From NCBI GenBank assembly GCA_016786595.1, contig JAEUWB010000026.1, positions 1-42,566 on the forward strand: DNA of 42,566 nt, written 5' to 3'. Of the stretch, positions 1 to 42,566 are shown one piece after another. This stretch comes from a bacterium. Its GTDB lineage: Bacteria; Bdellovibrionota_C; UBA2361; SZUA-149; JAEUWB01. Under the pieces are notes generated by a model. The model was not told the origin of the DNA. It worked only from the letters and a program-made list of their open reading frames with translations, and did no database searches. The position numbers were made by a program, and so were the translations under genes. How positions within the stretch are numbered: position 1 is the stretch's first letter; each line of letters opens with the position of its first letter.

Positions 1-50
1 TGACTAGCAATTCTCTTTGTCGCTTGCTAATAAATCAATTGAAAATTTCT

Positions 51-141
51 GGAGAGGTGGCAGAGTGGTTGATCGCTCCGGTCTTGAAAACCGGCGACCC
101 TTTAACGGGGTCCGGGGGTTCGAATCCCTCCCTCTCCGCCA
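51..141 (+). tRNA. tRNA-Ser (anticodon UGA)
   Basis: The acceptor arm GGAGAGG (51-57) pairs with CCTCTCC (131-137), followed by discriminator G138 and an encoded CCA (139-141). The anticodon stem CCGGT/ACCGG encloses the loop CTTGAAA, giving anticodon TGA at 85-87. A long variable arm (GACCC...GGGGTC) and the TTCGAAT T-loop are typical of class II serine tRNAs. It decodes UCA and related Ser codons. The seryl-tRNA synthetase gene lies about 5 kb away. Confidence 0.97.
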
Positions 142-224
142 GGAGTTTTACGCAGTAAAAGAAACACGAAGTGTTTCTGGTGGGATTCGAACAGCGCAGC
201 CGTAGGCGTAGCCAACAAACACAG

Positions 225-288
225 CGAATCCCTCCCTCTCCGTTCGGCAGGCTCACGGCGAGCCTGCCAGGAATTTTACGCAGTAAAA
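225..288 (+). repeat. Partial duplication of the tRNA-Ser 3' end and its trailer
   Basis: Positions 225-242 repeat the last 18 bases of the tRNA before CCA (121-138) exactly. Positions 267-288 repeat the tRNA CCA and the following trailer (139-160) with one mismatch. The copy is split by a 24-base insert (243-266) that helps form a hairpin. Both copies end in a small palindrome, TTTTAC-GCA-GTAAAA (146-160 and 274-288). Such tails can mark attachment sites of integrated elements or duplicated tRNA debris. No integrase is visible, so the origin is unresolved. Confidence 0.75.
246..268. repeat. 9-bp perfect inverted repeat (hairpin) inside the duplicated tRNA tail
   Basis: GGCAGGCTC (246-254) and GAGCCTGCC (260-268) form a perfect 9-bp stem with a 5-base loop. 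It resembles the dispersed GC-rich hairpins found between genes in many bacterial genomes. It may also help end transcripts from the tRNA or from the convergent lipoprotein gene, although no strong T-run follows directly. A second hairpin, GAAACAC-GAA-GTGTTTC, lies at 161-177. Confidence 0.7.
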
Positions 289-294
289 AGCAAC

Positions 295-921
295 TCAAGT
301 AACTTCACTTACCCACAACCAAATTTGTGGTACCAGTTTATCAACTGCCGTTTGGAACGCTTCTACAGCATACTTTGAAGACTTAGATTTAACCTCCTCT
401 TCTAAGTTAAACGACTTACTAGAAACGATTGAGTGCGTTTTTAAATTCACAAGCTGAGCGCGGACTTTCACTGAAATTTTCGAAGGACTAGTGTAAAGCA
501 AATGATGGAAGCGTTGTACTTCAAGCGCCAGCATATAATCTCCACGCGCTAAAACTGCTTCGGTCGTAATCGCCTTAACACGATTATTTTGTTCGAGGTA
601 ATTTGTAACAAGGCCAATCAGCTGCTTTGCTGGAGATTCAACCCAGCGCGCATATTGATAAGAACCTTCTTCCTGCTCGCTTTGTTGGGTTAAAATTTTC
701 TGCGAGCTCAAACTTGGGGACGTAGTTGCATCGCTAATAATTAAAATAATGTCATGTGCTTGGTTGGATTGAGATCGATCAGTCGTTTCTTTAATTGTTG
801 CCAGTCGATACAATCTTTCTTCATGTGTTTTTCCAAGTAACGAAGAACTGCATCCGCAAAAAATTATTAGGCAGCAAAAAATCAAACTAGTCTTGCTAAT
901 CAATGCTAGGGTGCTACGCAT
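295..921 (-). CDS. PqiC/YmbA-like ABC-transport auxiliary lipoprotein
   Basis: A 208-residue lipoprotein: a hydrophobic signal peptide ends in a lipobox-like Cys (FCGC, about residue 24), predicting an outer-membrane or periplasmic anchor. The body matches the ABC-type transport auxiliary lipoprotein pattern (PqiC/DUF330), including a [14 protein letters not shown] segment like the family's RW...P...L core. Family members partner MCE-domain lipid transporters, probably at the outer membrane. It is the last gene of the mla-type operon, 9 bases after the preceding reading frame. This operon thus uses a Pqi-type lipoprotein; no MlaA or MlaC is seen. The family call rests on motif resemblance and context. 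Confidence 0.75.
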
Positions 922-930
922 AAGTTTAAA

Positions 931-1218
931 TTACTCTCCTGGTCCCAAGTTCCCACGGGCTGGCCCAACAATTACCGAGCGTGGATTTTCAAAGCGCTCA
1001 GCCGCAGTTGAAACTTTAGCAGCAGCAACTGCCAACTCTCGAGTGAGTCCTCCAAGTTGCAAGGACAACACATCTGTCAGCCGCGCTAAGGACTCGACTA
1101 ATCCAGCTGACTGATTAACGATGCGATCGAGTCCTTCAACAGCACTAGCAACTTTTGCGCCGTCAATTTTGGAAAAAGTCTTATTCAGTGAATGCGCCGC
1201 CTGCTCCGTTTTGCCCAA
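931..1218 (-). CDS. C-terminal tail of MlaD, separated by an in-frame stop
   Basis: This 95-residue frame continues MlaD in the same reading frame. Only the TAA at 1237-1239 and six sense codons (G S I I A L) separate the two parts. The content is what follows an MCE domain in long MlaD proteins: a helical, Ala/Leu/Ser-rich segment ending in ENPRSVIVGP...GPGE, like the usual C-terminal signature. The only start-like codon is TTG at 1218, without a well-placed Shine-Dalgarno. It could be a reinitiated small protein, a readthrough extension, or the dead 3' part of a disrupted gene. I favour an interrupted gene. Confidence 0.6.
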   Translation of the reverse strand: MGKTEQAAHSLNKTFSKIDGAKVASAVEGLDRIVNQSAGLVESLARLTDVLSLQLGGLTRELAVAAAKVSTAAERFENPRSVIVGPARGNLGPGE

Positions 1219-1236
1219 AAGCGCGATGATTGAGCC

Positions 1237-1809
1237 TTATTTCTTGTTTAGTGCTTCAGAAAATTCTTTAATATTTGCTAACGTAAGACGAATGGAATCA
1301 CGGTTCTCTTCGGATAAGACTTCAGAGACAAAACGTCGAAGATCTTTGACTAAATCAGGAATAGTATCGGCGATTTCATCTAACCCGGTGCGTCCTTCGG
1401 CAATGATTGGGTGGCGTTCGCCAGGAAGTCGCTCTGTTAAAATGGATGCGTCCTGCTTGGCGTTACGGATATCAATGTATGCCAGGCCGGTGAGAAAGTT
1501 ACGTCGGATCACGGCTTCTGCACCTTGCTTAATTGGAATACCTCGTAAAACTCGAACTAATACGCGCACGCGTTCGACGTCATTATCAAGAATTGAAAAA
1601 TCCTCAACACTGCCAACCTTAATTCCCTTCATGGTTAGATCGCTATTTTTCTGCAAACCATCTAAAGTCTGATTACGAAAATAGACCGTATAAAAATTAT
1701 ATTCAGATTCAGGCTTATTGGTACCTAACCAAAAACCAAAAGCAGTTAAAAATACGCTAAGAGTAATGACAACTGCTCCAATTAAAGTGTAACGTGCTTC
1801 TGCATCCAT
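1237..1809 (-). CDS. mlaD: MlaD-family MCE-domain lipid transport protein (truncated by in-frame stop)
   Basis: Binds phospholipid in the periplasm as the substrate-carrying part of an Mla/MCE ABC transporter. The 190-residue product has one N-terminal membrane helix (about residues 10-30), then the MCE domain (about 38-115) and the start of a helical region. It begins with ATG two bases after the mlaF stop. The length matches the short E. coli MlaD, so the MCE core could work alone. However, the next 100 codons in the same frame still encode a typical MlaD tail, so the TAA at 1237-1239 looks like a nonsense change in a gene of about 292 codons. Confidence 0.85.
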   Translation of the reverse strand: MDAEARYTLIGAVVITLSVFLTAFGFWLGTNKPESEYNFYTVYFRNQTLDGLQKNSDLTMKGIKVGSVEDFSILDNDVERVRVLVRVLRGIPIKQGAEAVIRRNFLTGLAYIDIRNAKQDASILTERLPGERHPIIAEGRTGLDEIADTIPDLVKDLRRFVSEVLSEENRDSIRLTLANIKEFSEALNKK

Positions 1810-1811
1810 AT

Positions 1812-2603
1812 TTAGCTTATTCTTTTAGCATGCTGCTCAATTTGCCGCGAAGAAAAATACTCTTGAATCCACGGGTGCCGATCCTGCATCACCGCCGAAA
1901 CTGAACCATCGGCAACAACGACTCCTTGATCTAACACAATTACGCGGTCCGAAATAGAAATAATTGAGTCGAGGTCGTGCGTTACAATCATCACCGTCAA
2001 GCCCAGTGAACGCGAAAGCGTATAAATTAATTTATCAAAGGCACGAGCATTAATCGGATCTAAGCCAGAAGTTGGTTCATCTAAGAAAAGAAACTCAGGT
2101 TCGAGCGCCAATGCGCGGGCAAGTGCAGCTCGCTTACGCATCCCTCCAGAAAGCTCACTTGGCATTTTGCTACCATCTGATGCTTTTAGCCCAGCAAGCT
2201 CAAGCCGCAGCAAAGCAATTTGCTCAGCGATATTTTGCTCAAGCGGAAATTGCTCCCAGAATGGGACCAGCACGTTTTGCAATACTGTCAGCCCTGAAAA
2301 TAGTGCTCCGTGTTGGAACAGGACTCCAAAGCGCCGCCTTAAAGCATCAACCTCATCTTCGCTAGCTTGATATACATCGACGTCAAATAGCCTAATTGAT
2401 CCGGATGTTGGCTTGTGTAACCCAATAATTTCTCTTAATAAGGTAGACTTACCACAGCCACTTCCCCCAATTAATGAAACGATCGATCCGCGCTGGACTG
2501 CAAATGAAATGCCACGATGGACTTGAGTTTCTCCAAAATTAGTGTGAACCTCATCTACCGTTAAAACAACTTCCTGCTGAGTTGATAATCCAATCTTTGT
2601 CAT
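1812..2603 (-). CDS. mlaF: MlaF, ATP-binding subunit of the phospholipid ABC transporter
   Basis: A 263-residue ABC ATPase that powers lipid movement by the MlaE permease. All the elements are present: Walker A GGSGCGKST (46-54), Q-loop Gln97, signature LSGGM (151-155), Walker B FLFLDE (171-176) and switch His199. FQHGALFS after the Q-loop is typical of the MlaF/Ttg2A group. The gene sits 4 bases after mlaE and 2 before mlaD, so the subunits should be made together. ATG start. Confidence 0.93.
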   Translation of the reverse strand: MTKIGLSTQQEVVLTVDEVHTNFGETQVHRGISFAVQRGSIVSLIGGSGCGKSTLLREIIGLHKPTSGSIRLFDVDVYQASEDEVDALRRRFGVLFQHGALFSGLTVLQNVLVPFWEQFPLEQNIAEQIALLRLELAGLKASDGSKMPSELSGGMRKRAALARALALEPEFLFLDEPTSGLDPINARAFDKLIYTLSRSLGLTVMIVTHDLDSIISISDRVIVLDQGVVVADGSVSAVMQDRHPWIQEYFSSRQIEQHAKRIS

Positions 2604-2607
2604 TAAC

Positions 2608-3702
2608 TTAGATTCCTAACTCAACAAAAACTACGGCAAATAGTGCATCAAGTAGAATCACAGCCATCAAGCTTTCAACCACAGTTGCTGTCGTATTTAT
2701 CCCTACACTCTGCGCATTGCCTTCGACCATCAATCCGCGGCGACAGGCAATTAAAGCAATAAATGCTGCAAAGACTGGGGCCTTGAAAATTCCCACCAAA
2801 AAAGATCTAATCGGCAAGCGCACTTGCAGCCGATCAACGAATGTATATGGAGAAATGCCGAGCTTTGCTTCGGATACGGCAATACCTCCAATCAAGCCGA
2901 CAATATCGCCAATGAAAACAAGTAGCGGCAGACTAATCATTAGGGCAAAGAGTCGTGGAAAAATCAAAACCCGAAAGGGAGACAAGCCAAGTGTGCGCAT
3001 TGCATCAATTTCTTCATTAAGCTTCATTGTGCCAATCTGCGCGGTAAATGCTGAGCCTGAACGCCCTGCAACAATAATTGCAACAAGCACAGGTGAAAGT
3101 TCACGACAGAGTGAAATTGCAACCCCATCGACAATAAAAATGTTTGCTCCGTATCTTTCAATCTGTCCAGCAAATAAATAAGCAATCACCACCCCAATCA
3201 GTAGCATCATTAAAGCTACAATTGGCAACGCCCGCACACAGACATGTTCGAGCTGAACAAATAACTCTTTATAACGAAAGCGCAATGGCGTAAGACCAGT
3301 GCGCACAAAATTAACAACTGTTTCTCCAAAGAAAGCAAGGAACCGCTGAGTGTCCGCAGCAAGGTCTTCGGCTGCTTTACCCAAACGACCAAGAAAGCGC
3401 CTTTCTTCACCAAGCTTGGAGCGATCATCTCGCTTTTCTGCGGCTGCAACTAGCTCAATTAAGGCTCTGCTACTTGCTGTGAAGTTCTTCAGCTCGGCAT
3501 CAGGGAAGTGTCGTCTGAGGAGCAACGCTCCTGCAGTATCAAGAGTTTCTAAGTTTTGAGCATCAATCAGGACAGAGCTTAGCTTGGTACCTTTTAATGT
3601 TTGAGTTAGTGCTGCTGCATTCTTTAAATTCCATGCACCGTGGAGATGAACCACTTGCTGATTAAGGTCAGTAGTTTGAGAAAAAAATTCGTTACTGTTC
3701 AC
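2608..3702 (-). CDS. mlaE: MlaE-family permease with N-terminal STAS (MlaB-like) domain
   Basis: Inner-membrane permease of the lipid ABC transporter, 364 residues. Residues 1 to about 100 look like a STAS domain (the role of separate MlaB in E. coli), including an IDAQNLETLDTAGALLL-type strand-helix. Residues about 130-364 are the MlaE core with several hydrophobic helices and the conserved segment GRSGSAFTAQIGTMKLNEEI. The start is GTG at 3702, overlapping the end of the upstream small gene by 11 bases, which suggests translational coupling. STAS-MlaE fusions are common outside the gamma-proteobacteria. Confidence 0.92.
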   Translation of the reverse strand: MNSNEFFSQTTDLNQQVVHLHGAWNLKNAAALTQTLKGTKLSSVLIDAQNLETLDTAGALLLRRHFPDAELKNFTASSRALIELVAAAEKRDDRSKLGEERRFLGRLGKAAEDLAADTQRFLAFFGETVVNFVRTGLTPLRFRYKELFVQLEHVCVRALPIVALMMLLIGVVIAYLFAGQIERYGANIFIVDGVAISLCRELSPVLVAIIVAGRSGSAFTAQIGTMKLNEEIDAMRTLGLSPFRVLIFPRLFALMISLPLLVFIGDIVGLIGGIAVSEAKLGISPYTFVDRLQVRLPIRSFLVGIFKAPVFAAFIALIACRRGLMVEGNAQSVGINTTATVVESLMAVILLDALFAVVFVELGI

Positions 3703-3994
3703 TATTTTTTTTGAGGCTCGTTGTTTGCTTCATCTCACGATTGTTTTTTACCTCAGTAATGGAAGGGCGCGCTAGGGCTGAGAATTTATCGGCGCTTATT
3801 TTCTGAAATGACGCTTGTTTAGTATCTAATACTTTACAACTCACATTTTTCGTCTGTACCGGGTTTTCAGTTAAAATTGGCGGCGCTTTTGCTAATTCCT
3901 TAACGTCTACACTCGCGCATGACCAGATTTCAGCCCGTGTCGATGAGGGAAATATCGAATAAAATGCGATAATTAATAACAATTTATAATTCAT
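3692..3994 (-). CDS. Small predicted secreted protein at the head of the mla operon
   Basis: A 100-residue product with an N-terminal signal peptide (about residues 1-21, cleavage after TRA). The mature part is short, polar and has two Cys residues (CASV and CKVL). I do not recognise a family. ATG start with a GGTGG sequence about 9 bases upstream. Its end overlaps the mlaE start by 11 bases, so it is probably the first gene of the lipid-transport operon. It is too small and unlike MlaC to be called that. Confidence 0.5.
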   Translation of the reverse strand: MNYKLLLIIAFYSIFPSSTRAEIWSCASVDVKELAKAPPILTENPVQTKNVSCKVLDTKQASFQKISADKFSALARPSITEVKNNREMKQTTSLKKNSEQ

Positions 3995-4079
3995 AGTAGA
4001 CCACCGTGTTTTTAAGTAAAGAATATGCTAATCTATGTTCTCGATACTATATTCGGCCAAAATGGATTGATTGTTGCGT

Positions 4080-4262
4080 ATGGGTGTTAGCCAAAAAGAG
4101 CTCGAGGAGCTCGAAAGACAAGATACAGACAAGCCCACGCTCTGGGCCTTTTTTCTTTATGAATTTTTTAAATGGAGCGGTTTTATTCTGACACTCCTGA
4201 TCGTGATTAGTTTAATTTACTCTTTCTGCAAAAAATTTTGGGGCCTAATTTTTGGCGGATAG
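4080..4262 (+). CDS. Small single-pass membrane protein, unknown
   Basis: A possible 60-residue protein from the ATG at 4080 (a TTG at 4071 is in frame). It has a charged N-terminal stretch and one strong membrane helix (about residues 33-53). Its 3' end overlaps the convergent ctaA gene by 18 bases. The Shine-Dalgarno is weak, so expression is uncertain, but the clear helix in a gap between divergent genes makes it more than a random frame. No family recognised. Confidence 0.35.
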   Translation: MGVSQKELEELERQDTDKPTLWAFFLYEFFKWSGFILTLLIVISLIYSFCKKFWGLIFGG

Positions 4263-5216
4263 CACCTGGTCCAAGGGTAAATTACGTTCCAGTCGAAGAC
4301 GTTTTTCTTCGATCATCAAAATAATTAATGCAATCCAAGACAAATTTGCTAACAGTAAATGTAGCATTTTCATCCACGTTGGTGACAATAAAAGCAATGT
4401 GGTCAATCCAAAAACTATATTTCCAGAAATAAAAAACCACGCTCGGCCTCGTATCCGCGGCGAGATATTCTGATCGAGATATTTTATCCACGACCTGACT
4501 AAGCCCCAAACAATCAAGGCCAGCACCGGGTGTAAGATTCTGACACGCACGAGCACGTGGCTAGTTGTGTCAAAATCTGCCATAATTCCTGACAGTAGTG
4601 ACGAGCTAGGAAAGAGTGTACTGGCCAATGCGGCCCATGAACCTGTCACAGCTAATAAAACAAATCCAACAATAGAACTCTTTGCCTTCCCCGCTGGAAG
4701 TAATTCGGAAATGTGATTGAATTTAGTACTAAGCTTACTTAACTTGGCAATACTGGTAAGCACGGCAAGTAAAACTAAAGTATTTGTAAGATGTAGACCA
4801 ATGACTATCACTCTACGTAGCGAGGCATCATCAGCAACGAGACGGGCCAGTACAAGTTGTGCCCCTAAAAATCCCTCTAAAACTGTAAAGCACAGACAAC
4901 ACAAAGCTAATTTGCGGATAATATTTTTTGCTGGGAATAGCTTGAAGGCAAAAAAAACTAAGCAGATTACGCCAACACCAAAAAGGCCAGATTTGATACG
5001 ATGTCCAAACTCAATCCAAGTTTTAAGTGTCTCTCGTAACTCTTGATATGGAATCAACTCTCCATGGCAAAGTGGCCAATGCTCGCCACAACCATCTCCC
5101 GAACCAGAAATTCTAACAAATGCCCCCCAAAGAATTACAATTACGGCATAAGCGGTCAGTGACCATGCAAAGATTGAAAATTGGGCAACTGATTTATTAC
5201 TGGACGGCTCTTCCAC
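4245..5216 (-). CDS. ctaA: Heme A synthase (CtaA/Cox15 family)
   Basis: Converts heme O to heme A for aa3-type cytochrome oxidases, in the inner membrane. The 323-residue protein has about eight hydrophobic helices. Family marks are GCGEHWPLCHGELIP after helix 1, then EFGHRIKSG, HLTNTL, ILHPVLA and MLHLLLA, which supply the heme-ligand and catalytic His residues. The two Cys residues in the first loop match the bacterial CtaA cysteine pair. GTG start at 5216. It lies 46 bases after serS on the same strand and implies aerobic respiration. Confidence 0.85.
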   Translation of the reverse strand: MEEPSSNKSVAQFSIFAWSLTAYAVIVILWGAFVRISGSGDGCGEHWPLCHGELIPYQELRETLKTWIEFGHRIKSGLFGVGVICLVFFAFKLFPAKNIIRKLALCCLCFTVLEGFLGAQLVLARLVADDASLRRVIVIGLHLTNTLVLLAVLTSIAKLSKLSTKFNHISELLPAGKAKSSIVGFVLLAVTGSWAALASTLFPSSSLLSGIMADFDTTSHVLVRVRILHPVLALIVWGLVRSWIKYLDQNISPRIRGRAWFFISGNIVFGLTTLLLLSPTWMKMLHLLLANLSWIALIILMIEEKRLRLERNLPLDQVLSAKN

Positions 5217-5262
5217 TGAATATTTCTTAACCTAAAATTGTGCGTCCGCTTTAGAGCTAGCT

Positions 5263-6552
5263 CTAAAGCGCTGGGGCTATTCTTTCCTGTCCGCCAAGAT
5301 AAGGACGCAAGACTTCCGGAATTATAACTGAGCCATCTGCTTGCTGGTAATTTTCAAGAATGGCAAGAAATGTACGGCCCACTGCCAGCCCCGAGCCATT
5401 TAACATATGCACAAACTTTGGTTTTCCGCCGGCCTTTGGTCGATAACGAGTTTTAGTTCTGCGACCTTGAAAATCGCAAGTGTTTGAGCAGCTACTGATT
5501 TCACGATATTCGCCACCATTTTGTCCTGGAAGCCAAACCTCAAGATCGTAAGTCTTAGCTGCACAAAAGCCCATATCGCCCGTGCAAAGCAGTACACGTC
5601 GATAGGCCAGACCTAATGCTTCGAGAATACCTTCAGCATTGCGTGTCATTTTTTCATGCTCATCCCAAGATGTCTCTTGGTTTGTGATTTTTACAAGTTC
5701 AACTTTTTGAAATTGGTGTAAACGAATTAGACCGCGCACATCACGACCATAACTGCCTGCTTCACCGCGAAAACATGGAGTATATGAAGTGTAATAAATG
5801 GGTAGTAGATCTTCTTCTAGAATTTTCTCGCGATGCATGTTGCACAGTGGAACCTCTGCTGTCGGTATTAAATAAAGCGTTCGTTCCGTAGAATTTGTCT
5901 TAAAGAGATCAGCTTCAAACTTCGGCAGTTGTCCAGAGCCTGTCATCGTATCGGCAGTAACTAAAAACGGCGGAATTATTTCCTCATATCCATTCTGTCG
6001 GTGCTGATCGAGCATAAAGGCAATTAATGCGCGTTCCAATCGAGCGCCGTCTCCGCGATAAAGCGAGAACCGTGCCCCGGATAAAAGCGCAGCACTCTCA
6101 AAATCCAGAATTCCAAGCGCTTCACCAATTTCCCAGTGTGCTTTAGCGGAAAATGAAAATGTCGGTTTAGTGCCCCACTCTTTTACTACGACATTCTCTT
6201 CTGAACTTTTCCCCTGTGGGACACTTTGATCAGGGAGATTAGGAATTCGTAATTGTAAATCTTCAAATTGTGCTTCAATTTCGGAAAGTGCGGCAGCTAG
6301 TTCTTTTTCGCGATCGCCTGAATTTTTAAGGCTAGACAAGAGTGCGCTTACATCTCTGCCTTCTTTCTTGGCTTTGGCAATTTCAGGGCCTAAAGAGTTT
6401 TTGTTAGCGCGAATACTTTCAAGTTCAACGATAATTTCCTTACGTCTGCTATCGAGATTAGGAAATGAATCCAAATCCTCCGGGATCGTCCGCGTTACTA
6501 ATTTATTTTTAGTTCCAGCAAAATCTTCGCGCAATAATTCTAGGTCAATCAT
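5263..6552 (-). CDS. serS: Seryl-tRNA synthetase
   Basis: Class II synthetase that charges tRNA-Ser and tRNA-Sec. Length (429 residues) is normal. The N-terminal coiled-coil tRNA-binding arm spans about residues 30-105. The catalytic domain shows motif 2 (FRGEAGSYGRDVRGLIRLHQF) and motif 3 (GSGLAVGRTFLAILENYQ), plus the TAEVPL signature. ATG start preceded by a good GAGGAA site. It follows yraN by 42 bases in the rnhB-yraN-serS-ctaA run. Confidence 0.97.
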   Translation of the reverse strand: MIDLELLREDFAGTKNKLVTRTIPEDLDSFPNLDSRRKEIIVELESIRANKNSLGPEIAKAKKEGRDVSALLSSLKNSGDREKELAAALSEIEAQFEDLQLRIPNLPDQSVPQGKSSEENVVVKEWGTKPTFSFSAKAHWEIGEALGILDFESAALLSGARFSLYRGDGARLERALIAFMLDQHRQNGYEEIIPPFLVTADTMTGSGQLPKFEADLFKTNSTERTLYLIPTAEVPLCNMHREKILEEDLLPIYYTSYTPCFRGEAGSYGRDVRGLIRLHQFQKVELVKITNQETSWDEHEKMTRNAEGILEALGLAYRRVLLCTGDMGFCAAKTYDLEVWLPGQNGGEYREISSCSNTCDFQGRRTKTRYRPKAGGKPKFVHMLNGSGLAVGRTFLAILENYQQADGSVIIPEVLRPYLGGQERIAPAL

Positions 6553-6594
6553 AATTCCTCAAGCTCAGGACCATTTTCAATGGAGCAAAATATC

Positions 6595-6978
6595 TTACAC
6601 CTGGGCTTTAAGATGTTCAATAGAAACTACTTTTTTCAAAGTAGGGTCAAGAATTACCCCAATCACATCAATGCGACGGGATTTCGCAGAGCGTGCACGC
6701 GGGGTTAAGAGTTCGAAAATTTGCGAGAGTCTACGGAGTTTTTTCTGCTTAGTGGCAGTAATGTTTTCAAATAAAAGCTGCTTAGCTACGAACCCAGGGT
6801 AACGTGTTTTCACTTCTACGTAGACAAGTTCCGATTGATCGAGCGCGATGATATCAATTTCACCTGCGCGGCAGCGCCAATTCTTAAACCAAATCTTATA
6901 ACCTTGGCGCAGTAGATAAAGCTCTGCCGCCCTCTCGCCGAGTACCCCAAGCTCCTTGTTTCCGTGAGACAATTGCAC
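6595..6978 (-). CDS. yraN: YraN (UPF0102) family nuclease-like protein
   Basis: Member of the UPF0102 family with a restriction-endonuclease-like fold; cellular role not firmly known. The conserved block runs LGERAAELYLLRQGYKI, then GEIDIIA and VEVKTRY, which supply the putative catalytic Asp/Glu-Lys residues. The open frame extends to 7095, but the upstream part lies inside rnhB. GTG at 6978 leaves about ten residues before the conserved block, as in relatives; ATG at 7047 is the alternative. Either start overlaps rnhB by more than 80 bases. Confidence 0.82.
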   Translation of the reverse strand: MQLSHGNKELGVLGERAAELYLLRQGYKIWFKNWRCRAGEIDIIALDQSELVYVEVKTRYPGFVAKQLLFENITATKQKKLRRLSQIFELLTPRARSAKSRRIDVIGVILDPTLKKVVSIEHLKAQV

Positions 6979-7564
6979 GGATGAAGGACTGCCGGTGAAT
7001 CGTGCAAGGACCGAATTCTTCAATCCGTTGACAGTGTAGTGCAGTGCCATAGCCTTTATGCTTTTCAAATTCATACGCAGGATAACGTTCAGCAAATTTA
7101 CTCATCAAACGATCTCGCGTAACTTTTGCAAGAATCGAGGCAGCTGAAATAGCTGCAATCTGATCGTCCCCTTTTATTATCGGCTCTCCCAGGTATGATG
7201 TTGCCTGCTCAGGTAAGAAAAAATGGTTTCCATCAACTAAAAAATAGAGATTTACGTCGCGCAGGTGCTGGCTGAGCTTCTGAGCACAAAGCAACATCGC
7301 CAGCTTTGTTGCTTGTAAAATATTAAGCTTGTCGATGCGACGCGCTCCGATTGAAACAATTGTGTAGGCTAAAGCCGAATTCACTATTTCCGAGTAAAGT
7401 AATTCGCGTTTCTTTGGCGTAATTTTTTTTGAATCACGTAGCTCGTGATTGAGATAAGCCTTTGGAAGCACTACGGCAGCTGCCGTAACGGGGCCTGCCA
7501 GTGGGCCGCGACCTGCTTCATCTATTCCAGCAATCAAAAACGGCTTTGTCAGGTTTAAACACAT
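6896..7564 (-). CDS. rnhB: Ribonuclease HII
   Basis: Removes ribonucleotides and RNA primers from RNA-DNA hybrids. The catalytic acidic residues are visible: GIDEAGRGPLAGPV (Asp and Glu near residues 14-15), LVDGNHF, and KGDDQIAAISAASILAKVTRD. ATG start. After the usual end of the family (IHRQSF) the protein has about 28 extra residues rich in Arg and Gly, encoded in DNA that also encodes the start of yraN. This tail is probably non-essential. Confidence 0.94.
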   Translation of the reverse strand: MCLNLTKPFLIAGIDEAGRGPLAGPVTAAAVVLPKAYLNHELRDSKKITPKKRELLYSEIVNSALAYTIVSIGARRIDKLNILQATKLAMLLCAQKLSQHLRDVNLYFLVDGNHFFLPEQATSYLGEPIIKGDDQIAAISAASILAKVTRDRLMSKFAERYPAYEFEKHKGYGTALHCQRIEEFGPCTIHRQSFIRAIVSRKQGAWGTRREGGRALSTAPRL

Positions 7565-7628
7565 GCTTTTTCTTTAATTTTAACAAACAGCCCAGTTTCC
7601 TTGCTGAACTAGATCATAGTTTAGAAAA

Positions 7629-7656
7629 TTGTTATCAAAGCTGCACTACATATTCT
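7629..7656 (+). promoter_or_regulatory. Candidate sigma-70 promoter for gatCAB
   Basis: TTGTTA (7629-7634) and TATTCT (7651-7656) are separated by 16 bases, about 25 bases before the GTG start of gatC. A GAGG ribosome site follows at about 7671-7674. It sits in the 116-base gap between the divergent rnhB and gatC genes. Confidence 0.4.
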
Positions 7657-7680
7657 TTTATTTTTTAATGCGAGGTCAAA

Positions 7681-7968
7681 GTGAGTCTCTCTACTGCTGA
7701 AGTAAAACATATCGCAAAGCTTGCAGCCTTCAAGCTCAATGACGAGCAAATCGAACATATCAAAGGCGAATTAAATGCCATCCTTGACTATGTTGCACAG
7801 CTGCAAGAGGTGAACACTGAAGGAGTCCCGCCCACATCGCATGTGCACGGAGTCACAAATGTATTCCGCGAGGATGTTTCGCAGGAGTCCCTCCCAGTTG
7901 AAGCACTCGAGCGTAACGCTCCTGATTTTGCTGACGGTGGCTTCCGCGTACCTAAAATTATTGGTTAA
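7681..7968 (+). CDS. gatC: Asp/Glu-tRNA amidotransferase subunit C
   Basis: Small subunit that stabilises the GatCAB complex, which turns misacylated Glu-tRNA(Gln) or Asp-tRNA(Asn) into the correct Gln or Asn forms. The 95 residues show the family pattern: VKHIAKLAAFKLNDEQ at the N-terminus, a central ILDYVAQLQEVNTEGVPPTSH, and the C-terminal ending PDFADGGFRVPKIIG. Start is GTG with a GAGG site. First gene of a compact gatC-gatA-gatB operon. Confidence 0.96.
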   Translation: MSLSTAEVKHIAKLAAFKLNDEQIEHIKGELNAILDYVAQLQEVNTEGVPPTSHVHGVTNVFREDVSQESLPVEALERNAPDFADGGFRVPKIIG

Positions 7969-7988
7969 TTATTTAGAGATTTAAATTT

Positions 7989-9473
7989 ATGAGCGAACTT
8001 GTTTCATTAACTGCAGCAGCGATGCGCGAGGGTATCATCAGCGGAAAATTCTCAGCTGTTGAATTGACTAAAGCACACCTTGAGCAAATTAAAAAAACCA
8101 ATGAAACTTACAATTCATTCTTAACAATCTGCGAAGAGCAGGCCTTAGCTGAAGCTCAGGCAGTTGATGCGAGAATCGCCAAAGATAAGAAAAATGTCCC
8201 ACTACTTGCTGGCGTTCCTGTCGCAGTTAAAGACATGCTAATTACAAAAGGCATTGAAACAACTGCCGCCTCTAAAGTTTTAAAGGGATTTGTTCCGCCT
8301 TATGAATCAACTGTTGTTGAGCGTTTACGAAATTCTGGGGCTGTGATTATCGGCAAAACAAACTTAGATGAATTTGCTATGGGCGCGTCAAACGAGCGCT
8401 CCGCGTTTGGGCCTGTAAAAAACCCTTATGATTTAACACGTGTTCCAGGTGGATCTAGCGGCGGGTCGGTTGTTGCAGTTGCCACCGGTCAGGCGCCGTT
8501 ATCGCTTGGCACAGATACTGGTGGGTCGATTCGTCAGCCTGCTGCATTAACTGGTGTGATTGGACTTAAGCCAACTTATGGTCGAGTCAGTCGCTACGGA
8601 GCAATTGCTTTTGCTTCTTCGCTTGATCAAATTGGCCCGATGGCGCGCTCAGTTGAAGATATCGGAAGAATTTTACAGGTCATCTCTGGACACGATGAAA
8701 AAGACTCAACTTCAATGGAGGTTGATGTTCCTGACTTTGTAAATGAGCTTTCGCTGAATAACACAACTAACCTTGCAGGGCTTAGAATTGGAGTCCCGCG
8801 CGAATACTTTATTGATGGAATTCAAGAAGACACTCGCAAAGCTGTAGAGGAAGGGATTGCTCTTTTAGCCAAACTTGGTGCAGAAATTAAAGAGATTTCA
8901 CTGCCACATTCAAGTTACGGGGTTTCAGTTTATTATATCATTGGGCCAGCTGAGGCTTCATCTAACTTAGCGCGCTACGATGGGATTCGTTACGGCTATC
9001 GCTCCGAGGGGGCAACTTCCCTGACAGATGTCTATGAGATGTCGCGTGGCGAGTCTTTTGGCGCGGAAGTTCGCCGCAGAATTCTAGTCGGCTCTTATGT
9101 GCTTTCAGCTGGATACTATGATGCTTACTATCGCAAAGCCCAGCAAGTGCGAACCTTAATTTGCAATGATTTTAAAGCTGCATTTGCGAATGACTGTGAT
9201 TTAATTGCGACACCAACATCTCCGTCGACGGCCTTTAAAATCGGCGAGAAAATGAGCGACCCAATTGCAATGTACTTGGCTGACGTTTTAACGATTCCAA
9301 CAAACCTTGCTGGGCTTCCTGGAATTTCGCTGCCCTGCAAACACGATTCGCAAGGACTACCGATTGGCTTTCAACTCATCGGCCCGGCCTTCAGCGAATC
9401 ACTGATGCTCAGGGTATCACAGGCATTCATGAAAGAAGTTGGCTACGACACAACTCAGAAAATTGCACGCTAG
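7989..9473 (+). CDS. gatA: Asp/Glu-tRNA amidotransferase subunit A
   Basis: Amidase-signature subunit that frees ammonia from glutamine for transfer by GatB. The Ser-cisSer-Lys triad is present: Lys81 (VAVKD), Ser156 (PGGSSGGS) and Ser180 (TDTGGSIRQP). Length 494 is about normal. ATG start 20 bases after gatC. Its last bases are followed closely by gatB. Confidence 0.97.
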   Translation: MSELVSLTAAAMREGIISGKFSAVELTKAHLEQIKKTNETYNSFLTICEEQALAEAQAVDARIAKDKKNVPLLAGVPVAVKDMLITKGIETTAASKVLKGFVPPYESTVVERLRNSGAVIIGKTNLDEFAMGASNERSAFGPVKNPYDLTRVPGGSSGGSVVAVATGQAPLSLGTDTGGSIRQPAALTGVIGLKPTYGRVSRYGAIAFASSLDQIGPMARSVEDIGRILQVISGHDEKDSTSMEVDVPDFVNELSLNNTTNLAGLRIGVPREYFIDGIQEDTRKAVEEGIALLAKLGAEIKEISLPHSSYGVSVYYIIGPAEASSNLARYDGIRYGYRSEGATSLTDVYEMSRGESFGAEVRRRILVGSYVLSAGYYDAYYRKAQQVRTLICNDFKAAFANDCDLIATPTSPSTAFKIGEKMSDPIAMYLADVLTIPTNLAGLPGISLPCKHDSQGLPIGFQLIGPAFSESLMLRVSQAFMKEVGYDTTQKIAR

Positions 9474-9498
9474 GAAGAATAACGATAACGGATTTGAT

Positions 9499-10935
9499 AT
9501 GACAACTGAATTTGAAACTGTAATTGGCTTAGAAGTACATGTGCAGTTAAAAACTGATAGTAAAATTTTTGCTGCTTCAGGGACAACAGCTGGACTTGCA
9601 CCAAATACTTTAACTGATCCTGTCACACTCGGCCTACCGGGCTGTTTGCCGGTATTGAATAAGCGTGCCGTCGAGTATGCAATTAAGCTTGGACTAGCTA
9701 CGAATTGCTCCATTGCCAAGCAGAGCATTTTTGCACGCAAACATTATCTCTACCCAGATTTGCCCAAAGGCTATCAAATTTCTCAGTATGAAGAGCCCAT
9801 TTGCACAAAAGGTTCACTTGAAATTTCTGTCGTTGATCAGAAAAAAACAATTGGGATCACACGCATCCATATGGAAGAAGATGCCGGAAAAAACGTGCAT
9901 CAAGACTATTCTGGCTACTCAATTGTCGACTTAAATCGAGCTGGAGTGCCGCTGCTCGAAGTAGTTTCTGAACCAGATCTTAGGTCATCAGCTGAAGCTG
10001 GTGCCTATATGCGACGGCTGCGACAAATTGTGCGTTACCTAGATGTATCGGATGGCAATATGGAAGAAGGAAGCCTGCGTTGCGACGCTAACGTTTCAGT
10101 GCGCTTACGGGGGACAAAAGAGTTCGGCACAAAAGTTGAAATTAAAAACATCAACTCATTTAAATTTGTTGAGCGCGCAATTGACTTTGAAGTCGCTCGT
10201 CAGATTGAGGCAATTAAAAATAATCAAGCAATTGTCCAGGAAACAAGACTTTGGGATGAAACTAAACAGGAAACTCGGACAATGCGCACCAAGGAATACG
10301 CGCAGGATTACCGCTATTTCCCAGACCCAGATCTTACCCCACTGGTGATCAGCGACAACTGGATTGAACGAGTGCGCGCAAGCTTGCCGGAACTACCTAC
10401 CCAGGTCTTTACGCGACTAAAGACAATGTATGGAATTGAAGACGACTTGGCAGAAATTCTTACGCAAGAACGGATGGTTGCGACATACTTTGATCAGGCA
10501 GTAGCCGCGCATCGCAATGCTCCGGCCTTGGCAAATTGGATCACCACTGAATTATTTGGGCGCCTGAATAAGGAAGGGATTAACTTTGAGGACAACCCTG
10601 TTAGCCCAGAAAACTTAGCTGGCTTAGTGCGCCTGATTGATGAAGGCATTATTTCTGGAAAAATCGCAAAAACAGTTTTTGATGAAATGTTCTTAACTGG
10701 AGCAGCACCAAATTCAATCGTTGATAAAAAGAACTTACGTCAAAATAGTAACGTCGGAGAGATTGAAAAAACAATTGATGCGATTTTAGCTGCCAATCAA
10801 GAGAATGTCAGTGCCTACCGTTCTGGCAAAACCAAGCTGTTTGGATTCTTTGTTGGGGAGATTATGAAGCAAACTCAAGGCAAAGCTAATCCAAAAGTCG
10901 TTAACGATATCTTGACCGCTAAGCTCAAGGGTTAA
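9499..10935 (+). CDS. gatB: Asp/Glu-tRNA amidotransferase subunit B
   Basis: Kinase/transamidase subunit that activates the misacylated tRNA-bound acid. The conserved opening ETVIGLEVHVQL starts right after ATG 9499, so this start is preferred; the open frame reaches back to 9439 inside gatA. Further marks are YYPDLPKGYQISQYEEP-like sequence, the RIHMEEDAGK segment and DLNRAGVPLLEVVSEPD. The C-terminal YqeY-type tail domain is present (about residues 330-478). Length 478 is normal. Confidence 0.97.
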   Translation: MTTEFETVIGLEVHVQLKTDSKIFAASGTTAGLAPNTLTDPVTLGLPGCLPVLNKRAVEYAIKLGLATNCSIAKQSIFARKHYLYPDLPKGYQISQYEEPICTKGSLEISVVDQKKTIGITRIHMEEDAGKNVHQDYSGYSIVDLNRAGVPLLEVVSEPDLRSSAEAGAYMRRLRQIVRYLDVSDGNMEEGSLRCDANVSVRLRGTKEFGTKVEIKNINSFKFVERAIDFEVARQIEAIKNNQAIVQETRLWDETKQETRTMRTKEYAQDYRYFPDPDLTPLVISDNWIERVRASLPELPTQVFTRLKTMYGIEDDLAEILTQERMVATYFDQAVAAHRNAPALANWITTELFGRLNKEGINFEDNPVSPENLAGLVRLIDEGIISGKIAKTVFDEMFLTGAAPNSIVDKKNLRQNSNVGEIEKTIDAILAANQENVSAYRSGKTKLFGFFVGEIMKQTQGKANPKVVNDILTAKLKG

Positions 10936-11249
10936 AACCCAAAATTTGCCTCTGATTGTAAGGAGCTGAAAGTAACCCTTTCGGCTTCGCTACTCTCGGT
11001 CTGCCCCTGCGGCCGTGTTAATCTGTTCGCATCTCGTGTCATGTATGGACTTTTTAAGTGCTATTCTGATTGTCTCTGGGTGGGGAGAGGTTTTCAGAAA
11101 TGGCTCGCCCTCGGCCAAACTCACCTGCTAACTACCAGCAAGCGCGGCAATGACCTTAGACGTGAGCAGACTGCCATGCGTGACGACCTTTTCGTCGGAT
11201 TCGCGTAGGCGGAAAAAATTACTCGAGATCGGGCTTAAGCAGGGCCGCC
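10936..11249. other. Gene-free 314-base stretch, GC-richer, possible structured RNA
   Basis: No recognised gene lies here. The base composition looks more GC-rich than the flanking genes. Short stems can be drawn: GGTGGG with CTCACC around 11080-11130, and GACGA/TCGTC around 11181-11195. A 55-codon plus-strand frame starts at the ATG at 11041, and a 47-codon minus-strand frame also exists, but neither resembles a known protein. I compared it by eye with 6S, SRP, tmRNA and RNase P RNA and found no convincing match. Confidence 0.3.
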
Positions 11250-12011
11250 TTAAAGCATTCGCCAAAAAGATTTAAAGATTTGTCTTAATCCTTGGGCTAA
11301 GGCTTGGTCTTTAATATTCAGTGCGTAATGCGGGCGATTTCGGGATGAAATTAAAACTAGATAATCACCAATTGCCCAAATAGTGCTTTCGAAGACTTCT
11401 GGTGAATCCTGCAAATATTTCACTGTGCGCTCTTTGATTTTTCCCCGAAGTTCTCGTTCGGGCGCTGCGTCATTTGAAATCGCTCGGTAAATCTCTCCAG
11501 GCTTACGCTTGTCCCAAGTATATTTCAGCCAATCCGGATACTGAACAACAAATGTATGATCTTGAAATCCCCACCATGTTTTGTCTGTACGCATAATGCT
11601 TTCCTGCCATACAGGAAAAAGTTCATAGAGCATCGCATGCACATTGGCCTTGCCTTCGAAAAATCTTAATTTAGGGAGATTAAGAATCGTGCGCTTAAAG
11701 ATTGGCTCCAAAGTTTTTTGTAAATCAGTGGCAGCTTTCTTTTTACGCATGAATACTTCTTCTTGATCTTCAATCATGGCAAATAAAGACGAAGGTGCAT
11801 TGGCAATAAAAAAGCTGGATTGACCTTTTTTCTCAGTCGAAACGACACCGCGCTTAGTTAAGCCTTCAAGCACAGAGTATGCTGTAGTGCGTGGGAGTTT
11901 ATTGCGTTTAGCGAGATTTTGAGCTGTAGCCTTACCGACTTCAAGTAAATCTAGATAGATCTGGATTTCATTTGCACTAAACCCAAGTTCGCGAAGTTGC
12001 TCAATAGCCAT
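11250..12011 (-). CDS. TrmB-family HTH transcriptional regulator
   Basis: DNA-binding regulator. The N-terminal TrmB-type winged helix (about residues 1-70) reads AIEQLRELGFSANEIQIYLDLLEVGKATAQNLAKR and then RTTAYSVLEGLTKRGVV. A helical linker follows. The C-terminal half has an effector-like region with FFEGKANVHAMLYELF, typical of the family. The frame opens at 12035 with TTG, but ATG 12011 gives the usual start, and the DNA just upstream holds an inverted repeat. It is divergent from a type-1 periplasmic binding protein gene. The effector is unknown; an amino acid or sugar is possible. Confidence 0.85.
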   Translation of the reverse strand: MAIEQLRELGFSANEIQIYLDLLEVGKATAQNLAKRNKLPRTTAYSVLEGLTKRGVVSTEKKGQSSFFIANAPSSLFAMIEDQEEVFMRKKKAATDLQKTLEPIFKRTILNLPKLRFFEGKANVHAMLYELFPVWQESIMRTDKTWWGFQDHTFVVQYPDWLKYTWDKRKPGEIYRAISNDAAPERELRGKIKERTVKYLQDSPEVFESTIWAIGDYLVLISSRNRPHYALNIKDQALAQGLRQIFKSFWRML

Positions 12012-12014
12012 ATG

Positions 12015-12035
12015 TTGACGATATATGGTCGTCAA
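12015..12035. promoter_or_regulatory. Inverted-repeat operator candidate for the TrmB-like regulator
   Basis: TTGACGA (12015-12021) and TCGTCAA (12029-12035) form a perfect 7-bp inverted repeat with a 7-base spacer, ending 3 bases before the regulator's ATG. A third TTGACGA lies at 12082-12088, ahead of the divergent binding-protein gene, where TTGACG could also act as a -35 box. The arrangement suggests autoregulation and shared control of both genes. Confidence 0.6.
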
Positions 12036-12132
12036 TTTTTATTCAAGTAAAATCAGCTAATTAGCTATATTTTTATTAATTTTGACGAACATCGCTCAAG
12101 CAGAATTTTTAAATTCCTTAATAATTAAGGCC

Positions 12133-13251
12133 ATGAAAACTAGATCCCACTCTGCAAGCATAGTCATTTTTTCTACAATTTTATTCTTCAGCCGAATAGC
12201 ATCCGCTCACCCCATTAATCTACAGTTAGGCAATCCTAAAAAGATAAAAATTGGCGTGATTGCTCCACTTAGCGGCGATGTTTCTGCCTGGGGTCTAGAT
12301 GTAAGAAATAGTTTACTCTTTGCTGTGCAAAAACTTGCGCATGAAAAAATTGAGTTTGTCTTCGAAGATGACAAATGTCTCGGAAAGGATGCAGTAACTG
12401 CTGCTCATAAATTAGTGAGCGTTGATAAGGTTGATTTTGCCATGGTTGTTTGCACAGAATCAATGCTGGCAACTGCTCCAATTTTTGAAGCGAATAAAAT
12501 TATTGTAATTACCCCAGTTGCTACTGGAGATAAAGTCTCAGCTGCAGGAGATTATATTTTTCGCACTTGGCCGAGCGATGCTTTAGCCGCACAATTGTTA
12601 GTCAGCACTGTCGCTAAAAAACACCAACGTTTTGGAACGATCACTGAAAGCCGGGGCTTTCCCGAAGAATTCAGTCAAGCACTTCACCAAGCTGCGGCAC
12701 CAACAAACTTAAAAATTTTCGATCAAGCTTTTCTCTCTGAAGCTACAGATTATAAAGTGCCCTTACTTAAACTAAAAACGCAAAATGTCAGTGGAATTTT
12801 GATTAATACCAACTCAGTTCGCATATATATTAATATTTTAAAGCAAATCTCTGAACTAAATTGGAAAATTCAAATCTATGGCGTGTATATGCCAGGTAAC
12901 CCGACTTTTATTAAACTTACCGGGCAACTTGCAGAAGGAATTATTTACGTTGATGCGCCGGCGTTAACTATAAATTTATCCGATCATGGTCGCACAATTT
13001 ATCAGGAATTTCTTCATACCTATGGACCACTACAGAGCTCGGATTTTGTGTTTGCCTCAACATATGAAGCCTTAAAATTGATTATTGAAAATTCCCTGGC
13101 AACAAATGACATTAGAAATGTGCTTTATGCGCAAAATTTTTCCGGGATTTTTGGCAAATATTCCTTCGATCGAAATGGCGACATTGAAAATATCAAGCAC
13201 CAACTAAAAATTATTCGTCATAGTCAACCAGTTTTGTTTTCCCCGTATTGA
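12133..13251 (+). CDS. ABC-type branched-chain amino acid-like substrate-binding protein (periplasmic type 1)
   Basis: A 372-residue predicted periplasmic binding protein. It has a signal peptide (cleavage near ASA-HP, residue 27) and the LivJ/LivK-like opening KIKIGVIAPLSGDVSAWG, then FEDDKC and a KLVSVDKVDFAMV segment. ATG 12133 is preferred to TTG 12082 because it begins the signal peptide directly. No LIV permease or ATPase genes are near, so it may act as a stand-alone sensor component or partner with distant transporter genes. The 3' end overlaps the convergent PLP-enzyme gene by 41 bases. Confidence 0.85.
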   Translation: MKTRSHSASIVIFSTILFFSRIASAHPINLQLGNPKKIKIGVIAPLSGDVSAWGLDVRNSLLFAVQKLAHEKIEFVFEDDKCLGKDAVTAAHKLVSVDKVDFAMVVCTESMLATAPIFEANKIIVITPVATGDKVSAAGDYIFRTWPSDALAAQLLVSTVAKKHQRFGTITESRGFPEEFSQALHQAAAPTNLKIFDQAFLSEATDYKVPLLKLKTQNVSGILINTNSVRIYINILKQISELNWKIQIYGVYMPGNPTFIKLTGQLAEGIIYVDAPALTINLSDHGRTIYQEFLHTYGPLQSSDFVFASTYEALKLIIENSLATNDIRNVLYAQNFSGIFGKYSFDRNGDIENIKHQLKIIRHSQPVLFSPY

Positions 13252-14242
13252 CAATGACAATTTTACTGTTTTTGGGAATTAAATCTTGAAACTGGAGCAG
13301 CAAAGCCAATCCAGCCAATCCCGAAGCCTCCCCTTGAATGCCTTGCACTTGTGCAAGGCTAAGAGCCTGGTCAATAAATACTTCCTCTACTAAATGTACG
13401 TCTGATTTTACTCCACAAAACCCGGCGGCACGATAAGTTCTAATCCATTGCTGATCAAAGCGAGCAAAGGGCAGGTGTGGTGAATAAAGTTTATTAGCTT
13501 TCGATTGGGCATTGTTGGTAGTTGCGCCATAAAAATTACAATTTCGAACAATTTCAATTGAACCCGAGAACCGCGGGTCGTGACTGCGGCCCAAAACCTC
13601 TTTTTTAGCAACGTTCAAAATGTTTTCATATAAGTGCCCTGTACCAAATGGAATGAAACAATACTCGGGATTATTATTGAGGATTTCATAACTGAGCCAA
13701 TCATAGAATCGCGTACTAGGATCGAGCGCATCACTTGAAGTAATATCAAAGCCCTGTTGGTTATCAGTTAATTCTAAAATTTCAGTGCTGCTTAGTGGCT
13801 TCGTGCTTAGGTCTGTTTGATAAATTAAGCAGCCAGTTTTTTTTAAGCTCTGATAAATTCGAGGATCAAGTCTAAAATCTACTAAGACTCGTAATGCAGG
13901 TAATTCGTATGCACTTAATAAATTTTGAATTGCAACTGCTGCTGATCCAGAAGAAATAATCGACATCGCAGGGAGGTACTCTAATACTCCGCGCTGTTTA
14001 GAGATCAGCAAATTTCGATAAGTAACAATTATTTCCCAGGCCATCCGATCCTTGTGGGTGCCTGTTAAGTTTTCATTTTCGTTTTTTATCCAGAGATTAG
14101 TAAAACCAGGAACGTGCAATCGCGTAGTAGTTGTTGCTGGAAACATCGGAGCATACGGAGGGTATTCAGGTTGCGCAGGGTCATTTTCTGAGCCCACATG
14201 AATTTTTGCTAAAATCTCTTGTTCTTTTAAGGTTAAACTCAT
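13211..14242 (-). CDS. Fold-type-II PLP enzyme (threonine synthase/cysteine synthase-like)
   Basis: Pyridoxal-phosphate enzyme of the TrpB/threonine synthase superfamily, 343 residues. The Schiff-base lysine is likely Lys64 in GTHKDR, preceded by IKNENENLT as in the family's KxExxxPTGSFKDR motif. SSGSAA (97-102) replaces the usual SSGN. GTGHLYENI (200-208) is the phosphate-binding loop and GEASGLAGLA (304-313) is conserved in the group. The reaction is unknown; beta/gamma elimination or replacement on an amino acid is expected. It overlaps the upstream SGNH hydrolase gene by 4 bases, so the two are co-translated. Confidence 0.8.
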   Translation of the reverse strand: MSLTLKEQEILAKIHVGSENDPAQPEYPPYAPMFPATTTTRLHVPGFTNLWIKNENENLTGTHKDRMAWEIIVTYRNLLISKQRGVLEYLPAMSIISSGSAAVAIQNLLSAYELPALRVLVDFRLDPRIYQSLKKTGCLIYQTDLSTKPLSSTEILELTDNQQGFDITSSDALDPSTRFYDWLSYEILNNNPEYCFIPFGTGHLYENILNVAKKEVLGRSHDPRFSGSIEIVRNCNFYGATTNNAQSKANKLYSPHLPFARFDQQWIRTYRAAGFCGVKSDVHLVEEVFIDQALSLAQVQGIQGEASGLAGLALLLQFQDLIPKNSKIVIVNTGKTKLVDYDE

Positions 14243-14850
14243 TGTACAATCTTGGCTTGCGCCAACTCAAACATATTTTGATGCCCCAGGTCATTGGCAT
14301 GTAGCCCATCCTGATAGAGCAAGCGTTGATAATCAAGTTTTGACCACGCAGAGAATAAATCAATGCTTAAGCAATTTTCTACTTTTGCAGTCTCGATTAC
14401 CTGCTGACAATATAACTCTGCATCAGCTAGCAAATAATAGGAATCTGTATTTACGAAAGGAGTAGTTTTTGTTTGGTCAAAGGGAAAACCATTGATTACA
14501 AGTGTTTCACAAATTGCTTTTGCAGACTTAAGGATTTGCCTCAGTTTTGCCATTTGCTGATCAAGCGCTACTAGCATCTCCTGATCTGGACTAGAGACCC
14601 TGCGAATTTCATTATAACCTGCATAGACGATGATTAAGTTTGGTTTGCGCTGCGGAACTTCTTTGCTGAAGCGCTCAGCCATGCCCGTTAAAGTGTCTCC
14701 AAAAATTCCTAGATTGTAGACAAAATTTCTGTCGCCCTGAGACTGATGCCAACGCTTAATTCGTTCTAAAAATCCCCCTGCACTATCCCCATACCCGTAG
14801 ATAGTGCTTGCACCAAATCCGACAATTCTTTTGAACTGAGCCTGTGCCAT
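14239..14850 (-). CDS. SGNH/GDSL-family hydrolase
   Basis: Esterase-fold enzyme of 203 residues. Block I is GFGAST (nucleophile Ser15), block II contains NLGIFGD, block III is AGYNE (Asn80), and block V is DGLHAND with Asp181 and His184. No signal peptide is seen, so it should be cytoplasmic. It overlaps the PLP enzyme by 4 bases and follows a DUF4911 gene by 10 bases. Cytoplasmic SGNH enzymes beside amino-acid enzymes often act on acylated small molecules; the substrate here cannot be told. Confidence 0.83.
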   Translation of the reverse strand: MAQAQFKRIVGFGASTIYGYGDSAGGFLERIKRWHQSQGDRNFVYNLGIFGDTLTGMAERFSKEVPQRKPNLIIVYAGYNEIRRVSSPDQEMLVALDQQMAKLRQILKSAKAICETLVINGFPFDQTKTTPFVNTDSYYLLADAELYCQQVIETAKVENCLSIDLFSAWSKLDYQRLLYQDGLHANDLGHQNMFELAQAKIVQ

Positions 14851-14860
14851 ATTCCCGCAA

Positions 14861-15124
14861 TTATTCCTCGGAATTAATCAACCAGTCATTTCTGACACTC
14901 TCTGGTTTATCAATAAAATGCAGCTCGACTTTAGTTTTTAACTCGGAAATTAAAGACATTGCCTCTACTTGCTGGTCTTTTATCACTAAAAGCACTAATT
15001 CTCCTCTGTCTGGATTGAGCGTGCGGACAATGCCTAAGCCTTCATGGGCTTCGACCACAGATTTGATATAAACTATATCCTCTGTGCGGACTTTTAAATA
15101 AATCGGTATGCACTCTTGGTTCAT
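14861..15124 (-). CDS. DUF4911 domain protein
   Basis: An 87-residue protein that looks like DUF4911: IYLKVRTEDIVYIKSVVEAHEGLGIVRTLNPDRGELVLLV is the core pattern. Function is unknown; it is a small single-domain protein typical of delta-type proteobacteria. ATG start. First gene of the minus-strand set running into the SGNH hydrolase and PLP enzyme. It is divergent from ppiD with a 29-base gap, so promoters must overlap the coding ends. Confidence 0.72.
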   Translation of the reverse strand: MNQECIPIYLKVRTEDIVYIKSVVEAHEGLGIVRTLNPDRGELVLLVIKDQQVEAMSLISELKTKVELHFIDKPESVRNDWLINSEE

Positions 15125-15153
15125 ATTTTTACTTTACTTTGTGTTGATGGATT

Positions 15154-17175
15154 ATGCTTCAAATTTTTAGAAAAAACAAAAACTCAATTGGTGCCTTTAT
15201 TGTTATCGGAATGTGCACAGTCTTGATGGCGGGCTTTGGCATTAACCCCTTTGATCATGCCCCCAAACAACAAGTGCTGGCCTCGATTCAAGGAAAGGAA
15301 ATCCCAGTCAGTGATTTTCGTAAAGAATTAGAACGCACTTCTGCACTTTATCGTCGTCAATTTGGTCAGGCATTTGACTCCTTCCGTAAGCAGTTCGATC
15401 TACCTCGACAAGTACTAAATCGAATGATCGAAGAACAGGCCGTTGATAGCTTTATTCAGCAAGCGAAACTTTCAGCGAGTACTCAGCAAATTGAAAAGCG
15501 AATTCTTGCACTTCCTATTTTCAATGGTAACTATAATGAAGCTACATTTAAAAACTACTTACGTAGCGTTGGCTTAACAGAATATGGTCTAGAGGAAGCG
15601 TTACGCAAAGAAATTGTTCGTGAAGAGCTAAGTAAAATGATTAGCGATCTAACCTGGTTTGGTGACCGCGAGATTAAGTCTGCCTTTCTACAATCAAATA
15701 AAAGCTACACTATTAAAACTGCAAGTATTCAAGCCAATGCCCTGGAAAGTAAAATTACCGTAACTGACGATGCCCTGAGAAGTTATTATGACTTAAATGG
15801 AAAGGACTACGAAGTACCCGATCAAGTCTCATTGCGCTTTGTGCGACTTAATCCAGAAATTTTTCATCAGGCAGTGCCAATTAGTGAGCAGGATCTAGCC
15901 GATCTTTATGCCGAAGAAGAATCACGCTTTGCCGTTCCTGCAGAATTGCAATTAAGGAAAATCTTTTTAAAACTCACTGACGATCAAAAACCATCGGAAG
16001 TAGAGAAATTATTTAATCTTGAAAAGAAATCAGATCAAGACACTGACCAAGTCGAACAATCTGCTGTAAAACCTATTGACAAGTTACGCGACCGCGCAAA
16101 GAAAATTGTTGAGCAACTGCGCAACGGGAAAGACTTTGTGGAAACAGTTCTGGCTGAGTCTTCAGACAGTGCTGATAAAAATAATCAAGGCCTCTTGCCT
16201 TTTTCAACATACGAAGCACTCGATAAAACTACTCTCAAAGCAGTTGAAGAACTAATCGCAGGCGAAATCAGCGAACCAGTTGAGACTAAAGAAGGAATTA
16301 GTATCTATAAAGTCGAAGCAATTAAAGCTAAGCGACAAAAGTCAATCGAAGAAGTGAAGCCCGAGTTAACACTTAAACTCCAAGAGCGGGAAGCTCCGCT
16401 ATATTTGCAGATCGAAGCGGACAAACTCTTGACCGCATGGTTAAAAGACCCAGAGCAAAAACTTGAGGATTTTATCCAAGCAAAAGCCAACTCCGACCAA
16501 CGCTTAAAGAGTTTAAAAGTGATTAGTAGCGCTGGCCTAGTCAGTGAAAAAACGCGCGCTAGTGAAATTCCAGCTGAATTGCTTGAAGCAACTTTAAACC
16601 TAAAAGCTGGAGATAAAAAGAAGCTCGAGCTTGGCGCGGCAGTTTATTTTGTTGAAATTCTCGAAACAAAGGACCGTTTTATCCCAGAACTGGCAGAAGT
16701 CCGAACTCAGGTTGAGGCGGCATACCGTAAAGAACAATCTAAAAAGCTTGCCGAACAAGAGGCGCGTGATTTAATCGCAAAACTAAAAAATGCTAAAACA
16801 GAAAATTTAGCCAACCTCTTTCAAACTCAAGCAAGTCAGCAAGGATTTACACTTGATTCCCAAACAGAGGTTTCAAGAAACAAGGAAGGTCAAGGCATTT
16901 GGGCAAATACAAAACTCCGTGATGCGGTGTTTAGTTTGTCTGCGACTAATCCGCTAAGTTCTAAACCAACCATTCTAGCTGATGCCTACTATGTGCTTTT
17001 CCTCGAGCGTGAAATTGCTGCGGATCAGGCACAGTTTGCCGAGCAGGCAAAAACTTTACGTGAGGCTGCACAAACTGCAAGTAACTCCCAAGTCAGTGGG
17101 CTCATGACCGCCTCACTTCGTGCAGATTTAAATGTGGTTGTCGATGAGAAAATGCTGGGGCAATACAGTAAATAG
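15154..17175 (+). CDS. PpiD-like periplasmic chaperone / parvulin-type peptidyl-prolyl isomerase
   Basis: A 673-residue membrane-anchored folding factor. The N-terminal helix (about residues 12-30) is followed by a SurA-type chaperone region (RQVLNRMIEEQAVDSFIQQA and later helices). A parvulin domain lies around residues 260-400, with LQLRKIFLK at its start and a GISIYKVEAIKAKRQKS end. The C-terminal half is another helical chaperone region. This is the PpiD/SurA arrangement. Catalytic activity of the single parvulin domain is not certain. It heads a plus-strand run ahead of folB. Confidence 0.83.
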   Translation: MLQIFRKNKNSIGAFIVIGMCTVLMAGFGINPFDHAPKQQVLASIQGKEIPVSDFRKELERTSALYRRQFGQAFDSFRKQFDLPRQVLNRMIEEQAVDSFIQQAKLSASTQQIEKRILALPIFNGNYNEATFKNYLRSVGLTEYGLEEALRKEIVREELSKMISDLTWFGDREIKSAFLQSNKSYTIKTASIQANALESKITVTDDALRSYYDLNGKDYEVPDQVSLRFVRLNPEIFHQAVPISEQDLADLYAEEESRFAVPAELQLRKIFLKLTDDQKPSEVEKLFNLEKKSDQDTDQVEQSAVKPIDKLRDRAKKIVEQLRNGKDFVETVLAESSDSADKNNQGLLPFSTYEALDKTTLKAVEELIAGEISEPVETKEGISIYKVEAIKAKRQKSIEEVKPELTLKLQEREAPLYLQIEADKLLTAWLKDPEQKLEDFIQAKANSDQRLKSLKVISSAGLVSEKTRASEIPAELLEATLNLKAGDKKKLELGAAVYFVEILETKDRFIPELAEVRTQVEAAYRKEQSKKLAEQEARDLIAKLKNAKTENLANLFQTQASQQGFTLDSQTEVSRNKEGQGIWANTKLRDAVFSLSATNPLSSKPTILADAYYVLFLEREIAADQAQFAEQAKTLREAAQTASNSQVSGLMTASLRADLNVVVDEKMLGQYSK

Positions 17176-17183
17176 GCAGAATC

Positions 17184-17537
17184 ATGGACCAAGTCCTAAT
17201 TCATGAACTCGAAGTCTGGGCCAAGGTTGGTTGTTCAAAACTTGAGCGCGCGAATACTCAAAAACTATTGATTTCTGTAACCGCCTTTGTAGCTGAGGGC
17301 GCGGCAATACAGTCAAACAATTTAGCTGAAACTGTTTGTTACTTTAAGCTGAGCCACGACATACTTGAACTTGGCACAAAAGGAGAATGGCCTTTAATTG
17401 AACAGCTTGGAGCTGATATTGTTAAGCTTAGTTTTGAAAACTTCCCTGCAATCAGAAAAATTCAAGTTAAAATACAAAAATTCTCAGTTCCGCAAGCTTG
17501 CTGGGTGGGAATTGAACTTGTTCGCGAAAGAAATTAG
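17184..17537 (+). CDS. folB: Dihydroneopterin aldolase
   Basis: Cleaves 7,8-dihydroneopterin in folate synthesis. The 117 residues match FolB: opening DQVLIHELEVWAKVGCSKLER, the WPLIEQLG segment with the conserved Glu, and the C-terminal IQVKIQKFSVPQA strand with the conserved Lys. It follows ppiD by 8 bases and precedes an unknown gene by 17, so it is likely co-transcribed. Confidence 0.85.
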   Translation: MDQVLIHELEVWAKVGCSKLERANTQKLLISVTAFVAEGAAIQSNNLAETVCYFKLSHDILELGTKGEWPLIEQLGADIVKLSFENFPAIRKIQVKIQKFSVPQACWVGIELVRERN

Positions 17538-17554
17538 GCAGTACTCAGTGCAAG

Positions 17555-18217
17555 ATGTTTGACCTTAATTTGATCACAACAAGCGGTTATTCCTGGATCA
17601 GACGACAGCAAAAACTAGTTGTTAAGGCGACACTCCAGGCTCAGAGTTCGGAAAGTAATTCGCTGTATGGGTCTTTTATTACCCTAGGTGAGCAATTACT
17701 TCCCTTTTATAACATCAAAGCAGAGACAGTTAACGATCTTCGTGGACGCCCCGATCCCAGTGGAAAATCAAAAGAAAACTTAATCTATGTAGAGGGAAAG
17801 ATTGAAGACCGCCCTTACAGCTTTAGTCTGAGCACTAGCTTCAAAGAATTTGTCCAGCGTAAACAAATCCGCCACAATCTGTCTCTAAATTTTGGCGGTC
17901 TACTTTCTGAACTCAAATTTGAGTTCCCGAGTGAATATATTTTTAGAATCATACCCGCAGAAACGCTTGCATTTAAGTTCGGCAAAGAGCTTTATCACCC
18001 GCGCTTCGTAACTGCAGTTTTCGGAACAATCCCGCAAGTCTATGAGCGTTGTTATGTCGAAGCAACGCCGAGCAATATCTTCATTTTTGTTGAAGTTCTA
18101 AGTAGCAAAAAATCTCAATACATTTCGCCTAGCATGCTTGAATGTGATAATGCTTTAAGGACAAGTGGGATCTTCCCGAATTTTATCGAGAGCATTAAAG
18201 CGTCGTTAAAAAATTAA
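17555..18217 (+). CDS. Unknown protein
   Basis: A 220-residue soluble-looking protein with no signal peptide, membrane helix or motif I recognise. It alternates short predicted strands and polar stretches. The ATG start lies 17 bases after folB, so it is probably part of the same transcript. Codon use looks like that of its neighbours. No function is proposed. Confidence 0.65.
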   Translation: MFDLNLITTSGYSWIRRQQKLVVKATLQAQSSESNSLYGSFITLGEQLLPFYNIKAETVNDLRGRPDPSGKSKENLIYVEGKIEDRPYSFSLSTSFKEFVQRKQIRHNLSLNFGGLLSELKFEFPSEYIFRIIPAETLAFKFGKELYHPRFVTAVFGTIPQVYERCYVEATPSNIFIFVEVLSSKKSQYISPSMLECDNALRTSGIFPNFIESIKASLKN

Positions 18218-18248
18218 TTTACTGTCTTTTATTTTGATTGGCTCAAAT

Positions 18249-19262
18249 ATGAACATATTCAAGCTCATAAAAATCTCAGTTTTTGCTTTAATCATCTGCT
18301 CCCTAGCAAACTGCCAGGTCTCAGATAAAATCAAGGAATTAACAGACAAACCTTCACGTAAGCCACTCGATCGCTCATTAATTGGTGTAAATAATTTCTT
18401 TGTTGAGTCGGGTTTTGGCTCAATTAACACTCAGTATCGCGATATTAAATCAAATCTAAAAATACCCTATGTCAGGGTCTTATTGGCTTGGACTGATGCT
18501 GTGCAACCCAGTCCCGGGGCAAGTCCTAATTATTCTTTTTTTGATTCGATCTTAAATCAAGTGCCAGCAGGTGTTGATATCTTGCCTGTGGTCGTGCATA
18601 CCCCAAATTGGATGAATAATCCTGCAAATTGGATTGATGCTAATCCTAGGAAGACTTGGGTTGAGCGTTGGCTTAAGCCAACTGTGCAGCGCTATGCGAG
18701 TAATAACAAAATTGTCGGCTGGGAAGTTTGGAACGAGCCAGATTTGACGGTCGTAGCTTCCGATACAGCTCTTGGCTTAACTGATCCTGCAAAGTATCTT
18801 GAGTTGCTGCAATTTTCTCGTGATGCAATTAAAGCTGCAGACCCTGGAACGCAGATCGTCATTGCCGCAACCCAATCAATTCAGCAAAACTATCCCGATC
18901 ATTTAAATTATAATCGCACCCTGCGCGATCTTGGCGCACGAAACTTAGTTGACGTCTGGAACATTCATTATTATGGGGAACAATTTGAAAAAGTTTCTGC
19001 AAGTGGAGATATCGCAGATTTCCTGAATAGTCTGAATATGCCAATTTGGGTAACTGAATCAGGGCAACAAGGTCCGAATAATCAGCTCGCCTACGCTGAA
19101 ACGACTTGGCCATTTCTTAAAGATAAAATCCCAAATATCTCACGCATTTACTACTATATCTATGCGTCTTCTTTTAGCCCAGTTGAACAAAATTATGGCT
19201 TAAGGACTTCAAATTCGAGTCTCCCTGTGTCTGATCTCTATGTCCACTTGAGAGACAACTAA
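18249..19262 (+). CDS. Lipoprotein with a GH-A clan (GH39/GH5-like) glycosidase domain
   Basis: A 337-residue predicted lipoprotein: hydrophobic signal and lipobox SLANC with Cys22. The body is a TIM-barrel glycosidase of clan A: WEVWNEPD places the acid/base Glu163, and IWVTESGQ places the nucleophile Glu270. A His-rich strand end (WNIHYYG) matches the clan. ATG 18249 is preferred over TTG 18234 because it begins the signal peptide. The substrate is unknown; an extracellular or envelope polysaccharide is plausible. Confidence 0.78.
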   Translation: MNIFKLIKISVFALIICSLANCQVSDKIKELTDKPSRKPLDRSLIGVNNFFVESGFGSINTQYRDIKSNLKIPYVRVLLAWTDAVQPSPGASPNYSFFDSILNQVPAGVDILPVVVHTPNWMNNPANWIDANPRKTWVERWLKPTVQRYASNNKIVGWEVWNEPDLTVVASDTALGLTDPAKYLELLQFSRDAIKAADPGTQIVIAATQSIQQNYPDHLNYNRTLRDLGARNLVDVWNIHYYGEQFEKVSASGDIADFLNSLNMPIWVTESGQQGPNNQLAYAETTWPFLKDKIPNISRIYYYIYASSFSPVEQNYGLRTSNSSLPVSDLYVHLRDN

Positions 19263-19369
19263 AGCTGTTAATTCGCACTATATTGCTATTGTCAGGTTAC
19301 CTCTCAGTCTATGTGTAACCCGCACAGCAATTGAATAACTTGATTTCCCCCTTGAAAGAGTCATGATTC

Positions 19370-19394
19370 ATTAAAAAAACAACTATTTTTTAAT
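19370..19394. repeat. AT-rich 9-bp inverted repeat between the glycosidase gene and sthA
   Basis: ATTAAAAAA (19370-19378) and TTTTTTAAT (19386-19394) form a perfect stem with a 7-base loop. It lies in the 178-base gap before sthA. It could be a weak terminator for the upstream run or part of an upstream control region. Confidence 0.4.
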
Positions 19395-19440
19395 AGATTC
19401 GGGCATCTAAATTAAATAGAAGTTATAAAGAAAGATAAAT

Positions 19441-20865
19441 ATGACTAGTAACGGACAAAACGGCAAACATCATCCTGCTGACCATCACTATGACGCAATC
19501 GTAATTGGTAGTGGTCCATCAGGCCAGAAGGCAGCAATACAAGCGGCAAAGCTTCGTAAACGTGTAGCAATCATTGAGCAAGAGTCAGTCGTTGGAGGGG
19601 TTTGCACAAATACTGGCACAATCCCTAGCAAGTCATTCCGAGAAGCTGTCTTATATCTTTCAGGATTTAGAGAGCGATCGATCTACGGTTCTTCGTATCG
19701 TGTTAAATCGCGCATCACCATGGATGATTTAACTTTTCGGATCGATAATATTATCAATCATGAACAAAATGTGATCAATGCACAACTTGCCAGAAATCAG
19801 ATTGAAATAATTTACGGAAAAGCAAGTTTTGTTGATGAGAATCGCATTCTTGTGCAGCAAGATGGCGGCATCCTCACTAAAAGCGCGGATAATTTTGTGA
19901 TTGCCGTAGGAACGAAACCACACCATCCCGACGGTTTCGAACTCGACGGTGATAAAATTGTAGATTCCGATGGAATCTTAAACCTCAAAGAATTACCTAG
20001 AAATCTGACAATTGTTGGCGGTGGTATCGTCGGGGTTGAATATGCCTCGATGTTTGCTGTGCTCGGTGTGCCAGTAACATTAATTGAACAGAAACAACAA
20101 TTGCTGAGCTTTGTTGACCGAGAAATTGTCGAGGCTCTGCATTATCATTTACGCTCGCTAAGAATTACCTTGCGACTAGGAGAGCAAGTTTCTGGTGTTT
20201 CACGCCGCGAAGATGGACAAGTGGAAACACGCTTGATGAGTGGTAAAAAAGTTGTCAGCGATGTAGTTTTAGTTTCTGCTGGCCGACAAGGCGCAGTTGA
20301 TGGGTTAAATCTCGCTGTTCTTGGGATTGAGCCAGATAGCTATGGACGAATCAAGGTCAACGAGCATTATCAAACAACCCAGTCAAACGTATACGCAGTA
20401 GGTGACATTATCGGATTCCCCGCGCTCTCTTCCACAGGAATGCACCAAGGGCGAATCGCTGCAAGCCATGCCTTCGGGGTGCATGACGATGCAAAGCAAA
20501 TTCCGCTACCCTACGGCATTTATACAATTCCTGAAATTTCTCTAGTCGGCGAAACCGAAGATTCACTAACACAAAAGCAAATCCCCTACGAAACTGGGAT
20601 TGCACGTTATCGAGAAATGGCTCGTGGCATGCTCATTGGCGATGAGGTTGGCATGCTTAAGGTAATCTTCCATCTCGAGACCAAGCAACTTCTTGGCGTA
20701 CATATCATAGGCGAGGGGGCGACTGAACTAATTCATGTCGGTCAAGCCGTACTACACCTCGGCGGCGGTCTTGATTATTTGACGTCATGCGTTTTTAACT
20801 ATCCAACACTCAGTGAGTGCTACAAGGTAGCGGCACTCGATGGTCTGAATAAAATAAGAACATAA
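19441..20865 (+). CDS. sthA: Soluble (Si-specific) NAD(P)+ transhydrogenase
   Basis: Flavoprotein that moves reducing power between NADPH and NADH. The FAD site GSGPSG is at residues 23-28. The redox motif reads GGVCTNTGTIPSK, where Cys55 is kept but the second disulfide Cys of lipoamide dehydrogenases is Thr60. That loss is the mark of SthA. A second Rossmann motif, IVGGGIVGVEYASMF, binds pyridine nucleotide. Length 474 is normal. An NtrC-type regulator follows 2 bases after its stop. Confidence 0.93.
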   Translation: MTSNGQNGKHHPADHHYDAIVIGSGPSGQKAAIQAAKLRKRVAIIEQESVVGGVCTNTGTIPSKSFREAVLYLSGFRERSIYGSSYRVKSRITMDDLTFRIDNIINHEQNVINAQLARNQIEIIYGKASFVDENRILVQQDGGILTKSADNFVIAVGTKPHHPDGFELDGDKIVDSDGILNLKELPRNLTIVGGGIVGVEYASMFAVLGVPVTLIEQKQQLLSFVDREIVEALHYHLRSLRITLRLGEQVSGVSRREDGQVETRLMSGKKVVSDVVLVSAGRQGAVDGLNLAVLGIEPDSYGRIKVNEHYQTTQSNVYAVGDIIGFPALSSTGMHQGRIAASHAFGVHDDAKQIPLPYGIYTIPEISLVGETEDSLTQKQIPYETGIARYREMARGMLIGDEVGMLKVIFHLETKQLLGVHIIGEGATELIHVGQAVLHLGGGLDYLTSCVFNYPTLSECYKVAALDGLNKIRT

Positions 20866-20867
20866 AT

Positions 20868-22241
20868 GTGGAAGCAAAGTCAGGAACAATAATTTTTGTT
20901 GATGACGATTTACAGGCTTCGCGAACACTAATTCGTAGCCTCGAAAGGCATGCCGCAAGTTTTAAATGCCTCGCCGCAGCAACGGCAGAAGAAGCACTGC
21001 AGCTAGCCGACAAAATTCACCCCGAAGCAATGGTCGTCGATTTATCGCTAAACGATAAAGAAGGCCCGGAGAGTGGGCTTAAGCTACTTTCTAGCCTCTT
21101 AGATCTCACTCCCATAACACGTTTACTCGTACTTACCGGACATGGCTCTGAAAATTACGGCAGGCGGGCAATCAAATTAGGCGCCCAAAGTTTTCTGACA
21201 AAGCCAGTTGAGGTCGCAACGCTACTGCCATTACTGGAGGATGCAATTCGTTTTGCAAAACTTAAGCAAGAGTATCAAGCCCAAAGTAACTTAAGTTTAG
21301 AGTTAAAAAAAGCAACAGGCCTTTCGAGTCGCAACAAAAAAATGCAGGCAGTGCTAGAAGCAGTGCATTTTGCAGCAACCCATTCCCAGCCCGTGCTGCT
21401 GATCGGGGAAACAGGGACAGGTAAGGGTGTAATTGCTCAAGCAATTCATCGTATTTCAAAACGCTCCAATAAACGTTTCGTGCGCTATCAACCTTCGACT
21501 GGATCTGCTGACCTCGTCTCGAGCGAACTTTTCGGGCATAAAAAAGGAGCATTTACTGGAGCAACAGAGAGTCGCGGTGGAATTATCGAGGAAGCTAACG
21601 GCGGGACGCTTTTTCTAGACGAAGTTGACGCTCTACCCGAGGCAACTCAAATCTTACTCTTGCATACACTACAAGAAAAAATTTATCGTCAAATCGGCTC
21701 AAATCAAGACTTGCGATCTGATTTCCGCTTAATCTCCGCAACCAATACTAAACATGATGATTTAACTAAGCCTGGCAAATTGCGCCTTGATTTTTATCAT
21801 CGCATCGCGCACTTAATTATTGAATTGCCAGCGCTGCGAGAACATTTGGAAGATATTGAACATTTAGCCGTTGAACACCTGCAGCTTTTAACTACGCGTG
21901 ATAATCTTAATGTTCATTCATTTTCCACTCAAGCTATCGCCCGACTAAATTCATACCGCTATCCAGGGAATGTTCGTGAACTTTTAGCAATCGTCGAACG
22001 TGCTGCCTTTACAGCGCAATATAAAGGTCAGCGTATCATTCAAGCTGAGGATGTTCCGATTGATACACGTAAGCGGCTTACCTTTAAATCCCCGCAAACT
22101 TTGAGAGAGCGCGTGCAGGATTTTGAGAAAAATTTAATTCAAGAAGCTCTAGCAGAAGCAAAAGGAAACATTTCTCAAGCAGCTAAACTACTTGGCTTAG
22201 ATCGCACCTCACTGCATAGAATTTTAAAGCGCGAAGAATAA
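20868..22241 (+). CDS. Sigma-54-dependent NtrC-family response regulator
   Basis: Transcription activator of 457 residues. The receiver domain (residues 5-125) has the DDD acidic pocket, phospho-acceptor Asp58, Thr90 and Lys112. The AAA+ domain has Walker A GETGTGKG (170-177), sigma-54 contact loop GAFTGA (217-222) and Walker B TLFLDEVDALP (237-247). A Fis-type helix-turn-helix (KGNISQAAKLLGLDRTSLHRIL) ends the protein. The start is GTG 20868, two bases after the sthA stop. No histidine kinase is nearby, so its partner must lie elsewhere. Confidence 0.92.
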   Translation: MEAKSGTIIFVDDDLQASRTLIRSLERHAASFKCLAAATAEEALQLADKIHPEAMVVDLSLNDKEGPESGLKLLSSLLDLTPITRLLVLTGHGSENYGRRAIKLGAQSFLTKPVEVATLLPLLEDAIRFAKLKQEYQAQSNLSLELKKATGLSSRNKKMQAVLEAVHFAATHSQPVLLIGETGTGKGVIAQAIHRISKRSNKRFVRYQPSTGSADLVSSELFGHKKGAFTGATESRGGIIEEANGGTLFLDEVDALPEATQILLLHTLQEKIYRQIGSNQDLRSDFRLISATNTKHDDLTKPGKLRLDFYHRIAHLIIELPALREHLEDIEHLAVEHLQLLTTRDNLNVHSFSTQAIARLNSYRYPGNVRELLAIVERAAFTAQYKGQRIIQAEDVPIDTRKRLTFKSPQTLRERVQDFEKNLIQEALAEAKGNISQAAKLLGLDRTSLHRILKREE

Positions 22242-22242
22242 A

Positions 22243-23841
22243 TCAGCTCTGTTTTAATTGTTTGATTAGCGCTGTTCTAAAACGTGAATGCTTTTGAACA
22301 GCCTTAACAAATTGTCGTTCTAAGTCCCGTTGCTTGAGATTAAATATTTCTACCAGCTTTAATTGATCGTCCCTTGACCATTGGTTAATATCGGGCAGCA
22401 AACAAACTAGTCGCGCAATTTCAGGACAGGTAGACTTTCCTCCAAATTTTTTCCACCAGCGACTTGCAAATTGATAGGCTTTATGCTGATCGCCAGCAAA
22501 ATTTTTTCCATGCTGAGCAATTAGCTTAGAGCTAATTTTTACAGTTGAAAGGTGCTTATCTGCTGTTTGATCCTGGGTTCCAAGCGCAAGCAATAACTGC
22601 TTTTGGGATAACATTTTTAACGTTTTGATTGATGAGCGGTAGTTCGCATCTTGCTGTTTTTTTCTTGCTTCTCGTAGAGCTAAATTCGCCAGTTTTGTGT
22701 GATCAGGACGAAATCCAAGTCGGTAATAAAACCAAAATGCTCCGCTTTTTAGTGCTTCCTCATTATCATCACCAAATTGCGAAGGTTGCACCAAAAAGGT
22801 CTTAACTGAATAGTGCTGCTGATAAATATCAAGCAAGGCTTGAAATACATGGTAGGAATTGCCCCCGCGAAATTCATCAAAAATATTAATCCCAATCTCT
22901 GCCCTAAAGCCAAACATCCATGCTCCACCATAGCCAATCGGCACATGATTCCTGGCCACAACAAATCCCACATAAGTTTCAATTGGCAGGCGTCTTGTCG
23001 GAGTAAGCTCAAATAGGGCAATTTCAATCTTGGGGTCATTGCTCCAACGATAAAATGTCACATAATTTGCATCCGTATAGGTTACTGTGTCTGTCTCTCG
23101 TCCTCGAGATGCAAGTGCTCCACGACAAACATCAATAAGTTTTTTAGCATTAGAATGCGAGATTTTAATTAAGCCTGTTTGCTTAGTGCGTATCCTCGGA
23201 AATCTTAAAAATGTACGTGACCATTTATTTCTATTGGCTTTCCAGCGTACCCATAGCTCTAACGAGTTGAATATGTAATCACGTAAACGATCTGTTGTTG
23301 GCAAAGTTTCAAATTGAAGCAGTAGCCATCCAAGTTGATTAAGCTTCGAACGAGACAATAAAATTTCCAACTGCTTTTGAATTGAGAAAACTTCATCTAA
23401 AACTGCGTCTCTCTCAATTGTGAAGATAATTTCCTGCAAAAAATCATCAATAGCCGACTCTTCACTTAATACCGTATCCCAATCTATCGATGCAGCATGC
23501 CGAGGATCAGTAGATAAAATCTTCAATAAATCAAAGCTGAAGCAATCCACTCGATTTGTCGCTGCAATGCCGGAATCCAGTAAATAATTGGGGTTTTTCT
23601 TTCTACGCTGTGAAATGAAGCGATTTAGATCATTTAATCTTAATTCAGCATAGCGAGACAATCGCCTACTGTCCTGATGAGCACACTCAAAAAGCAATAT
23701 GTCGTGTAGAACAGCGACTTGCTTATTACTTAGCTTGGTAAATCTTGGCTTTAGCTTCAATGCATCAAGCCGCATTTTTTGTCCCTTTTCGCTACGGTCG
23801 CTCTTGTAACGATTCAAACAGTTAAGCAATTTTATAGCCAT
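22243..23841 (-). CDS. Conserved unknown protein with a GNAT-like segment
   Basis: A 532-residue cytoplasmic protein. Around residues 305-380 it has a striking conserved stretch (GYGGAWMFGF, then NIFDEFRGGNS, SQFGDDNEEALKSGAF and FWFYYRLGFRP). The final part resembles the FYxxLGF motif of GNAT acetyltransferases. The rest is helical and unrecognised. I recall similar proteins as hypotheticals in varied bacteria. Last gene of the minus-strand run, 12 bases after the J-domain gene. Acetyltransferase-like activity is an inference only. Confidence 0.75.
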   Translation of the reverse strand: MAIKLLNCLNRYKSDRSEKGQKMRLDALKLKPRFTKLSNKQVAVLHDILLFECAHQDSRRLSRYAELRLNDLNRFISQRRKKNPNYLLDSGIAATNRVDCFSFDLLKILSTDPRHAASIDWDTVLSEESAIDDFLQEIIFTIERDAVLDEVFSIQKQLEILLSRSKLNQLGWLLLQFETLPTTDRLRDYIFNSLELWVRWKANRNKWSRTFLRFPRIRTKQTGLIKISHSNAKKLIDVCRGALASRGRETDTVTYTDANYVTFYRWSNDPKIEIALFELTPTRRLPIETYVGFVVARNHVPIGYGGAWMFGFRAEIGINIFDEFRGGNSYHVFQALLDIYQQHYSVKTFLVQPSQFGDDNEEALKSGAFWFYYRLGFRPDHTKLANLALREARKKQQDANYRSSIKTLKMLSQKQLLLALGTQDQTADKHLSTVKISSKLIAQHGKNFAGDQHKAYQFASRWWKKFGGKSTCPEIARLVCLLPDINQWSRDDQLKLVEIFNLKQRDLERQFVKAVQKHSRFRTALIKQLKQS

Positions 23842-23853
23842 AGATAGCTAATT

Positions 23854-25275
23854 TTAGTTTCCGAAACGATTTTTTCGCATCGCTAAAATTTTCTCGTAAG
23901 TAGCTTTGAGCTTGATAAATTGCTCTACTCGCGCTGGGTCAGGATTTGTATCAGGGTGATACTCTTTCACAAAACGTCGATATTGTTGCTTGATCTCATC
24001 ATCTGTTGCTGCATCATCGAGTCCGAATTGATGGAGCAAACGAGAATATTCATCAACTCCATCTCGCGGTCGCAAGTATCCGGGAATTGTTTTCTCAGGA
24101 ATAATTTTTTTTAAGTATTGAAAAACTGGAAACTTAATGCCCATTCCCGGCAAAATCAAACTTGAGATTGCAATTAATAAAGCTAAAGTTAAAATAACCG
24201 GGAAAAACATTCCATAAAAACCTGAAAAAAGTAACCTCAAGCGCATTAAATAATTTAGTTGGTGAGCCAGCTTAAGCTCATCAATGCGACTGCGAGCAAA
24301 TGCGCGTAACTCTGGTCCTTTCGCATTCAACGCAAGTTCAAAGCGCAGTTTTGCATTATCTTCACTCGGATCGGGTCGGCGTAGAAGAATTTGATCAAAC
24401 GCTTGACGCGCTGCTTCAGAATCCTGATTTTTTAAGGCGGCAAAAACTCTCCAAGTGAATATGGCTAATAGGCTCTGAGTAGCTTGCGGATTACTTGCCT
24501 CAAGCTGTTCAACCAAGCCTTTAACTTTCTCGTCTGCAAACGGCCAAAACTCCTGCCCCTCAAGATTTGCCAGGGTAGTTTCAATCGCCGAACTAGCAAT
24601 TGAAAAAACAGACTCCGATCGATATGCCAAATCTATTTCCGCAAGCTGCCGTAAGGCAATATTAGATTGACTCTTCTCAATATTTTTTCTCGCCAGTTGG
24701 GAAATAAAAACAGTGATTTCTTCTTCAAGGAATTTTTTCTCAAGATCAGATTTAGTAAAATCTCTTAAGGCCACAACTGCAACAGCATCTTCCTTGCCTT
24801 GAAAAGATTTAGCATCAGAATATAATTTTCTTAAATGCTCCAACTCCGTTTGGCACTGCGCTAGTCCGAGCTTATTGATACTCTGCTGCAAGTCTGAGTT
24901 TGCATTTCCAGTTTTTAGATTGCCTAATTCGAGCTCAGCGCATATTTTACAGAGAGCAATCTGCAGTTGGTCAGACCTTTGCACTAAAGGAATAATTTGC
25001 TCTTCAGGCAAAGCGCCCGATCGCAAAGCCTCCCAGACGACTTGAGCTGCTCCTTGACTATCATTCGCAACTTTCCCTGTAATTTGCTGTAAGAGCGACT
25101 CTTGCTCTGCCTTTAAAGTAGCTTGTGAGGAGTCAGAATTTAAATTCTCTGCATCGGCCTGTAAGCTAAAGTTAAACACCAATGCAAATAGCAAGATTAG
25201 CCGGTAATCGCGTAACAATCGAGAAACTCTCAGAAATAATTTACCGGCACCTCGGAGCGTCTCACAATTTAGCAT
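23854..25275 (-). CDS. Membrane-anchored J-domain (DnaJ-like) protein
   Basis: A 473-residue protein with a hydrophobic N-terminal segment (about residues 25-42), a long helical, repeat-like domain and a second hydrophobic segment (about 352-376). A C-terminal J domain (about 410-465) carries the essential HPD in VKEYHPDTNPD. It should present a J domain to DnaK in the cytoplasm while its central part lies in the periplasm; this topology is inference. It starts one base after the DUF1573 gene stop. Confidence 0.8.
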   Translation of the reverse strand: MLNCETLRGAGKLFLRVSRLLRDYRLILLFALVFNFSLQADAENLNSDSSQATLKAEQESLLQQITGKVANDSQGAAQVVWEALRSGALPEEQIIPLVQRSDQLQIALCKICAELELGNLKTGNANSDLQQSINKLGLAQCQTELEHLRKLYSDAKSFQGKEDAVAVVALRDFTKSDLEKKFLEEEITVFISQLARKNIEKSQSNIALRQLAEIDLAYRSESVFSIASSAIETTLANLEGQEFWPFADEKVKGLVEQLEASNPQATQSLLAIFTWRVFAALKNQDSEAARQAFDQILLRRPDPSEDNAKLRFELALNAKGPELRAFARSRIDELKLAHQLNYLMRLRLLFSGFYGMFFPVILTLALLIAISSLILPGMGIKFPVFQYLKKIIPEKTIPGYLRPRDGVDEYSRLLHQFGLDDAATDDEIKQQYRRFVKEYHPDTNPDPARVEQFIKLKATYEKILAMRKNRFGN

Positions 25276-25276
25276 A

Positions 25277-26287
25277 TTAGGTGTTTGGTCGAGTAATCAT
25301 TCCATAAAAGCGTAAAGTAATATTTTGTTCAGCAGGATCACTTAAACTAGTTTGGATACTAACTTCACCTGAAAGCGGGCCAACGTAATTTTTATCGACA
25401 TCAAGTAAGAGTTGGTGAGTATTTGCTTCCAGTTCTGGCTTAATGACCATCACAGTGACGGCCTCGAGAGAACTTTTGGCACTGATAATTTTAAACGCCT
25501 GGGCACTTGCAGATTGAATTTCAACGCGCTGAGTGAGCTGCTGTGAATTAGGATTTACTAGCATGCCAAACGAAATATCACTGGGTGTTAAAACTAGGTC
25601 GCCAACAATCTCAGCAAAAATTGGGATACTTACAACTGGAGTTGATGTGCTGGTAGTGCGTACGACAATTCTACTCTTAAGCAAGCCTACTTTGGCACTA
25701 CTCTTAATACTAACTAATAGTTGATCTTCAGCTTGCTTAGTAATTGTAAAATCATCAGAACGGGAAGTTACTTCAAGAATTTTGACATTCTGTTTCAAGT
25801 TCAATTTGACACTTTGTGAAGCTTCGCTACCTTTACGAATCTGACCAAAATATAGTCGTGGAGGGTCGATATTAATTTCACGCTCAACAATTCCCTCTAA
25901 ATTCAGAACTAAAACTGGTTGGCGCGGGTCATTTGACTCGATACGAATATCTTTACTTTTATAGCCATAAAAGCCCGATGTATCGAATGTTACGTGGATC
26001 AAAGTTGCCCCACCAGGTGCGATTGTTGAAGAATCTGCAAGTGCGGCAGTGCAGCCACAACCGGCTTGAAGCTGACGTAGGACTAGTGGCGCTTGACCAA
26101 GATTTTTTACTGCGAAATCATGCTTAACTTTAAACCCCTCACTCACTGTCCCAAACTTGTGAGTTACTGCATCAACATAAATCTGTGGCACGTTCTCCTG
26201 AGCAAAACACTGCACAGCGACAAGAGATAAGCAGGCAATTATTAGTTTGAGGCGATTTTTTATGGCCACGATTATTTCCCCCATCAT
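25277..26287 (-). CDS. DUF1573 exported protein
   Basis: A 336-residue exported protein with a signal peptide ending near CFAQE. DUF1573 is plain: VTHKFGTVSEGFKVKHDFAVKNLG, QLQAGCGCTAA with paired Cys, and then PGGATLIHVTFDT. Two further Ig-like MSP-type beta domains follow. The role is unknown; DUF1573 domains are often found in envelope proteins of Bacteroidetes and delta-type bacteria. It begins 25 bases after accC and is followed one base later by the J-domain gene. Confidence 0.82.
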   Translation of the reverse strand: MMGEIIVAIKNRLKLIIACLSLVAVQCFAQENVPQIYVDAVTHKFGTVSEGFKVKHDFAVKNLGQAPLVLRQLQAGCGCTAALADSSTIAPGGATLIHVTFDTSGFYGYKSKDIRIESNDPRQPVLVLNLEGIVEREINIDPPRLYFGQIRKGSEASQSVKLNLKQNVKILEVTSRSDDFTITKQAEDQLLVSIKSSAKVGLLKSRIVVRTTSTSTPVVSIPIFAEIVGDLVLTPSDISFGMLVNPNSQQLTQRVEIQSASAQAFKIISAKSSLEAVTVMVIKPELEANTHQLLLDVDKNYVGPLSGEVSIQTSLSDPAEQNITLRFYGMITRPNT

Positions 26288-26312
26288 GATCTACTTTTAG
26301 AATTAATGCTAA

Positions 26313-27689
26313 CTAGGCGTTACTTTCTTCTTTAAATTTTTCAAGTAGTGCGTCGAGTAACTTAGTGTGCACATTGCCTGATATAAAATCGGGATGATCC
26401 AGAATCCGTAAATGTAGCTCGATATTAGTTTTGATTCCACCGATAATGCATTCCTTCAGCGCAACCTTCAACTTAGCGATCGCCTCGGAACGGTTTTTTC
26501 CATGTGCAATAATTTTTGCAATCAGTGAGTCATAGTATGGAGGTACGCGATAACGATCATAAAGCGCAGAGTCGACACGTATGCCAGGGCCCCCTGGTGC
26601 ATGAAATCCAATAATCTCACCTGGCGAGGGTCGCAAGGTAAAAGGATCTTCCGCATTAATGCGTGCTTCAATTGCATGACCTTGAACAGTTACATCCTGC
26701 TGCGAAAAGGACAACTCTTTACCTGCCGCGATCCAAATTTGTTCCTTAACAATATCTGTACGAGTTACCATTTCAGTCACGGGATGCTCGACCTGAAGCC
26801 GTGTATTCATCTCAATAAAATAAAATTCATGCGAGTCTGGACTATACAGAAATTCCATCGTCCCAGCGTTGATATAGTTCATCGCAGACGCCAAACGAAC
26901 TGCAGCTTCATGAATTTTCTTACGCACTGCCTCGGGCATATTTACCGCAGGCGTCTCTTCAATAATTTTCTGATAGCGCCGCTGCATCGAGCAATCGCGC
27001 TCACCTAAGTGCACAATATTTTTAGCCTTATCACCAATAATCTGAACTTCGATATGACGCGCACGCGGTAGAAATTTTTCAATATATATATGCGGGTCGT
27101 TAAACGCAGCTTCAACTTCACGTTTAGCTTGGTTAAAGGCATCAACAAATTCTTCTCTTCTGTGAATAATTTTCATGCCGCGACCACCGCCTCCAGCGCT
27201 GGCCTTGATCAAAACCGGAAATCCAATTTTCTCAGCCTCTTCCAGTGCTAGCTCCGGATCTGTTCCCGCTTCCTCGCTCCCAGGCACAGTTGGCACCTCA
27301 TATTTTTTTGCCATGCGTCTTGCACTTGCCTTGTCGCCCATGAGCAGCATATGTCGCGCAGATGGTCCAATAAAGGTCGTGCCACACTGCTGGCAAATTT
27401 CTGCAAAGCGCGCGTTTTCGCTTAAGAAGCCATAACCTGGATGAATTGCCTCAGCCCCAGTTGATGCGGCCGCTGAAATAATTGCTGAAATATTTAAATA
27501 GGAATCTGTTGACGCGGCAGGCCCGATGCAAACGCTTTCATCGGCAAGCTTAACATGCAAGGCCTCAGCATCAGCTGTAGAATGAACGGATACAGTCTTA
27601 ATGCCCAATTCATGACAAGCACGGATTACTCGCACCGCGATTTCGCCACGATTTGCAATTAAAACTTTACGAAATGGAGGCTGTAGCAT
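26313..27689 (-). CDS. accC: Acetyl-CoA carboxylase, biotin carboxylase subunit
   Basis: Carboxylates BCCP-bound biotin with ATP and bicarbonate, the first step of fatty acid synthesis. The 458 residues show KVLIANRGEIAVRVIRACHELGI, the ATP-grasp glycine loop ASAGGGGRGM, and EMNTRLQVEHPVTEMVT with the catalytic residues. Length is normal. It follows accB by 17 bases. Confidence 0.97.
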   Translation of the reverse strand: MLQPPFRKVLIANRGEIAVRVIRACHELGIKTVSVHSTADAEALHVKLADESVCIGPAASTDSYLNISAIISAAASTGAEAIHPGYGFLSENARFAEICQQCGTTFIGPSARHMLLMGDKASARRMAKKYEVPTVPGSEEAGTDPELALEEAEKIGFPVLIKASAGGGGRGMKIIHRREEFVDAFNQAKREVEAAFNDPHIYIEKFLPRARHIEVQIIGDKAKNIVHLGERDCSMQRRYQKIIEETPAVNMPEAVRKKIHEAAVRLASAMNYINAGTMEFLYSPDSHEFYFIEMNTRLQVEHPVTEMVTRTDIVKEQIWIAAGKELSFSQQDVTVQGHAIEARINAEDPFTLRPSPGEIIGFHAPGGPGIRVDSALYDRYRVPPYYDSLIAKIIAHGKNRSEAIAKLKVALKECIIGGIKTNIELHLRILDHPDFISGNVHTKLLDALLEKFKEESNA

Positions 27690-27706
27690 GCGACTATGAT
27701 TACAAC

Positions 27707-28261
27707 CTATGCCGGCTCAATCCGAAACAGGGCTTCGTTAAATTCAACCATTTGCCCATCGTCGAGACAAACTTCCATAACTTTGCCTGTGACATCAGAT
27801 TCAATCTCATTCATCAATTTCATGGCCTCGACGATACAGAGCACTTCGCCTTTTTTCACAAAGTTCCCGACTTCAACATAGGGTTTGGCGTCAGGTGCGG
27901 GGCGTCGATAAAACGTTCCAACCATTGGAGAGCGAACTTCTTTATATTCAGAAGACTTTTCAGCTTTTGTCGGCTTAGCCGCAGGACCCTTAGATTCTAA
28001 GCCATTTGTGGCACTAGGATTTACATTTTGATGTGAAATATTTTGTGGGCTAGCTACTGCTGGCTGGGCAGTGCTTGTCACTGACTGTTGGGTTATAGTC
28101 GGTTGCGAACCACGCTTGAGCTTTAATTTTTCACCGCCACGATCAAGCTCAAATTCATAAACATCATGGGTTCTTAATAAGCCTAGAAGATCCTCAAGAT
28201 CAGTCAATCCAAGCGTGGAAGCAGCTTTATGGCTCTTCAATTTATCATTTCCGTCTTTCAT
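27707..28261 (-). CDS. accB: Acetyl-CoA carboxylase, biotin carboxyl carrier protein
   Basis: Carries biotin on Lys148 in the motif [10 protein letters not shown], within a C-terminal biotinyl domain (about residues 108-183). The N-terminal region and a Ser/Pro/Ala-rich linker (about 52-105) are typical. ATG 28261 is preferred over TTG 28270, as GAGG lies just before it. Length 184 is a little longer than E. coli AccB. Confidence 0.95.
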
Positions 28262-28304
28262 AATCCTCAAGCGGGAAAGCTATTTTGCGAATTAAAAATT
28301 AGTC

Positions 28305-28344
28305 CCTAAAAGTTTTTATTCATGAATAAAAAACATACTTTAGG
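28305..28344. promoter_or_regulatory. Extended AT-rich palindrome upstream of accB
   Basis: The core TTTTTATTCA/TGAATAAAAA (28313-28332) is a perfect 20-base palindrome. CCTAAA (28305-28310) and TTTAGG (28339-28344) extend the symmetry as outer arms, with a few extra bases on one side. It lies in the 101-base gap between aroQ and accB, about 45 bases before the accB ATG. It may be an operator for fatty-acid synthesis genes or a structured leader. Confidence 0.45.
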
Positions 28345-28362
28345 AACTGTGAATACTACCAG

Positions 28363-28809
28363 TCAGCGCATTAAGAAGTCGAGTGCTATTTCATACCCGA
28401 TTGGTCCGAAACCAGCAATAATTGCCGACGAAATCTCAGCTGTTATTGAATGTTTTCGATAGGATTCACGCGCATAGATATTACTTAAGTGTACTTCAAC
28501 AATTGGACAGGTAATCATCTCTAGCGCATCACGAAGCGCCACGCTTGTATGAGAAAATCCTCCGGGATTAATCAATATGCCTTTTAAATATTTCTGCCGG
28601 TCCAATTGGATTAATTCTTGAACTTTTTCAATCAAATCACCTTCATGGTTTGATTGAAAAAACTGAAGTTCCACTTGCTGAGTAACAGCTTTTTCGATGA
28701 GGCGCTGATTTATTTTATCTAAGCTAATCCCTCCGTATAATGTAGGGTCACGTAACTCTAAGAGATTTAAATTTGGCCCATTGAGGACAGAAATTTTTTC
28801 CATCTTCAC
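28363..28809 (-). CDS. aroQ: 3-Dehydroquinate dehydratase, type II
   Basis: Shikimate-pathway dehydratase. The 148 residues show GPNLNLLELRDPTLYGG (with the catalytic Tyr), QSNHEGDLI, NPGGFSHTSVALRDAL and VEVHLSNIYARESYRKHS with the active-site His and Arg. The usual NPGAYTH motif is NPGGFSH here. It may start with GTG 28809, overlapping the upstream TPR gene by 4 bases, or with ATG 28803. The aroQ-accB-accC order is common, here without efp in between. Confidence 0.94.
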   Translation of the reverse strand: MKMEKISVLNGPNLNLLELRDPTLYGGISLDKINQRLIEKAVTQQVELQFFQSNHEGDLIEKVQELIQLDRQKYLKGILINPGGFSHTSVALRDALEMITCPIVEVHLSNIYARESYRKHSITAEISSAIIAGFGPIGYEIALDFLMR

Positions 28810-29306
28810 TTGTCTAAATCATCCAGGATATCAGAAAAGTCAGCGTCGATATCGATTTCGCCAACGATTTTTTCAGCAGCAGGTTTTTTACTGACCGACT
28901 CAGGACTAGTTGCCTGTCGTGTTTCAGCATGCCCTGCCTCATTTTTACCTTGATCATGCCCCGCATTACTTGCTGCCTGTTCAGAAGATTCAGCGGGGCC
29001 CTCCCCAAGTAACTCTAAAAGTTTATCCAGTGCTGGAGATTCAACCCCGCGGGTACGTAATTCACGCAACTCTCGCACGCAGAATTCTTTCATCCCATCT
29101 AGATAAAATAAGCGTGCTAATTGTAAGCGCCCTTCAAAATTATTTGGATGATGCGCAAGCCCGCGAAAACAATATTCCCGCGCGAGGCTTCGCTCCTGAG
29201 CGTCCTCAGCAAGAAGTGTTGCTAGCTCTACGAATTCCTGAGCTCCAGGATTGAGCTTTAAGAATTCCTTAAGCGCTTTGATTCTTTCCTTGGCATTTAC
29301 AACCAT
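28806..29306 (-). CDS. TPR-like helical protein
   Basis: A 166-residue protein. The N-terminal half has two TPR-like helical units (AREYCFRGLAHHPNNFEGRLQLARLFYLDGMKEF). The C-terminal half is low-complexity, Ser/Glu/Ala-rich and ends in a strongly acidic tail (ADFSDILDDLDK). Likely a protein-protein adaptor; no specific role can be given. First gene of the minus-strand run that continues through aroQ, with a 4-base overlap. Confidence 0.68.
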   Translation of the reverse strand: MVVNAKERIKALKEFLKLNPGAQEFVELATLLAEDAQERSLAREYCFRGLAHHPNNFEGRLQLARLFYLDGMKEFCVRELRELRTRGVESPALDKLLELLGEGPAESSEQAASNAGHDQGKNEAGHAETRQATSPESVSKKPAAEKIVGEIDIDADFSDILDDLDK

Positions 29307-29341
29307 AATACTGAATAAAACAATTTCTAGCCTAAAAATGC

Positions 29342-29376
29342 AAACGGGTTTTGACTTTGTAAGTCAAAACCCGTTT
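29342..29376 (-). terminator. Strong intrinsic terminator of the pilus operon
   Basis: AAACGGGTTTTGACT (29342-29356) and its exact complement (29362-29376) form a 15-bp stem with a tight loop. On the minus strand the stem is followed by GCATTTTTAGG, a short T-run. It lies about 26 bases after the last gene of the pil operon and before the TPR-aroQ run. It may also work in the other direction, though no plus-strand gene is near. Confidence 0.8.
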
Positions 29377-29402
29377 AAAAATTACCAATAAGAGCTATTT
29401 TA

Positions 29403-30398
29403 TTAGCAGTTATCTACAGAACCAAAAGTCACAGTTTGCGTGCTTTGCAGTGTGATACTATCCCCACTTCCAAGACGACCACGGACAGTAACTTTTACTG
29501 CATGTGTGCCGCTTGTAACTACATTACTTGAGCCAGTATATACTTGGCTAGGTGGCACGCCGTTAATAAATAATCCATTCACAGCAACCTCAGAGTCAGG
29601 TGCAGCTTCAGCATTGACGTTCAAAGTTCCAGTTTGAGATCCCGCTCCATCATTAATTTCAAACTTTACTGATTCAATTTTAAGTCTTTGAACTTTAGAA
29701 GTGTTTTTAATTTTGATTGTATACTGAGTATTTGTAAACGGCTCTGGGTCATCAGTAGTAGAGTCGCCATCGCAATCGCCAATTCTCGCAGTATCAATCG
29801 TTCCAAACTTTGAAGTTCCACCAGCATCAGTAAATTCCAGTGAAAGAATGCGAATATTTGCAGTATCGTCATCAGTTACACGGCCGCCCCCAAGTCCGCC
29901 ACCGGCAGCACCAGCGAAACCATTAAAGCCTTCCGGAATCGTTCCAGTGCCAATAATCGTGGTTCGAGCAATTAAGTTATGGACTCCAGATGCACGACAT
30001 TCGAAAACATAACTGCCTGGCCGTTCTAGACCCAACACACCACTCATCTGACCATTGTCATCTGTATGCTCAACACCAGTTGTTGGCTCCAGAATGGCAA
30101 TCCCTTGTTCTGAGTCGCAAGTAATTAAAAGATTTTTAAGTGCACGGTTGCTTGGGTCTTGAGCAATAACTCGATAACCCGAAGTATCGCCGACAGCAAC
30201 TTTTTCTGGTGCAATAATTGTTAACTGCGACCCAGAGGAGCCAGTCGAAGTGAAACGACCATCCTTACCAGTGCCGCTAGTCTCTGCATCATCGCTACCG
30301 TCAGTATTTCCCTGCGTGCAGGCAAAAAGTGTTGCGCAGATAGTAACAACAAATATCACACTGACTAACTTAATGTTTCTTAGTGCTTTGTGGATCAT
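29403..30398 (-). CDS. Lipoprotein of the pilus operon, unknown
   Basis: A 331-residue predicted lipoprotein: signal peptide and lipobox ending at FAC (about residue 27). An early part (about 60-150) reads like an Ig-like beta domain with TIIAPEKVAVGDTSGY. A Gly-rich linker (AGAAGGGLGGGR) follows, then a second beta-rich domain with an acidic DCDGDSTTDDPEP loop. Last gene of the pil operon, before the terminator. Its position suggests a role with the secretin or fibre, but this is inference. Confidence 0.65.
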   Translation of the reverse strand: MIHKALRNIKLVSVIFVVTICATLFACTQGNTDGSDDAETSGTGKDGRFTSTGSSGSQLTIIAPEKVAVGDTSGYRVIAQDPSNRALKNLLITCDSEQGIAILEPTTGVEHTDDNGQMSGVLGLERPGSYVFECRASGVHNLIARTTIIGTGTIPEGFNGFAGAAGGGLGGGRVTDDDTANIRILSLEFTDAGGTSKFGTIDTARIGDCDGDSTTDDPEPFTNTQYTIKIKNTSKVQRLKIESVKFEINDGAGSQTGTLNVNAEAAPDSEVAVNGLFINGVPPSQVYTGSSNVVTSGTHAVKVTVRGRLGSGDSITLQSTQTVTFGSVDNC

Positions 30399-30418
30399 AA
30401 CTCTCCGTTATTTAAATT

Positions 30419-31117
30419 CTATTCAACAGCCGCTTCGCCAGTTGATGAAGATGTAGTATCACCGGATGTATCGCCCGTTGATGACGATGTAGTCGATGAG
30501 CTAGCTTCAACAAAAATTAATGTATAATTTACAGGATTAGTCTCAAGTTCATCCCCTGCTTGCGTGATAGCTGTAACTCTGCAGGAAGCAACCATCTCAA
30601 AAGGCAATGGAGGAAGATCATTTAAATGATTAGAGATATAGTCTAAAACATCTGCAGTAACAAAGGGAACCTGCGCATATGCTTTAGTGCCAGTAATCAA
30701 ACTGTTATTAGTGCCGCCACCAGAAGTGCTTGAACTTGCGCTAATCACAGCAGGAGAAATTACAGCTGTAAATGAAAAGGCGTCATCAGGAACGACTAAG
30801 CTCGAACCAGGAATATTATAACTACAATTCAGCGTAGTTGTCCGGATAAATTGATTAACTAAACGATTTTCAAGACCAATAAAACCACCTGCTCCCCCTG
30901 GAGTAGGAACGATAGTAGGTAAACCCTCGCCTGTATCGAGAATTTGAAAAATCGTGCCGTTGTCTCCTTCGCTACCTGTAGAATCAGCAAAAAATCCTAG
31001 TGCTAAAAATGACGTGCCTTGATCATTGCTAGATGCTGTGCCACATGCCGCAATGGTAGCAATCAATCCACCAAATACTAGCAATCCAAGTAATTTTTTT
31101 GCACTTGAAAATCGCAT
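30419..31117 (-). CDS. Lipoprotein of the pilus operon, Ser/Thr-rich tail
   Basis: A 232-residue predicted lipoprotein with a lipobox at IAAC (about residue 25). The middle is beta-rich and unrecognised. The last 30 residues are a Ser/Thr/Gly repeat (SSSTGDTSGD-like) encoded by imperfect 36-base repeats. It lies 40 bases after pilQ and 20 before the second lipoprotein gene. It could be a secretin pilot or stalk-associated protein; that is a guess from position. Confidence 0.65.
   Translation of the reverse strand: MRFSSAKKLLGLLVFGGLIATIAACGTASSNDQGTSFLALGFFADSTGSEGDNGTIFQILDTGEGLPTIVPTPGGAGGFIGLENRLVNQFIRTTTLNCSYNIPGSSLVVPDDAFSFTAVISPAVISASSSTSGGGTNNSLITGTKAYAQVPFVTADVLDYISNHLNDLPPLPFEMVASCRVTAITQAGDELETNPVNYTLIFVEASSSTTSSSTGDTSGDTTSSSTGEAAVE
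30441..30493. repeat. Imperfect 36-base direct repeat in the lipoprotein tail
   Basis: GTTGATGAAGATGTAGT (30441-30457) recurs with one change at 30477-30493, a 36-base period equal to 12 codons. It encodes the Ser/Thr/Gly-rich C-terminal tail. Length may vary by slippage. Confidence 0.55.
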
Positions 31118-31157
31118 GATAAAATCCTCCGCAGTGTATAACTCTTTAAAGATTAAA

Positions 31158-33116
31158 TTACATTAAACTTGGATCGAAACTACCCTCAACAATATGAGGA
31201 GTAATAAAGAACACTAGTTCGTCATCTCGCTTATCAACAAATGAATGCCTAAAAGCATACCCTAAGAAAGGAATGTCTTTTAAGAACGGCACGCCTTCAA
31301 TTCGGTCTGTGTCCTCAATGCGATATACTCCACCAAGTGCAAAAGTCTGACCGCTCTTAACCAAAATCGATGACGTTGCTTCTCGGTTAACAGTTGTTGG
31401 AATATTATCGACTGACTTTGACCCGAATGTACTTGATGAGGCGCGCACATCTAAGAGCACGTAGTAGTCAGGAGATGCCTGTGGAGTAACACTCATTTCA
31501 ATACCAACAGGTATTTCCTCGAAAGCCGTAGCACCGCCGCCAGAGTTAGATCCAGAACCGACTGAAACACTCGAACCAGAGGACGGCAAACGTACGCGAA
31601 CCGTTTCCACGCTCTTAATTACTGCTTCCTTATTGTTCACAGTAGCAATTTGCGGCTTACTAATTACTCGAACCTTGCCTTCTGTTTCAAGCGCAGTAAG
31701 ACGCGCTGCAATTTGTCGACTTCCATCAGCCGAGTCTAAAATTGCAGAAATAGCAGTTCCAGAATTAGGGCCAATCGCAGCTGGAAAGCTAAATGCGTTT
31801 CCGCCATTATCGCCCCGCACAAACACTGAATTTGGAAAATTATAGCCTAACGCATTGCCATATTGAGGTGCATTGGCGTTGAAAAAGTTCCACTGAAATC
31901 CGAGATCCCGCAAAATATTTCTTGAAGCTTCAACAATTTGAGTTTCCAGTAGAACTTGCGGAGTTCTTAAGTCGAGGCGCTTAATTAATTCCAAAACATC
32001 TGTCTGCGCACGCGCGATGTCTTTAATAATTAATTGGTTTGTACGCTCATCAGAAGTAATCGTTCCACGCTCGCTAAGTAGTGACTCAACTTGCTCCTTG
32101 AGGTCACTCACGCGCGCATAACTTACGCGAATATAATTTACGTCTAAGTCTTCTAACTGCTCAGCGGCACGTTTTGCCTCAGTTAAAGCCTTACGCTCGT
32201 CACGTAACTTATCAACTGGAGCAATACGAATCACATTTCCTTCACGGACTTGATCTAAGCCATTAGTTTTAAGAATTACATCAAGTGCTTGATCCCAAGG
32301 CACATCAATCAAGCGTAATGTAACTTTGCCCGCGACATCGTCACTTGCAATAATATTTAAATTCGAGACTTCAGCAATAATGCGAAGCGCATTGTCGATG
32401 TCAGTGTCTTGGAGGTCTAAAGAGATTAAGCGACCAGTATAGTGCTTTGATCCATCAGCTGAAATAATTTCGCTACCCGCTTCTTCACTTGGAGCAGAAG
32501 CTGCCGTCGTATCAGCGCCAGCTTGTGGTGCGGCGGCATCAGAAGTTGCAGGTGCTGCGGCTTCAGCAGGTTTCTGCTGAGCGCGTGCGCCAGGATTCAT
32601 CGCCGTAGTTGCAGCTGTCTCGCCACCAACCGGATAAGCCTTCACAGTAATGCCTCGGCCAGTTGCAAGTGCTGAAAGCTTTACGCCAGCGTCGACAAAC
32701 ATTCTTAGCGCAGCATTTGCTCCCTCTTGCACAACTCGCGCAGAGCGAATTCCAGCAACAGTACTCTTTGGCGCAAGTAAAGGAGTCGCTGCTTGCTGCC
32801 CAACTGAAGCACCAGGAATTGTTAGCACGTATTCAGTTGGCGTTGTCTGAGTAAGCTGGAATGCAGCTTCATCAGAAAGCAGCACTTGAATTTCTCCAGG
32901 CGTTGCAATTGATTTATTAAAAGCCAATTGGTTAACGGTTACACCAAATGTGGTGGAAGCCATTTGCCCCTTGGTGTGATCTTCTGTCGTTGCAGAAGCT
33001 TGCTGCATCGATTTATCACTTGTTGAAGTTTTTGAAATTGTTGCGCATCCGCAAACAGCTACAGATATTGCACCAACTACAATTGTTTGTATAAAAACTT
33101 TGCTACCAGCACTCAT
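31158..33116 (-). CDS. pilQ: PilQ-type secretin of type IV pili
   Basis: Outer-membrane channel through which the pilus passes, 652 residues. Domains in order: signal with a lipobox-like VCGC (about residue 24), one AMIN domain (about 55-165) for peptidoglycan binding, an Ala/Pro-rich linker, a secretin N0 domain (DIDNALRIIAEVSNLNI), an N1 domain (IRVSYARVSDLKEQVESLL), and the secretin barrel ending VPFLKDIPFLGYAFRHSF. One AMIN domain and a lipid-anchored N-terminus differ from the usual PilQ. It follows pilO after a 247-base gap with no pilP. Confidence 0.9.
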   Translation of the reverse strand: MSAGSKVFIQTIVVGAISVAVCGCATISKTSTSDKSMQQASATTEDHTKGQMASTTFGVTVNQLAFNKSIATPGEIQVLLSDEAAFQLTQTTPTEYVLTIPGASVGQQAATPLLAPKSTVAGIRSARVVQEGANAALRMFVDAGVKLSALATGRGITVKAYPVGGETAATTAMNPGARAQQKPAEAAAPATSDAAAPQAGADTTAASAPSEEAGSEIISADGSKHYTGRLISLDLQDTDIDNALRIIAEVSNLNIIASDDVAGKVTLRLIDVPWDQALDVILKTNGLDQVREGNVIRIAPVDKLRDERKALTEAKRAAEQLEDLDVNYIRVSYARVSDLKEQVESLLSERGTITSDERTNQLIIKDIARAQTDVLELIKRLDLRTPQVLLETQIVEASRNILRDLGFQWNFFNANAPQYGNALGYNFPNSVFVRGDNGGNAFSFPAAIGPNSGTAISAILDSADGSRQIAARLTALETEGKVRVISKPQIATVNNKEAVIKSVETVRVRLPSSGSSVSVGSGSNSGGGATAFEEIPVGIEMSVTPQASPDYYVLLDVRASSSTFGSKSVDNIPTTVNREATSSILVKSGQTFALGGVYRIEDTDRIEGVPFLKDIPFLGYAFRHSFVDKRDDELVFFITPHIVEGSFDPSLM

Positions 33117-33363
33117 GAATAGTAATTCTCCTCAGCCACGAGTTCGCGTCGAAACACATCTTCCCATCGACATAGGATTTATAAACGCGACTGCCTTAAT
33201 AAATCCGATTCTAAAAAATATAGGTATAGAGCTTGTAGCTTGCAAAGCTAAGAGAGTAAAGGGGAAATTCTTTAATAATAATAATAAAAACCTACAAGGG
33301 CACTAAGTATTAGCCAAAAGAATTTAGCCTGTTTTTTGTGCCTATTTATTATTTAAAACTTCT

Positions 33364-34047
33364 TTAGTGTCCAGCGGCCGGCTGTTTTTTAACTTCTGTT
33401 TTAGCAGCAGGCGCAGTAGCAGGGCTTGCACTGACACGCTCAGATTCTTCTAAAAATCTAAAAGTTGTTGCGATTACACTAGCTCGAACGCTCGTCATCT
33501 GTTCTTCGTCTCGTGATTTTTTACCCGAACGATCTCCTGTCATAGTAAAATCATGTAAATTTACAATACGGTTCATGTGCCCAACTTCATCAAAGAACGA
33601 AGCGATTTGATGATATGTTCCAGTCACCTCCATCTCTACTGGCACCGAGGCGTAATAATCGAGCTTATCTTCCTCACGTGGCTTAAAAACTCTCATTTCA
33701 AGACCAGCATCACGCCCAACGTTAGAAATTTGCGCTAGCAGAGCATCAATTTCTCTCTTGTCGGGAAGCTCAGCCAGAGCTTTTTTCAATTCAACTTCAA
33801 GCTCAACTACTTCTTTGCGATAAACATCAAGATTCTTAGCAATCAATTCTTCTTTTGCTAAACTCGCACGCAAGCCAGTTGAGCCTTCGATTGCAGATTT
33901 TAATTCTTTAGTTTTTTCCAATTCAGGACCGACCAAAACAAACCACAAAAGTGAGCCTAATCCACAAACTGTCACGAGGAAAATTCCCAATTTGTATAAC
34001 TCAGGAAGCTCCAAAATACGCTGTAATTTGCCTTCAGTTGTTTTCAT
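33364..34047 (-). CDS. pilO: PilO, type IV pilus inner-membrane alignment protein
   Basis: A 227-residue bitopic protein: a cytoplasmic start, one membrane helix (about 20-38), a coiled coil (about 43-95) and a periplasmic ferredoxin-like domain (EMRVFKPREEDKLDYYASVPVEMEVTG). With PilN and PilM it forms the inner-membrane alignment complex. The C-terminal tail is Ala/Pro/Lys-rich and odd for the family. It lies 40 bases after pilN. Confidence 0.88.
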   Translation of the reverse strand: MKTTEGKLQRILELPELYKLGIFLVTVCGLGSLLWFVLVGPELEKTKELKSAIEGSTGLRASLAKEELIAKNLDVYRKEVVELEVELKKALAELPDKREIDALLAQISNVGRDAGLEMRVFKPREEDKLDYYASVPVEMEVTGTYHQIASFFDEVGHMNRIVNLHDFTMTGDRSGKKSRDEEQMTSVRASVIATTFRFLEESERVSASPATAPAAKTEVKKQPAAGH

Positions 34048-34087
34048 GTCAAATCCCTAAATACACCGATTCGCAATAGTTTTTGCT

Positions 34088-34702
34088 TTATTTTTTAGCA
34101 GCTGCAGTATCACTGCCAATTTTTACCTGCACAGCTAATGCGTCTTTAAGTCCAACTTTTAAAACGAATTCTTTCACCTTCACGCCCTCCAACTCAAACT
34201 GCGTAGAATGCTGGAGGTCAACGCCAGTAAAATATTTTGATTTAGACAAATTACTCATAAAGGCAGAGATCGTCTGGTTATCAAGGGCCACACCGCTTAA
34301 GGTAATTCCCGTGTCGCGCTCCTCAAGTGACTTAATCCAAGCTTCTTTTGGAACTGACGTGCCGATTTCATCAAGGATGCGCACTGGGCCGCGCTTTTTT
34401 GCTTTTAAGGCTGCGATCGTCATTAATTTTTCACGCAACATTCGCTTCTTCTTCTCTAAATCAGAAACTTCAGCAGTAACTTTGCGCAGTTTATTTAATT
34501 GAGTCTCAAAGGTTTGTTTTTGCCCTTCAAGTAAAGCATTTTTAGTTGATGCATTTTGATAAAGAACAAAACTACTAATTGTCAGAGTAATGATTGAACC
34601 TACAAATAATAAAATTTGTAGTGCATGGCGCACTGCGAAATCAGGCTTCTCACCAAGCAAATTAACTTGAACTAATTTGTGATTAATTAATGTATCCGCC
34701 AT
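34088..34702 (-). CDS. pilN: PilN, type IV pilus alignment protein
   Basis: A 204-residue bitopic membrane protein. The N-terminal INHKLVQVNLLGEKP matches the NLL-type motif that binds PilM. A membrane helix (about 27-48), a coiled coil and a periplasmic domain with SVPKEAWIKSLEE and ISAFMSNLSKSKYF follow. It starts 3 bases after pilM. Confidence 0.88.
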   Translation of the reverse strand: MADTLINHKLVQVNLLGEKPDFAVRHALQILLFVGSIITLTISSFVLYQNASTKNALLEGQKQTFETQLNKLRKVTAEVSDLEKKKRMLREKLMTIAALKAKKRGPVRILDEIGTSVPKEAWIKSLEERDTGITLSGVALDNQTISAFMSNLSKSKYFTGVDLQHSTQFELEGVKVKEFVLKVGLKDALAVQVKIGSDTAAAKK

Positions 34703-34705
34703 AAA

Positions 34706-35812
34706 CTAGTCTGCAGCCTCCAGGCTGTGTTTTTTATCGCCCTTGCGCCGTAAGGCAAGACCTAAACTGATTGCCACAGCTGATGAAATCTCTTTAAGAA
34801 ACTCCGGGTCGAATTGATCGGGAATTTGCACTGCGCGCATCGCATCGATAATCTCACATTTTACGTTGACTTTCTTAGCTAGCGCCTGCCCTAAGCCTTT
34901 AGTCATTGCCCCACCACCAGAATAATAAACTGCATCGATCGTATTATCTGTGCCAGATGCACTCCAAAGAAATCCGATCTGACGCTGAATTTCACTAGAG
35001 ATGTGCTCTGTTGTGCGTTCAATAATTTCCTGCACCTGTCCAGCATCAACACCTTCTTTAATCTGACCGATTTTAGCTTGGTCAGCTTCTGCTGCCGATA
35101 AAGATAAGGTCTCACAAAGCGCGTCCGTATATAAACGTGAGCCAACTGAGGCATCTCCACTAATTAACACGTCACCGTTAGAAATTAGCGTGACACTGGT
35201 AAATTTTGCGCCAATATCAACAAGGGAAATAGTCTGATTATTACATTCTGGATAGCTAATGATAAACATATTAGCCAAAGCAAAAGCATCCACATCGGCA
35301 ATCACTGGCTCAAGTCCAGCAAGTTCAATTGCCTGAGTGTAACCACTAATTATATCCGTCTTCACCGCGACAAGTAAGACATCCATTGTGCCATTAGATT
35401 TTGTCTGCACAACTTGATAGTCCAAACGCACGGCATCAAGGTTATGTGGAATATAATTCTGCGCTTCAAAGGTCATTGCGTCTTGAAGCTGCTTTAAATT
35501 ATGAGCGCTAACATTGATACGCTTGGTAAATACCGCCGGGCTAGGAATGGCAAAAGTTGCGCGCGTTGCAGTAATGCCGTTAGCTTCGATAATTGAACGA
35601 ATTACCAGTGCAATATCTTCCGGCTTTGAAACAACGTTATTCTTTACGGCACTTGCCGGCGTAGGTTGTAAGCCTGCATTTTTTAAGATTGGCTTCTCAC
35701 CACCGAGTTCAATTTCAACTACTTTTGTTGTGCTCGTACCAATATCGATGCCAACATAATCATTAGTAGTGCCACCTTTTCCCAGAGCAGATTTAATCAG
35801 TTTAGCAATCAC
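34706..35812 (-). CDS. pilM: PilM, actin-like ATPase of the type IV pilus
   Basis: Cytoplasmic ATP-binding protein that recruits PilN. The 368 residues open with YVGIDIGTSTTKVVEIE (the phosphate-1 motif) and later show LVDIGAKFTSVTLI and YYSGGGAMTKGLGQAL (phosphate-2 and adenosine motifs). Start is GTG 35812 with an AAGAGAA site upstream. First gene of the pil operon. Confidence 0.93.
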   Translation of the reverse strand: MIAKLIKSALGKGGTTNDYVGIDIGTSTTKVVEIELGGEKPILKNAGLQPTPASAVKNNVVSKPEDIALVIRSIIEANGITATRATFAIPSPAVFTKRINVSAHNLKQLQDAMTFEAQNYIPHNLDAVRLDYQVVQTKSNGTMDVLLVAVKTDIISGYTQAIELAGLEPVIADVDAFALANMFIISYPECNNQTISLVDIGAKFTSVTLISNGDVLISGDASVGSRLYTDALCETLSLSAAEADQAKIGQIKEGVDAGQVQEIIERTTEHISSEIQRQIGFLWSASGTDNTIDAVYYSGGGAMTKGLGQALAKKVNVKCEIIDAMRAVQIPDQFDPEFLKEISSAVAISLGLALRRKGDKKHSLEAAD

Positions 35813-35905
35813 AAATAATTCTCTTAATAAATGGTTTTAATTCGACCCAAATGTTGAGCTAGACTAGCATTGAATCTTATTAATAGTTAAGGCCTTTTTA
35901 CATAG

Positions 35906-35934
35906 AATATATTGTCGGGCACTGCTCGATCTAA
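35906..35934 (-). promoter_or_regulatory. Candidate promoter for the pil operon
   Basis: On the minus strand, TTAGAT and TATATT are separated by 17 bases, about 95 bases upstream of the pilM start. It lies in the 235-base gap between the divergent pilM and priA genes. The -35 box is weak. Confidence 0.3.
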
Positions 35935-36047
35935 CTTTAGGTTCCTTTAATGACTGTTCAAGCTAGGATATTTGCTGAATTTTTCAGTCTTGAGGTAGGT
36001 TATTAAATAGTGCCTAAGCCTAGATATTAGTTTTATTAATACAGATC

Positions 36048-38471
36048 ATGACCATAACAGACAGTGCAACTCTGCAGCCAGCAAATCCCGATCAAATCTG
36101 TCTTGTAGCAATTCCTGGAATTAGTATTGAACTTTCTTATCGTGTCGACAGTTTAGAAAGCATCCCTGCAGTTGGATCAGAAGTATTAGTTGAAGTTGGA
36201 AGAAGCAAACGCCGCGGCTGGATAATTGGCTATCAAAATAAGTCGGAAATAGTAGACTTTTCCAAAAAAAAGAAAGTCGACCATCAAATTGCACTTTTCC
36301 CTGGAAATAACTTTGAATCAAAAACAAAGCATCAATCCGATTTAAAACCGGTCCTCAAATTTAAACCCGCTTGCCTACAATCACAAACACAACTGTTCCA
36401 ATGGATGAGTGAATACTATGGTGTAACACTTGCAGAAATCTATGACACGGCCTTACCCCAACGTGTAAAAATCCCAAAAACATTTTTTCAAGTGCAAATT
36501 ACAACGACAGGGAAAAAATTTCTTGAAGATCAATCCGCTTTTGAAAAATTTTCAAAGCGTTCGCCAGCACAAGCACAACTGTTAACTCAACTTGCTGCTA
36601 GGAAAACTCCACTCGATCAAACTGTCTTATTCGCAACAGTTAAAAAGAAGTCCGGGTTAAAAGCTTTGATCGATAAAAATTTAGCCGCTTATCTCCCATA
36701 TATTCCAGCAATTGGGCCAACCTTGATTGAGGCTGATACGAATAGCGAAATCAAGCTCAATTCAGATCAAATTAACGCTATCACAAAAATTAATGTGGCA
36801 ATTGACGAGCAACACTTCAACCCCTTTCTCCTACATGGCGTAACCGGTAGCGGAAAAACAGAAGTATATTTAAACGTAATTGAGCACGCACTCTCCCAGG
36901 GCAAGTCAGCCCTAGTTGTTGTTCCAGAAATTTCCCTTACTCCACAACTGTTAAGCCGTTTCACGAAACGCCTCTCGCAAACGCCCGTGGTGCTACATAG
37001 TCAGCTTAATGCAACTGAGCGCTGGAGCGCTTGGGAGGCACTGCTGCGCGGAGATGTCAGGGTGGCAGTCGGTGCGCGTTCTGCAATCTTTGCTCCAATG
37101 CAAAACCTTGGATTAATCATTATCGATGAAGAGCACGACTCTTCGTTAAAACAATCAGATGGACTGCGTTACCATGGGCGCGATGTCGCACTCAAGCGCG
37201 CACAAATTGAAGATTGCACAATTCTCCTAGGCTCTGCCACTCCCGCGTTTGAAAGCTTATTGAATGTCGAACGTGGAAAATATAGTCTGCTTGAGCTTCC
37301 CGAGCGTGCAACGCAAAGCACAGTTCCAAAGATTGAAATTGTAAATTTTGCGGCAATTCGGAAAAAAGACTGTCCCAGTGAGAACATCTCGCCTGAATTA
37401 TTTAGTGCACTCAAGAACACTCTAGAGCAAAAGCAACAGGCAATTGTACTTTACAATCGGCGCGGCTTTTCAACTTATTTACAATGTGAAACTTGCACAA
37501 CCGTGATTAGCTGTAAGCACTGTTCAATCCCCTTGACCTTGCATCAACAGGGCAATTTCTTACTCTGCCACTACTGTGGTTATCGTACAAAAATCATCGA
37601 GCTCTGCCCAATCTGCCGTGACCCCAAACGTACACTAGCGCAAACAACAGAAAATGATCATGAAACTTCCGCCAAGAAAAATGCTGAGCCGAAAATAGGT
37701 CAATTACGTCAACGTGGCGGTGGCACTGAGCGTGTGGTTGAAGAACTTGGCATACTTTTTCCTGCCGCTCGAATTGCGCGGATGGACCGGGACTCGGTCA
37801 GCAATCATAAAATCCTTAACGAGCTACTAGGCAAAATGCATGGCCGTGAAATTGATATTTTAGTTGGCACGCAAATGCTTGCTAAGGGCCATGACCTACC
37901 TGGCGTAACTTTAGTCGGCGTGATTAATGCTGATGTCGGACTTAATCTACCTGATTTTCGCTCCTCGGAGCGTGTCTACCAATTGATTGCACAGGCTGCC
38001 GGACGAGCAGGCCGTGGGAATCACCCGGGGCGAGTGATTGTTCAGACCTTTCAGCCAAACCATCCTACAATTGTTGCACTGCAAACTGGTCGCTATAAAG
38101 CCTTTGCGCGTTATGAATTAACTCAACGTAAAGAATTATTTTACCCACCCTTCACGAGATTACTGCGCATCATCGTATCTGCACCGAAACTCGAAAATGC
38201 CGTTAGTTACGCAAAGAAAGTTGCAGAGTTCTTAAGTCAGTTTCATACATCAAAACAAACAGCTGCGAGTAATCCCTTACAAATTATTGGCCCAACACCA
38301 GCTCCGATTGAGCGCTTGCGTAACCGCTATCGCTTACATTTTTTAATCAAATCAAATTCCGTGCGCTTAGTTTCTGAACTCGCACGAAGCCTAAGTGAGT
38401 GGCAAAATACAATTAAAGGTCATAAGGATACGCGGATGGCGCTCGATATCGATCCCTACGAGATGCTTTAG
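36048..38471 (+). CDS. priA: Primosomal protein N' (PriA helicase)
   Basis: Restarts stalled replication forks. The 807 residues have an N-terminal DNA-binding domain, Walker A GVTGSGKTE (about 264-272), DEEH (about 358-361) and a zinc-binding block of Cys pairs (CETC, CKHC, CHYC, CPIC, about 479-525). Helicase motifs GTQMLAKGHDLPGV and AGRAGRG follow. Between the last zinc Cys pair and the GTERVVEEL helicase segment there is an extra polar stretch of roughly 20 residues. The large N-terminal domain has another polar insert at about 65-95. Confidence 0.95.
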   Translation: MTITDSATLQPANPDQICLVAIPGISIELSYRVDSLESIPAVGSEVLVEVGRSKRRGWIIGYQNKSEIVDFSKKKKVDHQIALFPGNNFESKTKHQSDLKPVLKFKPACLQSQTQLFQWMSEYYGVTLAEIYDTALPQRVKIPKTFFQVQITTTGKKFLEDQSAFEKFSKRSPAQAQLLTQLAARKTPLDQTVLFATVKKKSGLKALIDKNLAAYLPYIPAIGPTLIEADTNSEIKLNSDQINAITKINVAIDEQHFNPFLLHGVTGSGKTEVYLNVIEHALSQGKSALVVVPEISLTPQLLSRFTKRLSQTPVVLHSQLNATERWSAWEALLRGDVRVAVGARSAIFAPMQNLGLIIIDEEHDSSLKQSDGLRYHGRDVALKRAQIEDCTILLGSATPAFESLLNVERGKYSLLELPERATQSTVPKIEIVNFAAIRKKDCPSENISPELFSALKNTLEQKQQAIVLYNRRGFSTYLQCETCTTVISCKHCSIPLTLHQQGNFLLCHYCGYRTKIIELCPICRDPKRTLAQTTENDHETSAKKNAEPKIGQLRQRGGGTERVVEELGILFPAARIARMDRDSVSNHKILNELLGKMHGREIDILVGTQMLAKGHDLPGVTLVGVINADVGLNLPDFRSSERVYQLIAQAAGRAGRGNHPGRVIVQTFQPNHPTIVALQTGRYKAFARYELTQRKELFYPPFTRLLRIIVSAPKLENAVSYAKKVAEFLSQFHTSKQTAASNPLQIIGPTPAPIERLRNRYRLHFLIKSNSVRLVSELARSLSEWQNTIKGHKDTRMALDIDPYEML

Positions 38472-38478
38472 AGTGTAA

Positions 38479-40155
38479 CTACTCAGCGTAAGAAAAAATC
38501 CGCTTCTCCCACAAGGCGATTGTAAGCTCTAGCAATGCGGCAAATAAAGCAATTGTAAGCATCAAGGCTAAAATTATCGAATGATAATAACGCTGGTCAA
38601 TCTTTGAGAAACTCTCTCTGACCATGTCATCCTTCATATCGACACCTAAGACCGCAATCGAATTTCCCTGCTTGTCTTTAATTGGTGCATAGCCTGTTAA
38701 AACTACATCCCACTTATCAGCGATGGTAATATCTTTATCGGCACTGGGCCGTTCGAAAGCCTCAAAAGCCGCAGGGAATTTTAGTGATTCCTCAAAAATT
38801 GTCCCTGGACCGACTGGAATTTCGATACCTTCAAGTTTACCATCACCGTTGCGATCTAGCTCAGCGACACTGTCATAGGTATCATCTTCAACTACAAATT
38901 CAAGATATTTTGGGTCATTTGAACGTTGCATGATATAAATAAATTCAACGCGACTAACACGCTGCTTAATCATCTTTAAAATTCGCGCAAGTAAACGACT
39001 GGCCTCGTTACCGTAATCAATTTTTCCACGGACCTGTTTAACTAAATTAGGATCGATCAAAAGTGTTGAAGTTTGAGCAAAATTGGTGAGCTTTTCGGTG
39101 AGCTCATCGACAATTGATTCTTTGGCGGTGCTCCTTAGCGTATGCGAAGTAAAAGCCAATGCACCAAACATGAGGACTAGCAGTAATGTGCACACGGCAA
39201 AAAATTCTTTACGAAAGGCAATTGCAAATCGGGCTTTTTCTAGCCAGGAATACTTACAGGCAGAAACGGCTAAATTCTTGATGTAGCGATGTAAATCTAG
39301 TGCCATTTCGCCGGCTGATTGATAGCGCTCTTCAATATTTTTATTGAGCGCCTTTAAGCAAATCGCCTCAAGCTGTTTAGGCACAAGCGGATTAATTTGA
39401 CTCGGTGGCGTGGGGTCTTCGTTGACAACGCGAATTAAGGTATCAAACACAGAACCGCCATTAAATGGAGGACTGCCAGTTAATGCGCAATAGAGAATTC
39501 CCCCGAGGGAGAAAATATCTGAACGGTTGTCTAAGCCGGAATTTTTTTCTTGTGCCTGCTCGGGAGACATAAAGGCCGGACTGCCCACAATGCCTTGCGC
39601 GATTTTTTCGTGTTCATTTAAGAAGGCATCTTCCGTGTTGTTGCTTTTGGCAACACCAAAATCCATGATCTTGGGCACACCTTCCGGTGTAATTTGGATA
39701 TTACCTGGTTTCAAATCGCGATGAATGATTCCGTGGGCATGTGCATAATGTACTGCACGACAAATTTTAATTACTATCTTTAGAAGTTGATGATCGGTTA
39801 ATTCGCGACTGGAAATCACCTCAGCTAAAGTCTTGCCCTCAACATACTCCATCACGTATGCAGAGCGATCCTGAATTTCTATTAATTCAAAGACGCGGAC
39901 AATGTTAGGGTGTTCAAGATTGGCTGCGATGTGCGCCTCCATTTGGAAACGCAACAGGTTAATTGGATTTAAATCGACTGTGGAGTGTAAAGTTTTGATT
40001 GCAACGTTTCGACCAAGCTTGAGATCGCTTGCCAGATAAACGCTGCCCATCCCACCGCGGCCAATCAAACGCTTAATAATATACTTCCCGGCCAACTCGC
40101 GGTTGAGCTCAGAAACGTCATTAGCTAATACTTCTTGCGCCTGATTTTCCTGCAT
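38479..40155 (-). CDS. Membrane Ser/Thr protein kinase with extracytoplasmic EF-hand-like sensor
   Basis: PknB-like kinase, 558 residues. The kinase domain (about 25-290) is complete: GRGGMGSV (32-39), Lys54 in VAIK, HRDLKP (145-150, catalytic Asp147), DFG (165-167) and SPAFMSPEQ. A membrane helix (about 317-338) leads to a periplasmic region (about 340-520) that ends before a second helix (525-548). In it, DRNGDGKLEGIE (434-445) fits the 12-residue calcium loop of an EF hand. The following YAPIKDKQGNSIAVLGVDM segment resembles a Cache-type sensor strand. PASTA repeats are absent. Convergent with priA, 7-base gap. Confidence 0.88.
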   Translation of the reverse strand: MQENQAQEVLANDVSELNRELAGKYIIKRLIGRGGMGSVYLASDLKLGRNVAIKTLHSTVDLNPINLLRFQMEAHIAANLEHPNIVRVFELIEIQDRSAYVMEYVEGKTLAEVISSRELTDHQLLKIVIKICRAVHYAHAHGIIHRDLKPGNIQITPEGVPKIMDFGVAKSNNTEDAFLNEHEKIAQGIVGSPAFMSPEQAQEKNSGLDNRSDIFSLGGILYCALTGSPPFNGGSVFDTLIRVVNEDPTPPSQINPLVPKQLEAICLKALNKNIEERYQSAGEMALDLHRYIKNLAVSACKYSWLEKARFAIAFRKEFFAVCTLLLVLMFGALAFTSHTLRSTAKESIVDELTEKLTNFAQTSTLLIDPNLVKQVRGKIDYGNEASRLLARILKMIKQRVSRVEFIYIMQRSNDPKYLEFVVEDDTYDSVAELDRNGDGKLEGIEIPVGPGTIFEESLKFPAAFEAFERPSADKDITIADKWDVVLTGYAPIKDKQGNSIAVLGVDMKDDMVRESFSKIDQRYYHSIILALMLTIALFAALLELTIALWEKRIFSYAE

Positions 40156-40249
40156 GGAGCCTTAATATATAGGCCATAGGACATTAATCTAGTAAAAAAG
40201 TCAATTATACTAGCCGCTATTTTGTTGATTTTGCAGGTTTTTCAGTGAC

Positions 40250-41767
40250 TTAGATCGATCGAATGTATTGTTCCATCAAGCCGCCAAAGTCTCCATTCGA
40301 CATAAAAACAATCACATCTCCGGGACTTTGAAATTGCAGCAAAAACTCTCTGATCTCCTCCACCGAACTAAAGCTAAACCCGTGCTTGCCTTTTGCTTTT
40401 AGCTTTTCGATTAGAAGCTCCACATCGAGTGCCTTAGTCTCAAGCTCAGCCTTGGCATAACCACTAGCATCAGAAACTTTTTTTACCACAGCCACATCAG
40501 ATGCAGAAAAAGCTTCTGTATAGGCCTCCTGAAAAAAAGCACGGCGACTCGTATTTGAGCGCGGCTCAAATACGGCAATGAGCCTTCGTCCAGGATAATT
40601 TTCTTTTAAACCTTTAAGCGTCAGATCGACAGCAGTCGGATGATGCGCGAAGTCTTCAAGGACAGTAATGCCATTTTTCTCATCAATGATTTGTTGACGA
40701 CGGGCAACGCCACGAAACTCTGCAACTCCATGCCTTATTTTCTCAGCACTTAATCCCAAGCACTTACCAATGCTTGCCGTGACAAGTAGATTTAGCGCGT
40801 TATGCGGCCCTGTTAATCTGGTTTGCATTACAAGGTTCTGACCGTCCAGTGAACACTCCAAAGTTTGCCCTCCGGACTCAAGTGACGTTCTCGAAACTAA
40901 ACGGAAATTTGCACTTGGACTTAAGCCATAAAAAAATACTTGGGCCTGGATTTGATTTTCAGAAAATAACTGTGAAACTTGGGCGACAAGTTTTGGGTCA
41001 TCTGCATTTACAAAAATAGCGCCCGCCTTCGGCACGCGCTTGATCAGTCGATTAAATTCAGTGCGAATTTCATCAAGTGATGCATAAATATCGCCGTGAT
41101 CAAATTCAATGCTTGTAATCACTAAAAAATCTGGCCGGTATGAATGGAATTTCGGCCACTTCGCAAAATAAGCGCTGTCATATTCATCGCCTTCAAGCAC
41201 AACCGTACGTTTACTGACTTCAAGTTCTGTATCAACTACACGAATACTTCCAGGTAAGTTTAGCGGAGCGCCGCCAATAAAATAGCCCGGCTTTAAGCCA
41301 GCAAGATCTAAGAGGGTTGCAATTGCTGCAGTTGTTGTTGTTTTTCCGTGCGTGCCGCTGACTACAATTGACCTTGGGCAAAAATCTCTTTCGCCAATTA
41401 GAAGTGCGGCAAAGACTTCGGGCATCGAAGCATAAGGGATTTTTTGCTTGAGCGTGAAATCAACTTCAACATTGTCACTGCGAATGCTGTTACCGATCAC
41501 TACCAGGTCAGGCTTAATCTTAAAATTATCTAGAGAAAACCCTTGATATAGCGCGCTCGTCAGTGAACGCACATAAGGTCCCATCGGTGGGTAAAATGCT
41601 TTATCACTTCCCGAAATTTGATAACCAAGTTGCACAAGCAATGCCGCCACAGCAGCCATGCCCGTGCCGCAAATTCCAATTAAATGAATTTTTGCTCCCG
41701 GGGATAATTTTTTAATCTCAGCTACACGCTGAAGCGATGCCTGATCTAATTCTGGAATTGAAGTCAT
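40250..41767 (-). CDS. mpl: Mpl, UDP-MurNAc:tripeptide ligase
   Basis: Reattaches the recycled peptide L-Ala-gamma-D-Glu-meso-DAP to UDP-MurNAc. The 505 residues show the Mur-ligase start KIHLIGICGTGMAAVAALL, P-loop GTHGKTTTT (about 137-145), DEYDSAYFAKWPKF and ITSIEFDHGDIY, and FAHHPTAV. The GSDKAFYPPMGPY stretch and the length favour Mpl over MurC. It lies 11 bases after the metallo-ribonuclease gene. Confidence 0.92.
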   Translation of the reverse strand: MTSIPELDQASLQRVAEIKKLSPGAKIHLIGICGTGMAAVAALLVQLGYQISGSDKAFYPPMGPYVRSLTSALYQGFSLDNFKIKPDLVVIGNSIRSDNVEVDFTLKQKIPYASMPEVFAALLIGERDFCPRSIVVSGTHGKTTTTAAIATLLDLAGLKPGYFIGGAPLNLPGSIRVVDTELEVSKRTVVLEGDEYDSAYFAKWPKFHSYRPDFLVITSIEFDHGDIYASLDEIRTEFNRLIKRVPKAGAIFVNADDPKLVAQVSQLFSENQIQAQVFFYGLSPSANFRLVSRTSLESGGQTLECSLDGQNLVMQTRLTGPHNALNLLVTASIGKCLGLSAEKIRHGVAEFRGVARRQQIIDEKNGITVLEDFAHHPTAVDLTLKGLKENYPGRRLIAVFEPRSNTSRRAFFQEAYTEAFSASDVAVVKKVSDASGYAKAELETKALDVELLIEKLKAKGKHGFSFSSVEEIREFLLQFQSPGDVIVFMSNGDFGGLMEQYIRSI

Positions 41768-41778
41768 AAAAAGAAAGT

Positions 41779-42566
41779 CTAATTAATTTCTAAAACTTCC
41801 AAATCCTCAGCTGCACAAGCATCCCAACCAAGATTTGTTTTTAATGTGCTGGAGAATGCGGAAATAGCTGCCGGTTCACCATGCACAATGCGTGTATAGC
41901 GTGGAGTGCCGTGTGCGGATTTGGCCCAGCGTAATAACTCATTTTTATCAGCATGTGCCGATAGACTTGAAATTGTTTCAACATGGGCGCGCACCGGAAC
42001 ATTGATTCCGAAAATTTTAACTTCTCGCTCTCCGGACTGAATAATTTCGCCACGCGATCCCGCGGCCTGATAGCCAACAAATAAAACTGTTGTTTCAGGA
42101 TGTGGAAGCCAGTTTTTTAAATGGTGCAAAACGCGCCCACCCGTAGCCATGCCACTGGCTGAAATAATTATTCGTGGCCCCTCTAAACTATTCAAGCGCT
42201 TTGACTGATCCTTGGTTTTCGAAAATTGCAACGCTTTAGGCTCAAGTGGGTCTTTTCCACGATTCATTAAAGCTAAAGCCTCACTATCAAACTGCTCACT
42301 ATACTTACGATAAATTTGCGTTGATTCAACAGCCATTGGGCTATCAACAAACACAGGAACTACTGGAATCTTGCCCTCAGACTCAAGTTTGGAAATTGCA
42401 TAGAGTAAGTGCTGTGTGCGACCTAAGGCAAATGCAGGAATAATCAGTGGGCCACCTCGTGCAATCGAATTTTTAATTGCCCCAGCAAGCTCAGCATCCC
42501 CTTGGTCGGCTGCATGTAAGCGGTCTCCATAGGTTGATTCACAGATTAATAGATCTCCAATTTCCA
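41779..42566 (-). CDS. Beta-CASP metallo-beta-lactamase-fold RNA exonuclease (partial, 5' end beyond window)
   Basis: C-terminal part of an MBL-fold, beta-CASP RNA-processing enzyme. The frame stays open to the window edge, so the gene is 5' truncated here and no true start is visible. Upstream of the internal GTG at 42354 the frame reads ESTYGDRLH and PAFALGRTQHLLY, then DSPMAVEST and SASGMATGGRVLHHL, and finally SAHADKNELLRW with the C-terminal metal His. This is the YSH1/CPSF-like family pattern. It shares a transcript with mpl by position. Confidence 0.88.
   Translation of the reverse strand, partial: EIGDLLICESTYGDRLHAADQGDAELAGAIKNSIARGGPLIIPAFALGRTQHLLYAISKLESEGKIPVVPVFVDSPMAVESTQIYRKYSEQFDSEALALMNRGKDPLEPKALQFSKTKDQSKRLNSLEGPRIIISASGMATGGRVLHHLKNWLPHPETTVLFVGYQAAGSRGEIIQSGEREVKIFGINVPVRAHVETISSLSAHADKNELLRWAKSAHGTPRYTRIVHGEPAAISAFSSTLKTNLGWDACAAEDLEVLEIN

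Follow-up and report, generated by a model that had tools for sequence, protein, structure and literature searches.

The described system most similar to the locus studied here is the Mpc (Mla-Pqi chimeric) system of Brucella abortus, MpcEFDA, in which the long MpcD protein is modelled as a membrane-bridging needle and MpcA is PqiC-like (PMC12436622). The canonical Mla system (MlaFEDB plus MlaC) shares with our locus a homologous permease, a homologous ATPase, and the MCE domain, but it has a short MlaD, an MlaC shuttle, and no PqiC-like lipoprotein. PqiABC of E. coli is similar in that an MCE protein with a coiled-coil needle is combined with an octameric outer-membrane lipoprotein, whereas each of its MCE chains carries three MCE domains, and PqiA takes the place of the ABC transporter. 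The proposal for E. coli is that the PqiB needle ends in the ring formed by PqiC, a protein required for function (PMC10897342).

Gene content and order of the operon

The window (the whole stretch of DNA that was analyzed, 42,566 nt long) carries on its minus strand the order permease, ATPase, MCE protein, and PqiC-like lipoprotein, as in an Mpc-type operon. The MlaE-like permease (2608..3702, 364 aa) matched PF02405 (E 7.4e-70) and TIGR00056, the latter over its cut-off, and its N-terminus has about 120 extra residues with a weak STAS resemblance (STAS_2, E 0.13). The MlaF-like ABC ATPase (1812..2603) matched PF00005 (E 4.6e-33) and reached 180 bits against PRK11831 (MlaF), which is under the cut-off of that model. 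The last gene of the operon (295..921) encodes a PqiC-like outer-membrane lipoprotein (ABC_trans_aux; PF03886, E 1.4e-14; PDB 13hr chain A, E 9.6e-7). Coherently with the original prediction, in which the surrounding operon looked intact, these three genes are all whole. The same PDB entry, which contains an Mce/MlaD domain protein and an ABC auxiliary lipoprotein, also matches the head of the MCE protein (E 3.5e-17), while no match to the window's own tail was detectable by sequence.

Next to the lipoprotein gene, at 118-290 of the window, an exact copy of the 3' end of a tRNA-Ser gene (121-138) occurs at 225-242, and each of the two is followed by a 23-nt repeat (138-160 and 266-288). These repeats are possibly a duplication or an attachment-site scar.

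The locus shares with the Mpc system of Brucella abortus the order E-F-D-A, the ATPase, and the position of the PqiC-like lipoprotein as last gene (PMC12436622). The permease has an N-terminal extension in both, a STAS domain in Brucella abortus, and the MCE protein with a helical C-terminal half, 331 aa long in Brucella (PMC12436622), has its counterpart in the frames of 287-332 codons found in the relatives of our genome. Unlike in Brucella, which is another lineage, the D gene presents here a premature stop.

The MCE frame scored 44.3 bits against TIGR04430 (canonical MlaD), below the cut-off of 135, and mlaC is not beside the MCE gene: the PqiC-like lipoprotein comes next instead. All nine relatives inspected (9/9) have this gene order and an uninterrupted long MCE gene; a lipoprotein match was obtained in seven, while in an eighth the contig stops before that point and the ninth gave no match. 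A long MCE protein with a helical C-terminal half is thus seen in the relatives and in the frame past the stop, while the sequenced gene ends at residue 190; for this reason, we filed the operon as a disrupted copy of the Mpc type and not as an intact member. On these sequence comparisons, the interrupted gene is a predicted long needle-type MCE gene of an Mpc-type operon, and not a canonical mlaD.

A canonical cluster of mlaE, mlaF, mlaD, and mlaC, with an mlaD of 154 aa, is located elsewhere in the same genome (contig C58), whereas Brucella has no detectable MlaC (PMC12436622). In this cluster (L037, G000 contig C58, 305-4240), an L-asparaginase gene lies between mlaF and mlaD. L037 also has, at 7436-7873, a stand-alone protein of 145 aa that contains part of an MCE domain (PF02470, barely above the cut-off).

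The premature stop and the tail behind it

Reading the window from 880 to 1890, we found that the MCE/MlaD frame opens with an ATG at 1809 on the minus strand and is ended after 190 codons by a TAA at 1239-1237 (ORF 1237-1809). These N-terminal codons (1240..1809) encode a membrane anchor, the MCE domain (residues 40-115; PF02470, E 6.5e-12), and the start of a helical region, in which the stop falls. Past the TAA, the frame runs unshifted through 101 sense codons (934..1236), ending with ENPRSVIVGPARGNLGPGE, up to a stop at 933-931; the original prediction had estimated about 100 codons. It had also described a single in-frame TAA splitting an otherwise full-length mlaD: the stop and the frame were confirmed, whereas the mlaD label is too loose, as the TIGR04430 score is not that of a canonical mlaD. 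The span it gave, 1219-1239, includes the TAA and the next six codons, but the unit affected by the stop is 931-1809. A structure predicted for the read-through frame from the single sequence was set aside (mean pLDDT 38.8).

TAA is the stop of 14/27 genes of the window, nearly always with a further stop a few codons on. An alternative genetic code was ruled out, TAA being an ordinary stop of the genes of the window. A tail frame remained open by chance in only 16 of 2000 base-shuffled tails. From position 10935 of the window onward, the frame of gatB also stays open for 90 codons past its TAA; since the GatB domain is complete, this is probably a chance event.

The tail was then compared with 15 relatives belonging to the same order or class, the nearest being about 40% identical. 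In all 15, the alignment showed one uninterrupted frame of 287-332 codons with a homologous C-terminal tail, and the 101 codons of our tail, which correspond by homology to the coiled-coil tail in these proteins, align with their C-terminal half starting just after the stop. The column of the TAA is variable, with the residues D, R, T, R, D, Q, R, S, K, D, and S in the relatives. This alignment of relatives' mlaD, proposed in the original prediction, thus places a sense codon at the stop position, in agreement with a single nonsense codon interrupting a gene that is otherwise complete. Neither a split gene nor a conserved stop was found in any of the 15 relatives, and the retention of two separate genes, which had been named as evidence against that prediction, was likewise seen in 0/15.

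Compared with residue shuffles, the alignment of the tail with the relatives gave z 3.5 in the first 32 columns and 6.6 in the middle, two values that are somewhat too high owing to the fitting of the alignment, and 10.3 in the last 31 columns. A GPGE/LGPGE-type end is common to the tail and 14/15 relatives, usually surrounded by the longer motif P-[RGK]-x-x-[IL]-x-x-P...LGPGE. Furthermore, the ratio between tail and head identity is 0.65, inside the range of intact genes (0.61-0.70), and thus no relaxed constraint or decay is visible in the tail.

Origin of the stop codon

The explanation that we favor, and consider fairly probable, is a recent single-base nonsense change, either fixed or carried by some strains of the assembled population, which interrupts the MCE needle gene of the Mpc-type operon; here the base call at 1237-1239 rests on the assembly consensus, and the comparison genomes lie outside the genus and the family (a scan of the genome contig collection for a close relative returned one remote match only). 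We regard this as an ordinary explanation: a lone nonsense codon, or else a base error, in a single draft genome. A search of the literature for nonsense changes and readthrough in metagenome-assembled genomes gave no result.

A codon-usage scan for other in-frame split genes found none in 323 kb of this genome, and five candidates read as separate neighboring genes. This is the result of a redone scan, the earlier one having been uninformative owing to its poor background, and it is a soft statement because the sensitivity of the scan is limited: codon usage is weakly biased, and the gene studied here did not itself pass when the filter was applied to the first 25 codons of its tail.

The TAA could also be a wrong consensus base, due to a sequencing error or to a minority strain, while the gene of the organism is full-length. 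We consider this the less likely reading, though with an appreciable probability: it fits the absence of decay in the tail equally well, the draft genome is fragmented into 60 contigs, and exactly one disruption was seen. On the other hand, with no further in-frame disruption in 323 kb, the assembly does not look error-rich, and the TAA site is outside any long homopolymer.

It is improbable that the 190-residue protein represents an established short form, acting as an E. coli-type short MlaD with a dispensable tail. Its length is near that of E. coli MlaD (183 aa; PMC12436622) and its MCE domain is whole, but a short MlaD with MlaC is already present in the genome, the tail still appears constrained, the operon still encodes the PqiC-like partner that should bind the needle end, and the short form occurs in 0/15 relatives. 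We find quite improbable also that the lineage is now converting a periplasm-spanning needle MCE protein to a ring-only short form that still works with its lipoprotein.

Recoding, in which ribosomes would pass the stop and make a certain amount of full-length protein, appears very improbable. The tail stays open and resembles those of the relatives, as this would require; however, TAA is the commonest stop in the window, the relatives are without the stop, and the RNA structure 3' of it is not above shuffles (z +1.9 and +0.3), leaving the readthrough alternative of the original prediction with no structural support. The search for a suppressor tRNA covered the window alone.

Finally, the translation of the tail by itself, from TTG 1218 as earlier suggested or from another restart, is hardly credible: the TTG lies 18 bases past the stop, but no well-spaced Shine-Dalgarno was found (an AAGG about 16 nt upstream of TTG 1218 is too distant for normal initiation), the separate tail, having neither signal peptide nor membrane anchor, would stay in the cytoplasm, and 0/15 relatives have a split gene or a separate tail gene.

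Probable consequences for lipid transport and annotation

Needle-type MCE proteins are tube-shaped and believed to move lipids between the two bacterial membranes. If the stop derives from a nonsense change, translation would terminate at residue 190, and what is left of the protein would have the anchor and the MCE ring domain but little of the predicted coiled-coil needle and none of the conserved end. By analogy with PqiB-PqiC, such a protein would fail to reach the PqiC-like lipoprotein, and the bridge to the outer membrane would be lost; the lipid-transport system would, on the same analogy, probably be impaired by the truncation. The earlier idea of a truncated but working MlaD agrees with the complete MCE domain, but it is less likely than a loss of bridging, since what the stop removes is the predicted periplasm-spanning needle.

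The separate canonical Mla cluster could lessen the cost of this impairment. Moreover, three of 14 genomes of the same order gave no match to the gene (one of these is 92% complete, and some are incomplete), which suggests that the MCE needle system can be lost and fits its being dispensable.

As regards annotation, automatic pipelines would call a 190-aa "MlaD" at this locus, missing the disrupted long MCE needle protein of an Mpc-like operon. Of mild wider interest is the presence of Mpc-like operons in the order and class of this genome, where the operon occurs beside a full Mla cluster in the same genome.
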